Below are positions 1-64,000 of a stretch of 64,000 nt of DNA, one piece after another. A model generated the notes under the pieces. That model was not told where the DNA came from. It ran no database searches and saw nothing but the letters and a program-made list of their open reading frames with translations. Each line of letters starts with the position of its first letter. Within the stretch, counting starts at the first letter, position 1. Origin of the DNA: Pigmentiphaga kullae (lineage in GTDB: Bacteria > Pseudomonadota > Gammaproteobacteria > Burkholderiales > Burkholderiaceae_B). Position numbers and translations under genes: made by a program. The stretch covers positions 434,001 to 498,000 of the forward strand of contig NZ_SGXC01000002.1 of NCBI RefSeq assembly GCF_004216695.1. The letters are read 5' to 3'.

Positions 1-1
1 G

Positions 2-1108
2 CGCATTACGCTGCCGCTGGCCCTGCCAGGCATCGCCGCGAGCCTGCTGCTGGTGTTCGCGATGGCGATCGAGGAATACGGCACGCCGGCCGCGCTGGCG
101 GCCAACGCAGGCTTCTTCGTGCTGGTGACGGGCATCGAGCGTCGCTTCTCCGAATGGCCGATCGACTTGCCCGGCGCCTCGGTGCTGTCGCTGATCCTGG
201 TCGCGCTGGCCATGCTGGCCTTCGTCTGGCAGCGGCGCATGCTGACGGGCAAGGGCTACGAAACCACCACCGGCAAGCCAACGCGGGGCGAGACCCTGCC
301 GCTGGGCGCCTGGCGCTGGCCGGCCGCCGCGCTGTTCGGCGCGATCGTGGCGGTGGCCACCTTCGCGCCGCTGTTCGCCATTGCCGCGACGGCATTCAGC
401 CGCACGCTGTCGGGTGGCCTGGCGATCGGCAACCTGTCGCTGAGGCATTTCCAGGCCATCGCCGCCGGCGGCAGCGAAGCTTCGGGCGCGCTGGCCACGA
501 GCCTGATGCTGGGCGCGGGCGCGGCCGTCGTGACCGGGCTGACCGGCGTGCTGGTGGCCTATTGCGTGGTCAAGACGCGCACGCGCGGCCGGGCGGTGCT
601 CGATGCCCTGGCCGTGCTGCCCAACACCATGCCGGGCGTGGTGGTCGGCGTGGGCTTGATCCTGGCCTGGAACCAGGCATTCTGGCCGGCCACGCCCTAC
701 AACACCTGGGGCATCCTGCTGCTGGCCTATTGCTGCCTGCTGCTGCCGTACCCGGTACGCTATTCCCATGCCGCGCTGATGCAGATCGGCGACAACCTGG
801 AGGCCGCCGCCCGGGTGCATGGCGCCGGCACGGTCACGGCGCTGGCGCGCATCCTGCTGCCGCTGCTGGCGCCCAGCCTGGCCGCCGCCATGCTGCTGGT
901 GTTCGCGGTGGCCTCGCGCGAGCTGGTGGCCTCGCTGCTGCTGGCGCCCACGGGGGTGCAGACGGTGTCGCTGTTCATCTGGCGCCAGTTCGAGCAGGGG
1001 TCGGTAGGGCAGGGCATGGCGATGAGCCTGGTCACGGTGGCTCTGACCACGACGGTGATGCTGCTGGCCACCCTGTGGCTGGAGCGGCGTCAGGCGCGTA
1101 GTGTGTAA
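2..1108 (+). CDS. ABC transporter permease, Fe(III)/phosphonate type, 3' part only
   Basis: Inner-membrane permease of a binding-protein-dependent ABC importer; the reading frame is already open at base 2, so the N-terminal part lies outside the window. What remains holds the end of a first permease domain, a basic linker and a complete second domain. The coupling-loop (EAA-type) motif reads EAARVHGAGTVTALARILLP, and several hydrophobic helices are plain to see. Two fused permease domains in one chain are typical of the FbpB/AfuB iron(III) permeases and of some 2-aminoethylphosphonate permeases. The substrate cannot be fixed because the binding protein and ATPase are not in view. The stop TAA is followed by an AT-rich gap leading to the malonate operon, so this gene probably ends its own transcription unit. 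Confidence 0.85.
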   Translation, partial: RITLPLALPGIAASLLLVFAMAIEEYGTPAALAANAGFFVLVTGIERRFSEWPIDLPGASVLSLILVALAMLAFVWQRRMLTGKGYETTTGKPTRGETLPLGAWRWPAAALFGAIVAVATFAPLFAIAATAFSRTLSGGLAIGNLSLRHFQAIAAGGSEASGALATSLMLGAGAAVVTGLTGVLVAYCVVKTRTRGRAVLDALAVLPNTMPGVVVGVGLILAWNQAFWPATPYNTWGILLLAYCCLLLPYPVRYSHAALMQIGDNLEAAARVHGAGTVTALARILLPLLAPSLAAAMLLVFAVASRELVASLLLAPTGVQTVSLFIWRQFEQGSVGQGMAMSLVTVALTTTVMLLATLWLERRQARSV

Positions 1109-1141
1109 CCAGACACCTACTTCTGTGTATTTATAAAAATA

Positions 1142-1155
1142 TCTTGTATACAAGA
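1142..1155. promoter_or_regulatory. Perfect palindromic operator of MatR type
   Basis: TCTTGTATACAAGA is a perfect 14-bp palindrome in the AT-rich gap upstream of the GntR-family gene. FCD-type GntR regulators bind sites of the form TNGTNNNACNA, and from memory the MatR operator of Rhizobium leguminosarum has the half site TCTTGTA, which is matched exactly here. It lies 5 bp before the first in-frame ATG (1161) and 23 bp before the second (1179), so it very likely mediates autoregulation and control of the mat genes downstream. Binding itself is inferred. Confidence 0.75.
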
Positions 1156-1178
1156 GAGGGATGAGGCAAGATGATTCC

Positions 1179-1862
1179 ATGTCATCCCGCCCCCCATCCT
1201 CCGGCACCGAGAAGAAGCGCTCCGAAACGCTGCGCGAGACCATCGAAGAGCTGATCGCCGTCGGCGAACTGTCGCCGGGCGACCCGCTGGACGAGACCGT
1301 GCTGGCCCATCGTTTCGGCGTTTCGCGCACGCCCATACGCGAGGCCCTGATCCAGCTGGCTTCGGCCGGACTGGTGGAGATGCGGCCCAGGAAGGGCGCG
1401 CTGGTGGCGCAGATCGGCCCCCAGCGCCTGATCGAGATGTTCGACGTGATGGGCGAGATCGAGGCCATGTGCGCGCGGCTGGCCGCGCGGCGCATGACGG
1501 CCGACGACCACCGCCGCCTGCTCGAGGCCCATCGCGCCTGCCAGGCCTCGCGCGACGCGGGCGACGCCAACGCCTATTACTACCTGAACGAAGTTTTCCA
1601 CCGCACCATCTACGGCCTGGGCTGCAACGGTTTCCTGAACGAGGAGGCCATCAAGCTGCATCGCCGGCTGGGGCCGTACCGCCGGCTGCAATTGCGCGTG
1701 CGCGACCGCATTGCCACGTCCTACGACGAGCACGAAGGCATCGTCGAGGCCTTGCTGGCCGGCGATGCCGCGTTGGCCGCCGAACGCGCGCGCGACCACG
1801 TGGTGGTGCAGGGGCAGCGTTTCGCCGACCTGATGGCGTCGCTGTCCAGGCAATCGGCCTGA
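1179..1862 (+). CDS. matR: GntR-family (FCD) regulator of malonate genes, MatR-like
   Basis: DNA-binding transcriptional regulator of about 227 residues. The N-terminal winged helix carries the GntR hallmark FGVSRTPIREAL at about residues 46-57. The C-terminal two thirds form an all-helical FCD ligand domain with the usual acidic/histidine metal-site pattern (EVFHRTIYG, HEGIVEALLAGD, RDHVV). The gene lies 25 bp upstream of malonyl-CoA decarboxylase and behind a perfect MatR-like operator, so it is inferred to sense malonate or a derivative and repress the operon. An in-frame ATG exists at 1161 but directly abuts the GAGAGGG sequence, leaving no room for a ribosome site; 1179 is preferred, although its own Shine-Dalgarno spacing is loose. 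The function assignment rests on context plus operator. Confidence 0.8.
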   Translation: MSSRPPSSGTEKKRSETLRETIEELIAVGELSPGDPLDETVLAHRFGVSRTPIREALIQLASAGLVEMRPRKGALVAQIGPQRLIEMFDVMGEIEAMCARLAARRMTADDHRRLLEAHRACQASRDAGDANAYYYLNEVFHRTIYGLGCNGFLNEEAIKLHRRLGPYRRLQLRVRDRIATSYDEHEGIVEALLAGDAALAAERARDHVVVQGQRFADLMASLSRQSA

Positions 1863-1887
1863 GTCTTTCAGAAGGAACACGAGCGAC

Positions 1888-3276
1888 ATGTTGAACAGCG
1901 AACGTCAAGATGCCGCCGATGCGCGGCCCGCCGCGCCGGCACCCGATCCGCAGCCGACCCAGTCGCTGCTGGCCCGCTGGAGCAAATGGCTGGGAGGGCG
2001 GCCCCAGGCGGCCGCCGAGCCGGGCCGCGAGGCCGAGGCCGTCGCCCTGTCCACGCGCGAGGCCAACCGCCAGCGCGCCTTGCTGTTGCCGTGCTTCCAG
2101 GCGCGTCTGACGGACGTCGCGGCCAATCGTGCGGCGTTGGGCTGGCAGGAAGCGTACCGCGCCGCCGATGCCCGGCGCCGGGGCGCCATGCTGGGCATCC
2201 TGGCCGAAGTGGGCGCGTCGGCCGCGGGGCCGTCGGAGGCCGGGGGCAAGGAGACGCCTTCCGACCTGTCGCGCGCGCTCTCGCATGCCCGGGTCCGTTT
2301 CTTCAAGCGCCTGAACGCCTTGCCCGATGGCCTGCCTTTCCTGCTCGAACTGCGCACCGACATGCTGGCCTGGCGCGCGAAGATCCCCGCCCTGCAAGGG
2401 CTGGACGGCGACCTGGAAGGCCTGCTGTCGAACTGGTTCGACGTGGGCCTGCTGGAGATGCGGCGCATCACCTGGGATTCGCCCGCCTCGCTGCTCGAGA
2501 AGCTCATCATCTACGAGGCGGTGCACGAGATCGCCTCGTGGACCGATCTGCGCAACCGCCTGGATTCCGATCGCCGCTGCTACGCGTTCTTCCACCCGCG
2601 CATGCCGAACGAGCCGCTGATCTTCGTCGAGGTCGCGTTCTGTGCGGACATGGCCGGCAACGTGCAGGGCCTGCTGGACGAGGGCGCGCCCATGGAGAAC
2701 CTGGACAAGGCGCGCTGGGCCATCTTCTATTCGATCTCGAACACGCAGCAGGGTCTGCGCGGCGTCAGCTTCGGCAACTTCCTGCTCAAGCGCGTGATCG
2801 AGGAACTGAACGGCGAACTGCCCAAGATCAAGCGTTTCGCCACGCTCTCGCCCATACCGGGGTTTTGCGACTGGGTCAGGAAACGCGGCGCCGAGGACCT
2901 CGCCGCCATTGTCCGCAAGGAAAAGGCCGGCCTGGAAGGGGCCACCGGCGTCCAGGTGCTGGCCGCCATCCAGCAGGCGGTGGACGACGAGGCCGCGCCG
3001 CCGGCGGTGCAGGGCGTGGCCATGCGGCTGGCGGCGCGCTACCTGGTCGAACGCAAGGGATCGCTGCCGCTCGATTCGGTGGCGCGCTTCCACCTGGGCA
3101 ACGGCGCCCGCATCGAACGGTTGAACTGGAAGGCGGACACGTCGCGCAAGGGCCGGGCCCAGTCGTGCGGCATGATGGTCAACTACGTGTACGAACTGGA
3201 TGCGCTGGACGAGAACCTGGCCCGGCTGGGCGAGGGGAAGCCCGAGACCAGCAGGGGAGTGGCCCGGCTGCTTTGA
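1888..3276 (+). CDS. matA: Malonyl-CoA decarboxylase
   Basis: Cytoplasmic enzyme converting malonyl-CoA to acetyl-CoA and CO2, the second step of malonate catabolism. The 462-residue protein matches the MCD family in length and layout: a helical N-terminal half and a GNAT-fold C-terminal half. The catalytic serine of the family is expected at S321 in ATLSPIPGF, and the catalytic histidine at H402 in VARFHLGNGARIERLNW; the C-terminal stretch GRAQSCGMMVNYVYEL is also characteristic. GAAGGA precedes the ATG at good spacing. It sits between matR and a Bug binding protein and is followed after 2 kb by matB, which makes its substrate, so both steps from malonate to acetyl-CoA are encoded together. 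Confidence 0.93.
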   Translation: MLNSERQDAADARPAAPAPDPQPTQSLLARWSKWLGGRPQAAAEPGREAEAVALSTREANRQRALLLPCFQARLTDVAANRAALGWQEAYRAADARRRGAMLGILAEVGASAAGPSEAGGKETPSDLSRALSHARVRFFKRLNALPDGLPFLLELRTDMLAWRAKIPALQGLDGDLEGLLSNWFDVGLLEMRRITWDSPASLLEKLIIYEAVHEIASWTDLRNRLDSDRRCYAFFHPRMPNEPLIFVEVAFCADMAGNVQGLLDEGAPMENLDKARWAIFYSISNTQQGLRGVSFGNFLLKRVIEELNGELPKIKRFATLSPIPGFCDWVRKRGAEDLAAIVRKEKAGLEGATGVQVLAAIQQAVDDEAAPPAVQGVAMRLAARYLVERKGSLPLDSVARFHLGNGARIERLNWKADTSRKGRAQSCGMMVNYVYELDALDENLARLGEGKPETSRGVARLL

Positions 3277-3361
3277 TCCGCGTACGCGCCCCGAAGGAAT
3301 CCATCAGAACTGGCAAGAGCCAGCGTGTAGTACCTTCATACGAAAAGAAAGGAGACGGGAG

Positions 3362-4330
3362 ATGAAACGCAGCATTGCCTTGATCGCCTGCATCGTGGGC
3401 GCGGCCGTGGGTGGCCATGCGGTGGGAGCGGAGGCCTGGCCGTCCAAGGCCGTCACCATCATCGTGCCGTTCCCCGCCGGCGGCGGCACCGACGCCTTCG
3501 TCCGGCCGCTGGCGCAGCAACTGGGCGCCCAGCTTGGACACAGCGTCGTGGTGGACAACCGCGGGGGGGCGGGCGGCACGGTGGGCGCGGCCATCGCGGC
3601 GCGCGCGCAGCCGGACGGCTACACCTTCTTCGTGGGCGGGGCGCATCACGCCATCGCGCCGTCGTTCTACAAGGGCCTGACCTACGACATCGAGAAGGAT
3701 TTCATCCCCGTCACGCTGATCGCGCAGCCGCCGCAGATCGTCGTCGCGGCGCCCACCGAACCGTTCAGCGACTTGAAGGGGCTGATCGCCGCGGCCCGCA
3801 GCCAACCGGGCAAGCTGAACTTCGGTTCCGCAGGCAACGGCACCTCCCACCACCTGGCCGGCGAGCTGTTCAAGCTCCAGGCGGGCGTGGACATCGCGCA
3901 CGTGCCGTACACCGGCGCCGGCCCCATGCTGCTCGCGCTGATGGGCAGCCAGGTCGACCTGGCCTTCGACGGACTGGGGTCCTCGGCCCAGCATATCCGC
4001 GCCGGCAAGATCAAGCCGCTGGCCGTGGCGGCGTCGCAGCGCTCTTCCGCCTTCCCCGACGTGCCTACCGCGGCCGAGGCCGGCCTGCCGGGCTACGAGG
4101 TCTCGACCTGGTACGCGATGTGGGCGCCCAAGGGCACGCCGCAGCCCATCGTCGAGCGCATGTACGCCGCCGTCCAGAAGGCGCTGGAGACGCCCGAGAT
4201 CAAGAAGGTGTGGCTGAGCAACGGTTCCGAGGTACCGCGCTATACCAGCGCCGAGTTCGGCAAATACCTGCATGATGAAGTGCAGCGCTGGGCCAAGGTC
4301 GCCAAGGACGCGGGCATCAAGGCCGACTGA
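3362..4330 (+). CDS. Bug-family periplasmic binding protein (tripartite tricarboxylate type)
   Basis: Periplasmic solute-binding protein of 322 residues. The first 23 residues are a signal peptide (basic MKR, hydrophobic core, probable cleavage at VGA|EAW). The mature protein opens with WPSKAVTIIVPFPAGGGTD, the diagnostic start of Bug receptors, and keeps the family stretches PDGYTFFVGG and FGSAGNGTSHHLAGELF. Bug proteins bind carboxylates and are hugely expanded in Bordetella; many lie far from any TctAB membrane genes, as here. Its place between matA and matB suggests that it binds malonate or a related dicarboxylate, either feeding uptake or acting as a sensor. A strong GGAGACGGGAG ribosome site precedes the ATG. 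The stop overlaps the next start as TGATG, implying translational coupling. Confidence 0.92.
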   Translation: MKRSIALIACIVGAAVGGHAVGAEAWPSKAVTIIVPFPAGGGTDAFVRPLAQQLGAQLGHSVVVDNRGGAGGTVGAAIAARAQPDGYTFFVGGAHHAIAPSFYKGLTYDIEKDFIPVTLIAQPPQIVVAAPTEPFSDLKGLIAAARSQPGKLNFGSAGNGTSHHLAGELFKLQAGVDIAHVPYTGAGPMLLALMGSQVDLAFDGLGSSAQHIRAGKIKPLAVAASQRSSAFPDVPTAAEAGLPGYEVSTWYAMWAPKGTPQPIVERMYAAVQKALETPEIKKVWLSNGSEVPRYTSAEFGKYLHDEVQRWAKVAKDAGIKAD

Positions 4331-5172
4331 TGGACGGGGACCCAGCCATGGAACCGGCGTCCGCGCCGGGCCGGATCGATGTGTCGACCGAGGGCGGCGT
4401 GCTGACGCTGACCCTGTCGCACGCGGGCAAGCTCAATGCGCTGACCGCCGCGATGTGGCGCGCGCTGGCCACGGCCATGCGCGACGCGGCCCGCGAGCCG
4501 GGGCTGCGCGCCGTCGTCATCCGGGGCGCCGGCGGACATTTCGCGGCCGGGGCCGACATCGGCGAGTTTCCGGTGGAGCGGGGCGGTCTTACGGCGGTGC
4601 GCCGCTATCACGAGCAGGTCATCGCGCCGGCGCTGCACGCGATCGACGGCTGCCCCTGGCCCACGGTGGCGCTGGTGCAGGGCGCCTGCGTGGGAGGCGG
4701 CCTGGAGATCGCCTGCTGCTGCGACCTGCGCATCGCCGGCCGCAGCACCCGCGTGGGCGCGCCCATCGCGCGGCTGGGGTTTCCCATGGCGCCGGCCGAG
4801 CTGGCCGGCCTGCTGGCGGTGGCCGGCCGCGCGGTGGCACTGGAGCTGCTGCTGGAAGGCCGCATCCTGGACGCCGCCGAGGCCCATGCCAAGGGCCTCC
4901 TGACCCGCGTGGTCGAGGATGCCGAGCTCGACGCCGAGCTGGCGCGCACCCTGTCCCGCCTGGCCGCCGGCGCGCCGCTGGCGGCCACCCTGAACAAGCG
5001 CATGGTACGGCGACTGCAGCGGCCCGAGCCGCTGGACGAGGCCGAACTGGCGGCATTTTTTTCCTACAGCGATACCCGCGACCATCGCGAAGGCGTGGCG
5101 GCGTTCCTCGAAGGGCGCCCCCCGGTGTTCGGCGGCGACGCATCACCTTTCCAGACCGAAGAAGATAGATGA
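4330..5172 (+). CDS. Enoyl-CoA hydratase/isomerase (crotonase) family protein
   Basis: Crotonase-fold protein of 280 residues acting on an acyl-CoA thioester in the cytoplasm. The two oxyanion-hole segments are visible: HFAAGADIGEF (about 73-83) and GACVGGGLEIAC (about 117-128). The first catalytic glutamate position (GGGLE) is kept. Where hydratases normally have a second glutamate (G-x-P-E), the sequence reads VGAPIARLGF, so the residue is isoleucine. That makes a plain 2-enoyl-CoA hydratase doubtful; isomerase, thioesterase or decarboxylase chemistry is possible, since the superfamily includes methylmalonyl-CoA decarboxylase. It overlaps the Bug gene upstream by one base and matB downstream by four (ATGA), so it is part of the same translationally coupled malonate operon. 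An in-frame ATG at 4348 is an alternative start. Confidence 0.87.
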   Translation: MDGDPAMEPASAPGRIDVSTEGGVLTLTLSHAGKLNALTAAMWRALATAMRDAAREPGLRAVVIRGAGGHFAAGADIGEFPVERGGLTAVRRYHEQVIAPALHAIDGCPWPTVALVQGACVGGGLEIACCCDLRIAGRSTRVGAPIARLGFPMAPAELAGLLAVAGRAVALELLLEGRILDAAEAHAKGLLTRVVEDAELDAELARTLSRLAAGAPLAATLNKRMVRRLQRPEPLDEAELAAFFSYSDTRDHREGVAAFLEGRPPVFGGDASPFQTEEDR

Positions 5173-6707
5173 AAGACGAGAATCTCTATTCCCTGCTGGC
5201 CTCCGGCTTTCCCGCCGATCGCGACACGGTGTGCATCGAGGCGCCCGGCGCCGGCGACTACACCTGGCGCGACGTCGAGACGCAGACGGCGCGCATGGCC
5301 AACCTGCTGCGTTCGCTGGACCTGCCCGAGGGTGCCCGCGTGGCGGTCCATGTCGAGAAGTCGCCCGAGGCCTTGCTGCTGTACCTGGCCACCTTGCGCG
5401 CGGGCTATGTCTACCTGCCGCTGAACACCGCCTACCAGGAAGCCGAGATCGATTACTTCCTGGGCGACGCCGAGCCCTCGGTGGTGGTCTGCGCCGGCAA
5501 GAACCTGGAATGGGTACGGCGCTGCGCGCAGCGGGCCGGGACCCGTCACGTCTATACGCTGGACGACGATCGCACCGGCACGCTGCTGGAGGCCGCCGCC
5601 CAGGCCTCGTCCGAGCATGCGGTGGCCGTGCGCGCCGCGGACGACCTCGCGGCCATCCTGTACACCTCCGGCACGACGGGGCGCAGCAAGGGCGCGATGC
5701 TGACGCACGGCAACCTGGCCTCCAACGCCCGCGTGCTGCACGAATACTGGGGCTGGCGCAGCGACGACGTGCTGCTGCACATGCTGCCCATCTTCCACGT
5801 GCACGGGCTGTTCGTGGCGGCGCACGGCGCGCTGCTGGCCGGCGCGAAAATGATCTGGCTGCCCAAGCTCGACGTGGCCGCCGCGCTGCGCCTGCTGCCG
5901 CGCTGCACCGTCATGATGGGCGTGCCGACCTACTACGTGCGGCTGCTGGCCGAGCCGGCGTTCGGCCGCGACACCTGCCGCAACATGCGGCTTTTCGTGT
6001 CGGGGTCGGCGCCGCTGCTGATGGAAACCTTCAACGCCTTCCGCGAACGCACGGGCCACACCATCCTCGAGCGCTATGGCATGAGCGAGACCGTCATGCT
6101 GGTGTCCAATCCCTACGACCCCGCGCTGGGCGAGCGCCTGGGCGGCACCGTGGGCCAGCCGCTGCCGGGCGTGTCGGCGCGGGTGGTGGACGATGCCGGG
6201 GCGGCGTGCCCGCCGGGCGAGATCGGCAATATCCAGGTCAAGGGCCCCAACGTGTTCAAGGGCTATTGGCGGATGCCCGAGAAGACCAGGGAAGAATTCA
6301 CGCCCGACGGCTGGTTCAAGACCGGCGACGTCGGCCGCTGGGGCGGCGAATCCGGCGGCGCCAGGGTGCCCGACGGCTACCTGTCCATCGTGGGCCGCAG
6401 CAAGGACCTCATCATCTCGGGCGGCTTCAACGTCTACCCGAAGGAAATCGAGAGCTTCCTGGACGACATGCCGGGCGTGGAGGAAAGCGCCGTCATCGGC
6501 GTGCCGCACCCCGACTTCGGCGAGGCGGTGATGGCCGTGGTCGTGCCCAAGCCGGGTGCCAGCCTGGACGAGGCGGCCATGATCGCCGAGCTCAAGGCCA
6601 GGATAGCCAACTTCAAGGTACCCAAGCGCATCCACGTGGTGTCCGAACTGCCTCGCAACACCATGGGCAAGGTCCAGAAGAACGTGCTGCGCCAGACCTA
6701 CTCGTGA
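5169..6707 (+). CDS. matB: Malonyl-CoA synthetase (malonate-CoA ligase)
   Basis: ATP-dependent acyl-CoA ligase of the ANL superfamily, 512 residues, predicted to activate malonate to malonyl-CoA for MatA. Motifs in order: the phosphate-binding loop ILYTSGTTGRSKGAMLTHGN (about 162-181), the adenine/aryl motif RYGMSETVMLVSNPYD (about 300-315) typical of MatB rather than acetyl-CoA synthetases, the hinge region DGWFKTGDVG and SIVGRSKDLIISGGFNVYP, and the catalytic lysine near the C terminus in NTMGKVQKNVLR. The start codon overlaps the crotonase stop as ATGA. It closes the operon; nothing on the same strand follows until the tRNA gene. MatB enzymes often accept methylmalonate too, so the exact dicarboxylate cannot be read from sequence. 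Confidence 0.92.
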   Translation: MKDENLYSLLASGFPADRDTVCIEAPGAGDYTWRDVETQTARMANLLRSLDLPEGARVAVHVEKSPEALLLYLATLRAGYVYLPLNTAYQEAEIDYFLGDAEPSVVVCAGKNLEWVRRCAQRAGTRHVYTLDDDRTGTLLEAAAQASSEHAVAVRAADDLAAILYTSGTTGRSKGAMLTHGNLASNARVLHEYWGWRSDDVLLHMLPIFHVHGLFVAAHGALLAGAKMIWLPKLDVAAALRLLPRCTVMMGVPTYYVRLLAEPAFGRDTCRNMRLFVSGSAPLLMETFNAFRERTGHTILERYGMSETVMLVSNPYDPALGERLGGTVGQPLPGVSARVVDDAGAACPPGEIGNIQVKGPNVFKGYWRMPEKTREEFTPDGWFKTGDVGRWGGESGGARVPDGYLSIVGRSKDLIISGGFNVYPKEIESFLDDMPGVEESAVIGVPHPDFGEAVMAVVVPKPGASLDEAAMIAELKARIANFKVPKRIHVVSELPRNTMGKVQKNVLRQTYS

Positions 6708-6746
6708 TCCGGCCGCGCGCGGGGAAGGGCGCCGGGGCGCATGGGC

Positions 6747-6752
6747 TACAAT
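6747..6752 (+). promoter_or_regulatory. -10 box of the tRNA-Leu gene
   Basis: TACAAT lies ten bases before the 5' end of tRNA-Leu(UAA), the usual distance for a stable-RNA promoter. No convincing -35 hexamer is visible 16-18 bp further upstream in this very GC-rich stretch. Confidence 0.4.
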
Positions 6753-6761
6753 ACCGCCCGT

Positions 6762-7095
6762 GCGCCCGTGACGAAATTGGTAGACGTAGCGGACTTCCGT
6801 AAGAAGTGGAGTGCCCTGGACGAAAGTCCGGGAGTAGAACCCGTCAAATTCGGCGAACCCCTGGCACGGGAACGCCGAGCCAAGCAGGCGGCCGATGTTG
6901 GCCGCCGGGCGTGTGTAGAGACTCGACGGCGGGGACCTAAGGCTGGCGCGGCAATCCTGCCGCGCGACGCGATGGTCAAGGCAGAGTCCAGACCCCAAAC
7001 GGCATTGCCCCGCGCAATCCGGCTGCGCGAGCAGTAGCGGGTAAGAAAATCCGCCGCCGCAAGGCGTGCCGGTTCGATTCCGGCCGGGCGCACCA
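6762..7095 (+). tRNA. tRNA-Leu(UAA), split by a group I intron
   Basis: Two exons (6762-6796 and 7046-7095) join to a complete class II tRNA with encoded CCA. The acceptor arms GCGCCCG (6762-6768) and CGGGCGC (7085-7091) pair perfectly. The D stem ACG/CGU encloses AAAUUGGUAGA, typical of leucine tRNAs. The anticodon stem GCGGA (6789-6793) pairs with UCCGC across the intron and leaves the loop C-U-U-A-A-A-A, with anticodon UAA. A long variable arm CGCC-GCAA-GGCG is followed by the T arm GCCGG-UUCGAUU-CCGGC. The discriminator A and CCA (7093-7095) complete it. The intron falls between U34 and A35, the same position as in cyanobacterial and plastid tRNA-Leu(UAA). The product reads UUA (and UUG by wobble), codons that are rare in a genome this GC-rich. 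Confidence 0.95.
6797..7045 (+). ncRNA. Group I self-splicing intron (IC3-like) in tRNA-Leu(UAA)
   Basis: A 249-nt ribozyme with all core helices readable. P1: exon/intron ACUUC pairs with GAAGU. P2: 6814-6821 with 6826-6832, closed by a GAAA tetraloop. P3: CCCGUC 6840-6845 with 6925-6934. P4: UCGGCG 6850-6855 with CGCCGA 6873-6878. P5: CCC/GGG. P6a: GGCGGCC 6887-6893 with GGCCGCC 6900-6906. P7: GACUC 6920-6924 with GAGUC 6984-6988. P8 insertion: 6946-6953 with 6958-6965. P9 hairpin: 7012-7016 with 7024-7028. The R and S elements read GUGUAGAGACUCGAC and UCAAGGCAGAGUCC, close to what I recall of the Azoarcus tRNA-Ile and Anabaena tRNA-Leu introns. It ends in the required G (7045). There is no room for a homing endonuclease gene, so mobility would have to be assisted in trans. 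In-frame reading across it is meaningless. Confidence 0.95.
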
Positions 7096-7370
7096 ATTCC
7101 TCATCACATGTTGTCCAGTTCTTCAAAAGCTGCCCTCATGCGCTCGGTCCTTGAGCGCTCTCTTTTGTTGAACCTGTTCCCCTTTTCCTTTATCTCCTGC
7201 CTCGAAAAAGTGACAAGAAATGAGGCGAGAAAAAGCAACCCACTTGTTCTATGTTTTTCGAATTTCTGCTTCAACGTTGAGCTGAGTATTGGTATCTTTC
7301 TCTCAAGAGGAGCCGCTGCAGCAGTGTGTAGCGGGCAATCGTGTGGTAAGGGTTGCATACGGGGGCAGAG

Positions 7371-9152
7371 ATGCAAGACGCTTTTGACGTCAAGGACTAC
7401 GGAGCTCAATGCGACGGCAGTACCGATGATACGGGCGCAATTAATAGCGCAGTTGCGGCTGCCTTTGCCGCAAACAAGCGACTCTACGCGTGTGGGCGTA
7501 TCAGGGTCGACGGGAATCTGAATTTGCGGCGTGTCTCCCTTGATTTTGAAGCTGCAGAAATAGAAGTAGGGGGAAGCGCAATAGTAATGATAGGTGGCCA
7601 TGCCGGGACAAGTGAAAATAAAAGCCAGTCCCTGGGGCGCGTCTTTCGAGCAGCAGATGGCAATGCCTTGATACCAACATTGCGAATGATGGGGGCAAAG
7701 AATCAGCAGATTTCGATCCGGTATTGCAACTACCTGCAGCTATGGGCTGATGCAACGAATCCGTCTGATTCATCGATTGCATATTGTGCTTTTCATTTAG
7801 GGCATATTGAAAAAATTGAGCTGAACACTGCGCCAGTTATTTCACAAAGCGCCATCCAGTGGATAAATGAAAATCACTTTTCTCTTCAAAGATGTTCGTA
7901 TCTGATTTTTGACGGTAGTTATCCCCACAATCATAATAAGATTGCAGGTGGATCTTTCGAGGGCACATTCACGATTCTTTTCAATGTAGGTACGGATAAC
8001 TATCTGCTAGGTACTCGTTTTGAGGGCGGAAAGGGTCTCGTTAGTCTTGCCGCAGAGACGCAAAGAAATATTGTTGTCAATACGTGGGATTCTTCTACTG
8101 CAAATTTCGATAAGGTAGGGGTGAATGTTGTCGACAATGGGTTCGATAACGTTGTAATGGATGATTTTGCCAATTTTCGCCATGCGGAAGTCATTGCATG
8201 CACCAATACTAACGATATCGTCCTGGATACGATGCTCTATCCGAGCGCCGGGCGTCGATGCGATCTGTTAAGGATAGCCCATGCACAGTCTGCTCGTGTG
8301 CTTGTAGAGTCAGAGTTGATCGATATCGTTGAAGGTGACATCTTTCGACTGAGTTCTTTTGGGCCGACAGGTGCTCTAAATGATGAGACGGCGCGCTATA
8401 GGCCACGAATTGAGTTTTATGATTCCAATCAACGTCTGATTACACCATCGTTGAACTTTATCTCAACGACAGGAGGAGTTTTTTCCGTTGTCGTCAATGA
8501 TGGGCTCCAAGCAGGCACAAACGTCTCGAGCGCCGTAGCTATCGTTGCAAGAGCCGCTGTTGATGCTGGCGCTGTTTTTGTGAGGGTTTATTGGTACAGC
8601 AATTCTCCTTCGACCGACTCAATCAGCAATGCAACGGATTTGCGAATTATAAGGTATACAAAAAACTCGAACCCATACCGAGGAGTAGCTGGACGTAGGC
8701 CACTCGGAAAAAAACAGCTAGTTCTGACGGCGCCCCCCAGCCAAGGTTTTGCCCCGTTGGGATTGGTTGCGGTTAAGAATGATGGTACTGAAAGCTACAC
8801 GTGCGTTTTGTCAGTCCGAACAAGATTGACTATAGCTGCCGCACTGAATACGACTTCTCTGGTTGTCGAAACTGTGTCTGGTGTACAGCCAGGAGATATA
8901 GTTGGCGTGAACCTAAACAGTCGTTCAACGCTATGGGGTGTGGTCATCTCAGTGGTGGGAACAACAGTTGAAATCTCCACGGCCTTGAGTGGACCGGCCT
9001 CTCTCGGGGCGGGGGTGGTGTTCAACCGATGGATAATTCGCTCATTAGCAGCCGCGCAACCCGATAGCGTCGCCACCGACGTTGCCGGGCTCCGGGAAGA
9101 TCTCAACGCTATCCTGGTGAAGCTTCGGGCCGCGGGGCTGATGGTTGGGTAA
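7371..9152 (+). CDS. Phage-type pectate-lyase-fold (tail spike/fibre-like) protein, orphan
   Basis: A 593-residue protein on a clearly AT-richer stretch directly downstream of tRNA-Leu. The N terminus FDVKDYGAQCDGSTDDTGAI is the signature of the Pectate_lyase_3 right-handed beta-helix family found in tail spikes and polysaccharide-active phage proteins. The middle is rich in short beta-strand repeats. The end DVAGLREDLNAILVKLRAAG is a short amphipathic helix of the sort that closes phage tail-fibre proteins in Burkholderiales. No signal peptide is visible. Codon use differs from its neighbours, with several TTA leucine codons. No capsid, terminase, lysis or integrase gene is nearby, so it is best explained as a prophage remnant or horizontally acquired cargo. 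A TTG at 7353 is in frame, but ATG 7371 follows GGGGGCAG and is preferred. Whether it still cleaves a polysaccharide is unknown. Confidence 0.75.
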   Translation: MQDAFDVKDYGAQCDGSTDDTGAINSAVAAAFAANKRLYACGRIRVDGNLNLRRVSLDFEAAEIEVGGSAIVMIGGHAGTSENKSQSLGRVFRAADGNALIPTLRMMGAKNQQISIRYCNYLQLWADATNPSDSSIAYCAFHLGHIEKIELNTAPVISQSAIQWINENHFSLQRCSYLIFDGSYPHNHNKIAGGSFEGTFTILFNVGTDNYLLGTRFEGGKGLVSLAAETQRNIVVNTWDSSTANFDKVGVNVVDNGFDNVVMDDFANFRHAEVIACTNTNDIVLDTMLYPSAGRRCDLLRIAHAQSARVLVESELIDIVEGDIFRLSSFGPTGALNDETARYRPRIEFYDSNQRLITPSLNFISTTGGVFSVVVNDGLQAGTNVSSAVAIVARAAVDAGAVFVRVYWYSNSPSTDSISNATDLRIIRYTKNSNPYRGVAGRRPLGKKQLVLTAPPSQGFAPLGLVAVKNDGTESYTCVLSVRTRLTIAAALNTTSLVVETVSGVQPGDIVGVNLNSRSTLWGVVISVVGTTVEISTALSGPASLGAGVVFNRWIIRSLAAAQPDSVATDVAGLREDLNAILVKLRAAGLMVG

Positions 9153-9243
9153 GGGCAATAGACCATTCCGCCTAGTTCAGGGAGCTAACTTCTTGGGTAC
9201 GCCGCTTGCTGGGCTCCGTCGTCCTCATCCACGGGAGACGGCG

Positions 9244-9681
9244 ATGAATCAAGCCAGCATGCGGAAAAACGGCCGGGGGCGATTGTTCGATCGCTTCGCC
9301 ACGGCGGTCACCCGGACCACGGGCTCGCCGCCGGCGTTCAGCATGGCGTGCGCGGCCATCGTGCTCTGGGCCGCGCTCGGGCCGATATTCCATTTTTCCG
9401 AGAACTGGCAACTGGTGGTCAACACCGGGACCACCATCGTGACCTTCCTGATGGTGTTCGTGATCCAGCGTACCCAGAACAAGGACAGCGAGGCGCTGCA
9501 CCTGAAGCTGGACGAGTTGCTGGGTGCGCAGGAGGGCGCCAACAGCAAGCTGGTCGCGATCGAAACGATGGACGAGGATCACCTGCGCAGGCTGAGCGAG
9601 CGGTACCACGCGATGGCCGAGAGGGCGGCGCAGCAGCGCACGGGGCAGCCATCCGGTCCGGAGAATGCAAATCACCGTTAA
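9244..9681 (+). CDS. Low-affinity iron permease family small membrane protein
   Basis: A 145-residue integral membrane protein with two hydrophobic segments (about 37-55 and 64-78) followed by a helical, charged cytoplasmic tail. FVIQRTQNKDSEALHLKLDEL is the hallmark of the family annotated as low-affinity iron permease (PF04120). In bacteria the iron-transport role is mostly carried over from a fungal relative and is not well proven. Base composition returns to the GC-rich host average here, so this gene marks the right edge of the AT-rich island. GGGAGACGGCG provides the ribosome site. Start and family are clear; the biochemical role is not. Confidence 0.75.
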   Translation: MNQASMRKNGRGRLFDRFATAVTRTTGSPPAFSMACAAIVLWAALGPIFHFSENWQLVVNTGTTIVTFLMVFVIQRTQNKDSEALHLKLDELLGAQEGANSKLVAIETMDEDHLRRLSERYHAMAERAAQQRTGQPSGPENANHR

Positions 9682-9751
9682 GACGCGTACCGCGGGCCAT
9701 CCAATGGATGTATAGTCCCGGTTAATTTTTGTAACCTGTATCGTTTGGTCC

Positions 9752-11608
9752 ATGCGCTGGCTAACGTTATGGGCCACCTTGGTGGTCGCGTGTTTCGGCC
9801 TGGTATGCGCGGCCGCGCTATACGACACCCGCCAGGATGCCAGGCGAGCGGCCAGGGAAGCCACGGTGAACCTGGGCCGGGTGGTCGCCGACGGCATCGG
9901 CCGCGACATCGAGCTGGTCGACCTCTCTCTGCAATCCATGCTCAATGGTCTGCGGCTCGCCGAAGCCGAAGGCCTGGACCCTTATCGCCGCCACCAGCTG
10001 TTGTTCGGCAGCCTGCCGCAGATGCGAGGCGTGGGGACCATGGTGGTGCTGGATACCGAAGGCCGGATGGTCACCGACTCCAAGTCGGTGCAGCCTCGCG
10101 GGGTCGAGTTCTCGCAGCGCGATTATTTCCGGGTGCACAAGGAGTCGAAGGACGGCGGGCTTTTCGTGAGCCGGCCCTTTTTCTCGCGGCTGACCAATAT
10201 GTGGTCCATAGCCATCAGCCGCCGCGTGACCAGGCCCGACGGCAGCTTCGGCGGCGTGGTGGTCAGCACGCTGCGCATCTCCCACCTGGAAAACCAGTTC
10301 CGCCAGTTGGACCTGCGCCAGAACGGCTCCATCATGTTGCTGCGCGCCGACGGTTCGGTCATGGCGCGTTTTCCGGCGGTGCAGGGCCTGCTGGGCAAGC
10401 AGCTGACCGATCTCGAACTGTTCAGGCGCTATCCCGCATCGGACAGCGGATCGTACGAGGCGGTGTCGGCAACGGACGGGGTGACCCGGCTATATTCCTT
10501 CACCGCGGTCGAATCGCTGCCGCTGATCGTGCTGGTGGGCATGGCCGACGGCGATATCTATGCGGCCTGGCGCAACAAGGCGGGAATCATCGCCATGCTC
10601 ACGCTGCTGCTGTGCATGGGCACCATGGTGCTGGTGTGGATGCTGCGCCGGGAGTTCGCGCTGCGCCTGGCGGCCGAGCGCAGCGCCTTGCGCAGCGAGG
10701 CGCGGTACCGGGTATTGGCCGAGAACTCGGCCGACATCATCGCGCTGTGCCGGGCGGACGGCATCGTCACCTATATTTCGCCGGCCATCAAGGACGTGCT
10801 GGGATGGGTGCCGGGGGATATCGAAGGGCGCAACATCGACGATTTCGTACGGGCGGACTACGTGCCGCTGTTCTCCGGGGACGAGCAGTCCTGGCCCCGC
10901 ATGCTGACCTTCCCGGCGCGCCATCGCGATTCGTCGTGGAGCTGGCTGGAGGCCAGCGTCAAGCGGCTGCCGCCCGAGATGGGCGACGAGCGCTGCATCC
11001 TGAACATCCGCGACGTCTCGCGCCGCAAGAAGGCCGAAGAAGCCCTGGAGGCCGAGAACGCCCAACTGCTGGCCATGGCGGCCACCGACGGCCTGACCAA
11101 CCTGTCGAACCGCCGCCGCTTCGACGAGGCGCTGGAGCGCGAGTGGCGCCGCGCCGCGCGCGAGGAGAGTTCGCTGGCTCTGCTGCTGATCGATGCCGAC
11201 CATTTCAAGGCGCTGAACGACCACTACGGCCACCAGCATGGCGACCAGTACCTGCGCACCATCGCCCAGGTGATCCAGGCCCACATCCGGCGCCCGGCCG
11301 ACATGGCGGCGCGTTACGGCGGCGAGGAATTCGCGGTGCTGCTGCCCAAGACGGACATCGACGGGGCCTACCTGATCGCCGAGAACATCCGCAAGGCCAC
11401 GCTGGACGCGCGGATCCCGCATCTGAAGAGCGAGCAGGGCGTGATGACGGTCAGCATCGGCGTCGACGCCATGGTGCCGGGCCACGCCACGGCGGCGGCG
11501 CTGCTGGTGCGCCAGGCCGATGCGGCGCTGTACGCCGCCAAGCGGCAGGGGCGCAACCGCACCTGCGTCTACGAACCGCAGCAGGGGTCGATGTCGCGTT
11601 CGGTATGA
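9752..11608 (+). CDS. Membrane diguanylate cyclase with dCACHE, PAS and GGDEF domains
   Basis: Makes cyclic di-GMP from two GTP in response to an extracytoplasmic signal. Layout of the 618 residues: N-terminal transmembrane helix (about 3-24), periplasmic dCACHE sensor (about 40-270, including SQRDYFRVHKESKDGGLFVS), second transmembrane helix (about 283-303), PAS domain (about 320-420) with RYRVLAENSADIIAL, a short coiled coil, and a GGDEF domain starting near MAATDGLTNLSNRRRF. The active-site motif is GGEEF (523-527), a functional variant, and an RPAD product-inhibition I-site lies five residues before it. No EAL or HD-GYP partner is nearby. It stands alone between a small membrane protein gene and the DUF1178 gene. 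Confidence 0.92.
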   Translation: MRWLTLWATLVVACFGLVCAAALYDTRQDARRAAREATVNLGRVVADGIGRDIELVDLSLQSMLNGLRLAEAEGLDPYRRHQLLFGSLPQMRGVGTMVVLDTEGRMVTDSKSVQPRGVEFSQRDYFRVHKESKDGGLFVSRPFFSRLTNMWSIAISRRVTRPDGSFGGVVVSTLRISHLENQFRQLDLRQNGSIMLLRADGSVMARFPAVQGLLGKQLTDLELFRRYPASDSGSYEAVSATDGVTRLYSFTAVESLPLIVLVGMADGDIYAAWRNKAGIIAMLTLLLCMGTMVLVWMLRREFALRLAAERSALRSEARYRVLAENSADIIALCRADGIVTYISPAIKDVLGWVPGDIEGRNIDDFVRADYVPLFSGDEQSWPRMLTFPARHRDSSWSWLEASVKRLPPEMGDERCILNIRDVSRRKKAEEALEAENAQLLAMAATDGLTNLSNRRRFDEALEREWRRAAREESSLALLLIDADHFKALNDHYGHQHGDQYLRTIAQVIQAHIRRPADMAARYGGEEFAVLLPKTDIDGAYLIAENIRKATLDARIPHLKSEQGVMTVSIGVDAMVPGHATAAALLVRQADAALYAAKRQGRNRTCVYEPQQGSMSRSV

Positions 11609-11713
11609 ACGCCCGGGCGCGGCGCGGCTGCAAGCCCCGGCTTGGGGTACGATAGGACTCTCTACAGGTACAGACCGCGCCAGGCGTTCCCCGGGGCGAC
11701 AGGCGCATCATCC

Positions 11714-12166
11714 ATGGCATTCAAGGTTTTCGATCTGCAATGCGAGCACGGCCACGTCTTCGAAGGCTGGTTCAGCTCGCACTCCGATTTCGACACGCAG
11801 CGCGCAAGCGGCCTGATCAGCTGCCCGCTGTGCGACAGCAAATCCATCGACAAGAAATTGTCGGCCCCCATGCTGAACGTCTCCGGCAGCAAGGCGCCAG
11901 CCGCACCCGCCGCCCGCGAACCCGCCAACGCCCCCATGTCCCCCGACATGCAGGCGGCCATGCTGAAACAGTTACGGGAAGTCCTGCGCCAGACCGAAAA
12001 CGTCGGCGAACGCTTCGCCACCGAAGCCCGCCGCATCCACCACGGCGACGCCCCCGAACGCCCCATCCGCGGCGTGGCTACCCAGCAGGAACGCCAGTCC
12101 CTGGCCGAAGAAGGCATAGCCGTAGCCCCCATCCCCGCCCTGCTAGACGACGACCGCCTGCAATAA
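11714..12166 (+). CDS. DUF1178 family protein
   Basis: A 150-residue cytoplasmic protein of unknown function, common in alpha- and betaproteobacteria. The N terminus MAFKVFDLQCEHGHVFEGWF and the pair CPLC (C37, C40) with C10/H12 look like a small zinc-ribbon. An alanine/proline-rich linker is followed by a helical region (TENVGERFATEARRIHHGDA) conserved in the family. It is followed by a hairpin and a repeat element that separate it from efp, which converges on it. No operon partner is visible. Confidence 0.85.
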   Translation: MAFKVFDLQCEHGHVFEGWFSSHSDFDTQRASGLISCPLCDSKSIDKKLSAPMLNVSGSKAPAAPAAREPANAPMSPDMQAAMLKQLREVLRQTENVGERFATEARRIHHGDAPERPIRGVATQQERQSLAEEGIAVAPIPALLDDDRLQ

Positions 12167-12259
12167 GGACGTTGTTCGTCCCGCAGAGCGGGGAGAATCT
12201 GCGCCTGCCCTGCGCCAAAAAAAGCGCAAGCCAACCAATAGACGAAACTATGGGGGAAA

Positions 12260-12276
12260 GGGGGCCATAGGCCCCC
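12260..12276. terminator. Hairpin between converging DUF1178 and efp genes
   Basis: GGGGGCC-ATA-GGCCCCC forms a 7-bp stem with a 3-nt loop. On the minus strand it is followed by TTT, on the plus strand by AAGAAA, so it would work best as a terminator for efp, about 100 nt past that stop codon. There is no long U tract, so Rho-independent function is uncertain. Confidence 0.45.
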
Positions 12277-12290
12277 AAGAAAGACGAGGC

Positions 12291-12360
12291 GAAGTGGATC
12301 CGGCTCCGCCGGTCCACTTCGACGCCCCCTGGGGGGCGCGCGCAAGCGCGTAGGGGGGGG
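12291..12360 (+). repeat. Modular intergenic repeat, copy A
   Basis: First of three copies in the window (others at 54724-54801 and 62462-62611). Module 1 is the hairpin core GGATCCGGCTCCGCCGGTCC flanked by the complementary arms GAAGT/ACTTC. Module 2 is CCCCCTGGGGGG. Module 3 is GCGCGCAAGCGCG followed by TAGGGGGG. The G-rich end lies within about 20 bp of the efp stop codon, as copy C does next to its minus-strand gene. Confidence 0.75.
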
Positions 12361-12376
12361 GTATCGTAGGGGGGGC

Positions 12377-12934
12377 TTATTTCACCCTGCTACGGTACTC
12401 GCCCGTGCGGGTGTCGATCTCGATCTTGTCGCCGATTTCGCAGAACAGCGGTACCGGCAGTTCGTAGCCGGTGTTGACCTTGGCGGGCTTCATGACCTTG
12501 CCCGAGGTGTCGCCGCGCACGGCCGGCTCGGTGTAGACGATCTCGCGCACGACGATGGTGGGCATTTCCACCGAGATCGCGCGGCCTTCGTAGAAGACCA
12601 CCTCGACGGGCATGCCTTCTTCCAGGTAGTGCAGGGCGTCGCCCATGCTCTCGGCTTCGACTTCGTACTGGTTGTACTCGGTGTCCATGAAGACGTACAT
12701 GGGGTCGGCGAAGTAGGAGTAGGTGCATTCGCGGCGCTCGAGCACCAGGATCTCGAACTTTTCGTCGGCCTTGTAGACGGATTCCGTGCCCGAACCGGTC
12801 AGCAGGTTCTTGAGCTTCATCTTGACGACGGCGGCGTTGCGGCCGGACTTGTTGTATTCGGCCTTCTGGACGACCAGGGGATCCTTGCCGACCATGATGA
12901 CGTTGCCGACGCGCAATTCCTGAGCGATTTTCAT
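12377..12934 (-). CDS. efp: Elongation factor P
   Basis: Ribosome-binding factor that relieves stalling at polyproline stretches; 185 residues, the family norm. Domain I (KOW-like, about 1-64) carries the modified loop [13 protein letters not shown], with arginine at position 32 instead of the lysine used by EpmA/EpmB systems. Domains II and III follow, ending in the typical [12 protein letters not shown]. Arg32 predicts rhamnosylation by EarP, whose gene lies 132 bp upstream on the same strand. EF-P substrates in such genomes are numerous proline-rich proteins. The start is fixed by the conserved [13 protein letters not shown]. Confidence 0.97.
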
Positions 12935-13066
12935 GCTGGAGCAACCTTAGGGGAGGGAACGCTAGTGACAGCCGGCGTTTGGCGCCGCGATGTCCAAAAG
13001 ACGGCCATACGGCCTGTGCAGCCAATCAGTATAGCTCGGGATGGGGTGCCCCGGCTAGTGCCCGCG

Positions 13067-14167
13067 TCAGGCGTGGTTTTCCTGCCGTGCGGTGCAGAAA
13101 CCGGCCAGCTGGGTGGCCAGGTCGGGCTGGGTGGCCAGGGTGTCGCTCCAGGCGTGCGCTGCCTTGCGCCAAGGCTCGAACACCGCCGGCGACAAGGCCT
13201 CGGCCAGCAGTTGCGGGAAGCGCGCCGCCCCGGCGTCGCCGTTCCAGGCGGTCTGCAGCGCCGAGGCGGCCGCCGGGACTGGGTAGCGGCGCAGCCAGGC
13301 GTGCAGCTTGTCGACATGGGCGGCCTCGGCCTGGGGGTAGATGTGCCAGACCATGGGGCGGCCGGCCCACTGGGCGCGGATGAAGGAATCCTCGCCCCGG
13401 ACGAAGTTCAGGTCGGCGCTCCACAGCAGGCGGTCGTAGCCGGCCTGGGGCAGGAAGGGCGCGCGCGCGATGCGCAGGCGGCCGCGCGCGCCGGCGGCCA
13501 GGTAGGGGGCGACGCCGGGTGGAATGGCCAGCAGCGTGGGCGTGTCGCCGTCCGCCAGCACGTCGGCCAGGGTGGAGGCCGGGGCGTCGGGATAGCAGAA
13601 CAGGGTGGCCAGGCGTTCGCCGTCGCGCGGCTCGGGCAGGCCGGCGTCGCGCAGGAAGGCGGCCCGGGCGGCCGGATCGGCCTGGAGGGCGTCGCGCTCG
13701 GCCAGCAGGCCGCGCTCGCGCAGCAACCCGCCGGTCGCGGGCGTGAACCCTGGGAAGAAGAAGTACTTGCGCAGGCCGCCCGGCTGGGGCGAGGGCAGGG
13801 CATGGCAGTTCTCGACCCAGGCTTCGGCGCTGAGGTATTCCAGGTTGACCCAGACGGGCGGGCGGACCTGGTCCTGCATGCGCTGGACGAATTCGGCGGG
13901 CGGGTCGCAGGCGAAGGCCTCGATGACGACGTCGCCCGGCTCCAGCGGCGGTGCCGGACGTGTCCAGTGGACGATGTCCACGCCGTCGGCGCGCTGCGCG
14001 GCAGCTTTGGGGTCGATGCCGGGCGCCAGGCGCGCCATGACCGGCAGGTCGTCCACCCACAGCCGTACCCGCCAGCCATGTTCCCGCGCCAGTTGGCGGG
14101 CCAGGCGCCAGCACACCCCTATGTCGCCGTAGTTGTCGATCACGCGGCAGAAGATGTCGGCGCGCAT
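13067..14167 (-). CDS. earP: EF-P arginine-32 rhamnosyltransferase EarP
   Basis: Transfers L-rhamnose from dTDP-beta-L-rhamnose to Arg32 of EF-P, activating it. The 366-residue GT-B protein begins MRADIFCRVIDNYGDIGVCW, with the invariant aspartates expected at D11 and D15, and contains the nucleotide-sugar motif RGEDSFIRAQWAGRPMVWHI in the C-terminal half. Upstream in-frame codons reach 14188, but ATG 14167 is chosen because it matches the family start and overlaps the LysR stop as TGATG. efp follows directly. Coupling of earP to a LysR gene is not something I recognise from other genomes. The partner residue in EF-P (Arg32) is present, so the system looks complete. Confidence 0.95.
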   Translation of the reverse strand: MRADIFCRVIDNYGDIGVCWRLARQLAREHGWRVRLWVDDLPVMARLAPGIDPKAAAQRADGVDIVHWTRPAPPLEPGDVVIEAFACDPPAEFVQRMQDQVRPPVWVNLEYLSAEAWVENCHALPSPQPGGLRKYFFFPGFTPATGGLLRERGLLAERDALQADPAARAAFLRDAGLPEPRDGERLATLFCYPDAPASTLADVLADGDTPTLLAIPPGVAPYLAAGARGRLRIARAPFLPQAGYDRLLWSADLNFVRGEDSFIRAQWAGRPMVWHIYPQAEAAHVDKLHAWLRRYPVPAAASALQTAWNGDAGAARFPQLLAEALSPAVFEPWRKAAHAWSDTLATQPDLATQLAGFCTARQENHA

Positions 14168-15099
14168 CAGCGGTTTTCCTCGTCCCAAAGGACGCCATTA
14201 TCGCCCGCGGCCCGGCCGTCCCCGGGCAGCATGCGGCGGGCCAGGTCCAGCCAGGCGCGCGCGGCGAACGACAGGTAGCGGCCGCGGCGCCAGGCGAAGG
14301 CCATGTGCCACCACAGTTGCGGATCTTCCAGCGGGACCACGGCCAGGCGCGAGCGGTCCAGCTGGCGGCTGAACAGTTCCGGCAGCAGGGCGAGCCCCAC
14401 GCCGGCGGCCACCATGGAGGCCATGAAGTCCCATTGGCTGCTGCGGCCGGCAATCCGCGGCGTGAACCCGGCCTGGACGCAGGCGGCGTGGACCACCTCG
14501 TTCAGCACGAAGCCTTCGCCGTAGAAGATGAAGGGCTCGGCCGCCAGTTCGTCCAGCCGGACCCGTTCACGCCCGGCCCAGCCCGACGACGCGGGTACGA
14601 TCAGGCGCAGTGGGAAATTGCAGATGGGCAGGGTCTCGTATTCGTTTTCGTCCGCCGGCAGCAGCATGGCGCCGATCTCCAGCGTGCCGGACTTCAGTTC
14701 GTCCTCGACCGAGCGCGAGCCGCGCTCGAACAGCCGCAGCTCGATCCCCGGATAGTCCTGGTGAAAGCGCGCCAGCAGCGGGGCCAGCAGGTGGTGCGCC
14801 AGCGGCGGCGTGCCGACGACCAGTTCGCCTCGAGCGGCCTGGCGCACGTCGGACAGCTCGGCCTGCAACTGGGCGTGCAGGGCCAGCAGTTGCCGGCCGC
14901 GTTTCAGCACGATGCGGCCGGTGTCGGTGGGCTCGATGCGCCGGCCGAACTTGCGCAGCACCGGCGTGCCCAGCTCGTCCTCCAGTTGCCGGATCATCTT
15001 GCTGACCGTGGGCTGGGTGACGAACAGCGCCCGCGCCGCCGCCGTGTAGCTCTGGCGCTGGACGACCTCGACGAAGTACCGCAGGGCACGCAGATCCAT
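14167..15099 (-). CDS. LysR-family regulator, divergent from cidA/lrgB-type genes
   Basis: A 310-residue LysR regulator. The helix-turn-helix spans about residues 3-60 (RYFVEVVQRQSYTAAARALF, then VTQPTVSKMIRQLEDELG) and the periplasmic-binding-like effector domain about 90-300. Being divergent from a CidA/LrgB-type membrane pair is the arrangement of CidR-type activators, which respond to acetate or pyruvate overflow in Gram-positives; that analogy is only contextual here. A T-N11-A inverted repeat lies 4 bp upstream of its start. The stop overlaps the earP start by one base, so the regulator and earP are probably translated from one message. Confidence 0.9.
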   Translation of the reverse strand: MDLRALRYFVEVVQRQSYTAAARALFVTQPTVSKMIRQLEDELGTPVLRKFGRRIEPTDTGRIVLKRGRQLLALHAQLQAELSDVRQAARGELVVGTPPLAHHLLAPLLARFHQDYPGIELRLFERGSRSVEDELKSGTLEIGAMLLPADENEYETLPICNFPLRLIVPASSGWAGRERVRLDELAAEPFIFYGEGFVLNEVVHAACVQAGFTPRIAGRSSQWDFMASMVAAGVGLALLPELFSRQLDRSRLAVVPLEDPQLWWHMAFAWRRGRYLSFAARAWLDLARRMLPGDGRAAGDNGVLWDEENR

Positions 15100-15102
15100 T
15101 TC

Positions 15103-15117
15103 ATTCCATATCGGAAT
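15103..15117. promoter_or_regulatory. LysR-type T-N11-A box
   Basis: ATTCC-ATATC-GGAAT, a perfect inverted repeat containing the T-N11-A pattern bound by LysR regulators, sits between the divergent LysR gene and the cidA-like gene, close to the LysR start. It is the natural candidate for autoregulation and activation of the membrane pair. Confidence 0.6.
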
Positions 15118-15169
15118 TTTCTTTATGGATTTTATTCATTTTATAAATGTGATCATCCTGCCTAGAATT

Positions 15170-15183
15170 ACGGGTATACCCGT
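15170..15183. promoter_or_regulatory. 14-bp palindrome before the cidA-like gene
   Basis: ACGGGTATACCCGT is a perfect palindrome without spacer, 10 bp upstream of the start codon. Its position would block or overlap the ribosome site if it folds in RNA, or bind a dimeric regulator in DNA. The binding partner is unknown. Confidence 0.5.
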
Positions 15184-15193
15184 AGAGTTAATC

Positions 15194-15595
15194 ATGCAAC
15201 ACCGTTTTCTTCCGCCCTTTGCCGTCCGCATCCTGCAAGTCCTGGCCCTGGTCGCCGTCTGGTGGGCCGCCGATACCCTCGTGCGCTGGGCCGCCCTGCC
15301 CATTCCCGGCGGGGTGGTGGGCCTGTTCGCCGTGCTGGCGCTGCTGCTGAGCGGCCGCCTGCCGCTGCACCGTATCGACCAGGGGGCGCACTGGCTGCTG
15401 GCCGACATGCTGGTGTTCTTCATTCCCGCCGTGGTGGCGATGGTGCGCTACCAGGACCTGCTCAGGAACGAGGGGCTGAAGCTGGCGGCGGTCATCGTGT
15501 TGGGCAACGCCTGCGTCATGCTGACCACCGCCGTGACGGTGGAGTGGATCGCCCGGCGGCGCCGGGGCCGCGCGCCGGCGAAGGCGGCATCATGA
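15194..15595 (+). CDS. CidA/LrgA-family holin-like membrane protein
   Basis: A 133-residue inner-membrane protein with four hydrophobic helices, including the family stretch ALPIPGGVVGLFAVLALLL and DMLVFFIPAVVAMV. CidA/LrgA proteins are holin-like or act with an LrgB-type partner in export of small carboxylates and control of murein hydrolase activity. The gene overlaps lrgB-type downstream as ATGA, so the two are coupled. Upstream in-frame codons reach back to 15125, but ATG 15194 fits family length and leaves the regulatory palindromes outside the coding region. Confidence 0.88.
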   Translation: MQHRFLPPFAVRILQVLALVAVWWAADTLVRWAALPIPGGVVGLFAVLALLLSGRLPLHRIDQGAHWLLADMLVFFIPAVVAMVRYQDLLRNEGLKLAAVIVLGNACVMLTTAVTVEWIARRRRGRAPAKAAS

Positions 15596-16269
15596 TCATC
15601 GTCCTGTGCGTGGTGGCCACGGTCGCGCTGTATTACCTGAACAAGCTGCTCTATGCCCGCCATCCGCGGCTCTGGACGCATCCCATCCTGCTGACGCCGC
15701 TCGCGCTGCTGGCCCTGTTGCTGGCCACCGGCATTTCGCTGGACGAATACACGGCCGATACGCGCGTGCTGCTGTGGTTCCTGGGCCCGGCCACGGTCGC
15801 GTTCGCGGTGCCGATCTACCAGTACCGGCGCCTGATACGTGAGCTGTGGCCGGCCCTGGCCGTGGGCACGGTGGTTGGGGTAACGGCGGCCGTGGCCAGT
15901 TCATGGTGGCTGGCACGGGCTTTCCACCTGGCCCCCGAGGTCGCGCACAGCCTGCTGGTGCGCTCGGTCTCCACGCCCTTCGCCATGGCCACGGCGGACC
16001 GCTTCGGCGGCAACGCCGACCTGGCGGCAATGTTCGTGGTCTTCACCGGACTGGCCGGCATGCTGACCGGGGAATTGATCCTGGCTCTGATGCCGCGCCG
16101 CTCCGGGCTGGCCAGCGGCGCGTCCTACGGCGCGGCGGCCCACGCGCTGGGCACGGCCAAGGCGCGCGAACTGGGCGAGGAAGCGGGCGTGATGGCCAGC
16201 CTGTTGATGATATTCAGCGGCCTGTCCATGGTGCTGCTGGCACCCGTGTTGGGCGCCTGGCTGGCCTGA
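15592..16269 (+). CDS. LrgB/CidB-family membrane protein
   Basis: A 225-residue multi-helix inner-membrane protein, partner of the CidA-like protein it overlaps by four bases. Characteristic segments are HPILLTPLALLALLLATGIS near the N terminus, FLGPATVAFAVPIYQYR, RSVSTPFAMATADRFGGN and the C-terminal ASYGAAAHALGTAKARELGE. Plant and Bacillus relatives transport glycolate, lactate or pyruvate, so carboxylate export is a reasonable guess. Expression is probably controlled by the divergent LysR regulator. A strong hairpin follows the stop. Confidence 0.9.
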   Translation: MIIVLCVVATVALYYLNKLLYARHPRLWTHPILLTPLALLALLLATGISLDEYTADTRVLLWFLGPATVAFAVPIYQYRRLIRELWPALAVGTVVGVTAAVASSWWLARAFHLAPEVAHSLLVRSVSTPFAMATADRFGGNADLAAMFVVFTGLAGMLTGELILALMPRRSGLASGASYGAAAHALGTAKARELGEEAGVMASLLMIFSGLSMVLLAPVLGAWLA

Positions 16270-16273
16270 GGAC

Positions 16274-16294
16274 GGCGGCGCCAGCGGCGCCGCC
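16274..16294. terminator. Bidirectional hairpin between lrgB-type and GST genes
   Basis: GGCGGCGCC-AGC-GGCGCCGCC is a perfect 9-bp stem with a 3-nt loop, located exactly in the 33-bp gap between two converging stop codons. No U tract follows on either strand, so termination would depend on stem stability or Rho. Confidence 0.5.
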
Positions 16295-16302
16295 CCGCGC
16301 TC

Positions 16303-17025
16303 TTAGCGCCGCTGGTACTGCGTGGCGCCGAACAGGTTTTCCTTCGCCGTGGCGTCCTGCGGCTTGCGCTGGTCGGCCAGGACCTGGATGCCGCGCTGCA
16401 CGGCCGGGCGGGCGTGGATCTCGTCGAACCAGCGCTTGACGTTGGGGAAATCCGCCAGGTCCACGCCCTGGTTGGCGTGCGAGCGGGTCCAGGGCCAGGT
16501 GGCCATGTCGGCGATGGTGTAGGCGCGGCCCGCCAGGAAGGCCTGGCGGGACAACTGCTTGTCCATGACGCTGTACAGCCGCCGGGCTTCGTTGGTGTAG
16601 CGGTTGGTGGCGTATTCGATGCGCTCGGGCGCGTACAGCCGGAAATGATGGGCCTGGCCGAACATGGGGCCGACGCCGCCCATCTGGAACATCAGCCATT
16701 GCAGCGTGTTGTAGCGTTCGCGGTCGGTCTTGCCCAGGAACTTGCCGGTCTTGCCGGCCAGGTAGACCAGGATGGCGCCGGATTCGAACAGCGAGATCTG
16801 CTTGCCGTCGGGGCCCTCGGGATCGACGATGGCGGGAATCTTGTTGTTGGGGCTGATGGCCAGGAACTCTTCCTTGAACTGGTCGCCGGCCCCGATATTG
16901 ATGCCCGTCACCTCGTACGGAAGCTTGCACTCCTCGAGCATGATGTGCACTTTGTGGCCATTGGGCGTCGGCCAGGAGTAGACCTGGATGGGCTGCTGGG
17001 CCGGCTTGGCGATCTTGTCGGTCAT
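16303..17025 (-). CDS. Glutathione S-transferase family, YfcG/YghU-like disulfide oxidoreductase
   Basis: A 240-residue GST-fold protein. The N-terminal thioredoxin-like domain contains YSWPTPNGHKVHIMLEE, the nucleophile-free variant (asparagine/threonine in place of Cys or Ser) that marks the YfcG/YghU/Ure2-like group, plus the glutathione-binding segment NNKIPAIVDPEGPDGK and ESGAILVYLA. The C-terminal helical domain contains ADMATWPWTRSH. These enzymes reduce disulfides or organic hydroperoxides with glutathione. The start at 17025 follows a GGAG ribosome site; longer in-frame extensions lack one. It converges on the lrgB-type gene and is divergent from the transporter gene. Confidence 0.9.
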   Translation of the reverse strand: MTDKIAKPAQQPIQVYSWPTPNGHKVHIMLEECKLPYEVTGINIGAGDQFKEEFLAISPNNKIPAIVDPEGPDGKQISLFESGAILVYLAGKTGKFLGKTDRERYNTLQWLMFQMGGVGPMFGQAHHFRLYAPERIEYATNRYTNEARRLYSVMDKQLSRQAFLAGRAYTIADMATWPWTRSHANQGVDLADFPNVKRWFDEIHARPAVQRGIQVLADQRKPQDATAKENLFGATQYQRR

Positions 17026-17348
17026 GCGGGACTCCGGAAAGAGGTCGAATTCGATGCGATTATGCGACAAAGACCATCGCTCGTGGCCCATAGGCCGCCT
17101 TTGTGGAAGGGATACGGGCGGGGATCTTTGACCGTGGCGCACAGCAGCTGCACCAAATGCGGGCTGGGCAGGGGGGCGACAAAGGAAGATAATCCGTGTT
17201 TACCCTTGGCCGGATCCGCCTTCCGGCCGCTGGCCGCCAGCGCGCAACGACCGCTGCGGCGGGACCAGCGACCGGCTTCGTCCGGAGGCGCCGCGAGGCC
17301 TCGTGCCCGGCGCCAGGCGCAGGTTTCCTTTGTCTTTCGGCCCATCCC
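17026..17348. other. 323-bp divergent intergenic region
   Basis: No gene is supported here. It holds the promoters of the GST gene (CATAAT on the minus strand near 17060) and possibly of the transporter gene (GATAAT at 17188-17193). The remainder is GC-rich and without clear repeats. A frame running into the transporter gene from 17196 lacks a ribosome site and family support. Confidence 0.5.
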
Positions 17349-18344
17349 ATGACTCGTCCGCGTTTCCTGCCCGATAATTTCACACTCAGCCTGATCGTCG
17401 TCGTCACCCTTGCCAGCTTCCTGCCATGTTCCGGGCAGACGGCCGTGGTATTCGACTGGATCACCAACATCGCCATCGGCCTGCTGTTCTTCCTGCACGG
17501 CGCCAAGCTGTCGCGCGAGGCCATCGTCGCGGGCGCCACCCACTGGCGGCTGCATCTGCTGATCTTCGCGTTCACCTTCGTCATGTTTCCCGTCCTGGGG
17601 ATGGCGTTCAAGCCGCTCCTGGCGCCGCTGGTCACCCCCGACCTGTACCTGGGCATCCTGTTCCTGTGCGCCTTGCCGGCCACGGTGCAGTCGGCCATCG
17701 CGCTGACGTCCATCGCGCGCGGCAACATCCCGGCGGCCATCTGCAGCGCCTCGGCTTCCAGCCTGCTGGGCATCTTCCTGACGCCGGTGCTGGTCAAGCT
17801 GATGATGAGCACCGCCGGCGAGGCGGCCTTCTCGTTCGATGCGGTGGGCAAGATCCTGGTGCAGCTGCTGCTGCCCTTCGTGGTGGGGCAGGTGATGCGC
17901 CGCTGGATAGGCGGCTGGGTCGCGCGCCATCGCGCCGTGCTCAAGTACGTGGACCAGGGCTCGATCCTGCTGGTGGTCTACTCGGCCTTCAGCGAGGCCG
18001 TGGTGGGCGGACTCTGGCACCAGACCTCGACCGCGACGCTGGCGGGCGTGCTGGTGGCCTGCGCGGTGATCCTGGCCGTGGCGCTGCTGGCCACCACCTA
18101 CATCAGCCGCGCGCTGGGGTTCTCGAAAGAGGACGAGATCACCATCGTCTTCTGCGGCTCCAAGAAAAGCCTGGCGACGGGCATTCCCATGGCCAAGGTG
18201 CTGCTGTCCAGCAGCGCGGCGGGCGCCATCGTCCTGCCGCTGATGATCTTCCACCAGATGCAGCTGATGGTGTGCGCGGTGCTGGCGCGCCGTTACGCGA
18301 ATCGTCCCGAGGAAGCGTCCGAGGCCAGCCCGCGCGCGGCCTGA
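17349..18344 (+). CDS. SBF-like (bile acid:sodium symporter family) transporter
   Basis: A 331-residue inner-membrane protein with about ten hydrophobic helices. The start MTRPRFLPDNFTLSLIVVVT and segments GLLFFLHGAKLSREAIVAGA, CALPATVQSAIALTSIARGN and FCGSKKSLATGIPMAKVL place it in the SBF_like group (PF13593), related to bile acid/arsenite permeases. The conserved KKSLATG motif corresponds to a sodium or substrate site in the family. The substrate is unknown; relatives in bacteria are mostly uncharacterised. It is a single gene, divergent from the GST gene and converging on DUF2863. Confidence 0.88.
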   Translation: MTRPRFLPDNFTLSLIVVVTLASFLPCSGQTAVVFDWITNIAIGLLFFLHGAKLSREAIVAGATHWRLHLLIFAFTFVMFPVLGMAFKPLLAPLVTPDLYLGILFLCALPATVQSAIALTSIARGNIPAAICSASASSLLGIFLTPVLVKLMMSTAGEAAFSFDAVGKILVQLLLPFVVGQVMRRWIGGWVARHRAVLKYVDQGSILLVVYSAFSEAVVGGLWHQTSTATLAGVLVACAVILAVALLATTYISRALGFSKEDEITIVFCGSKKSLATGIPMAKVLLSSSAAGAIVLPLMIFHQMQLMVCAVLARRYANRPEEASEASPRAA

Positions 18345-18362
18345 GTGCCCGCCGCGCCCCGC

Positions 18363-19550
18363 TCAGTGGAAATGGGCGGGGCCGGCCTCGGCGTCCTCGG
18401 GGGGCTCGGCATGCACCATTTCCCCCAGCGGATTGGGGAAGTAGGGCGCGCCGCAGTCGTCGCAGAATTCCAGGGGCAGCAGGCCTTGCAGCTTGCGCAG
18501 GTCGGTCACGCCCAGTTCCCGCAACTGGTCGGCGATCACGTCCATGGCCGGCATCTCGGGATCGTCGTCGTCGCGGCCGAACAGCGGCCAGGCCGAACCG
18601 TAGATGACGTCGTTGCTCTGGCGCTGGGTGAAGCCGATGCGGTATTCCTCGACCTCGGTCTCGCCGCAGGCGGCGATGACGGCGCGCAACTGGTCGGGCG
18701 CGATGCCCAGCGTGGCTTCGAGCCAGGCCACCGAGGCCCGCAGCGACAGCGGCCGCACGCGCCGGTCGGCCTCGCGGTTGTTGACGTAGTAGGCGTCCGG
18801 CAGCAGGCATTCGAAGCCGCAGCCGGGCAGCAGGTCGGCGAACAGCGGCGCGGCCTGCGCTTCCCACTGGGCCAGGCAGCTTTCGCGCGTATGTTCGGGC
18901 TTGCCGGGGTTCTCCTGCCAGCGGAACACCGCCGCGCCGCGCGGCACGGCAACGGCCGCCACCACGTAGCGCGTGTCGGCCAGCAGGTTCGCGACCTCGG
19001 TGTCGGTGGCGGGCATGCGCGGCAGCGTCAGCCCCAGCGCCTGCGCGCCCAGCCGGCCCAGCCACTGACGGGTGGCGCTGAACGAGCGCGGCATCTGGTC
19101 CACGCTGTAGAGCTCCGGCGCCAGCGCCATGCGCGCGTCGGCCGCCAGGATGTGGCCGTGCAGCTGGGCCTTCAGCGCGTCCAGCAGACCGATGCGTATC
19201 GGGCCGTAGGGAATGCTGAAACGGGTCCAGGCCACCACCGGCGCGACCACCAGCAGCACGTCGTGGTCCACGCCGTCCTTCTGCAGCGTCAGCGATTCCG
19301 ACAGGGTCTCGGCCTGCTCGACCAGGATCTCGTAGGCGCCGGCGTTGCGCTGGTACAGGACCTCGAGCGCGGCCTCGATGGTCGCGTCCTGGCCGCCGTG
19401 CATGAGCTTCTCCAGCAGCGTGCCCAGCTCTCCTTCCCAATAGCGATCCTCGACCCGGCTGCCCGAGCCGTTGAGCGACAGGGACAGCGAGACGAGTTTT
19501 TCGGCATCGCGGTTGAGGCGGGACGAGGAGGTGCTGCGGGAACGGGGCAT
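18363..19550 (-). CDS. DUF2863 family protein
   Basis: A 395-residue cytoplasmic protein of unknown function, recognised by its overall sequence as the DUF2863 family largely confined to Burkholderiales. The N terminus is Ser/Arg-rich, the body is mixed alpha/beta, and the C terminus contains a probable zinc site CDDCGAPYFPN and ends in a His-containing tail. No enzyme motif is recognised. It is the last gene of a minus-strand run that includes the HMG-CoA lyase gene, whose stop is 43 bp upstream of its start. Its lineage restriction supports the taxonomic placement of the window. Confidence 0.85.
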   Translation of the reverse strand: MPRSRSTSSSRLNRDAEKLVSLSLSLNGSGSRVEDRYWEGELGTLLEKLMHGGQDATIEAALEVLYQRNAGAYEILVEQAETLSESLTLQKDGVDHDVLLVVAPVVAWTRFSIPYGPIRIGLLDALKAQLHGHILAADARMALAPELYSVDQMPRSFSATRQWLGRLGAQALGLTLPRMPATDTEVANLLADTRYVVAAVAVPRGAAVFRWQENPGKPEHTRESCLAQWEAQAAPLFADLLPGCGFECLLPDAYYVNNREADRRVRPLSLRASVAWLEATLGIAPDQLRAVIAACGETEVEEYRIGFTQRQSNDVIYGSAWPLFGRDDDDPEMPAMDVIADQLRELGVTDLRKLQGLLPLEFCDDCGAPYFPNPLGEMVHAEPPEDAEAGPAHFH

Positions 19551-19593
19551 GGAGGGGTCGCGGCTGACGGAATGATTGTTCGAGTCCGCTAGT

Positions 19594-20505
19594 TTATCTC
19601 CCCGGCGCCGGATGGGTGCGCAGGCGCGGTCCCGCGGCCAGCAACTGGCTGGGCACTTCGCGCGCGACCAGGCGCGGCAGGGCGGCCACGACTTCCATCA
19701 GCGGGGCCAGCGAGACGCCGGTGTCCACGCCCATGCAGTCGAACATGTGGACGAGTTCCTCGGTGCTGGCGTTGCCGCTGGCGCCCGGCGCATAGGGGCA
19801 GCCGCCCAGGCCGCCCACGGCGCCGTCGAAGCGGCGCATGCCTGCCTGCCAGGCCGCCAGCGCATTGGCCAGCGCCATGCCGCGGGTGTTGTGCAGGTGC
19901 AGGGTCAAGGGGATGGAGGCGGGCAGGAGGGCGGCCAGCGACGCGGCCAGGTCCGCCACCTGCGTGGGGTAGGCCATGCCGGTGGTGTCGCACAGCGTGA
20001 TGCCGGCCGCGCCGGCGCCGGCGAAAAGCCGCGCCAGCCGCTCGACCTCGGACGGCGCGATGTCGCCTTCGAACGGGCAGCCGAAGGCGGTGGACAGCGA
20101 GACGTTGCAGGGTACGCCGGCCTGGCCCGCGCGCTCGAGCATGGCCAGCAGCTGGGCCGTGGATTGCTCGCGCGTCATGCGCAGGTTGGCCTGGTTGTGG
20201 GTCTCGCTGGCCGACATCACCAGGTTCAGCTCGTCGGCGCCGCTGTCCAGCGCGCGCTCCATGCCGCGCAGGTTGGGCACCAGGCAGGTGTAGACCACGC
20301 CGGGCCGGCGGCGGATGCGCTGCATGACGGCCTCGGCATCGGCCAGCGCGGGAATGGCGCGGGCCGAGGTGAAGCTGGTGACCTCGATGCGGGCGAACCC
20401 GCAGTCGGACAGCGCATCGACCAGCGCCACCTTGTCGTCGGTGGCGACGAAGGCCGGCTCGATCTGCAGCCCGTCGCGCGGCCCGACTTCGTTGATCTCG
20501 ATCAT
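19594..20505 (-). CDS. Hydroxymethylglutaryl-CoA lyase family protein
   Basis: TIM-barrel lyase of 303 residues, cleaving a 3-hydroxy-3-methylglutaryl-CoA-type thioester to acetyl-CoA and a keto acid. The opening EVGPRDGLQ supplies the catalytic arginine and the metal-binding aspartate, LHLHNTRG supplies the metal histidines, and GGLGGCPYAPGASGN is the signature loop with the catalytic cysteine. Its start overlaps the stop of the CoA-transferase gene by four bases (ATGA). That pairing suggests a small pathway: CoA loading of a hydroxy-dicarboxylate (hydroxymethylglutarate, citramalate or similar) followed by lyase cleavage. Leucine catabolism is another possibility but no other leucine genes are near. 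Confidence 0.9.
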   Translation of the reverse strand: MIEINEVGPRDGLQIEPAFVATDDKVALVDALSDCGFARIEVTSFTSARAIPALADAEAVMQRIRRRPGVVYTCLVPNLRGMERALDSGADELNLVMSASETHNQANLRMTREQSTAQLLAMLERAGQAGVPCNVSLSTAFGCPFEGDIAPSEVERLARLFAGAGAAGITLCDTTGMAYPTQVADLAASLAALLPASIPLTLHLHNTRGMALANALAAWQAGMRRFDGAVGGLGGCPYAPGASGNASTEELVHMFDCMGVDTGVSLAPLMEVVAALPRLVAREVPSQLLAAGPRLRTHPAPGR

Positions 20506-21698
20506 GCGATCACTCCCTTGCCGCGCAGCGTCCGCAATGCCTCGTCGTCCAGGCCCGCGCCGCGCAGCACGGCGTCGGTGTGTTCGCCCAGGGTCGGCGC
20601 GCGGTGGCGGATGGCGCCCGGGTTGGCTGACAGCTTGGGCACGATGCCGGGCATCTCGACCTTCAGGCCCTTGGCCGAGGTGATCTCCTGAATCATGTCG
20701 CGGGCGCGGTAGTGCGGGTCCTGGGCAATGTCGCGGGCGTTGTAGATGCGGCCGGCGGGCACGTCGGCCTCGCGCAGTGCCGCCAGCACGGCGCCGCTGT
20801 CCAGCGTGCGGGTCCAGGCGCCGATGGCCTCGTCCAGTTCCGCCGCGCGTTGTGCGCGGCCGTCGTTGCGGGCCAGGCCGGGATCGTCTGCCAGGTCGCC
20901 GCGCCCCATGCGCCGCATCAGGCGCACGAAGATACCGTCGCCGTTGCCGGCGATCAGCACGTACTCGCCGTCGGCGCAGGGGTAGGCATTCGAAGGCGCG
21001 ATGCCGGGCAGCGCGCCGCCGGCCGGCTGGCGCACGGCACCGAACACCGAGTACTCGGGCAGCAGGCTTTCGCTCAGGTTGAACACGCTTTCATACAGCG
21101 CGGTGTCGATCATCTGCCCCTGGCCGCCGCGCGCGTCGCGGTCGTACAGCGCCAGCAGCACGCCCATTGCGCCGTGCAGGCCGGCGATCGTGTCGCCCAG
21201 CGACAGCCCCGCGCGCACGGGCGGGCGGCCCGGTTCGCCGGTCAGGTGGCGCAGGCCGGCCATGGCTTCGCCGATCGCGGCGAAACCCGGCTCGTCGCGC
21301 TTGGTGCCGGTCTGGCCGTAGCCCGAGACGCGCAGCATGATCAGACGGGGATTCAGCGCATGCAGGGCTTCCCAGCCCAGGCCCCATTTCTCCATGGCGC
21401 CGGGGCGGAAGTTCTCGATCAGCACGTCGGCCTGCGCGGCCAGCCTGCGCACCAGTTCCTGCCCTTCGGGCTGGCGCAGGTCCACGCATACCGATTGCTT
21501 GCTGCGCGACTGTGCTTCCCACCAGACCGAGGTGCCTTCGTGCAGCATGCGCCACTTGCGCAGCGGATCGCCCTGGCCGGGCGGTTCGATCTTGATGATT
21601 TCGGCGCCGAAATCGGCCAGTGTCTTGGCGGCGAACGGGCCGGCGATCAACTGGCCCAGTTCCAGGATGCGGATGCCTTCGAGGATTTGCCGTGGCAT
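20502..21698 (-). CDS. CaiB/BaiF family (class III) CoA-transferase
   Basis: A 398-residue family III CoA-transferase. It moves CoA between carboxylic acids through an aspartyl-CoA intermediate. The N terminus LEGIRILELGQLIAGPFAAK and the segment LIENFRPGAMEKWGLG are diagnostic; the catalytic aspartate is expected in the HLTGEP/SLGDTIAG region (about residue 168). Coupled by a 4-base overlap to the downstream lyase gene, with which it probably forms a two-step acyl-CoA pathway. A LysR gene lies 114 bp upstream on the same strand and may control the pair. Substrate is not identifiable from sequence. Confidence 0.92.
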   Translation of the reverse strand: MPRQILEGIRILELGQLIAGPFAAKTLADFGAEIIKIEPPGQGDPLRKWRMLHEGTSVWWEAQSRSKQSVCVDLRQPEGQELVRRLAAQADVLIENFRPGAMEKWGLGWEALHALNPRLIMLRVSGYGQTGTKRDEPGFAAIGEAMAGLRHLTGEPGRPPVRAGLSLGDTIAGLHGAMGVLLALYDRDARGGQGQMIDTALYESVFNLSESLLPEYSVFGAVRQPAGGALPGIAPSNAYPCADGEYVLIAGNGDGIFVRLMRRMGRGDLADDPGLARNDGRAQRAAELDEAIGAWTRTLDSGAVLAALREADVPAGRIYNARDIAQDPHYRARDMIQEITSAKGLKVEMPGIVPKLSANPGAIRHRAPTLGEHTDAVLRGAGLDDEALRTLRGKGVIA

Positions 21699-21812
21699 GG
21701 GAGGTCTCGCGGAGAAATGGCTGGGCGACAGTGTGACCCGAAACGTCCGGAGGGGGAAATGGACGATCGGGCAAGCGGGGTTTGCCGGAATGCGAAAGCC
21801 CGGGCGGCGCCG

Positions 21813-22721
21813 TCAGGCCGGCGTGGCGGCCGTGCGCAGGTGCGACACCAGCAGCCGCGCCGGCGCCGTCAGCGCCTCGGGCGCGCGCACGCCCAGCAAC
21901 AGGCCGCGCCTGGCCCAGCCGTCCTCCAGCGCGACCAGCTTCAGATTCATGGACTTCGCATGCGGGGCCGCCGCAAGGCGGGGCAGGATTCCCACGCCCA
22001 TGCCGGTCGCGACCATCCGGCAGATGGCATCGAAGCTGCGTACCTGGATGCGCGGCCGGATGGGCCGGTCCAGCCGGCTGCTTTCCTCCCTTATCCGGTT
22101 GGCGAGCGAGGTCGCGTCCGGCAGGCTGACGTGGTCGCAGTCCAGCGTGTCGCGGAAGGCCACCGCGCGCCGCGACGCCAGCGCATGCGCGCGTGGGGCG
22201 ATCAGCACCAGTTCGTCCTCGCGGTAGGGGTAGGTCGCCAGGCCCTCGGCGGGCGTGCGGTCGGCGAACACGCCGACGTCGGCGCGGTTCTCGTTCAGCG
22301 CGGCCACGATGTCGGCGCTGTTCTGTTCCTCCAGCTCGATGCGGATGCCGGGATGGCCGGCCATGAATGCCGACAGGTCTTCCGGCAGGAACTGCGTGAT
22401 GGACGAGGTATTGGCGGCGATGCGGACCTGGCCCACGGCGCCGCTGGCATAGTCGGACATCCGGCCGGCCAGTTGCTCCACGTCCTGCAGGATGCGCAGC
22501 GCGTGCTGCAGGCAGGCGCGCCCGGCCTCGGTCAGCTCCACGCCCGAGGCCCGGCGATAGAGCAGTGGCGTGCGGACCGCGTCCTCCAGGTCGGCGATGC
22601 GCCGGCTGGCCGCGCCCACGGCCAGGTTGGCCTGGCGGGCAGCGGCCGAGATGCTGCCGTGGCGCGCGACGGCAGCGAACAGCGACAGCGTGACGAGATC
22701 GAAGCGCGAGAGATTGACCAA
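21813..22721 (-). CDS. LysR-family regulator
   Basis: LysR protein of about 302 residues with an N-terminal helix-turn-helix (FDLVTLSLFAAVARHGSISA, then ANLAVGAASRRIADLEDAV) and a substrate-binding effector domain. TTG 22721 is chosen as start because CGGAG stands eight bases upstream and the family length fits; a GTG at 22772 is open but lacks a ribosome site. It lies between acnA and the CoA-transferase/lyase pair, all on one strand, so either could be its target. Unlike most LysR genes, it is not divergent from a neighbour. Confidence 0.85.
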   Translation of the reverse strand: MVNLSRFDLVTLSLFAAVARHGSISAAARQANLAVGAASRRIADLEDAVRTPLLYRRASGVELTEAGRACLQHALRILQDVEQLAGRMSDYASGAVGQVRIAANTSSITQFLPEDLSAFMAGHPGIRIELEEQNSADIVAALNENRADVGVFADRTPAEGLATYPYREDELVLIAPRAHALASRRAVAFRDTLDCDHVSLPDATSLANRIREESSRLDRPIRPRIQVRSFDAICRMVATGMGVGILPRLAAAPHAKSMNLKLVALEDGWARRGLLLGVRAPEALTAPARLLVSHLRTAATPA

Positions 22722-22795
22722 GCGTGGGCTCCGCAGATGTGGCGAGGCCCGCGCCAGGCGCCGCGAGGGCACCGAAAAGCGCAGGCCTCGGGTGG

Positions 22796-22814
22796 CGGCC
22801 CCGGCGAGGGGCCG
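22796..22814 (-). terminator. Hairpin after acnA
   Basis: CGGCCCC and GGGGCCG form a 7-bp stem with a 5-nt loop, seven bases past the acnA stop codon. No U tract follows, so it may only protect the 3' end or assist Rho-dependent termination before the LysR gene. Confidence 0.35.
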
Positions 22815-22821
22815 TCCGGCT

Positions 22822-25524
<2,703 letters not shown>

Positions 25525-25616
25525 GATGGGCTCCGAAGGAAAACCGGTTAAATCTACCACTTATGTTGCATCGTTGCGATGTAGGGGGCGGATGACTTTC
25601 TATAAGGGTAGGTCCT

Positions 25617-25641
25617 ATGTCTTATATAAGATATAAGACAT
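25617..25641. promoter_or_regulatory. 25-bp palindrome upstream of acnA
   Basis: Arms ATGTCTTATAT and ATATAAGACAT, separated by AAG, form a perfect 11-bp inverted repeat; nested in it is a second perfect palindrome, TCTTATATAAGA (25620-25631). It lies in an AT-rich patch of an otherwise GC-rich genome, 92 bp before acnA, where a promoter is expected. This is the size and symmetry of an operator for a dimeric repressor or activator. The regulator is not identified. Confidence 0.65.
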
Positions 25642-25755
25642 AAAAATGCAAGTGATGTTTGGACCGCAGGGGGGAGGTTTGGTTCTTGAGGCGGCCTGCT
25701 CCCGGCCCCCGGCCGCAAGCAGGCCTGCACCGAGGTTGGCGGAGAGGGGCTCTGG

Positions 25756-26208
25756 TCATCCGGCTGGTGTTGGGGTGGGGTGGCGCAGGTGGATCAGAGG
25801 ATAGGGGCGGCCCCGGCCGTCCCGCGGGGAGCGGCCGGTGGGGGTGAAGCCCAGGCGTTCGTAGAAGCCTATGGCTTGGGCGTTCTGTTCGTTCACGTCG
25901 GTGGTCAGGCCGGGGCATCGTTCCAGGGCGTGCCGGACCAGGGCGCGGCCGAGGCCGGATCCGCGGTGGTCGGGGTCGACGAACAGGGCTTCCATGTGGC
26001 CGTCGTTCAGCAGCATGAAAGCCAGGGCGCGGTCCTGGTCGTCCACGGCTACCCAGAGCGGGGCGTCGGGCAGGAAGGCCGCGACTTCGCGGTCGATGGC
26101 CTGGCGGTCTTCCGGTGCCAGGAAGTCGTGGGTGGCGTCCACGGCGCGGCGCCAGATGGCGATGGCGCGGGGGGCGTCCTGGGGAGTGGAGGGGCGGATC
26201 TTGATCAC
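25756..26208 (-). CDS. GNAT-family N-acetyltransferase, YjaB-like
   Basis: Acetyl-CoA-dependent acetyltransferase of 150 residues closely resembling E. coli YjaB along its length: IAIWRRAVDATHDFLAPED, FLPDAPLWVAVDD, FMLLNDGHMEALFVDPDHRG and LTTDVNEQNAQAIGFYERLG. The acetyl-CoA pyrophosphate loop is HRGSGLGRALV (about 88-98). The natural substrate of YjaB proteins is not established. GTG 26208 matches the YjaB start; an in-frame GTG at 26229 is also open. A single gene, divergent from the lipoprotein gene, upstream of acnA on the same strand but separated from it by the acnA regulatory region. Confidence 0.85.
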   Translation of the reverse strand: MIKIRPSTPQDAPRAIAIWRRAVDATHDFLAPEDRQAIDREVAAFLPDAPLWVAVDDQDRALAFMLLNDGHMEALFVDPDHRGSGLGRALVRHALERCPGLTTDVNEQNAQAIGFYERLGFTPTGRSPRDGRGRPYPLIHLRHPTPTPAG

Positions 26209-26295
26209 GGGACAGTATAGCCACGGCACGGCCGAGGCCGCTCTCCGCTATGCTTGAGCGTTCGCTTCCACAACAACAATGAAGGGGGGAAGTTC

Positions 26296-26778
26296 ATGAA
26301 AGGTCTGGGAATGGTGATTCTGGCCGGCGCGCTGGCAGGCTGTGCCACGAATCCTGGGGTGTCCGGGGGCGCGCTGGCGCCTCACCTGGAAAGCTGCAAG
26401 GGGGTGAGCGAGCAGGAGATCGCCGGCCTGTTCGACCGGTGGAACCGCTCGCTGCAGACCGGGGATCCGCATCGGGTGGTGGCCAACTACGCGCCGGATT
26501 CGGTGTTGCTGCCCACCATGTCCAACCAGCCCCGCTACACCGCGCAGGCCAAGGAGGACTACTTCCATCATTTCCTGGAAGACCGGCCGGCGGGCCGTAT
26601 CGACGAGCGCCGCATCGCGCTGGGGTGCAATACCGCGGTCGACTCGGGGCTCTACACCTTCACCTTCGCCCGGACGGGGGCCGCGGTCAGGGCGCGCTAC
26701 ACCTATACCTATCGCTGGGACGGGCAGCAATGGCTGATCACCAGCCATCACTCGTCGGCGATGCCGGAAAGGAAGTAA
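26296..26778 (+). CDS. Lipoprotein with SnoaL/CaMKII-association-like (SgcJ/EcaC) domain
   Basis: A 160-residue probable lipoprotein. The signal peptide MKGLGMVILAGALAGC ends in a lipobox with acylated C16. The body is a cone-shaped alpha+beta fold: an N-terminal helix EIAGLFDRWNRSLQTGDPHR, then YAPDSVLLPTMSNQPRYT and a final TYTYRWDGQQWLITSHHSS. This is the pattern of the SgcJ/EcaC or CaMKII-association family, which binds small ligands but has no uniform function. GGGGGGA precedes ATG 26296. It precedes selD by 72 bp on the same strand, with an inverted repeat in between. Confidence 0.78.
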   Translation: MKGLGMVILAGALAGCATNPGVSGGALAPHLESCKGVSEQEIAGLFDRWNRSLQTGDPHRVVANYAPDSVLLPTMSNQPRYTAQAKEDYFHHFLEDRPAGRIDERRIALGCNTAVDSGLYTFTFARTGAAVRARYTYTYRWDGQQWLITSHHSSAMPERK

Positions 26779-26818
26779 GGGGCGCCGGGCGGCAGGCCCG
26801 GCTGGACGGGTGTTCTAG

Positions 26819-26839
26819 AATGGCTTGCATCAAGCCATT
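26819..26839 (+). promoter_or_regulatory. Perfect inverted repeat in the selD leader
   Basis: AATGGCTTG-CAT-CAAGCCATT is a perfect 9-bp inverted repeat with a 3-nt loop, ending 11 bases before the selD start codon. It could be an operator, a hairpin controlling selD translation, or a terminator of the upstream lipoprotein gene, though no U tract follows. Confidence 0.5.
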
Positions 26840-26850
26840 GCGAACGATCC

Positions 26851-27885
26851 ATGAGCACTCCCATACGCCTGACGCAGTACAGCCACGGGGCCGGCTGCGG
26901 CTGCAAGATATCGCCCAAGGTCCTGGACGTGATCCTGGCCGGCAGCGGCGCGCAGAATCTCGACCCGCGGTTGTGGGTGGGCAACGCCTCGCGCGACGAC
27001 GCGGCGGTCTACGCGCTGGATGACGAGCGCGGCGTCGTGTCGACCACGGATTTCTTCATGCCCATCGTCGACGATCCCTACGACTTCGGCCGCATCGCCG
27101 CCACCAACGCCATCAGCGACATCTATGCGATGGGCGGCGATCCGCTGCTGGCCATCGCCATCCTGGGATGGCCGGTCAACCTGCTGCCGCCCGAGGTGGC
27201 GCGCGAGGTGGTGCGCGGCGGCCGGGCGGCCTGCGACGCAGCGGGCATTCCGCTGGCGGGCGGGCATTCCATCGATGCGCCCGAGCCCATCTTCGGGCTG
27301 GCCGTGACCGGCGTGGTGGACAAGGCGCGGCTCAAGCGCAACGACACCGCCACGGTGGGCTGCAAGCTGTACCTGACGAAGCCGCTGGGCATCGGCATCC
27401 TGACCACGGCCGAGAAAAAAGCGAAACTGCGCCCCGAGGACGTGAACCTGGCGCGGGACTGGATGTGCACGCTGAATCGGCCCGGCAGCCGTTTCGGCCG
27501 GCTGGCCGGCGTCCGGGCCATGACCGACGTCACCGGCTTCGGCCTGCTGGGCCATCTGGTGGAGATGGCCGACGGCAGCGGCGTCAGCGCCCGCGTCGAG
27601 TTCGCCAAGGTGCCGCGCCTGCCGGGCGTGGAGCATTATCTGGCCGAAGGCTGCGTGCCCGGCGGCACGGGCCGCAATTTCGACAGCTACGGCCAGCGCA
27701 TCGCCCCGCTGGGCCAGGACCGTATCGACCTGCTGTGCGATCCGCAGACCAGCGGCGGCCTGTTGGTGGCGGTCGCCCCGGGGGCCGAGGACGAGTTCCT
27801 GGCGGCCGCCGCCGAATCCGGGCTGGCGCTCGAACCCATCGGGGAACTGGTCGAGCGGCGGGACTACGCGGTCGAAGTGGTGTGA
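26851..27885 (+). CDS. selD: Selenide, water dikinase (selenophosphate synthetase)
   Basis: Makes selenophosphate from selenide and ATP, the selenium donor for tRNA selenouridine and selenocysteine. The 344-residue protein has the glycine-rich N terminus with the active-site pair GAGCGCK; the catalytic position is Cys16, so this is the cysteine rather than the selenocysteine form. Further family segments are [41 protein letters not shown] and [10 protein letters not shown]. Its stop overlaps the selU start as TGATG, so product and user are translated together. No selA, selB or selC is present in the window. Confidence 0.97.
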
Positions 27886-28985
27886 TGCGCGGCGACATCG
27901 ACGACTACCGCGCGCTGTTCCTGCAAGGCATGCCCTTGATGGATACCCGCGCGCCCATCGAATTCCGCAAGGGAGCCTTCCCGGGCGCGGTCAACCTGCC
28001 GCTGATGACCGACATCGAGCGGCAGAAGGTCGGCACCTGCTACAAGCAGCAGGGCCAGGAGGCCGCGATCGCGCTGGGCCATCAACTGGTCCGCGGCCAG
28101 ACCAAGGCAGAGCGGATCGAGGCTTGGGCGGCCTTCGCCCGCGCGCATCCCCAGGGCAGCCTGTACTGCTTCCGCGGCGGCCTGCGTTCGCAGATCGTCC
28201 AGCAGTGGCTGCGCGACGAAGCGGGCATCGCCTATCCGCGCGTGGTGGGCGGCTACAAGGCCATGCGCGGCTTCCTGATGGACACGCTGGAGCGGGCCGT
28301 GGCCGAGTGCGGTTTCGTGGTGCTGGGCGGCATGACGGGTACGGGCAAGACCGACGTGCTGCGGGAACTGGACCATGCCCTGGACCTGGAGGGGCATGCC
28401 CATCACCGTGGATCGAGTTTCGGCAAGCATGCCACCGGGCAGCCGCCACAGATCGGCTTCGAGAACGACCTGGCGATCGATGTCCTGAAGAAGCGGGAGG
28501 CCGGCCATGCCCGCTTCGTGCTGGAGGACGAAAGCCATGCGATAGGCAGTTGCAGCGTGCCGCTCAGCCTGTTCCAGGGCATGCAGACATATCCGGTGGT
28601 CTGGCTGGAAGACAGCCTGGAAAACCGCGTCGAACGCATCCTACGCGACTACGTGGTCGACCTGTGCGCCGAGTTCGTGGCCATCCATGGCGAAGAGGCC
28701 GGCAGGGACCTGTTCGGCCAGCGCCTGCGCCAAAGCCTGGACAACATCCACAAGCGGCTGGGGGGCGAGCGGCACCAGCGCCTCGCGGCGATCATGGATG
28801 CCGCCCTGGCCGGGCAGGCGCGCGGCGCAGGCGTCGAACCTCACCGGGCCTGGATCGAGGAACTGCTGACCGGCTACTACGATCCCATGTACGTCTACCA
28901 GCGCAAGCTGAAGGCGGCGCGCATCGTGTTCACCGGTGACCAGCGCGCGGTGCTGGATTATCTGCGGGAGCAGGCGAGGGCGTAG
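27885..28985 (+). CDS. selU: tRNA 2-selenouridine synthase (MnmH/YbbB)
   Basis: Replaces sulfur by selenium in the wobble 2-thiouridine of tRNA-Lys, -Glu and -Gln, through a geranyl-thiouridine intermediate. The 366-residue protein has an N-terminal rhodanese domain with catalytic Cys95 in [10 protein letters not shown] and a C-terminal P-loop domain with [10 protein letters not shown] (148-157). It is coupled to selD by a one-base overlap. With SelD, this forms a minimal selenium pathway for tRNA that does not need selenocysteine machinery. Confidence 0.96.
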
Positions 28986-29011
28986 CGGGCACCGCCCGCA
29001 TGGGAGCTGCG

Positions 29012-29389
29012 ATGCACAAGAGCCGATTGGGAAACATCGTCATCGATTGCAGGACCGGCGATCTGCTGTCGGAAGCACGTTTCTGGAGCGCCGCGCTGGG
29101 GTGTCCTCTGCCCGGGAAGGTCGATCCCGGCGGTCGCTATATCCAGCTCGTGACCCGGCCCGGCGATGTCCAGATCATCATCCAGAAGGTCGACCACGAG
29201 GCCCGGGCCCATCTCGACATCGAGACCGATGCGATCGACGCGGAGGTGGCGCGCATGGAAGGCCTGGGTGCCGTCATCGTGTCCCGCGAGAAGGCCTGGG
29301 TGGTCATGCAGGCACCCAGCGGACACCGCTTCTGCGTGGGCAAGCCCTACCGAGGCGGGTTCGAACAGGGGGCCAACGCCTGGGATTGA
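29012..29389 (+). CDS. VOC (glyoxalase/bleomycin resistance-like) family protein
   Basis: A 125-residue protein of the vicinal oxygen chelate superfamily. The first beta-alpha-beta module begins LGNIVIDCRTGDLLSEARFW, and the second contains RAHLDIETDAIDAEVARMEG and ends PSGHRFCVGKPYRG. Such proteins are metal-dependent lyases, dioxygenases or antibiotic-binding proteins; the metal ligands here are not certain enough to choose. GGGAG stands six bases before ATG 29012, which is preferred over the in-frame ATG at 29000. It starts 26 bp after selU but shares no obvious pathway with it. Confidence 0.85.
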   Translation: MHKSRLGNIVIDCRTGDLLSEARFWSAALGCPLPGKVDPGGRYIQLVTRPGDVQIIIQKVDHEARAHLDIETDAIDAEVARMEGLGAVIVSREKAWVVMQAPSGHRFCVGKPYRGGFEQGANAWD

Positions 29390-29493
29390 CGGCATGTCCG
29401 TACCCTAGGGTTTTCACTGATCATCGGGTTGTCGATTTCCGCGTTTCCCGCTCGTCGTAGGCATGTAACCACCCTGACGAAAGGAGATTCACC

Positions 29494-29940
29494 ATGGCTA
29501 CCGGTACCGTCCGACTCCACCGTGTCCTGCGCGCCACCCCCGAGCGGGTCTATCGCGCCTTCGTCGAGGCCGACGCGCTGGCGAAGTGGCTGCCGCCGTA
29601 CGGCTTCACCTGCCAGGTCCACCACCTGGAAGCGAAGGTCGGCGGGACGTTCAAGATGTCCTTCCGGAACTTCACGACCGGCAACGCCCATTCCTTCGGC
29701 GGCGAGTACCAGGAACTGGTCCCGTTCCAGAAGATCCGCTACACCGACAAGTTCGACGATCCCAACCTGCCGGGAGAAATGGCGGTCACCGTCGTGCTCA
29801 AGCAGGTGGCCTGCGGCACCGATCTGGACGTCGTGCAGGCCGGCATTCCCGAAGTCATTCCCACCGAGATGTGCTATCTGGGCTGGCAGGAATCGCTGCT
29901 CCAGCTGGCCAAGCTGGTCGAGCCGGAAATCCCGGACTGA
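29494..29940 (+). CDS. SRPBCC (AHSA1-like) domain protein
   Basis: A 148-residue single-domain protein of the START/SRPBCC helix-grip fold. VRLHRVLRATPERVYRAFVE and ALAKWLPPYGFTCQVHHLEA are the usual start of the AHSA1 (Hsp90 activator homologue-like) family, and GWQESLLQLAKLVEPE the closing helix. Bacterial members bind hydrophobic ligands and are often controlled by ArsR regulators, but none is adjacent. AAAGGAG precedes the ATG at good spacing. It converges on the serine hydrolase gene. Confidence 0.88.
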   Translation: MATGTVRLHRVLRATPERVYRAFVEADALAKWLPPYGFTCQVHHLEAKVGGTFKMSFRNFTTGNAHSFGGEYQELVPFQKIRYTDKFDDPNLPGEMAVTVVLKQVACGTDLDVVQAGIPEVIPTEMCYLGWQESLLQLAKLVEPEIPD

Positions 29941-29945
29941 GCGGA

Positions 29946-31277
29946 TCAGCGCGATTTCATCAGGTGCAGCGCCAGTGCGTGGTACGCCGGCAGCGACGTC
30001 GGGTCGTTGGCGGCATTGCTGGCCACCGGATGCGAGGCGAAGCGCGCGATCACCATCTCCGCCTTGGGATCGATGTAGATGGCCTGCCCGTGCACGCCGC
30101 GTGCGGCGAAGGCGCCGTGCGCGTTGTGCGTGATCCACCACATGTCGCGGTAGGTCCAGCCGGCCAGCAGCGTGTAGCCGGCCTGGGCGAAGTCCGCCGG
30201 GTCGCCGCCGCGCCGGATGTCGGCCACGGCGGCGGCGGGCAGGATCCGCCGGCCGTTGAAGACGCCGTTGTTCCGGATCATTTCGCCGAAGCGGGCCAGG
30301 TCGCGCAAGCCCGTGTTCAGGCCGCCGCCCGCGAACGGCGTGCCGGTCGAGTCGACCGTCATGTAGGCATCCTGCTCGGCGCCCAGCCGGCTCCAGATGC
30401 GATCGGACAGCAACTGCGCCACGGTTTTGCCGCTGGCGCGGGCCAGCACCCAGCCCAGCGCGTCGGTGTTGGCCGTGCGATAGTGGAAGGCCGTGCCGTG
30501 CCTGCCTTCGGGCCGCACTGTCTGCAGGAACTCGTAGTAGCTGCGCGGTCCGGCGTAGTCCTTGGGCTTGGGCAGCGGGTTGCCGGCGGCCGCGTGGGCC
30601 CAGACATCGGCATTGGGGTCGGCGTAGTCCTCGCTGAAGCGGATGCCGGTCGTCATGTCCATGAGCTGGCGTACCGTGGCATCGCCGAAGGCGGATGTCG
30701 CCAGTTCGGGCACGTACTCGGCTACCTTGCGCGACGGATCCAGCGTGCCATCGGCCGCGAGCATGGCGGCCAGCGTGCCGATGAAGGACTTGGTGACCGA
30801 CATCGCGCCGTGCTGGCCCTGGGGACCGAGCACGCCGAAATAGCGTTCGTAGACGATGCGCCCTTTGTGCAGCACGACGATGCCGTCGGTGTAGTTGGCC
30901 TTCAGCGAGTCCTGCCAGGTCATGGTCCGGTTCGAGCCCAGCGGCTGGAAGACGACATCATCGATGTCGTCGCGCATGGCCCGGGGCAGCGGCGTGGGGG
31001 CGGCCAGGCCGCGCGATACGTTCACCGTGGGCATCAACTGCCGGAAGTTCGAGACGCTCCAGCGCATCGCGGGAAAGCGGAAGTACGAACCGTCGTCGAA
31101 GCGCAGGATGCGGTCCGGCGGGGGCGGCGAGCCGACCATCCAGCCGAGTTTGGCGGGGTCGCTGGCGTCGGCGTCGGGGTAGGTGGGCGCCGGCTCGGCG
31201 GCCAGCGCGGCGGTGATGGCCAACAAAGGCAGCAGGGTGGCCAGGAGGGCCGCGCGTGGCCGGGATCGTGTGTCCAT
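29946..31277 (-). CDS. Exported serine hydrolase of the class C beta-lactamase family
   Basis: A 443-residue exported protein with a signal peptide (about 1-27, cleavage near ALAAEP). The beta-lactamase-fold domain has the nucleophile motif SVTK (S160-K163) and a tyrosine motif in HYRTANTDALGW, with VHGQAIYIDPKAEM toward the C terminus. The arrangement resembles 6-aminohexanoate-dimer hydrolases, esterases and D-aminopeptidases rather than true AmpC enzymes. AAGGAG stands six bases before ATG 31277. Substrate is unknown. It follows lysS on the same strand after 50 bp but is unlikely to share its role. Confidence 0.87.
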   Translation of the reverse strand: MDTRSRPRAALLATLLPLLAITAALAAEPAPTYPDADASDPAKLGWMVGSPPPPDRILRFDDGSYFRFPAMRWSVSNFRQLMPTVNVSRGLAAPTPLPRAMRDDIDDVVFQPLGSNRTMTWQDSLKANYTDGIVVLHKGRIVYERYFGVLGPQGQHGAMSVTKSFIGTLAAMLAADGTLDPSRKVAEYVPELATSAFGDATVRQLMDMTTGIRFSEDYADPNADVWAHAAAGNPLPKPKDYAGPRSYYEFLQTVRPEGRHGTAFHYRTANTDALGWVLARASGKTVAQLLSDRIWSRLGAEQDAYMTVDSTGTPFAGGGLNTGLRDLARFGEMIRNNGVFNGRRILPAAAVADIRRGGDPADFAQAGYTLLAGWTYRDMWWITHNAHGAFAARGVHGQAIYIDPKAEMVIARFASHPVASNAANDPTSLPAYHALALHLMKSR

Positions 31278-31326
31278 GGGGCTTCTCCTTGGTCCTGCCA
31301 AAAGGTTGCGGGGACAGCGCCTGTCT

Positions 31327-32856
31327 TCAATCCTCCGGCCGCAGGTGCGGGAACAGGATCACGTCGCGGATGCTGGGGCTGTCGGTCAACAGCATCACCA
31401 GGCGATCGATCCCGATGCCGCAGCCGGCCGTCGGAGGCATGCCGTACTCCAGCGCGCGGATGTAGTCCGCGTCGTAGTACATGGCTTCCTCGTCGCCGGC
31501 GTCCTTGGCCTCGACCTGCTTGCGGAACCGTTCCGCCTGGTCCTCGGCGTCGTTCAGCTCCGAGAAGCCGTTGGCGATCTCGCGGCCGACCATGAACAGC
31601 TCGAAGCGCTCGGTGATGCCCGGGCGCGTGTCCGAGCCGCGCGCAAGCGGCGACACTTCCACCGGGTAGTCGATGATGTAGGTCGGCTGCCACAGCTTGG
31701 CTTCGGCCGTTTCCTCGAACAGCGCCAGCTGCAGCGCGCCCAGGCCGGCGCGCGCCAGCTGCGGGCCGTCCACGTGGGCGCCCAGCCGCTTGAGTTCGGC
31801 GCGCACGAAGGCTTCGTCGTTCAGTTGTCCGTCGGTGTAGCCGGGCTCGGCGTACTTGTGGATGGCCTCGGTGATGGTCAGCCGGTCGAAGGGCTGCGAC
31901 AGATCCACCTCGCGGCCCTGGTAGGTCACCTTGGCGCCGCCGGTGGCATCGATGGCCGCCTGGCGGATGAGTCGTTCGGTGAAGTCCATCAGCCAGCGGT
32001 AGTCGCCGTAGGCCGCGTAGAACTCCATCATGGTGAATTCGGGGTTGTGCCTGGGGCTGACGCCTTCGTTGCGGAAGTTGCGGTTCAGCTCGAACACGCG
32101 CTCGAAGCCGCCCACGATCAGGCGCTTCAGGTAGAGTTCGGGCGCGATGCGCAGGTACATGGGCATGTCCAGCGCATTGTGGTGGGTCGTGAAGGGCTTG
32201 GCCGCGGCGCCGCCGGGGATGGCGTGCAGCATGGGCGTCTCCACCTCCAGGAAGCCGGCCTCGGTCATCAGGCGGCGGATGGAGGCGATGGCGCGGCTGC
32301 GCGCGACGAAGGTGTTGCGGGTCGACTCGGTCATGACGAGGTCGACGTAGCGCTGGCGGTAGCGCATTTCCTGGTCGGCGATGCCGTGGAACTTGTCGGG
32401 CAGGGGGCGCAGCGATTTGGTCAGCAGCCGCACCTCGGCGGCCTGGATCGACAGCTCGCCCTTGTTGGTCTTGAAGACCTTGCCGTGCACGGCCAGGATG
32501 TCGCCGATATCCCAGTGCTTGAAGGCGTTGTAGACCTCTTCGCCCACCAGTTCCTTGCTCAGGTAGATCTGGATGCGGCCGGTCGAGTCCTGCAGGGTGG
32601 CGAAGCTGGCCTTGCCCATCACGCGCTTGAGCATCATGCGGCCGGCGACGCTGGCGGCGATGTCGGTGGCGTCCAGCGCTTCCTTCTCGGTGCCGTCGTG
32701 CGCCGCGTGCAGCGCGGCCGCGCGGTCGGCGGGCACGAAGTCGTTGGGGAAGGCCGGCCCGGCTTCGCGCAGGCGGGCGAGCTTGGCGCGCCGTTCGGCG
32801 ATGATCTGGTTTTCGTCTTGCGCGGGTTCGTTGGCGGTGGGCCGGTTGTCGGTCAT
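31327..32856 (-). CDS. lysS: Lysyl-tRNA synthetase, class II
   Basis: Charges tRNA-Lys; 509 residues. The N-terminal OB-fold anticodon domain (about 60-160) contains [19 protein letters not shown] and the class II core follows. Motif 2 reads [20 protein letters not shown], and motif 3 [13 protein letters not shown] lies near the C terminus. It lies 78 bp downstream of prfB on the same strand; recJ-prfB-lysS is also the order in E. coli, so this is an old conserved cluster. Start ATG 32856 agrees with family length. Confidence 0.97.
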
Positions 32857-32934
32857 GATGGCTGTCGGGGTCGGTAATGTCGGATGTCGTCGATGTCGGT
32901 GCGACGACCGAAGTCGCCGCGTTGCCGGTGTCGG

Positions 32935-34039
32935 TCAGACGCCCTGTTTCAGGCTGGCTTCGATGAAGGGATCGAGATCGCCGTCCAGCACTTTCTGGGT
33001 GTTGGAGATTTCTACGTTGGTGCGCAGGTCCTTGATGCGACTCTGGTCCAGCACGTACGAACGGATTTGGTGGCCCCAGCCCACGTCGGTCTTGGAGTCT
33101 TCCAGCTTCTGTTGTTCGGCCATGCGCTTGCGCATTTCCAGTTCGAACAGCTTGGACTTCAGCATCTGCATCGCCTCGGCGCGGTTGCGGTGCTGCGAAC
33201 GGTCGTTCTGGCACTGCACGACGATGCCCGTGGGGACGTGGGTCATCCGCACCGCGGAGTCGGTCTTGTTGATGTGCTGGCCGCCCGCGCCGGACGCGCG
33301 GAAGGTGTCCACGCGGATGTCGGCGGGATTGACGTCGACCTCGAAGGAGTCGTCGACTTCCGGGTACACGAACACGCTGGCGAACGAGGTGTGCCGGCCG
33401 CCGGACGAATCGAACGGGCTCTTGCGCACCAGGCGGTGCACGCCGGTCTCGGTGCGCAGGTAGCCGAAGGCGTACTCGCCCTCGATCTTGATGGTGGCGG
33501 ACTTGATGCCGGCCACTTCACCCTCGGACTCTTCCATCAGCTCGGCCTTGAAACCCTTGCGCTCGGCGTACTTCAGGTACTGCCGCAGCAGCATGGAGGC
33601 CCAGTCCTGCGCCTCGGTGCCGCCGGCGCCGGCCTGGATGTCCAGGAAGCAGTTCAGCGGGTCGGCCGGATTGGCGAACATGCGGCGGAATTCCAGTCCG
33701 CCCACTTTTTCCTCGATGCCCGAGGCGTCGCCGACGATGGATTCCAGCGTGGCGTCGTCGTTGTCGGCCGCGGCCATCTCGAACAGCTCGGCGGCGTCGC
33801 GCAGGCTCGTCCCGATCTCGTTGATGGTCAGGACGATCGTTTCCAGCGCCTTTTTCTCGCGGCCCAGGTCCTGGGCGTGCTTGGGGTCGTTCCAGACGTC
33901 GGGGTTTTCCAGCTCGGCGTTTACGACCTGCAGGCGTTCATCTTTGACATCGTAGTCAAAGATACCTCCGTAGATCCTGGGCGCGCGCAGCCAGGTCCTG
34001 CAGTTGGGCTTCGAGTTGGTTGAGGCGTTCTGCTTCCAT
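32935..34039 (-). CDS. prfB: Peptide chain release factor 2, with programmed +1 frameshift
   Basis: Recognises UGA and UAA stops. The gene is in two frames: the first runs from ATG 34039 through [20 protein letters not shown] to CTT and an in-frame TGA at codon 28 (33958-33956). The second starts with GAC (33957-33955) and runs to the TGA at 32935. The shift site is CTT-TGA-C with the Shine-Dalgarno-like GGAGG just before TAT. Together they give 367 residues. The stop-recognition tripeptide SPF is in [15 protein letters not shown] and the hydrolysis motif GGQ in [14 protein letters not shown]. Translation is autoregulated: low RF2 favours frameshifting. This is normal for the gene, not a mutation. 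Confidence 0.97.
33945..33972 (-). promoter_or_regulatory. RF2 +1 frameshift site
   Basis: On the minus strand the order is GGAGG, TAT, CTT, TGA, C. The anti-Shine-Dalgarno interaction and the slippery CTT before a poor UGA-C stop move the ribosome one base forward, the classic prfB autoregulatory device. The stop codon itself is at 33958-33956. Confidence 0.95.
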
Positions 34040-34118
34040 GCTGAATTCCAGGTGATTTTTCGCGTAACCCGCTATTTTAACGTAGGCCGGGCGCCCACCG
34101 GCGGGTCGCGCGCGGGAT

Positions 34119-35831
34119 TCAGCGCGCCGCGTCCTGGCCGTGCTCGATCACCAGTTGCACGGACACCATGCCGTTCCAGTTGTTCAGCGCCAGTCGGTAG
34201 GCCAGGTCCACGGCGGGCGGCAGGGCGTCAGCGTGGCCGAACCAGATCGCGTCGAAGCGCTGGCTGCCGCGCTCGAGCGCGAGCTTCAGGTGCTTCTCGC
34301 CCACCACCCGCTGGTTGCGGATGACGAAGGCATCGACGAATACGGGCGCCGGAAAACCGGATCCCCAGACCTGTTGGTCCAGCAGGGTGGCGACCTCGGC
34401 GTTGGCGTAGTCGGCTTCCAGCGAGCCGTCGGTTTCCAGCGCCGGTTCGAAGCGGCTGCGGCCCGTCAGTTCGCGCACGGCGGCGTCGAAGGCCGGCACG
34501 AAGGCGGCGAAATCGGCCTCGTGCAGGGTCAGGCCGGCGGCCATGGCATGGCCGCCGAATTTGCGGATCAGGCTGGGGTAGCGCTTGGAGACGAGATCCA
34601 GCGCGTCGCGCAGGTGCACGTCGGGCACGGAGCGGCCCGAGCCGCGCAGTTCGCCGTCGCCGGCCGGCGCGAAGGCCAGGGTCGGGCACCAGAAGCGGTC
34701 CTTCAGGCGCGATGCCACCAGGCCCACCACGCCCTGGTGCCACGAGGCGTCGAACACGCACAGGCTGGCGGCCGAGGCCGCGGGCAGCGCGTCCAGCGAG
34801 GCCAGGGCCTGGTCGCGCATGCCGGCCTCGATCTCGCGGCGTTCGCGGTTCATGGTGTCGAGTTCGCGCGCCAGTTTCAGGGCCTCGTCCTCGTCGTCGG
34901 TGACCAGGCAGCGTATGCCCAGGCTCATGTCGGCCAGCCGGCCGGCGGCGTTGATGCGCGGCCCCAGGGCGAAGCCCAGGTCGAAGGTGCTGGCCTCGCG
35001 GGCCTGGCGGCCGCTGACCGAGAACAGCGCGCGCAGGCCCGGCTGCATGCGCCCGGCGCGTATGCGCTTGAGGCCCTGCGCCACCAGCAGGCGGTTGTTG
35101 GCGTCCAGCCTGACCACGTCGGCCACGGTGCCCAGGGCCACGAGGTCGGTCAGGGCGTCCAGCCTGGGGCCGCTGTCGCCGCCGAAGGCGCCGCGCTGGC
35201 GCAGCTCCGCGCGCAGCGCCAGCAGCAGGTAGAAGATGACGCCGACGCCGGCCAGGTGCTTGGACGGGAAGCCGCAGCCGGGCTGGTTGGGATTGACGAT
35301 GGCCAGGGCCTCCGGCAGCACGTCGCCGGGCAGGTGGTGGTCGGTGATCACGACCTGCATGCCGGCCTCGCGCGCGGCCGCCACGCCGTCGAGGCTGGCG
35401 ATGCCGTTGTCGACGGTGATCAGGATGTCGGGCTTGCCGGCCGGATGGGCGCAGGCCAGCTCGACCACCGCCGGCGACAGGCCGTAGCCGGTCTCGAAGC
35501 GGTTGGGCACCAGGAAGTCCACCACGGCGCCCATGGCGCGCAGCCCGCGCAGGCCCACGGCGCAGGCGGTGGCGCCGTCGCAGTCGTAGTCGGCCACGAT
35601 CAGCAGCCGCTTGCGCGCGGCGATGGCATCGGCCAGCAGCGCGGCGGCGCGGCCGGCGTGGGTCAGCAGCGAGGGGGCCAGCATGGCCGGCCAGTCGGGC
35701 GCCGTTTCCTGCGGCGCGGCCACGCCGCGCGCCGCCCACAGGCGGGCCAGCAGGGGATGGATGCCGGCCTGTTCCAGGCGGCGCCGGGCAGCCGGGTCGG
35801 GCTGACGGGTCAGGATTCTTGGGGCAACCAC
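34119..35831 (-). CDS. recJ: Single-stranded-DNA-specific exonuclease RecJ
   Basis: 5'-3' exonuclease of the DHH superfamily used in recombination and mismatch repair; 570 residues. Metal and catalytic motifs in order: VADYDCDGATA, ITVDNGIASL, ITDHHLPGD, TVADVVRLDANNR, then the DHHA1 domain with GVVGLVASRLKDRF and RKFGGHAMAAGLTL. GTG 35831 is taken as start because GGAA precedes it and it gives the family length; the open frame continues far upstream but overlaps the preceding gene. The start lies 22 bp inside the end of the RpfE-type gene, so the two are coupled. prfB follows after 79 bp. Confidence 0.95.
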   Translation of the reverse strand: MVAPRILTRQPDPAARRRLEQAGIHPLLARLWAARGVAAPQETAPDWPAMLAPSLLTHAGRAAALLADAIAARKRLLIVADYDCDGATACAVGLRGLRAMGAVVDFLVPNRFETGYGLSPAVVELACAHPAGKPDILITVDNGIASLDGVAAAREAGMQVVITDHHLPGDVLPEALAIVNPNQPGCGFPSKHLAGVGVIFYLLLALRAELRQRGAFGGDSGPRLDALTDLVALGTVADVVRLDANNRLLVAQGLKRIRAGRMQPGLRALFSVSGRQAREASTFDLGFALGPRINAAGRLADMSLGIRCLVTDDEDEALKLARELDTMNRERREIEAGMRDQALASLDALPAASAASLCVFDASWHQGVVGLVASRLKDRFWCPTLAFAPAGDGELRGSGRSVPDVHLRDALDLVSKRYPSLIRKFGGHAMAAGLTLHEADFAAFVPAFDAAVRELTGRSRFEPALETDGSLEADYANAEVATLLDQQVWGSGFPAPVFVDAFVIRNQRVVGEKHLKLALERGSQRFDAIWFGHADALPPAVDLAYRLALNNWNGMVSVQLVIEHGQDAAR

Positions 35832-36889
35832 CAGCGTTTCCAGTCGTGTCGGGGGGAGGGCAGCCAGCGCAGCAGGGCGGGCCGCCGGTCTATCGTCAGG
35901 GTGACCAGCCGTTCGCGGGCCGGCAGCACCAGGGTCAGTTGTCGCAGGGCGCCGGCGCGCAGGGCCGCGCCGGCCGGGGCGAACCAGTCGCGCTCCAGCC
36001 GCGCGGCGGCATCGAGCCAGCTTCGCCAGTCGTCGGTGCGTTCGGGCAGCACGAGGTCGTCCAGCTCCACCAGCGCGCCGGGCTGGCTCGCCGCCGCGTC
36101 GGCGGGGCGCCGCCAGGGCAGGCCGTCGCGTTCGGCCAGCGCACGCAGCCAGGGCGCATTGCCGGCCACCAGCGAGGGCCGGCCGGCGGACCAATCCGGC
36201 CGCCACGGCGCGGCGCCGCCGTACAGCCACAGGGCATTGACCGGGACGAGCCCCCGCGCTTCGCGGTCGGCGTTCACCGGCGCTTCGTGCCAGTGCATCT
36301 GGATCTCGTTGACCAGTTTGCGCCAGGGCCGGGCCTCGGGGGTGCGCGGCCACCAGGCATCCAACGCGGCGCCCGTCACGGCATCCGGCGTGCCGGTGTG
36401 CCGGGCGGCGCCGTCAGGCAGGTCCAGGCGCCAGCGGCGCGGGCCGACGGTGCGGGCCGCCGCGCCATGCGCATCCAGCGCGGGCCGCGCCGCGGCCAGC
36501 AGCGCGTCGCTCTCGCCTTGCGTCGTGCCCAGTTCGCCGGGGTCGGTCAGGACCAGCCCGTCGCGGCCGACCTGCACATGGGCCAGGTCCGCCAGCCAGA
36601 CGGGCCGGCCGTCTCGGGCGTCGTCCACCAGCAAGGGCGCGAGCCCCGCGCCGATCTTGCCGTCCGGCGGCCGGTGGCCCGCGCGATGCAGCCACCAGTA
36701 CTCGCGCGAGGTGCAGCCCGCCTCGAAAGGGTCGAAGTCCTGCTGGACGGGCTGTGCGGCGCCCAGCCACGAGACCAGCGTGCGCACGGCGGGCTGGTGC
36801 GCGAGCTGCCGCGCCAGTTCGGGCGCGATGGCGGCGTCGCTCAGCAGGCCGGGAAGCAGCAGGGTCAGGTCGGAGGGCGAGGCGGGCAC
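35810..36889 (-). CDS. RpfE-type conserved protein next to recJ
   Basis: A 359-residue protein that I recognise only as the RpfE-type protein found beside recJ in Burkholderiales and Xanthomonas, sometimes annotated as a phosphoglycerate-mutase-like or regulatory protein. The N terminus LTLLLPGLLSDAAI may be a beta-strand plus helix. Conserved-looking stretches are GCTSREYWWLHRAG, NEIQMHWHEAPVNADRE and NALWLYGGAAPWRPDW, which recall part of a phosphatase/mutase-like fold. Start codon is GTG. It overlaps recJ by 22 bp and is divergent from lolC. Its function is unknown; the coupling with recJ is the best clue. Confidence 0.75.
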   Translation of the reverse strand: MPASPSDLTLLLPGLLSDAAIAPELARQLAHQPAVRTLVSWLGAAQPVQQDFDPFEAGCTSREYWWLHRAGHRPPDGKIGAGLAPLLVDDARDGRPVWLADLAHVQVGRDGLVLTDPGELGTTQGESDALLAAARPALDAHGAAARTVGPRRWRLDLPDGAARHTGTPDAVTGAALDAWWPRTPEARPWRKLVNEIQMHWHEAPVNADREARGLVPVNALWLYGGAAPWRPDWSAGRPSLVAGNAPWLRALAERDGLPWRRPADAAASQPGALVELDDLVLPERTDDWRSWLDAAARLERDWFAPAGAALRAGALRQLTLVLPARERLVTLTIDRRPALLRWLPSPRHDWKRWWLPQES

Positions 36890-36984
36890 GGCGTAGGATC
36901 CGGATACAAGCGCCCGCGGGCGGCGGGCCGAATGGCCGGTATTGTAGGGGTAGGGCGGCGGCGGTGCCGGCCGCCGCCTTCTGC

Positions 36985-36990
36985 CATAAT
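36985..36990 (+). promoter_or_regulatory. -10 box very close to the lolC start
   Basis: CATAAT ends six bases before the GTG start codon of lolC, so transcription from it would begin at or next to the initiation codon, giving a leaderless message. No ribosome-binding site is visible. The -35 element is not clear. Confidence 0.35.
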
Positions 36991-36996
36991 ACGCGC

Positions 36997-38265
36997 GTGC
37001 TCAAGATACCCTACGAATTCTGGATAGGCTGGCGCTATACGCGCGCCGGCCGCGGGCGGCGACGCGATCGCTTCATTTCCTTCATTGCCGCCAGTTCCAT
37101 GGCGGGCATCGGCCTGGGCGTGGCGGCGCTGATCATCGTGCTGTCGGTCATGAACGGCTTTCAGAAGGAAGTGCGCGACCGCATGCTGTCGGTGCTGCCG
37201 CACATCGAACTCTACCCGGTGGGGGGCGAGCGCGGCGCGGCGCTGGCCAACTGGCGCGAACTGACGGCGCTGGCCAAGAAAAATCCCGAAGTGCAGGCGG
37301 GGGCCCCCTACGTGGCGGCCCAGGCCATGATCGCCCGCGACCAGGTGCTGCGCGGCGTGCAGGTGCGTGGCATCGAGCCCGAGGCCGAGCGCGACGTCTC
37401 CGACGTGGCCAAGAACATGGTGGCCGGCTCGCTGGACGACCTGAAACCCGGCAGCTACGGCGTGGTGCTGGGACGCGCGCTGGCCCAGGGGCTGGGCGTG
37501 GGGCTGGGCGATCCCATCCTGATGCTGGCCCCGCAGGGCTCGGTCACGCCCGCCGGCTTCACGCCCCGCATGCGGCAGTTCACCGTGGTGGGCGTGTTCG
37601 AGGCCGGTCACTACGAATACGACTCCAGCCTGGCCTTCGTGAACGTGGACGACGCGGCGCGGCTGTTCCGCGACAGCGGCATCGGCGGGGTGCGGCTGCG
37701 CATCGCCGACATGCAGAAGGCGCCGCAGGTGGCGCGCGACCTGGCGCAGCTCTTGCCGCCGAACATCGCCGCCGCCGACTGGTCGCGCAACAACCGCACC
37801 TGGTTCGCCGCGGTGCAGACCGAGAAGCGCATGATGTTCCTGATCCTGGCGCTGATCATCGCCGTGGCGGCCTTCAACCTGCTGTCCTCGCTGGTCATGG
37901 CGGTCAACGACAAGCAGGCGGACATCGCCATCCTGCGCACCCTGGGCGCGACGCCGGCCGAGATCGCCCGCATCTTCGTGGTGCAGGGGGCGCTGATCGG
38001 CGTCATCGGCACGTTGCTGGGCGTGGCCGGCGGCACGCTCATTGCCTACAACATCGACATCATCGTGCCCGCCATCGAACACGCGCTGGGCATCCAGTTC
38101 CTGCCGCGCGACATCTACCTGATCACCGAGCTGCCGTCCGACCCGCGCCTGTCCGACATCGTCACCATAGGCGTGACGTCGCTGGTGCTGTCGTTCCTGG
38201 CCACCCTGTATCCCAGCTGGCGCGCCTCGCGCCTGCAACCGGCGGAGGTGCTGCGCCATGACTGA
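36997..38265 (+). CDS. lolC: Lipoprotein-releasing ABC permease LolC/E
   Basis: Inner-membrane subunit of the LolCDE complex that extracts outer-membrane lipoproteins and passes them to LolA; 422 residues. Transmembrane helix 1 (about 28-52, [20 protein letters not shown]) is followed by a large periplasmic domain (about 55-275) and three C-terminal helices, with the FtsX-type motif [20 protein letters not shown] and the ending [18 protein letters not shown]. Starts with GTG. Its stop overlaps the lolD start by eight bases. Only one LolC/E permease is present in the cluster, so it probably forms a homodimeric complex (LolF-type) or uses a partner elsewhere. Confidence 0.93.
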
Positions 38266-38953
38266 TCGCCGCGTGGTCCTGGAAGGACGGGGCATATCCA
38301 AGGTCTATGCCGAGGGCGGCGAGCGCGTCACCGTGCTGCGCGGCGTGGACCTGCGCGTGCGCCAGGGCGAAATGGTGGCCCTGGTGGGCGCCTCGGGCTC
38401 GGGCAAGAGCACGCTGCTGCATGTGCTGGGGCTGCTGGACCAGCCCAGCTCGGGCGAGGTCGTGCTGGACGGCCAGGCGGCGGCCGGCTTCAGCGAAAAG
38501 CAGCGCAGCCTGGCGCGCAATCGCAGCCTGGGCTTCGTCTACCAGTTCCATCATCTGCTGGCCGAGTTCTCGGCGCTGGACAACGTGGCGATGCCGTTGA
38601 TCGTGCGCCGCACGGACCGCGCGCAGGCCCGCCGCGCCGCCGCCGAAATGCTCGAGCAGGTGGGCCTGGGGCAGCGGGCCAGCCATCATCCCGGCCAGTT
38701 GTCCGGCGGCGAGCGCCAGCGCGTGGCGCTGGCCCGCGCCCTGGTGACGCGGCCGCTGTGCGTGCTGGCCGACGAACCCACGGGCAACCTCGACCGCCAC
38801 ACGGCGCGCGAGGTGTTCGGCCTGCTCAAGCGGCTGAACCAGGAGCTGGACATGGCCTTCGTCATCGTGACCCACGATGCCGAGCTGGCGGCGCTGGCCG
38901 ACCGGCAATTGAAGATGGCCGACGGCGTGCTGGCCGAGGGAATTTCCGTCTAG
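38258..38953 (+). CDS. lolD: Lipoprotein-releasing ABC ATPase LolD
   Basis: ATPase that powers lipoprotein release with LolC/E; 231 residues. Walker A is GASGSGKST (44-52), the ABC signature [15 protein letters not shown], Walker [12 protein letters not shown], and the switch histidine lies in [20 protein letters not shown]-type sequence ([13 protein letters not shown]) at the Q-loop is characteristic of LolD. The start overlaps lolC by eight bases and a TatD-type gene follows after 25 bp. Confidence 0.97.
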
Positions 38954-38978
38954 AACGGCGGGGCGGTAAAGTGGATCG

Positions 38979-39788
38979 ATGCTGATCGATACCCATTGCC
39001 ACCTCGACGCGGCCGAGTTCGGCAGCGACCGTACGGACGCTGCCGCGCGGGCCCGCGCCGCGGGCGTGGCCGGCATCGTCATCCCTGCCGTGGCGCGTGG
39101 CAATTTTTCCACCGTGCGCGACCTCGCCCATGCGGTCCCGGGCGGTGCCTACGCCCTGGGCATCCATCCCATGTACGTGCGCGACGCCGCCGACGAGGAC
39201 CTGGAACATCTGCGCGACGCGGTGGCGCGGGCCATGGGCGATCCGCGTTTCGTCGCCGTAGGCGAGATCGGCCTGGATTTCTTCGTCCAGGACATCGCCC
39301 AGGGCGAGCAGCGCGCGCGCCAGGAACGCTTCTACCACGCCCAGCTCAAGCTGGCGGCCGAGTTCGGCCTGCCCGTGCTGCTGCACGTGCGCCGTTCGCA
39401 GGACGTGTTGTTGAAGTACCTGCGGCGTGTGGAGGTTCCGGGCGGCATCGCCCATGCCTTCAACGGCAGCCGGCAGCAGGCCGAGTTGTTCGTTGCGCGC
39501 GGATTCGCGCTGGGCCTGGGCGGCGAGATGACTTACGAGCGGTCGCGCAACATCCGCCGGCTGGCGGCCGGGATGGACCTGGCCGCGCTGGTGCTGGAAA
39601 CCGACGCGCCCGACATCCCGCCCGCCTGGCTGCCGCGCGAGAACCGGCGCAACGAACCCGCGGAACTGCCGCGCATTGCCGCGGTGCTGGGCGAGCTGCG
39701 CGGCCTGCCGATGACCGAGATCGCCGCGGCCACGTCGGCCAATGCGCGGCGGGTCTTGCCGCGCTTGGGCGGGGCGCTGGCCGCCTGA
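38979..39788 (+). CDS. TatD-family metal-dependent deoxyribonuclease
   Basis: A 269-residue TIM-barrel hydrolase of the TatD/YcfH/YjjV group. Metal ligands stand in the usual places: DTHCHLD at the N terminus, GEIGLDF, LLHVRRS, AHAFNGSRQQ and ETDAPDIPPAW. TatD proteins show 3'-5' exonuclease activity and D-aminoacyl-tRNA deacylase-like roles have also been reported, so the precise job is open. It lies 25 bp after lolD and 97 bp before comEC, probably in the same transcript. Confidence 0.92.
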   Translation: MLIDTHCHLDAAEFGSDRTDAAARARAAGVAGIVIPAVARGNFSTVRDLAHAVPGGAYALGIHPMYVRDAADEDLEHLRDAVARAMGDPRFVAVGEIGLDFFVQDIAQGEQRARQERFYHAQLKLAAEFGLPVLLHVRRSQDVLLKYLRRVEVPGGIAHAFNGSRQQAELFVARGFALGLGGEMTYERSRNIRRLAAGMDLAALVLETDAPDIPPAWLPRENRRNEPAELPRIAAVLGELRGLPMTEIAAATSANARRVLPRLGGALAA

Positions 39789-39885
39789 GCGCCGCCGGGC
39801 CGCATCCCGGACAGATTCATCCCAGCGGGGGCTGCGTGGCGGCCCCGGCATGCCTACCATCCTGGCCTTGGGCCGGAGGAAGGAC

Positions 39886-42285
39886 ATGCTGCGTTTCGCA
39901 TTGGTGGCGTTCGTGCTGGGCACGGCGGGGGTGCATGGACTGCCGGCTGTGCCATCGGCCTGGGTTTCGGTGCTCGGGGGCATGGTGGTGTCGGGGGCGT
40001 GCGGCGTATGGGGACGATTGCTGCAACGACGCCGGCAGTCTGGCCGCGCGGCCGTCTTGTTCGCAGTCGCGGCTTGTGCGGCGGGCGCCGGCCTGGCGCT
40101 GACGCGTATCGACCTGCGCTTGCAGGACGGCCTGTCGCCGGCGCGCGAGAACGTGCCCCTCGAACTGGACTACCTCGTCGCCAGCCTGTCCACGGCGACG
40201 GCGACCGGCCAGCGTTTCGAGGCGACGGTGCCGGACCCGCCGGCCGGCGTGCCCGGCCAGGTGCAGCTGTCGTGGCGGGGGCCGGCCGCGCAGGTGGTGC
40301 CGGGCGAGCGCTGGCGTGGCACCGTGGCGCTGAAGCGGCCTCATGGCAATCTGAACCCCCACGGCTTCGACTACGAGGCCTATCTGTTCGAACGCGGCAT
40401 ACGGGCCACCGGGTCGGTGCGCGGCCGTCCCGCCCGGCTGGCGGACGATCCCCGCGTCAGTTTCGACGTGGCGGTGCAGCGGGTGCGCCATGTGTGCCGG
40501 GCGGCGCTGCGCCAGGCGCTGGAAGGCAAGCGCTACGGCGCCGTGCTGGCGGCCCTGGCGATGGGCGACCAGGCCGGCGTCGACCAGCACGACTGGGAGA
40601 CCTTCAATCGCACCGGCATCACGCACCTGGTGTCCATCAGCGGCCTGCACGTGACGATGCTGGCCGCGCTGGCGGGATGGGCGGTGTTGCAGGCCTGGAA
40701 GCGCTGCAGCTGGGGCGGCATCCGTCTGTCCGAGCGGCATCCAGCCCAGGTCGCCGCCGCCGGCGCGGCGCTGGCCGTGGCGTGGCTGTACTGCCTGCTG
40801 GCGGGGTGGGGCGTGCCGGCCCGGCGAACCTTCTTCATGCTGGCCGTGGTGGCGGGCGCGGCGGCATGGCGCGTGCCGGTGTCCGGCTCGCGGGTGCTGG
40901 CGCTGGCGGCGGCGCTGGTCTGCGCGCTGGACCCCTGGGCTCCGCTGGCGGCCGGGTTCTGGCTGTCGTTCGGCGCGGTGGCGCTGCTGATACTGTGCGG
41001 CGGCGGGCGCTGGCGGCAGCGCGACGAATCGGCGCCGGTCCCCGTCTGGTCCGCGCGGATGGCCGCTTCGGTGCGCGAAGGGGCCCGCGCGCAGGCGGCG
41101 CTGACCGTGGGCTTGCTGCCGGCGCTGGCGCTGCTGTTCCAGCAGGTGTCGCTGGTATCCCCGCTCGCCAATGCCGCGGCCATTCCGGTGGTCAGCCTGG
41201 TGGTCACGCCACTGGCGCTGGCGGCGTTGGCGCTGTGCCTGATCCCGGGACTGGCGCAGGTGGGAGCGGTCGCGGCTGCCATCGCTCACGCGGTGTTCGA
41301 AGGGTTGATGGTGCCCCTGCAATGGCTGGCCGAGACCCGGCTGGCGGCCGTGTCGCTGGCGGCGCCGCCCTGGCCGCTGTTCGCGCTGGCGCTGGCCGGC
41401 GTGGTCTGGGCCCTGCAGCCGCGCGGCCTGCCGGGACGCTGGCTGGGGCTCGTGCTGCTGGTGCCCATGCTGGCCTACCGGCCCATGCGCCCCGCGCCGG
41501 GCGAATGGCGCCTGGCGCTGTTGGACGTGGGGCAGGGCACCGCCATCGTGGTGGAGACGGCGCGCGCGACGCTGTTGTACGACACCGGGCCACCCTACGG
41601 CGAGAAGGCCGATGCGGGCGAGCGCGTCGTCTGGCCCTATCTGCGCGCGCGTGGCATACGCCGGCTGGAACACGTGGTGGTATCGCATGCCGACGCGGAT
41701 CATGCGGGCGGCCTGCGCTCGGTGCTGGCTGCCTTGCCCGTTGAGCGGGTGCATGCGTCCTACGATCTGGCGCCAGGGGACATCGGACCAGCGGCTTTTT
41801 CGCGCTGCGCCGCCGGACAGCGCTGGACGGTGGATGGCGTGGCGTTCGAGTTCCTGCATCCGCATTCCCCGCAGGGCGAGGTGCCGCCGCGCCAGCGCAA
41901 CGCGCACAGCTGCGTGCTGCGGGTGCGCGGCGCGCATCACGCGGCCTTGCTGACGGGGGACATCGGCGCGGCCGAGGAAGCGGGGCTGGCGGCCGTGGAG
42001 GATCTGGCAGCCGACGTGGTGGCCGTGCCGCACCACGGGTCGCGGGGTTCGTCCAGTCCGGCGTTGGTCGACGCCGCGCGGGCCTCGCATGCGGTCGCAC
42101 AGGCCGGCTACCTGAATCGCTACCGCCACCCGCACCCCGACGCCGAGCAGCGGTGGCGGCGCGCGGGCGCCATGTTCCACCGTACCGACAGGCACGGTGC
42201 GCTGGTGTTCACTTCGCGCGCGGCGGGGCTGCGGGTCGAACGCGAGCGCGAGACCAGGCGCCGCTATTGGCACACCGCGCCCTGA
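39886..42285 (+). CDS. comEC: ComEC/Rec2-family DNA uptake channel
   Basis: Large inner-membrane protein of natural transformation, 799 residues: it carries a single DNA strand into the cytoplasm. Order of parts: N-terminal helices, an OB-fold DUF4131 region (about 60-200), the Competence channel domain beginning near residue 225 with MGDQAGVDQHDWETFNRTGI and SISGLHVTMLA, and a C-terminal metallo-beta-lactamase domain with HADADHAGG (about 601-609) and VPHHGSRGSSSP. GGAGGAAGG directly precedes ATG 39886; an earlier ATG at 39850 is less well placed. The gene looks intact, so DNA uptake is at least possible if the other com and type IV pilus genes are present. Confidence 0.93.
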   Translation: MLRFALVAFVLGTAGVHGLPAVPSAWVSVLGGMVVSGACGVWGRLLQRRRQSGRAAVLFAVAACAAGAGLALTRIDLRLQDGLSPARENVPLELDYLVASLSTATATGQRFEATVPDPPAGVPGQVQLSWRGPAAQVVPGERWRGTVALKRPHGNLNPHGFDYEAYLFERGIRATGSVRGRPARLADDPRVSFDVAVQRVRHVCRAALRQALEGKRYGAVLAALAMGDQAGVDQHDWETFNRTGITHLVSISGLHVTMLAALAGWAVLQAWKRCSWGGIRLSERHPAQVAAAGAALAVAWLYCLLAGWGVPARRTFFMLAVVAGAAAWRVPVSGSRVLALAAALVCALDPWAPLAAGFWLSFGAVALLILCGGGRWRQRDESAPVPVWSARMAASVREGARAQAALTVGLLPALALLFQQVSLVSPLANAAAIPVVSLVVTPLALAALALCLIPGLAQVGAVAAAIAHAVFEGLMVPLQWLAETRLAAVSLAAPPWPLFALALAGVVWALQPRGLPGRWLGLVLLVPMLAYRPMRPAPGEWRLALLDVGQGTAIVVETARATLLYDTGPPYGEKADAGERVVWPYLRARGIRRLEHVVVSHADADHAGGLRSVLAALPVERVHASYDLAPGDIGPAAFSRCAAGQRWTVDGVAFEFLHPHSPQGEVPPRQRNAHSCVLRVRGAHHAALLTGDIGAAEEAGLAAVEDLAADVVAVPHHGSRGSSSPALVDAARASHAVAQAGYLNRYRHPHPDAEQRWRRAGAMFHRTDRHGALVFTSRAAGLRVERERETRRRYWHTAP

Positions 42286-42331
42286 CGGCGGTGGCTACAA
42301 TCCCGAGTCCGGCCCAGCAAGGAACGCCTTC

Positions 42332-43228
42332 ATGAATCACGACGCCCCGTCCGCCTCCCTCCAGCCCCGCCTGGAGTTCGTGACCTGCCTGAGCCCGGCG
42401 GGCCTGCATCGCATGGCGTACTGGGAATGGGGGGATCCGTCCAACGACAACGTGCTGGTCTGCGCCCACGGCCTGACCCGCTCGGGCCGCGATTTCGACG
42501 CGCTGGCGCGGCGCATGGCCGGCCGCTACCGGGTGGTCTGCCCGGACGTGGTGGGTCGCGGCCGTTCGGACTGGCTCGTCAATCCCGCCTATTACACGGT
42601 GCCGCAATACGTGGCGGACATGATGCCGCTGCTGGCCCGGGTGCAGGCCGAGACTCTGCACTGGTTCGGGACCTCGCTGGGCGGCCTGATCGGCATGGCG
42701 CTGGCGGGCCTGCAGGCATCGCCCATCGACAAGCTGGTGCTGAACGACGTCGGCCCGCACCTGGAGCCGGCCGCGCTGGCGCGCATCGGGCAGTACGTGG
42801 GCAAGGCGCCGGCCTTCGGCAGTTTCGAGGAAGCGCGGGCCTACGTCAGCACGGTATCGGCTTCGTTCGGCCCGCATACCCCGGAACAGTGGGACGAGCT
42901 GACGCGGCACGTGGTGCGCCAGGTCGACGGCCCGGCCGGACCGTGGACCATGCACTACGACCCGGCCATCGCCGAGGCCTTCGCGGCCATGGACCCGGCC
43001 ACGGCCGTCGCGGCCGAGGCGGCGCTGTGGCACGTCTACACCAACATCGAATGCCCAATCCTGATCGTACGCGGCGAACATTCGGACCTGCTTACCGAGG
43101 ATACCGTGGCGGGGATGCTGGCCCGCAACCCGCACGCACAGCGCGTCGAGGTCGCCGGCGTGGGGCATGCGCCCACGTTCATGACGCCGGCGCAACTGGA
43201 TCTGGTGGACGGTTTCCTGCGCGACTAG
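42332..43228 (+). CDS. Alpha/beta-fold hydrolase
   Basis: A 298-residue hydrolase of the alpha/beta superfamily. The oxyanion segment is VCAHGLTRSGRDFDALA, the nucleophile elbow GTSLGG has Ser in the standard position, the acid is probably the aspartate of RGEHSDLL, and the histidine is in GVGHAPTF. The lid region is helical. Substrate is unknown; related proteins act on esters or C-C bonds. It lies 46 bp after comEC and 60 bp before the Rid gene on the same strand. Confidence 0.9.
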   Translation: MNHDAPSASLQPRLEFVTCLSPAGLHRMAYWEWGDPSNDNVLVCAHGLTRSGRDFDALARRMAGRYRVVCPDVVGRGRSDWLVNPAYYTVPQYVADMMPLLARVQAETLHWFGTSLGGLIGMALAGLQASPIDKLVLNDVGPHLEPAALARIGQYVGKAPAFGSFEEARAYVSTVSASFGPHTPEQWDELTRHVVRQVDGPAGPWTMHYDPAIAEAFAAMDPATAVAAEAALWHVYTNIECPILIVRGEHSDLLTEDTVAGMLARNPHAQRVEVAGVGHAPTFMTPAQLDLVDGFLRD

Positions 43229-43288
43229 CGGTCATCGCGGCCTGCTATGCTTGCGGCTCCGAATCTGCTCCACAAAGAGGAAAACACC

Positions 43289-43636
43289 ATGAGCATCGAG
43301 CGTTTCAGTGTCGGCAAGCGCATGTCCGAAATGGTCGTGCACGGCGGCGTGGCCTATCTGGCCGGCCAGGTGGCCGAAGATCCCTCGAAGGATCCGGCGG
43401 ACCAGACCCGCCAGGTGCTGGCCGCCATCGACAAGCTGCTGGCCGCCGCCGGCACCGACAAGACCCGCATCCTGCGCGCGCAGATCTTCCTGGCCGACAT
43501 CGCCGACTTCGCCGCGATGAACTCCGTCTGGGACGCCTGGGTGCCGGCCGGCCACACGCCCGCCCGCGCCACCGTCGAGGCCAAGCTGGCCGCGCCGGAA
43601 TACAAGGTCGAGATCGTCGTTACCGCCGCCGTCTGA
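43289..43636 (+). CDS. Rid-family protein (RidA/YjgF/UK114)
   Basis: A 115-residue trimeric-type Rid protein. RidA enzymes hydrolyse reactive enamines and imines such as 2-aminoacrylate formed by PLP enzymes. The family ending ARATVEAKLAAPEYKVEIVV includes the arginine that binds the carboxylate of the imine, so deaminase activity is likely; VHGGVAYLAGQVAED is the N-terminal strand pair. AGAGG precedes ATG 43289. The sequence is not the closest to canonical RidA and may belong to another Rid subgroup. Confidence 0.88.
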   Translation: MSIERFSVGKRMSEMVVHGGVAYLAGQVAEDPSKDPADQTRQVLAAIDKLLAAAGTDKTRILRAQIFLADIADFAAMNSVWDAWVPAGHTPARATVEAKLAAPEYKVEIVVTAAV

Positions 43637-43667
43637 TCCCGGTCCGCCGGGGCTGGCCCGTGCCCGT

Positions 43668-44522
43668 TCAGCGGGGCAGCGCGGGGCCGGTTCCCAGCGG
43701 ATCCTGCCGGTAGTACTGCGTCAGCAGCGCATACCATTCGGGCATCGCGCGCCACAGCGGCTCGGGATGCACGAAGAAGGCCTCGGAACTGACGGCGAAG
43801 AACTCGGCCTCGTCCGTGGCCGCATACGGATCCAGCGGCAACTGCGCATACCAGTGATCCGCTTCCTCGGATTCCGGGTCCACGTCGGGCGGGATGGCCG
43901 CCTCGATTTCCTCCAGCCGGGCCAGCAGCGCATCGTAGCTGCGTGCCAGCACGCTGCGCCACAGCCTGGGCCGGATCCCGGCGTGCGCGTGCAGGCTGGG
44001 CATGCCGTCGGCCTGGCCGTATTGCAAGTCGAGCTTGTGGGCGAATTCGTGGATGACCACGTTGAAGCCCGCCGGTCGTTCCAGGCCGGGGCTGGCATCC
44101 TCCCAGGACAACACGATGGGGCCGCCGTCCCAGGCCTCGCCGGCGGCCTCCTCGACGTACTCGTGCACCACGCCGTCCTCGTCCACGTCCGAACGGGGAA
44201 TCAGGAAGCCGCCCGGATAGACGATGACCTCGGACCATCCCTCGTACAGGCCCGGATCCAGGTACAGGATGGGCAGGCAGGCCTGTACCGCGATGGACAG
44301 GCGTATCTCGTCGGTCAGGACCTGGCCGGCCGCGCCGGTCATGGTCTTGCTGGCCAGGAACCACGCCGTCCGCGCCCGCAGGGCGTCGCGTTCGTCCTCG
44401 CTCAGGCGCGCGAGGAATGCATGCGAGGCCAGCGTTTGGGTCCATAATTCCGGATTGATGCGAGCCTGCATCTGCTCCACGCGGTGCTTCGATGCGCCGC
44501 GGGCAAACAGCCATCCCAACAT
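43668..44522 (-). CDS. mtfA: MtfA-family zinc peptidase
   Basis: Cytosolic gluzincin-type peptidase (M90 family) of 284 residues. In E. coli MtfA binds the repressor Mlc and modulates the glucose phosphotransferase system. The zinc motif HEFAH spans 158-162 with E159 as base; a third ligand is expected in the glutamate-rich stretch DEAEFFAVSSEAFF. The N terminus starts MLGWLFARGASKHR. ATG 44522 is preferred to upstream in-frame codons on family fit. It is divergent from relA and converges on the Rid gene. Whether an Mlc-like partner exists here cannot be told. Confidence 0.9.
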   Translation of the reverse strand: MLGWLFARGASKHRVEQMQARINPELWTQTLASHAFLARLSEDERDALRARTAWFLASKTMTGAAGQVLTDEIRLSIAVQACLPILYLDPGLYEGWSEVIVYPGGFLIPRSDVDEDGVVHEYVEEAAGEAWDGGPIVLSWEDASPGLERPAGFNVVIHEFAHKLDLQYGQADGMPSLHAHAGIRPRLWRSVLARSYDALLARLEEIEAAIPPDVDPESEEADHWYAQLPLDPYAATDEAEFFAVSSEAFFVHPEPLWRAMPEWYALLTQYYRQDPLGTGPALPR

Positions 44523-44605
44523 ACAATGAACTTCCCTGGTGGATAAGCGACTAGAGTACCGTGCCGGCGGCCAGGAAGGGCCGGCATCGCCCAAAGTGTA
44601 AGACC

Positions 44606-46840
44606 ATGAACTCATCCGCTCCCGAGACTTCCGCGATTCAGCCGGCGACCTTCGGTCCCGACTGGCAACAGGCGGCCAACGCCGGCCTGTCGGAGGCGGC
44701 GCAACTGGACTTGCAGAAGGCGCTCGAATGGTCGTTTCCCCGCTATGCGCGCGAGCCGGCCGTGCCCGACGGCGAGGGCTGGGCGGAGCACGCGGCGGGC
44801 GTGGTCGCGATCCTGGCGGGCTTGCAGGTGGACGGCCATACCCGCATGGCGGCGCTGCTGGCGATTGCCGTGGGCGACCGCGACGTCAGCACCAATCCGC
44901 ACAAGGACCCGGTCACGCTCCAGTTCGGCCCCGAGATCGGCAAGCTGGTGCACGGCTATCGCGCCCTGATCCGCCTGGGCCAGGTTACCCGCGACGCCAG
45001 CGATGCGTCGGCCGGCAGCGGCGCGCAGGCCGAGATGCTGCGCAAGATGCTGCTGGCCATGGCGGCCGACCTGCGCATCGTGCTGATGCGCCTGGCGTCG
45101 CGTTTGCAGACCCTGCGCTGGCACGCCCAGCACAAGGTGCCGCTGCCCGAGGCGCTGTCGCGCGAGACGCTGGAACTCTACGCGCCGCTGGCCAACCGGC
45201 TGGGCATCTGGCAGGTCAAGTGGGAAATGGAGGACCTGGCGTTCCGTTTCCTCGAGCCGGTCCGCTACAAGGAAATCGCCCGGCTGCTGGAGGAAAAACG
45301 CGTCGAGCGCGAAGCCTTCATCGCCGACGCCATCGCGCGGGTGCGCCAGGCATTGGAAAGCGCGGGCATCGTGGCCGACGTCACCGGCCGGCCCAAGCAC
45401 ATCTACAGCATCTGGAACAAGATGCGCAACCGGCGCCTGGATTTCGCCGATCTGTACGACCTGCGCGCGCTGCGCATCATCGTCGAGGACATCCGCACCT
45501 GCTACACGGTGCTGGGGCTGGTGCACCACCTGTGGACGCCGGTGCCCGACGAGTTCGACGACTACATCTCGCGGCCCAAGCCCAACGGCTACCGTTCATT
45601 GCACACGGTGGTCTACGACCACGACGGCCGGCCCTTCGAGGTGCAGATCCGCACGCGCGAGATGCACCAGTTCGCCGAATTCGGGATGGCGGCGCACTGG
45701 CGCTACAAGGAAGCGGGCGCCAAGGGCGGGCAGGTCAGCGCCGATTCGGAATACGACCGCAAGCTCAGCTGGATACGCCAGCTGCTGGCCTGGAAGGCCG
45801 ACGTGCAGGTCGACGACCAGATCGGACAGGCGGCGCTCGACACGCTGGCCGACAACATCTACGTGCTGACGCCGCAGGCGCGGGTGATCGAGCTGCCGCC
45901 GGGCGCGACGCCGGTGGACTTCGCCTACCAGGTCCATACGGACCTCGGGCACCGCTGCCGCGGTGCGCGGGTGGACGGGGCCATGGTGCCGCTGAACACG
46001 CGCCTGGCCACCGGCCAGACGGTGGAGATCATCGCCACCAAGTCGGGCGGCCCTTCGCGCGACTGGCTCAATCCCCAGCTGAACTACCTGGCCAGCCAGC
46101 GCTCGCGGGCCAAGGTGCGCGCCTGGTTCAACGCCATCGACATCCAGGAGCGCATCGCCCAGGGCCAGGGCATGCTGGAAAAGGAATTGCAGCGCCTGGG
46201 CAAGACCGCGACCAACCTCGAATCGCTGGCCCAGCAACTGGGCTTCGCGTGCACCGAGGACCTGTACGTCGCGCTGGCCAAGGACGAATTCAGCCTGCGG
46301 CACGTCGCGGCCGCCTTCGAGGCGCCGCCGCCCGACGCCGGCCCGGACCTGTCCGCGTTGACGCGCGACAGCCGGCCGGAAAGCGCGGTGCATGCGGGCA
46401 AGAGCGGCGTGCTGGTGGTGGGCGTCGATGCGCTGCTGACGCAGTTGGCCAAGTGCTGCCGGCCGGCGCCGCCCGACCTGATTTCGGGATTCGTGACGCG
46501 GGGCAGGGGGGTCTCCATCCACCGCTGCGACTGCAAGAGCTTCCGCTCGCTGGCCGCGCGCGAACCTGAGCGCGTCATCGACGTGACCTGGGGCGATACG
46601 CGCGACGCCGTGTATCCGGTGGACATCGTCGTGCTGGCGAACGACCGCCACGGACTCCTGCGCGATATCTCGGAAGTCTTCGCACGCCAGCGCATCAATG
46701 TCATTGGCGTCAACACGCAAAGCCGGCAGGGAATCGCCCGCATGGTCTTCACCGCCGAGGTCGGCAACGGCGAGCACCTGGTGCGGGCGCTGGCGGGCAT
46801 ACGCGAAGTACCCGGCGTCCTGGAAGCCGACCGGCGCTGA
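44606..46840 (+). CDS. relA: RelA-type (p)ppGpp synthetase
   Basis: Ribosome-associated synthetase that makes (p)ppGpp during amino-acid starvation; 744 residues. The N-terminal HD region is degenerate: HD hydrolase residues are absent (AALLAIAVGDRDVST), so this is the monofunctional RelA rather than SpoT. The synthetase domain includes RPKHIYSIWNKM and FADLYDLRALRIIV, followed by YISRPKPNGYRSLHTVVYD. TGS (NIYVLTPQARVIELPPGATP), helical, zinc-finger (LAKCCRPAPPDLI, HRCDCKSF) and ACT (LRDISEVFARQRINVIGVNT) domains follow. It is divergent from mtfA. A SpoT partner must lie elsewhere. Confidence 0.95.
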   Translation: MNSSAPETSAIQPATFGPDWQQAANAGLSEAAQLDLQKALEWSFPRYAREPAVPDGEGWAEHAAGVVAILAGLQVDGHTRMAALLAIAVGDRDVSTNPHKDPVTLQFGPEIGKLVHGYRALIRLGQVTRDASDASAGSGAQAEMLRKMLLAMAADLRIVLMRLASRLQTLRWHAQHKVPLPEALSRETLELYAPLANRLGIWQVKWEMEDLAFRFLEPVRYKEIARLLEEKRVEREAFIADAIARVRQALESAGIVADVTGRPKHIYSIWNKMRNRRLDFADLYDLRALRIIVEDIRTCYTVLGLVHHLWTPVPDEFDDYISRPKPNGYRSLHTVVYDHDGRPFEVQIRTREMHQFAEFGMAAHWRYKEAGAKGGQVSADSEYDRKLSWIRQLLAWKADVQVDDQIGQAALDTLADNIYVLTPQARVIELPPGATPVDFAYQVHTDLGHRCRGARVDGAMVPLNTRLATGQTVEIIATKSGGPSRDWLNPQLNYLASQRSRAKVRAWFNAIDIQERIAQGQGMLEKELQRLGKTATNLESLAQQLGFACTEDLYVALAKDEFSLRHVAAAFEAPPPDAGPDLSALTRDSRPESAVHAGKSGVLVVGVDALLTQLAKCCRPAPPDLISGFVTRGRGVSIHRCDCKSFRSLAAREPERVIDVTWGDTRDAVYPVDIVVLANDRHGLLRDISEVFARQRINVIGVNTQSRQGIARMVFTAEVGNGEHLVRALAGIREVPGVLEADRR

Positions 46841-46855
46841 CATTGCGGCCGGGGC

Positions 46856-47293
46856 TCAGCCAGCGGCCTGCCGGATCCTGTCCGCGCGCCCCGTGTCGCG
46901 CGCCAGGCGGTACTCGACCCAGTCGTCATGGTCGATGGGGACGGCGCCCCCCATCAGGCGCGGTTCGATCGGATAGTAGTGGCAGCACAGCGCCTGTCCC
47001 GCCACCTGAAGATCCACCGGGCGGCGCACGAACAGCGAACCGCCGTCGGGATCGTATTCCTCGACCGCGTCCATGGCCGCCAGCAGCGGGTCGTCCACCG
47101 TGTAGACCTCGCCCAGTATTCGCGCATCGCCGTCCTCGACCAGTCCCGGCCAGTCGCCGAAATCGACCAGGCGGCCGCGCACGCGCGCCTCGCCCACCAG
47201 CAGGGGCGGGGACAGCAGCAGTCGGCGCGCCAGGCGCTCGATGTCGTTGATCTCGCCGCGACGCAGCGTGCCGTAGACGAATACGTGCGGCAT
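46856..47293 (-). CDS. Gamma-glutamylcyclotransferase (AIG2-like) family protein
   Basis: A 145-residue protein of the GGCT fold. The opening HVFVYGTLRRGE is the substrate-binding loop of the family, and MDAVEEYDP carries the catalytic glutamate. Such proteins release 5-oxoproline from gamma-glutamyl peptides or gamma-glutamylamines. Its start lies two bases after the stop of the peroxiredoxin gene upstream, so the two are cotranscribed; a link to glutathione handling under oxidative stress is plausible. The ATG 47293 is set by family alignment. Confidence 0.88.
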   Translation of the reverse strand: MPHVFVYGTLRRGEINDIERLARRLLLSPPLLVGEARVRGRLVDFGDWPGLVEDGDARILGEVYTVDDPLLAAMDAVEEYDPDGGSLFVRRPVDLQVAGQALCCHYYPIEPRLMGGAVPIDHDDWVEYRLARDTGRADRIRQAAG

Positions 47294-47295
47294 GT

Positions 47296-47853
47296 TCAGG
47301 GTTTTTTCGAGGGCGGGTCGCCGACGGGGCGGTTCGCGGGGCAGAACTGGCCCGTCAGCAGCGCATCGAGCACCCGCAGCGTTTCCTCCGGGCAGCGGCC
47401 GACCTTGAGGTTGTTCACCGACACATGCTGGATGGTGTTGTCGGGATCGACGATGAACGTGGCGCGCAGCGCCACGCCCTCGTTGCGGTCCCGGATGCCC
47501 AGTTGATCCACCAGCGCGCCCGCGCTGTCGGCGAATTGGTAGTGGTTCAGGTTCGCCAGCGCGGGCACCGCGCGGCGCCACGCCAGCTTGGCGTACTCAT
47601 TGTCGACGGATCCGCCCATCAGCACGGCGCCGCGTTGTGCTAGGGGCTCGGCCAGTGCCGCGTAGCCCTCGATCTCGGTGGCGCAGATGTCGGAGAAATC
47701 CTTGGGTGTGAAATAGATGACCTTCCACTTGCCTGGAAACGAGGTCTCGCTCAGGGTCTCGAAGGCCGAGGCGCCGTTTTCCTCGGCCTCGTTGAAGCCT
47801 GGCTTGACGCCATGCACCTTGAAAGGTTCGAGCTTGGCTCCGATGGTTTTCAT
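47296..47853 (-). CDS. AhpC-type peroxiredoxin
   Basis: Thiol peroxidase of 185 residues, similar over its length to mycobacterial AhpC (GKWKVIYFTPKDF, TFIVDPDNTIQHVSV, GRCPEETLRVLDALL). The peroxidatic cysteine is C57 in PKDFSDICATEI, which keeps the general PxxxSxxC motif but has Ala after the cysteine where most AhpC proteins have Pro. Further cysteines in GRCPEE and GQFCPANRP are candidate resolving residues. It heads a two-gene operon with the GGCT-like gene. The reductant (AhpD, AhpF or thioredoxin) is not in view. Confidence 0.92.
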   Translation of the reverse strand: MKTIGAKLEPFKVHGVKPGFNEAEENGASAFETLSETSFPGKWKVIYFTPKDFSDICATEIEGYAALAEPLAQRGAVLMGGSVDNEYAKLAWRRAVPALANLNHYQFADSAGALVDQLGIRDRNEGVALRATFIVDPDNTIQHVSVNNLKVGRCPEETLRVLDALLTGQFCPANRPVGDPPSKKP

Positions 47854-47902
47854 GCACGCTCCTCGGACAGCGCCGGCCTCGCGCGCCGGCGGCCGGGGCC
47901 GC

Positions 47903-49264
47903 CTACTTGGCGTCGGCCGATTTTTGCGAGGAGGCCGGCAGGGTGATGCGGGCGGTCAGGCCGCCGCCATCCCGGTTCAGGAGGTTTAGGGTACCACCTG
48001 CGCGCTGCAGCAGCCGCTTGACGATGGCCAGGCCCAGTCCGGCGCCGCCGGCGTTGGTGCGCGCGTCCGAGCCCCGGGTGAAGGGGCGGGTCAGGCGGGG
48101 CACATCCTCGGCCTTCACGCCGGGGCCGTGGTCGGACACGTCGATCAGCACGTTGCTGCCCTGGCTGCTGACCGTCAGGTCGATGTGAGGCGCCTCGCCC
48201 GGCTTGTGGCCGTAGCGCCGCGCGTTCTCGAGCAGGTTGCCGACCACGCGCTGCAGGTCGGGAGCGGCGATGCGCGCCCACTGGTTGGGGGTGATCGTGA
48301 CCTGCAGCGAACCGCCCAGTGTCTCGGTGTGGCTGCATTCGCGCTCGACCATCTCGGACACGAGCTCGGAAATATTGGTGTTGCGGTCGGGCGCGCTGGA
48401 GGGGCGGGCGTATTCCATGAACTGCCCGATGGTGCGGTCGATCTGGGCCAGGTCCTCGTCCACGGCGTCGCGGCTGGCCTCGGAGACGCCGCTCAGTTCG
48501 ATCTCCAGCCGCAACCGGGCCAGCGGGGTGCGCAGGTCGTGCGAGATGCCGGCCAGCATCAGCGCGCGGTCCGCCTCGGCGCGGTCCAGTTCCTCGACCA
48601 TGCGGTTGAAGTTGGTGTTGACCCGGCGGATTTCCTCGGGGCCGCTTTCGGGCAGCGGCGGCGGGGTTTCGCCGCGGGAAAGCGCCAGCGTGGCGCGCGA
48701 CAGGCGCGACAGTGGCCGATTGACGAAGCCGACGATGACCGCCGCGCCCAGCAGCGACAGCAGCAGGGCGGCCGCGCCCCAGCCCAGCCATTCGACGCCC
48801 GGCACGCGTTCGGCGCGGTCGCGCTCGACCACCATCCAATAGTCGTCGTCGTCGATGGAGAAGCTGACCCACAGGCCGGGGATGCGGTTGACTTCCCAGG
48901 CCACGACGGTCTCGGGTCCCAGGCGGTCGATCACCTGTTCTTCCACCCGCTGCAGGACCTGGCGGTCGGGCAGGCGGACGGTGATGTCATCCTTTTCGTG
49001 GGGATAGATCTGGATGCCTTCGTTGGTGGCCAGATCAAGTAGCAGGTAGCGGCGCTCCTGCGGCGCCGAATGGATCAGGGCGGCGCGGGTGATGTTGACG
49101 ACGGTGACGATCTGCTGGGCCACCTGCTGCGCGCGCGGCTCGACCTCCATGCTGCGGAAAGCCTGGAGCCACGCCGCCAGGCTTGCCGTCATCAGGACGG
49201 TGAGCAAAAGAAATGTCCGGCTGAACAGACCCAGCCTGGACGCGACGCGCAGGGCGACCGACAT
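47903..49264 (-). CDS. risS: Sensor histidine kinase, RisS/EnvZ-like
   Basis: Membrane histidine kinase of 453 residues: transmembrane helix (about 15-36), periplasmic sensor (about 37-158), second helix (about 160-182), HAMP (about 183-235), the H-box GISHDLRTPLARLRLE with phosphorylated H242, and an ATPase domain with NLLENARRYGH, DHGPGVKAED and GAGLGLAIVKR. With the adjacent OmpR-like regulator it matches the Bordetella risAS pair, needed for adaptation inside host cells and to stress. In B. pertussis risS is known to be broken by a frameshift; here the frame is intact from end to end. It starts 17 bp after the regulator stop. Confidence 0.92.
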   Translation of the reverse strand: MSVALRVASRLGLFSRTFLLLTVLMTASLAAWLQAFRSMEVEPRAQQVAQQIVTVVNITRAALIHSAPQERRYLLLDLATNEGIQIYPHEKDDITVRLPDRQVLQRVEEQVIDRLGPETVVAWEVNRIPGLWVSFSIDDDDYWMVVERDRAERVPGVEWLGWGAAALLLSLLGAAVIVGFVNRPLSRLSRATLALSRGETPPPLPESGPEEIRRVNTNFNRMVEELDRAEADRALMLAGISHDLRTPLARLRLEIELSGVSEASRDAVDEDLAQIDRTIGQFMEYARPSSAPDRNTNISELVSEMVERECSHTETLGGSLQVTITPNQWARIAAPDLQRVVGNLLENARRYGHKPGEAPHIDLTVSSQGSNVLIDVSDHGPGVKAEDVPRLTRPFTRGSDARTNAGGAGLGLAIVKRLLQRAGGTLNLLNRDGGGLTARITLPASSQKSADAK

Positions 49265-49281
49265 GAATGCCTACAAGCGGA

Positions 49282-50010
49282 TCAACTGCCCCCATCGGGC
49301 ACGAATACGTAGCCGAGGCCCCACACCGTCTGGATGAATACGGGCTTGGCCGGATCGGGCTCGATCAGCTTGCGCAGCCGGGAGATCTGCACGTCCAGGC
49401 TGCGATCGAAGGCTTCGTATTCGCGGCCGCGCGCCAGTTCCATCAGCTTGTCCCGCGACAGCGGGATCTTGGGATGGCGGGCGAAGACCTTGAGCACGGA
49501 GAATTCGCCCGTGGTCAGGGCCACGGGTTCGTTGTCGCGCGTGAGGGTGCGGGTCGCCAGGTTCAGCACGTAAGGGCCGAACGTAACCGATTCATTGTCC
49601 TGGCTGGGGGCGCCGGGATGCTCTTCCGGACCCCGGCGGCGCAGCACCGCGTTGACGCGCGCCAGCAGTTCGCGGGGGTTGAAGGGCTTGGGCAGGTAGT
49701 CGTCCGCGCCCATTTCCAGCCCGACGATGCGGTCGACGTCCTCGGCCTTGGCCGTCAGCATGATGATGGGGGTGCTGTCGCGGGCGCCGCGCAGGCGGCG
49801 ACAGATCGACAGGCCGTCCTCTCCGGGCAGCATCAGGTCGAGCACGAGCAGATCGAAACGCTCTCGCTGCCAGAGCTTGTTCATGGTCTGGGCGTTTTCC
49901 GCGACCCAGACGGAGAAGCCCTGCTCGGCGAGGTAGCGGCGCAGCAGATCGCGCAGCCGCACGTCGTCGTCGACGACGAGGATTTTCTTGGGGGCGTTGG
50001 CTAGTGACAT
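49282..50010 (-). CDS. risA: OmpR-family response regulator, RisA-like
   Basis: Winged-helix response regulator of 242 residues. Receiver domain: KKILVVDDDVRLRDLLRRYL, phosphorylated D58 in FDLLVLDLML, conserved lysine in DDYLPKPFNPREL. The DNA-binding half contains LTTGEFSVLKVFARHP, LDVQISRLRKLIE and the closing TVWGLGYVFVP of OmpR. In B. pertussis, RisA works with a different kinase (RisK) and links to c-di-GMP and Bvg-repressed genes. Gene order, spacing and similarity support risA. No Shine-Dalgarno is visible before ATG 50010. Confidence 0.94.
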   Translation of the reverse strand: MSLANAPKKILVVDDDVRLRDLLRRYLAEQGFSVWVAENAQTMNKLWQRERFDLLVLDLMLPGEDGLSICRRLRGARDSTPIIMLTAKAEDVDRIVGLEMGADDYLPKPFNPRELLARVNAVLRRRGPEEHPGAPSQDNESVTFGPYVLNLATRTLTRDNEPVALTTGEFSVLKVFARHPKIPLSRDKLMELARGREYEAFDRSLDVQISRLRKLIEPDPAKPVFIQTVWGLGYVFVPDGGS

Positions 50011-50131
50011 GGCGCGAATGTAACGGAGGAGTTTGTATCAATCCAGGGAGGGACATTGGTTGTTACATAAATGCCCGTTTGGTCACGCAGGCATCTATGA
50101 CGCTGTCATGGGTACATCGTATGATTGAAAC

Positions 50132-50560
50132 GTGAACAAAGTATTCGACTCCACTCGTACGGCGGGCTCCAGCGCAGCGATCATGCTGGGCGGGCTGTTC
50201 GTGATGATAACGGTATTGGCTGGTGGCGCGGCGATCGGCCAGGTCCGCGACCCGCGTGCGGCATTGCCCCGCCCCGACGCGGTACGCGCCGGCGCTCCCG
50301 CTCCGGGCGGATTCGCCGGCCAGGTCGAAAACGCGGTTTCTCGGGCCGATGCGCAGGTCAATGCCGCCAACGTGCCCCAGGAGGCGGGACAGTCCGGCGT
50401 GATGCGCGCCGCCATGGATCCCTGGGCCGGTCCGGTCAGCCAGGACGAGCGCCGGGTCGGGCCGCGCAAGCTGTCTTCCGAGGAAAGGGTGCTGCTGCGG
50501 CAGGAAATCCGCCGCGCCAGTGAAGAAGTGTACGAACCCTATCGCAAGCACAAGCACTGA
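50132..50560 (+). CDS. Small protein of unknown function with N-terminal membrane segment
   Basis: A 142-residue protein not recognised. One hydrophobic segment (about 14-36, AAIMLGGLFVMITVLAGGAA) is an uncleaved anchor or signal peptide. A low-complexity Ala/Pro/Gly-rich middle follows, then a charged helix RKLSSEERVLLRQEIRRASE with a basic, histidine-ending tail (YEPYRKHKH). Start codon is GTG. It is divergent from risA, with 121 bp in between, and precedes tsaB by 54 bp. Overall composition and intact frame support a real gene. A periplasm- or membrane-associated role is likely. Confidence 0.65.
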   Translation: MNKVFDSTRTAGSSAAIMLGGLFVMITVLAGGAAIGQVRDPRAALPRPDAVRAGAPAPGGFAGQVENAVSRADAQVNAANVPQEAGQSGVMRAAMDPWAGPVSQDERRVGPRKLSSEERVLLRQEIRRASEEVYEPYRKHKH

Positions 50561-50614
50561 AAACCGGGTGCAGATCCCGGTATTTCCCCCCATCTGGTCT
50601 TACAATTGCAGCCC

Positions 50615-51385
50615 ATGTCGCTGCATATCCTTTCCCTGGAAACTTCCTCCGCCTGGTGCGGCGTCGCCTTGTTGCGCGCCGCGGATGCCGGCGCCGTCGA
50701 CCTTCTCGTGCGCGAGCACCAGGGCGTGCAGGAGCACTCGGCCCGGCTGCTGCCCATGGTGCAGGAGGTGCTGAACGAGGCCGGCATCGCCCGGACGCAA
50801 CTCGATGCCATCGCTTTCGGGCAAGGCCCCGGGGGGTTCACCGGGCTGCGGGTTGCCTGCGGCGTGGCGCAGGGGCTGGGGTTCGCCCTGGGGCGGCCGG
50901 TGATACCCGTGGTGTCGCATGCCGCCGTGGCGCAACAGGTCCGGGATCCCGGCCAGCGGCCGCTGGTGGTGGCCATGGACGCGCGCATGCAGGAAATCTA
51001 CCTGGCGGTCTATCGCCGTGAATCGCCAGACCGGCTGGCCTGCCTGGTCGAACCGCAATTGATGGCGGGCGAGGGGCTGGAGGCCTGGCTGCGCGGACGC
51101 CTGGCAGACCTGGGCGCGCAGGCCCCGTGGCTGTGCGGCGATGCGGCGGCCGCCTATCCGGAGGTATTCGCCGGTTTCGGGCCGGACGAGCGGACGGACG
51201 TTGCGCGCCCCACCGCGGCCGCGGTCGCCCGCCTGGCCCACGGCGCCTACCTGCGCGGCGAAACCGTCGCGCCGGAGCTGGCCGCGCCCTTGTACGTACG
51301 GGACAAGGTGGCCTTCACCACCGCGGAAAGACAGGCCGGGGCGGGGGGCAATCCCCGTGTCGCCGCATCGGGAGCGCAATCATGA
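50615..51385 (+). CDS. tsaB: tRNA threonylcarbamoyladenosine protein TsaB
   Basis: Scaffold subunit that activates TsaD in making t6A37 in tRNAs reading ANN codons; 256 residues. The ASKHA-fold N terminus [16 protein letters not shown] and the segments [33 protein letters not shown] are typical. The C-terminal [15 protein letters not shown] closes the family core. Its stop overlaps the rimI start as ATGA; tsaB-rimI adjacency is common in bacteria. Confidence 0.95.
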
Positions 51386-51915
51386 GCGCGGTGCAGGGCC
51401 GCGCGCCGATCGACGCGGCGCGTATCCTGGCGGCCTGGGGGCAGGCATGCCGTCCCATGACCGAACAGGATCTCGACCAGGTGGACGCGGTCGAGCGCCA
51501 GATCTATTCCTTTCCCTGGACACGCGGCAATTTCGCCGATTCGCTGCGCTCGGGCTACGACGCCTGGGTGGTGCGCGACGGCGACCGCCTGCTGGGCTAT
51601 TGCGTCGTGATGGTGGCGCTGGACGAGGCGCACCTGCTGAACATCAGCGTGGCGCCGCAGGCGCAGGGCGTGGGGCTGGGCCGGCGCCTGCTGGCCTGGG
51701 TCGAGCAGTGCGCCGCCGCGCGCCAGGCGCACAGCCTGCTGCTGGAGGTGCGGCCCTCGAACCTGGTGGCCAAGGGGCTGTACGAACGCGCTGGCTATGA
51801 ACGCATCGGCCTGCGCCGCGGCTATTACCCGTCGCTGCGCGGGCGGGAAGACGCGATCGTCATGCGCAAGGCATTGGCGGTCCACCCAATTCCCGGAGGT
51901 TTCCATGGCGACTGA
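51382..51915 (+). CDS. rimI: Ribosomal protein S18-alanine N-acetyltransferase RimI
   Basis: GNAT acetyltransferase of 177 residues modifying the N terminus of ribosomal protein S18. RimI signatures: [40 protein letters not shown] (acetyl-CoA loop) and [20 protein letters not shown] with [13 protein letters not shown]. It has an N-terminal extension of about 30 residues compared with E. coli. It overlaps tsaB by four bases and the uracil-DNA glycosylase gene by eleven, so all three are translated from one message. Confidence 0.93.
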
Positions 51916-52756
51916 GCGCAACGGCGGCGATGGCATGAGCGCCGTCCGGCGCGCCTGGCTGCGCGAACTGGGTGTGGAAAAGCTGTGGAACCTGCCCGGC
52001 ACGGCGGCGCCGGCGGCCGTACCCGAGGTCGCGCCGGTGGGGCCGGAGCCCGTGGCGCCGAATCCGGCGCAGGAGCCGGTGGCGGCCGTGGCCGCCGTCG
52101 ACCCCGACAGAGCCGAACCCGTGGCCGCCGTGCAGGAAATTCCGGTGCGGGAGATGCCGGCGCCGGCCGCCATGCCGGTCGATCCCGAACAGGCCTGGGC
52201 CGCGTTGCAGGACGAGGTGCGCGACTGCATGGCCTGTGGCCTGTGCAAGGGACGCACGCAGACCGTATTCGGCACCGGCTCGCCCAAGGCGCGCTGGCTG
52301 CTGGTGGGCGAGGCGCCGGGCGAACAGGAAGACAAGCAGGGCGCGCCCTTCGTGGGACGCTCGGGCAAGCTGCTCGACAGCATGCTGGCCTCCATCGCGC
52401 GCTCGCGCCAGCAGGATGTCTTCATCGCCAACGTCATCAAGTGCCGTCCGCCCGGCAACCGCGACCCGCTGCCCGAGGAGGTGGCGCGCTGCAGCCCCTA
52501 TCTGATGCGGCAGATTTCGCTCATCAATCCGGAAATGATCCTGGTGCTGGGGCGGTTCGCGGCGCAGACCCTGCTGGAGACCGACGCGCGCATAGGCAGC
52601 CTGCGGGGCAAGGTGCACAGCCTGTCGGTATCGGGCAGGCAGGTGCCGGTCGTGGTGAGCTACCACCCGGCCTATCTGCTGCGCAGCCCGGCCGAGAAGA
52701 TCAAGGCCTGGCAGGACCTGCAGCTGGCCTTGTCGGTGGGGCGGGCCCGGGGTTAG
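51905..52756 (+). CDS. Family 4-type uracil-DNA glycosylase
   Basis: Removes uracil from DNA; the protein has 283 residues. The catalytic core starts near residue 105. The iron-sulfur cluster cysteines are likely C111, C114, C180 and C196 ([30 protein letters not shown]). Active-site motif 1 is [20 protein letters not shown] and motif 2 is [11 protein letters not shown]. The first 100 residues are an Ala/Pro/Val-rich, poorly conserved extension. GGAGG stands four bases before ATG 51905. It overlaps the convergent lplT gene by four bases. Confidence 0.92.
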
Positions 52757-54072
52757 TCCCCGCGCAGCGCCGTGCCGTGCGCGCGGCTGCCTATCACCAG
52801 GTCGAGGTCCGGGTGGGTGCGGTGGTTGTGGCGGTTCCAGCCCATGATCAGCAGCATGAGGCAGGCCACCAGCGTGCCGAAGATGATGATGATGGTGTTG
52901 ATGGGTATCTGCATGCCCAGCATCAGCGAGTAGATCGCCACCATCAGCAGGATGTTGAGCTGTTCGTTGAAGTTCTGGACCGCGATCGAATGGCCGGCCG
53001 ACAGCAGCACGTGGCCGCGGTGCTGGAGCAGGGCGTTCATCGGCACGACGAAGAACCCCCCCAGGCCGCCGATGGCGATCAGCAGCGCATAGACGAACCA
53101 GGGCTCGTAGGCCAGCGGCATCAGCATCACCACCAGCCCCATCACCACTCCCATGGGCAGCACGGCCAGCGCATGGTGCAGCGGCACCTTGCCGGCCAGC
53201 GTGGCGCCCAGGATGGTGCCCACCGAGGCCACGCCCATCAGGATGGAAGCCTTGTTCAGCGGCAGCCCCAGCTGCACGCGGCCCCATTCGATCACGATCA
53301 GCTGCAGCGTCGCGCCGGCTCCCCAGAACAGGGTGGTCACCGCCAGCGAGATCTGGCCCAGCTTGTCGCGCCACAGCGTGGCCACGAAGCAGCCGAAGGT
53401 GGCCATGAGCTTGATGGGATTGCGCTGCTGGCGCGGGTAGCACACGCCGGTGGACGGGATGAGCAGGTTGAAGAAGGCGGCTACCAGGTAGACCAGCGCG
53501 ATGACCATGATGGCGGCCTCGGCGGGCGTCTGGATGTCGGGGCCGAAGCCGGGGCTGAGGTCCAGCGACAGCAGCCAGGTCGACACCTTGGGGCTGATGA
53601 GCGCGCCGCCCAGGACCACGCCCAGGATGATGGACACGACGGTCAGCCCTTCGATCCAGCTGTTGCCCTTGACGAGCTGCTCGGGCGGCAGCAGTTCGGT
53701 GATGATGCCGTACTTGGCGGGCGAGTAGGCCGCCGCGCCTATGCCCACCAGGGCGTAGGCGGCGCACACGGTATAGACCTGATGGTGGTCGGCCAGCCCG
53801 AAGCTGGCATGGGCGAACATCGTCAGGCAGCCGATGATCTTCACCGAGTTGGTGGCGAACATCACCCGGCCCTTGGGGAAGGAGTCGGCGAACGCGCCCA
53901 CGAAGGCGGCCAGCAGGACATAGGCCAGGGCGAACGACCACTTGATCATGGGCGTCATCCAGTCCGGTCCGTCCAACTGCTGGATCAGGGCGATCGCGGC
54001 GATGAAAAGCGCATTGTCGGCCAGCGAGGAAAAGAACTGCGCCGCCATGATCAGGTAAAAGCCGCGTTTCAT
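52753..54072 (-). CDS. lplT: Lysophospholipid transporter LplT
   Basis: Major-facilitator flippase of 439 residues that imports lysophospholipids across the inner membrane for re-acylation. The opening MKRGFYLIMAAQFFSSLADN and ALFIAAIALIQQL are characteristic, as is YSPAKYGIITELLPPEQLVK. About 12 helices can be counted. In E. coli the transporter works with the acyltransferase Aas, encoded next to it; no aas is adjacent here. It converges on the uracil-DNA glycosylase gene with a 4-bp overlap and ends in a polar tail. Confidence 0.93.
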   Translation of the reverse strand: MKRGFYLIMAAQFFSSLADNALFIAAIALIQQLDGPDWMTPMIKWSFALAYVLLAAFVGAFADSFPKGRVMFATNSVKIIGCLTMFAHASFGLADHHQVYTVCAAYALVGIGAAAYSPAKYGIITELLPPEQLVKGNSWIEGLTVVSIILGVVLGGALISPKVSTWLLSLDLSPGFGPDIQTPAEAAIMVIALVYLVAAFFNLLIPSTGVCYPRQQRNPIKLMATFGCFVATLWRDKLGQISLAVTTLFWGAGATLQLIVIEWGRVQLGLPLNKASILMGVASVGTILGATLAGKVPLHHALAVLPMGVVMGLVVMLMPLAYEPWFVYALLIAIGGLGGFFVVPMNALLQHRGHVLLSAGHSIAVQNFNEQLNILLMVAIYSLMLGMQIPINTIIIIFGTLVACLMLLIMGWNRHNHRTHPDLDLVIGSRAHGTALRGD

Positions 54073-54198
54073 CGGTAGGCGTGGACTCGTGTGCCTGTGA
54101 GTGGATCGGAGAGTGCCTCACTCGGGCACTACGGCAGGAATGCGTGCCGCGCATCGTAGCGCAGGTTCCGCGCCGCGTCCCGGCCGATCCGGTGGTAG

Positions 54199-54618
54199 TT
54201 ACCCGCGGATGTTGCTGCCGGGCGCGAATTCCTGCAGCTGCACGGCGGGCTGCGGCGTCCAGCCAGCCTGGCGGTGCTCGGCGACGACGTTGGTGAAGAT
54301 GCCGCCGCGCACGTACCACTTGGCGGTGATCCGCATGAAGCGCGGGGACAGCGCGCGCACGAGGTCGTCCAGGATCTCGTTGGTGACCGCTTCGTGGAAC
54401 TTGCCTTCGTTGCGGAAGCTCCAGGCGTAGAGCTTGAGGCTCTTGAGCTCGACGCACAACTGGTCGGGGATGTAGTCGATGACCAGCAGGGCGAAGTCCG
54501 GCTGTCCGGTCATCGGGCACAGGCAGGTGAATTCCGGCACCTCGATGTGGATCTGGAAGTCGCGCCCCGGGCTGGGGTTGGCGAAGGTGTCTAGGCTCTT
54601 GCTGGGTTGAGAGGGCAT
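54199..54618 (-). CDS. queF: NADPH-dependent 7-cyano-7-deazaguanine reductase QueF
   Basis: Reduces preQ0 to preQ1 in queuosine synthesis; 139 residues, the short unimodular form. The catalytic cysteine is C34 in [14 protein letters not shown] with acid D41; the NADPH motif [20 protein letters not shown] follows. Start ATG 54618 matches the family. It lies upstream of lplT on the same strand with a 126-bp gap, and is divergent from smc. No preQ1 riboswitch is apparent before it. Confidence 0.95.
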
Positions 54619-54723
54619 GTCTCTTGCGATCTATACGTAACGAAAATGAAAAAACAGGCTGGGCGGCGGCCACTGGCGTAACCTTGCCGATGACCCTTTG
54701 GTATTATACGAAGCTGTGTTGGC

Positions 54724-54801
54724 CCCACCCCCTCCGCGCTTCGCGCGACCCCCCTCAAGGGGGCGGCACTGGAGGACCGGCGGAGCCGGATCCTCGGTGC
54801 C
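54724..54801 (-). repeat. Modular intergenic repeat, copy B
   Basis: On the minus strand: arm GGCAC, then GAGGATCCGG-CTCCGCCGGTCCTC, then GTGCC, followed by GCCCCCTTGAGGGGGG and TCGCGCGAAGCGCGGAGGGGG. The hairpin core matches copies A and C, while the flanking arms differ and remain complementary. This copy lies between the divergent queF and smc genes, unlike the other two, which lie between converging genes. Confidence 0.75.
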
Positions 54802-54896
54802 CTGGGTCGGAGGTAGGGCGTGTTCTGCCATATCCGACCGGCCCGGGCGCGGATCGGTTCCTTTTTCCAGCCTTTTTAAGCGAAGCTTCGTTTCCG

Positions 54897-57800
54897 GTGC
54901 GACTTACCCAGATCAAACTCGCAGGTTTCAAGTCGTTCGTCGACCCCACGTCCATCCAGGTGCCGAGCCAGCTGGTCGGCGTGGTGGGGCCCAATGGCTG
55001 CGGAAAGTCCAACATCATCGACGCCGTGCGCTGGGTCCTGGGCGAATCCAAGGCCTCCGAGCTGCGCGGCGAGTCCATGCAGGACGTGATCTTCAACGGT
55101 TCGGTCAACCGCAAGCCGGCGGCGCGCTCTTCGGTCGAACTGGTGTTCGACAATGCCGAGGGCCGGGCGTCCGGACAATGGAGCCAATACGGCGAGATCG
55201 CCGTCAAGCGCGTCCTGACCCGCGACGGCACCAGCAGCTATTTCGTCAACAACCAGCAGGTCCGCCGCCGCGACATCCATGACATCTTCCTGGGCACCGG
55301 CCTGGGGGCGCGCGGCTACGCCATCATCGGCCAGGGCATGATCTCGCGCATCATCGAGGCCCGGCCCGACGAACTGCGCGTGTTCCTGGAAGAGGCCGCA
55401 GGCGTGTCGCGCTACAAGGAACGCCGCCGCGAGACCGAGAACCGCCTGTCCGATACCCGCGAGAACATGACCCGGGTCGAGGACATCCTGCGCGAACTGG
55501 CCACCCAGCTCGAAAAGCTCGAGGCGCAGGCCGAGGTCGCCCAGCGCTACCAGGGGTTCCAGGCGGAAAGCGAACAGAAGCAGCGCTTCCTGTGGCTGCT
55601 GAAGAAGCGCGAGGCCGACGGCGACCGCATGAAGCACGCGCTGGCCATCGAACAGGCCCAGACCGACCTCGAGGCCGCCATGGCCGGCCTGCGCAAGCTG
55701 GAGTCCGACCTGGAGGGCACGCGCCAGGCGCACTACGCCGCCAGCGACGCCGTCCATGCCGCGCAGGGCGGGCTGTACGAGGCCAATGCCGAGGTCAGCC
55801 GGCTCGAGGCCGAGATCAAGTACGTGGTCGAGGCCCGCAACCGCATGCAGGCCCAGCTGGCGCAGTTGCAGCAGCAGATCGCCCAGTGGAACGAGCAGCA
55901 CGAGACCGGCAGCGACCAACTGGCGCAGGCCGAGGAAGACCTGGCAGTGGGCGAGGCCCGGGCCGAGGAAGCGCGCATCGTGGCCGAGGAAGCGCAAGCC
56001 CAGCTGCCCGACGTCGAGGCCAAGGTGCGCGATGCCGCGTCCGGCCTGTCCGAGCTGCGCGGCGCGCTGTCCCAGGTCGAGCAGAACCTGGCCCTGACCG
56101 CCCAGGAACAGCGCGAAGCCGATCGCCAGCTCCAGGCCCTGGCGCAGCGCCGCGAGCGCCTGGAGCAGGAAGAACGCAACCTGCAGCGCCCCGATCCGGC
56201 GCGGTTGGAACAATTGACGGGCGACCTGGCCGATACCGAGCAGCGTGTCGAGCACGCCCGGCAGGAACTGTCCACGCTGGAAGCCCAGTTGCCGCAGGTC
56301 GATGCCGGCCGCCGCCAGGCCCAGGAACTGGTGCAGAAGGAAGCGGCCGCCGTTTCGCAGATCGAGGCCCGGCTCTCGGCCCTGACGCGTTTGCAGCAGG
56401 ACGTGCAGAAGCAGGGCGCGCTGCATCCCTGGCTGGAAAAACACGAGCTGACACAGCTTGGCCGCCTGTGGCAGAAGCTGCACATCGAACCCGGCTGGGA
56501 AACGGCGCTGGAGGCCGTGCTGCGCGAGCGGCTGGCCGCGCTGGAAGTCAGCAACCTCGAATGGGCCAAGGCCTTCTTCGGCGACGCGCCGCCGGCGCGG
56601 CTGGCCTTCTACCAGATGCCGCCGGCCACGGCGCCGGCCCCCGCGCCGGCCGCGCTGACGCCGCTGGTGTCGCTGCTGCGCATCACCGATCCGGGCCTGC
56701 GTTCCCTGATGGCCGACTGGCTGCGCGACGTCTACACGGCCGCCGACGCCACCCAGGCGCTGGCCGCGCGCACCCAGTTGCCCGAGGGCGGCCAGTTCGT
56801 GGTCAAGGAAGGGCACCTGATCGGGCACAACAGCGTCCGTTTCTACGCCCCGGATTCCGAGCAGGCCGGCATGCTGGCGCGCCAGCAGGAGATCGAGAAC
56901 CTGCAACGCCAGTTGAAGGCGCAGCAGCTCATTGCCGACGAGGCCCGCTCCGCCGTGGCCCGCGCGGAAGCCGGCTACCAGCAGGTGGCCCAGGCCTTGC
57001 CCGCCTCGCGCCAGCGCCTGGCCGAGGTCACGCAGCGCCTGCACGCCATCCAGCTCGAACATTCCAAGCTGTCGCAGCAGGCCGCCCAATCCGAGGAACG
57101 CGCCGGCCGCATCCGCGAAGAGCGTGCCGAGCTCGAGGCCCAGGAAGAGGAAGCCCGCATCCGCAAGGAAGAGGCCGAGGGCCGCTTCGAGATTCTGGAT
57201 ACCCAGCTGGGCGACAAACAGTCCGCGTTCGAGGACGCGCAGATGGCCCAGGAACAGCGCGAAGCCGAGGTCCAGCGTGCACGCGATCGCCTGCGCGAGC
57301 TGGAGCGGTCGGCCCAGGAGGCCAGCTTCGCCGAGCGGGGCCTGCGCGCCCGCATCGACGAACTGCGCCGCAGCCTGCAACTGGCGGGCGAGCAAAGCCA
57401 GCGCGCCGCCACCGAGGCCGAACGGGTCCAGCAGGAATTGCGCGTGCTAGACGACGCGGCGGCCCAGGCCGGCCTGCAATCCGCGCTCGAATTGCGCAGC
57501 GAGCGCGAGCAGGTGCTGAACCGCGCCCGCATCGAAATGGATACCCTGGCAGCGCAACTGCGCGCGGCCGACGAACAGCGCCTGGGCATCGAGCGTTCGC
57601 TCGAGCCGCTGCGCAGCCGCATCACCGAGCTGCAGTTGAAGGAACAGGCGGCCCGCCTGGCGCAGGAACAGTATGCCGAGCAACTGGCCGGCCAGGAGCT
57701 GGACCTGGCGGCGCTGGGCGAACAGCTCGACGCGCTGCCCAAGGAATGGCAGCGCCCCAACTGGCTGCAGGCCGAGGTGCAGCGCCTGGCCCGCGAGGTC

Positions 57801-58427
57801 GCCGCGCTGGGCGCGGTCAACCTGGCCGCGCTGGACGAGCTGAACGCCTCGCGCGAGCGCAAGACCTATCTGGACGCCCAGCAGGCCGACCTGCAGTCCG
57901 CCATCGACACGCTCGAGGACGCCATCCGCAAGATCGACCGCGAGACGCGCCAGCTGCTGCAAGAGACCTTCGATACGGTCAACCGCAACTTCGGCGAACT
58001 CTTCCCGTCGCTGTTCGGCGGCGGCGAGGCCAAGCTCGTGATGACCGGCGAAGAAATCCTGGACGCGGGCGTGCAGGTCATGGCCCAGCCCCCGGGCAAG
58101 CGCAACAGCACCATCCACCTGCTGTCCGGCGGCGAGAAGGCCCTGACCGCCACCGCGCTGGTGTTCGCCATGTTCAAGCTCAATCCGGCGCCGTTCTGCC
58201 TGCTGGACGAGGTCGACGCGCCGCTGGACGACGCCAACACCGAGCGCTACGCGAACCTGGTGCGCCGGATGAGCGAGCAGACCCAGTTCCTGTTCATCTC
58301 GCACAACAAGATCGCGATGGAGATGGCGCACCAGCTGGTCGGCGTGACCATGCAGGAGCAGGGCGTCTCTCGCATCGTGGCCGTCGACATCGACTCGGCC
58401 ATGCAACTTGCCGTCGAGGCTGCCTGA
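54897..58427 (+). CDS. smc: Chromosome segregation protein SMC
   Basis: Structural maintenance of chromosomes ATPase, 1176 residues, that compacts and organises DNA with ScpAB. N-terminal Walker A GPNGCGKSN (31-39), long coiled coil, hinge (about 500-650, with Pro/Ala-rich linkers APAPAPAALTPLV), second coiled coil, then the signature LSGGEKALTATALVFAMF and Walker B FCLLDEVDAPLDDANTERY. GTG 54897 is chosen because VRLTQIKLAGFKSFVDPT is the family start; the ribosome site is weak and a 10-bp palindrome CGAAGCTTCG lies just before it. zipA follows after 61 bp. Confidence 0.96.
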   Translation: MRLTQIKLAGFKSFVDPTSIQVPSQLVGVVGPNGCGKSNIIDAVRWVLGESKASELRGESMQDVIFNGSVNRKPAARSSVELVFDNAEGRASGQWSQYGEIAVKRVLTRDGTSSYFVNNQQVRRRDIHDIFLGTGLGARGYAIIGQGMISRIIEARPDELRVFLEEAAGVSRYKERRRETENRLSDTRENMTRVEDILRELATQLEKLEAQAEVAQRYQGFQAESEQKQRFLWLLKKREADGDRMKHALAIEQAQTDLEAAMAGLRKLESDLEGTRQAHYAASDAVHAAQGGLYEANAEVSRLEAEIKYVVEARNRMQAQLAQLQQQIAQWNEQHETGSDQLAQAEEDLAVGEARAEEARIVAEEAQAQLPDVEAKVRDAASGLSELRGALSQVEQNLALTAQEQREADRQLQALAQRRERLEQEERNLQRPDPARLEQLTGDLADTEQRVEHARQELSTLEAQLPQVDAGRRQAQELVQKEAAAVSQIEARLSALTRLQQDVQKQGALHPWLEKHELTQLGRLWQKLHIEPGWETALEAVLRERLAALEVSNLEWAKAFFGDAPPARLAFYQMPPATAPAPAPAALTPLVSLLRITDPGLRSLMADWLRDVYTAADATQALAARTQLPEGGQFVVKEGHLIGHNSVRFYAPDSEQAGMLARQQEIENLQRQLKAQQLIADEARSAVARAEAGYQQVAQALPASRQRLAEVTQRLHAIQLEHSKLSQQAAQSEERAGRIREERAELEAQEEEARIRKEEAEGRFEILDTQLGDKQSAFEDAQMAQEQREAEVQRARDRLRELERSAQEASFAERGLRARIDELRRSLQLAGEQSQRAATEAERVQQELRVLDDAAAQAGLQSALELRSEREQVLNRARIEMDTLAAQLRAADEQRLGIERSLEPLRSRITELQLKEQAARLAQEQYAEQLAGQELDLAALGEQLDALPKEWQRPNWLQAEVQRLAREVAALGAVNLAALDELNASRERKTYLDAQQADLQSAIDTLEDAIRKIDRETRQLLQETFDTVNRNFGELFPSLFGGGEAKLVMTGEEILDAGVQVMAQPPGKRNSTIHLLSGGEKALTATALVFAMFKLNPAPFCLLDEVDAPLDDANTERYANLVRRMSEQTQFLFISHNKIAMEMAHQLVGVTMQEQGVSRIVAVDIDSAMQLAVEAA

Positions 58428-58488
58428 TGAGCGGGCAGTCCGCGAGCCGGCACTCTTTCCACCATGCCCCGCCATCGGGAACACACCA

Positions 58489-61658
<3,170 letters not shown>

Positions 61659-61692
61659 CGTTGCGAAGCGCCGCTTCGCAGGAAGGAAAACC

Positions 61693-62445
61693 ATGCAGGC
61701 AATCATCGGAGGCACCGGCCTCTACCATCTGACCGGACTCGTCGTGACGCGCCGCCAGGTCGTGCGCACGCCCTATGGCGAACCTTCGGGGGCGCTGACC
61801 TACGGCCGCATCGGCGACGGCGCGGAAATCGTCTTCCTGGCCCGCCATGGATACGGGCATACGCTGGCCCCGCACCGCATCAACTATCGCGCCAACCTCT
61901 GGGCCCTGCACGAGGTCGGGGTGCGGCGCATCGTGTCGGTGGCAACGGTAGGGGGCATCACGGGTCCCCTCGTCCCCGGCGTCATCGTCGTGCCCGACCA
62001 GATCATCGACTACACGACCGAACGGCCCCGCACCTTCTTCGAGGGTGGCGACCAGCCGGTGGCCCACGTGGACATGACCCAGCCCTACGGAGCCGCCATG
62101 CGGCACGATCTGCTGGAGTCGGCGCGGACCTGCGGGATCGCCGTGGTCGACGGCGGGGTCTATGGCTGCACGCAGGGTCCGCGGCTGGAAACCGCCGCGG
62201 AAATCCGCCGCATGGGTCGGGACGGCTGCGACATGGTCGGCATGACCGGCATGCCCGAGGCCGCCCTGGCGCGGGAGCTCGACCTGGACTATGCGGCCCT
62301 GTGCCTCGTCACCAACGATGCCGCGGGCCAGCGCGCCAGCGCGGACGAGATCTCGATGCAGGGCATGCGCGTGGTGGTGGACGACAGCATGCAGAACGTC
62401 CACCGCATCCTCGGCCAACTGGTGGGTGCCGACGGAACCGCCTGA
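61693..62445 (+). CDS. S-methyl-5'-thioinosine/thioadenosine phosphorylase
   Basis: Purine nucleoside phosphorylase of the PNP/MTAP class, 250 residues, in the methionine salvage pathway. AIIGGTGLYHLTGL is the phosphate-binding N terminus, RHGYGHTLAPHRINYRANLW and CTQGPRLETAAEIRRM are shared with the family, and MTGMPEAALARELDLDYAAL is the substrate loop. The sequence is closest to Pseudomonas MTIP, which uses methylthioinosine, and the loop NDAAGQ (Asn-Asp) fits that group or MTAP; the exact purine is uncertain. It lies 34 bp after ligA and is followed by a repeat element. Confidence 0.87.
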   Translation: MQAIIGGTGLYHLTGLVVTRRQVVRTPYGEPSGALTYGRIGDGAEIVFLARHGYGHTLAPHRINYRANLWALHEVGVRRIVSVATVGGITGPLVPGVIVVPDQIIDYTTERPRTFFEGGDQPVAHVDMTQPYGAAMRHDLLESARTCGIAVVDGGVYGCTQGPRLETAAEIRRMGRDGCDMVGMTGMPEAALARELDLDYAALCLVTNDAAGQRASADEISMQGMRVVVDDSMQNVHRILGQLVGADGTA

Positions 62446-62461
62446 TTCGTCAGTGATCCTG

Positions 62462-62611
62462 GGCACCGCGGATCCGGCTTCGCCGGTCCGCCGGTGCCGC
62501 CCACTGGGCCCGGCGCCGGGCCGCCCCAAGGCGGGCCCAGCCCCCGTCGGGGGGCCGCCGCGTAGCGGCTGGGGGCTCACGATTCAGGGCGCGCGTCAGC
62601 GCGTAGGGGGG
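62462..62611 (+). repeat. Modular intergenic repeat, copy C (long form)
   Basis: Arms GGCACCG and CGGTGCC enclose the core GGATCCGGCTTCGCCGGTCC; then GC-rich hairpins (GGGCCCGGC-GCCGGGCC; GCCCCCGTCGGGGGG) and finally GCGCGTCAGCGCGTAGGGGG, which ends a few bases before the stop codon of the minus-strand GST gene. Longer than copies A and B because of an extra GC-rich segment. Confidence 0.75.
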
Positions 62612-62616
62612 TCTAT

Positions 62617-63219
62617 TCACAAACCTTCGGCCTTGAGCGCCGCCTGCACGGCGGGGCGCTGCGCGATGCGTTCGCGGAAAGCCACGATGGCGGGCCAGCG
62701 CGACAGGTCGTAGTTCAGGCGCCCGGCCCAGCCGGTGGTCACGAACAGGTAGATGTCGGCCACGGAAAACCCGCCGGGCATCAGGTATTCGCGCTGCGAC
62801 AGCTCGCTTTGCACGTAGTCCAGGCGCGTGGCCAGGATCTGGCGGAACACGTCCTTGCCTTCCTCGCTCAGTGTGGGCTTGAACATGGGCGAGAAGCCCT
62901 TGTGGATCTCGGTGGCGATGAACACCAGCCAGGTTTGCAGCGCGTAGCGCTCGGCGCTGTCGGGCGGGGGCGCCAGCTTGCTTGCCGGCACGAGGTCGGC
63001 GACGTATTGCAGCAGCACGGCCAACTCGGTCATCACCACCCCGGGGGACACTTCCAGCGCCGGCACGTAGCCCTTGGGGTTGACCTTGCGGAAGTCCTGG
63101 CCGGTCTCGGTGGTCTTGGCCCTGAGGTCGACTTTTTCCCAGGTGAAGTCGATGCCTGCTTCGCGCAAGGCGATGTGGGGGGCCTGGGAACAGGCGCCGG
63201 GGGAGTAGTAGAGCTTCAT
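62617..63219 (-). CDS. Beta-class glutathione S-transferase
   Basis: A 200-residue GST. MKLYYSPGACSQAPHIALRE with Cys10 is the beta-class signature (the cysteine forms a mixed disulfide with glutathione). The glutathione-binding segments are KGYVPALEVSPG and MTELAVLLQYVAD; the C-terminal domain contains GGFSVADIYLFV. Roles include detoxification and peroxide or antibiotic resistance. ATG 63219 agrees with the family. It lies downstream of glgP on the same strand with a 55-bp gap, though no functional link is apparent. Confidence 0.93.
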   Translation of the reverse strand: MKLYYSPGACSQAPHIALREAGIDFTWEKVDLRAKTTETGQDFRKVNPKGYVPALEVSPGVVMTELAVLLQYVADLVPASKLAPPPDSAERYALQTWLVFIATEIHKGFSPMFKPTLSEEGKDVFRQILATRLDYVQSELSQREYLMPGGFSVADIYLFVTTGWAGRLNYDLSRWPAIVAFRERIAQRPAVQAALKAEGL

Positions 63220-63274
63220 GGGGCCTCGATGAAAGGGGTGGGAAAGCGGCTATTCTCTCACTGCCCGCGCGCTT

Positions 63275-64000
63275 TTACCGCAGCGTATGCTCCATTTCGG
63301 CCTCGTCGTACAGGTCGACGGGCACCGGCTTCACGTGCCAGATCTGCTCGGCGTATTCGCGGATGCTGCGGTCCGACGAAAACTTGCCCGAGCGCGCGGT
63401 GTTGAGGATGGACATGCGCGTCCAGCTTTCGGTGTCGCGATAGGCCTGGCTGACGAGATCCTGGCATTCGATGTAGGACTGGTAGTCCGCCAGCAGCAGG
63501 TAGGGGTCGTGCCGCAGCAGGTCGTCGACCAGTGGCCGGAACAGTTCGGTGTCGCCGCGCGAGAAGAAGCCGCTCTGGATCAGGTCGAGGCAGGTGCGCA
63601 GTTCGCTGTGGCTGTGGTAGTAGTCGCCGGGATGGTAGCCCGCGGTCTTGATGTGGCGCACTTCCGCCGCGGTATGACCGAACAGGAAGAAGTTCTCGGC
63701 CCCGACCTGGTCGCGCAGCTCGATGTTGGCGCCGTCCATGGTGCCTATGGTCAGCGCGCCGTTCATCGCGAATTTCATGTTGCCGGTGCCCGAGGCTTCC
63801 TTGCCCGCCAGCGATATCTGCTCGGACAGTTCGGCGGCCGGATAGATGCACTGGCCCTGGGTGACGTTGAAGTTGGGGATGAACACCACCTTGAGCAGGT
63901 CGCGCACGTCGGGATCGTTGTTGACCACTTCGCCCACCGAGGTGATGAGCTTGATCATCAGCTTGGCCGTGTGATAGCCAGGCGCGGCCTTGCCGCCGAA
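63275..64000 (-). CDS. glgP: Glycogen/starch phosphorylase, C-terminal part
   Basis: The last 241 codons of a PLP-dependent phosphorylase that releases glucose 1-phosphate from glycogen; the 5' part lies beyond the window. The frame is open at the edge with [19 protein letters not shown], part of the family core. The PLP lysine is in [19 protein letters not shown], followed by [20 protein letters not shown]. The end [13 protein letters not shown] is normal for the family. A full-length protein would be about 820 residues. Other glg genes may be upstream. Confidence 0.94.

Follow-up and report, generated by a model that had tools for sequence, protein, structure and literature searches.

The stretch of DNA analysed here (64 kb, referred to as the window) carries a tRNA-Leu(UAA) gene which, according to ARAGORN with introns allowed, occupies positions 6762-7095 of the forward strand and is interrupted after nucleotide 35 by an intron of 249 nt (Table 1). 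Default ARAGORN, which does not consider introns, calls no tRNA in the 64-kb window, and ordinary annotation could therefore miss the gene. The intron lies between U34 and A35 of the tRNA, i.e. at the cyanobacterial-type site, and a reading of the sequence indicates that the exon joint cannot slide, since C follows U34 while the intron-final G precedes AAAA. This terminal G (omega-G, base 7045) is invariant in all 11 members of the window's genus, and the U34.G wobble at the 5' splice site is likewise present in 11/11 genus sequences. A first-pass annotation of the sequence had proposed a group I intron with these exact ends, a tRNA that folds once the insert is removed, and an insertion point shared with cyanobacterial tRNA-Leu(UAA) genes; ARAGORN returned identical coordinates and closes the tRNA when the intron is left out, and the site corresponds to that in the cyanobacterial loci of our genome scan.

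Table 1. Exons, intron and intron helices of the tRNA-Leu(UAA) gene in the window.
Feature	Position	Strand	Basis
5' exon of tRNA-Leu(UAA), last base U34	6762-6796	+	ARAGORN with introns
Group I intron, 249 nt, final base G (omega-G)	6797-7045	+	ARAGORN, genus alignment, covariation, covariance model
3' exon, first base A35, CCA encoded	7046-7095	+	ARAGORN with introns
P1: exon C32 U33 U34 and C6797 with 6808-6811; U34.G at the 5' splice site	6794-6811	+	Paired in 11/11 genus sequences
P2, GAAA tetraloop 6822-6825	6815-6832	+	94.8% of cells paired; no double-change pair (genus)
P3: 6840-6845 with 6928-6933	6840-6933	+	Double changes in 5/6 pairs (15 introns), 1/6 within genus
P4: 6849-6855 with 6873-6879, around P5 (6859-6861/6868-6870)	6849-6879	+	Both structure alignments
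P6/P6a	6880-6913	+	Both-side changes in 3/9 P6a pairs (genus)
P7: 6920-6924 with 6984-6988; pseudoknot with P3	6920-6988	+	Double changes in 3/5 pairs (15 introns), 1/5 within genus
P8, CCUAAG 6936-6941 and GAUGG 6971-6975	6934-6977	+	Both structure alignments
P9.0 (6992-6995/7039-7042); P9 (7001-7008/7014-7020); P9b (7023-7026/7031-7034), GCGA loop	6992-7042	+	Genus structure alignment

The structure from P1 to P9, with helices named by hand, was evaluated over 87 pairs in the 11 genus sequences, where 97.0% of cells are paired and 15 of the 87 pairs show double changes, as compared to 6.6 in shuffled alignments (none of 500 shuffles scored as high); the count of further pair types in the same alignment was no better than in shuffles (225/500). 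P1, P5 and P6 never vary within the genus and are consequently neutral evidence there. In the core of 15 introns drawn from several genera, 98.8% of cells are paired and double changes affect 13 of 28 pairs (6.2 in shuffles), and the minimum free energy of the tRNA plus intron has a z-score of -3.59 relative to 100 shuffles. The core by which a group I intron is defined, consisting of P3, P4, P6, P7 and P8 with the P3/P7 pseudoknot, is thus found at the locus, and the earlier proposal that all helices from P1 to P9 can be paired is borne out. P7 is taken as the guanosine site, and the CCUAAG and GAUGG segments of P8 closely resemble an 11-nt tetraloop receptor. The small size, the tRNA host, the GAAA loop in P2 and the P8 motif were all observed; by resemblance the intron would be a compact group I ribozyme of the IC3 type.

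At gathering level, Rfam matched nothing in the region or in the whole genome. A targeted search with RF00028 gave 20.9 bits (E 0.0057), short of the curated cut-off of 50 bits, which is a detection threshold and not a defining trait of group I introns. In a control on nine loci at E 0.01, two cyanobacterial introns reached 83.5 and 82.9 bits and an Ile2 intron 64.5 bits, four further tRNA introns (L064, L060, L046 and L012) scored between 30 and 42 bits, all below 50, and no match was returned for L077 (a Ser intron) or for the window's own intron (L001). The low score is common to sister introns and therefore appears to be a weakness of the Rfam model. Since Rfam is silent at its cut-off, covariance models were built from relatives: R1 from 15 introns, six of which belong to the window's genus, and R2 from 40 introns, none of which do, their rows having been put in register by R1. 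R2 matches the window's intron at 95.9 bits (E 3.5e-24), which is its sole match in the 64 kb at E values up to 10. The Rfam check suggested for the first-pass annotation thus yielded nothing at the gathering threshold and only a weak targeted hit; R2, built from introns outside the genus, does recover the intron.

Based on these findings, we conclude with high confidence that the anticodon loop of what is apparently the only tRNA-Leu(UAA) gene contains a compact group I ribozyme, presumably capable of splicing, which represents one branch of a large proteobacterial family. The intron very probably cuts itself out of the RNA. In the route that the fold suggests, the arms of the tRNA would hold the exons together, CUU of the anticodon loop would pair in P1 with GAG of the intron, thereby placing the U34.G pair at the 5' site, a guanosine bound in P7 would attack after U34, and the freed U34 would then attack after the terminal G, joining the exons and releasing the intron. 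The group I mechanism is outlined in PMC3984707 as a guanosine-started reaction of two transesterifications with exon joining. From the sequence, P10 is apparently weak or absent, as GGAGU is not preceded by a U-run that could pair with AAAA, whereas several sister introns have one. Such a weak P10 fits the need of the Anabaena tRNA intron for exons paired in the anticodon stem, as worded in a title cited in PMC3984707. With only 249 nt, the intron has no room for a homing endonuclease.

A zero-mismatch pattern for the uninterrupted Leu(UAA) loop was found in none of the 11 genus genomes, as opposed to 42 of 50 other genomes, at least two of the 42 not being intact genes (a 5' remnant in G026 and an intron start mimicking the loop in G043). 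Nine genus genomes match the pattern only at Leu(CAA), with one mismatch, and G005 and G009 have no match; a spare Leu(UAA) gene could escape these searches if very divergent or situated in an assembly gap. As the intron is present in 11/11 genus genomes and no uninterrupted Leu(UAA) gene was matched, splicing is very probably needed to read UUA, a codon that accounts for 5 of 1926 Leu codons in the 46 window ORFs picked by third-position GC. The low Rfam score might suggest instead that the intron is a degenerate, non-splicing remnant and the gene a pseudogene; this we consider hardly credible, because the core is conserved with compensatory changes across the 11 genus genomes, the acceptor and T stems of the tRNA covary (helices 1 and 18 of the genus alignment), and no other gene was matched for UUA. 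UUA decoding in the whole genus probably depends on a ribozyme that is missed by the default tRNA scan and by the Rfam cut-off.

Within the genus, the intron-bearing genes share 75-100% identity, and in 10 of the 11 genomes the same AMP-binding enzyme gene adjoins the tRNA gene; our best explanation has the intron inherited within the genus. Near full-length matches to the gene were obtained in 11 of 268 family genomes, all from this genus, with partial matches (68-75%) in 11 more, and the 368 other genomes of the class contained no near full-length copy and two partial matches. R1 detected introns in 32 of the 200 genomes sampled from the order, in 49 of the 151 from the family (the window's genus contributing six of the 49) and in 39 of the 398 from the phylum, shares which are probably low owing to the genomes sampled and the strict scoring filters. 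The kinship in kind with other proteobacterial tRNA introns that had been proposed from the core motifs is substantiated by these matches in order, family and phylum, while the notion that a betaproteobacterium is an odd host is not upheld, given the frequency in the family and the occurrence of such introns in Leu(CAA), Ser(UGA), Thr(UGU), Arg and Ile2 genes also.

Regarding the surroundings of the gene, a repeat search of positions 5500-30000, aimed at elements that might integrate at the gene, returned no tRNA-end repeat among the 20 of 31 repeat families listed. Directly after the tRNA, from 7096 to about 9150, GC content is low (47% over the first 1.5 kb, relative to 68% for the window); this stretch contains a 599-aa ORF, where a weak pectate-lyase-like match was obtained below the cut-off; among the 11 genus genomes, the first 1.5 kb of this stretch is shared only by G007 (98.7%). 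Two other tRNA loci were noted in the course of the survey. At G000:C1:2507010-2518542 (L031, L032), an intact tRNA-Leu(CAA) gene and a copy of its own 3' end lie about 11.4 kb apart, an arrangement that could stem from the integration of an element, and in L041 (G026) a 5' remnant of tRNA-Leu(UAA) is situated around position 190, shortly before an intron-bearing tRNA-Leu(UAA) gene at 374-692.

Concerning the descent of the intron, a tree was calculated from 100 introns chosen from the loci collected, with 10 of the 117 genome-scan loci representing the cyanobacteria and plastid introns lying outside the set. The alignments comprised 144-145 columns, and the bootstrap was unsettled in the 100-row tree. 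A reduced tree of 82 rows was obtained by dropping 18 rows, either because of their long branches or as members of groups that were removed entirely (L155, L151, L164, L167, L184, L085, L081, L082, L080, L079, L083, L084, L087, L089, L093, L046, L170 and L147). In the 100-row tree, the window's genus forms one clade (100/100), the cyanobacterial introns are united in another (100/99) that excludes the window's intron, and a third clade (100/99) unites one unassigned row with the introns that we term type B, i.e. proteobacterial Leu(UAA) and Leu(CAA) introns of the same family. A single clade of all Leu introns is rejected by both the full (p 0.003) and the reduced set (p 0.0002), and the shared 34/35 site therefore does not signify one exclusive lineage. 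The neighbours of the genus differ between the two trees and have weak support in each (48/0 in the reduced tree), and approximately unbiased tests gave p 0.387 for the genus with the type B clade and p 0.317 for the genus with a five-row clade. Mean core identity of the window's intron is 70.6% to 40 proteobacterial Leu(UAA) introns, 70.3% to 12 Leu(CAA) introns, 70.3% to seven Ser(UGA) introns and 61.8% to the 10 cyanobacterial rows.

These values bear on the possibility that the intron arrived recently, site included, from a cyanobacterial (or plastid) tRNA-Leu(UAA) gene. Such an origin would account for the features shared with the cyanobacterial introns of the scan, namely the gene, the 34/35 site and the GAG triplet preceding P2, and an exclusive clade of the genus with the cyanobacteria is not rejected by the full tree (p 0.158, from few columns). 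It is nevertheless very unlikely, as the cyanobacterial introns stand in a separate clade, the exclusive clade is rejected by the reduced, 82-row set (p 0.028), core identity to them is the lower one, and the intron is as GC-rich as its host (66% as against 68% for the window). Most likely, the window's intron belongs with the proteobacterial introns, as a lineage of its own. The question that had been posed, shared descent or transfer between phyla, is answered in part: there is no sign of a recent cyanobacterial transfer, while exclusive kinship is disfavoured by the reduced tree only. A contig labelled Tatlockia from a metagenome-assembled genome (L206) carries a tRNA-Leu(UAA) intron of cyanobacterial look and is likely a binning error.

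The host tRNAs of the related introns were examined in 134 loci (L060-L193), a few of which duplicate earlier ones. ARAGORN called an intron-bearing tRNA in 130 of them, the exceptions being L063, L153, L178 and L180; as some of its anticodons were shifted, the joints were read by eye. The intron follows base 34 in Leu(UAA), Leu(CAA), Ser(UGA) and one Thr(UGU) gene, base 36 in Arg(CCU), one Arg(UCU) and Ile2(CAU) genes, and base 33 in a second Ile2(CAU) set. The Ile2(CAU) introns after U33 are those of L083, L084, L086-L093, L152, L154, L179, L183, L188 and L191, and those after U36 belong to L080-L082 and L171. Leu(CAA) genes with an intron after C34 comprise L100, L101, L102, L104, L105, L106, L109, L110, L112, L113, L115, L116, L122, L149, L158, L181 and L182, together with L012 and L040; in these, a C-G pair would take the place of the conserved U.G at the 5' splice site.

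The triplet immediately before P2 tracks the host tRNA. It is GAG in 54 of 55 proteobacterial Leu(UAA) introns (the window's genus accounting for three), 10/10 Ser(UGA), 17/17 Leu(CAA) and 1/1 Thr(UGU) introns, GGG in 23 of 24 Arg(CCU) introns and GUG in the four Ile2 introns with the U36 site (4/4). GAG also precedes P2 in all 108 sorted loci of the genome scan, which among the 80 of 117 titles listed are cyanobacterial except for L205 and L215 (window's genus) and L206. Since the sorting left out nineteen tRNAs and each triplet is expected in roughly every second random 34-mer, only the joint triplet pattern counts. We tentatively suggest, as a possibility rather less than even, that the proteobacterial tRNA introns are one roaming family that enters anticodon loops by guide-matched reverse splicing, with CUU-GAG serving Leu(UAA), Ser(UGA) and Thr(UGU), drift to Leu(CAA) with a splice-site C-G pair, GGG serving Arg(CCU) and GUG serving Ile2(CAU). 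The window's genus would hold its own lineage of this family, and this lineage may have entered together with a foreign tRNA gene that took the place of the native gene. The introns of Leu, Ser, Thr, Arg and Ile tRNAs, whose guides vary with the anticodon loop, constitute a natural data set on how endonuclease-free introns move.

Acquisition of the whole tRNA gene with its intron from another betaproteobacterial family, with loss of the native tRNA-Leu(UAA), is compatible with the ribozyme reading favoured above; the sequence comparisons are suggestive of it, and we give it somewhat short of an even chance. It would account for the restriction of near full-length copies to the genus and for exons that differ from those of sister genera, the best match among 76 compared (three own-genus rows aside) being 87% identical and from another family, and a core of the 5' exon (29/29 nt) recurs in only one other family among the 200 order genomes. 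Furthermore, Leu(UAA) lies near Ser(UGA) in some relatives (10 of the loci L061-L193, and L056), and 10 of the 11 genus genomes have a Ser(UGA) gene next to which no tRNA was called. However, exons and intron have their closest relatives in different groups, only part of the family has the Ser and Leu genes as neighbours, and G010 lacks a clear Ser(UGA) match. Outside the genus, moreover, the 3' exon is closest to the family's Leu(CAA) gene (92%), which would also suit local divergence or gene conversion.

In comparison with known systems, the cyanobacterial tRNA-Leu(UAA) introns resemble the window's intron in terminal G and core plan, besides gene, site and guide triplet, but differ in their separate clade, their lower core identity and their Rfam scores (83 bits for the two tested versus 20.9). 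Type B introns share the site, a similar size (230-252 nt for Leu(CAA)) and the P3-P8 plan, and are distinguished by forming a separate clade and by their P7 (GAGCA/UGCUC, against mostly GACUC/GAGUC in the window's genus). The Azoarcus tRNA-Ile(CAU) intron is small and GC-rich with a core like that of the window's intron, although it resides in another tRNA, and three Ile2 rows of our tree with the U36 site (the Azoarcus sequence not knowingly being in the set) fall in another clade than the window's. A gammaproteobacterial tRNA-Leu(UAA) intron was reportedly described by Vepritskiy in 2002. The Azoarcus intron is named in PMC3984707, and PMC8450103 mentions tRNA-Ile2 genes with group I introns in several species of Acidovorax and Burkholderia. 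PMC4853749 describes putative group I introns in tRNA-Leu-TAA and tRNA-Arg-TCT of Beggiatoa/Thiomargarita, which by that description concern the same kind of host gene in Pseudomonadota and were missed by annotation, their hosts being Gammaproteobacteria. The tRNA-Arg(CCU) intron of Bartonella bacilliformis, which according to PMC7717549 self-splices in vitro and splices in vivo, is similar by description in occupying an unannotated tRNA gene and differs in its tRNA; Arg(CCU) introns of the present survey, unlike the window's, are inserted after U36 with GGG before P2. Considering the Ile2, Leu-TAA and Arg-TCT introns in PMC8450103 and PMC4853749, the window's intron is a further case of a known kind. 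In open-licence papers, searched without naming each gene, we encountered no report of introns in proteobacterial Leu(CAA), Ser(UGA) or Thr(UGU) genes, and within that literature the range of host tRNAs is the part not previously met.

Mobile replicons were also surveyed. A near-match search of plasmids with the window's gene gave no match, while a distant-match search found 13 records matching over 80% of the gene at 65-71%, namely nine Mycetohabitans (70-71%) and four Bradyrhizobium records (65%); intron-bearing tRNA-Leu(UAA) genes are located on such large replicons in L061 (a Mycetohabitans megaplasmid) and L062 (a Bradyrhizobium plasmid). None of 18 matching phage records covers 80% of the gene; of the 15 listed, two align with part of the core and the others with the tRNA 3' end. 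Plasmid pCTX-M3 (NC_004464.2; L060, positions 2996-3294) carries a tRNA-Leu-like gene with a group I intron that scores 101.2 bits with R1 and 36.8 bits with Rfam, is situated close to aac(3)-IId and an AAA ATPase gene, and is absent from the PLSDB gene table, which holds no RNA genes. Matches to at least 80% of its 299 bp occur in 1257 of 72,556 plasmid records and in 624 of 5,426 complete E. coli genomes, and in the 100-row tree this intron groups, weakly, with introns from outside the window's class. In phage cr116_1 (L063, positions 1501-1720), a group I-like core lies between two stretches annotated as DNA polymerase I, which also enclose an ORF of unknown function.
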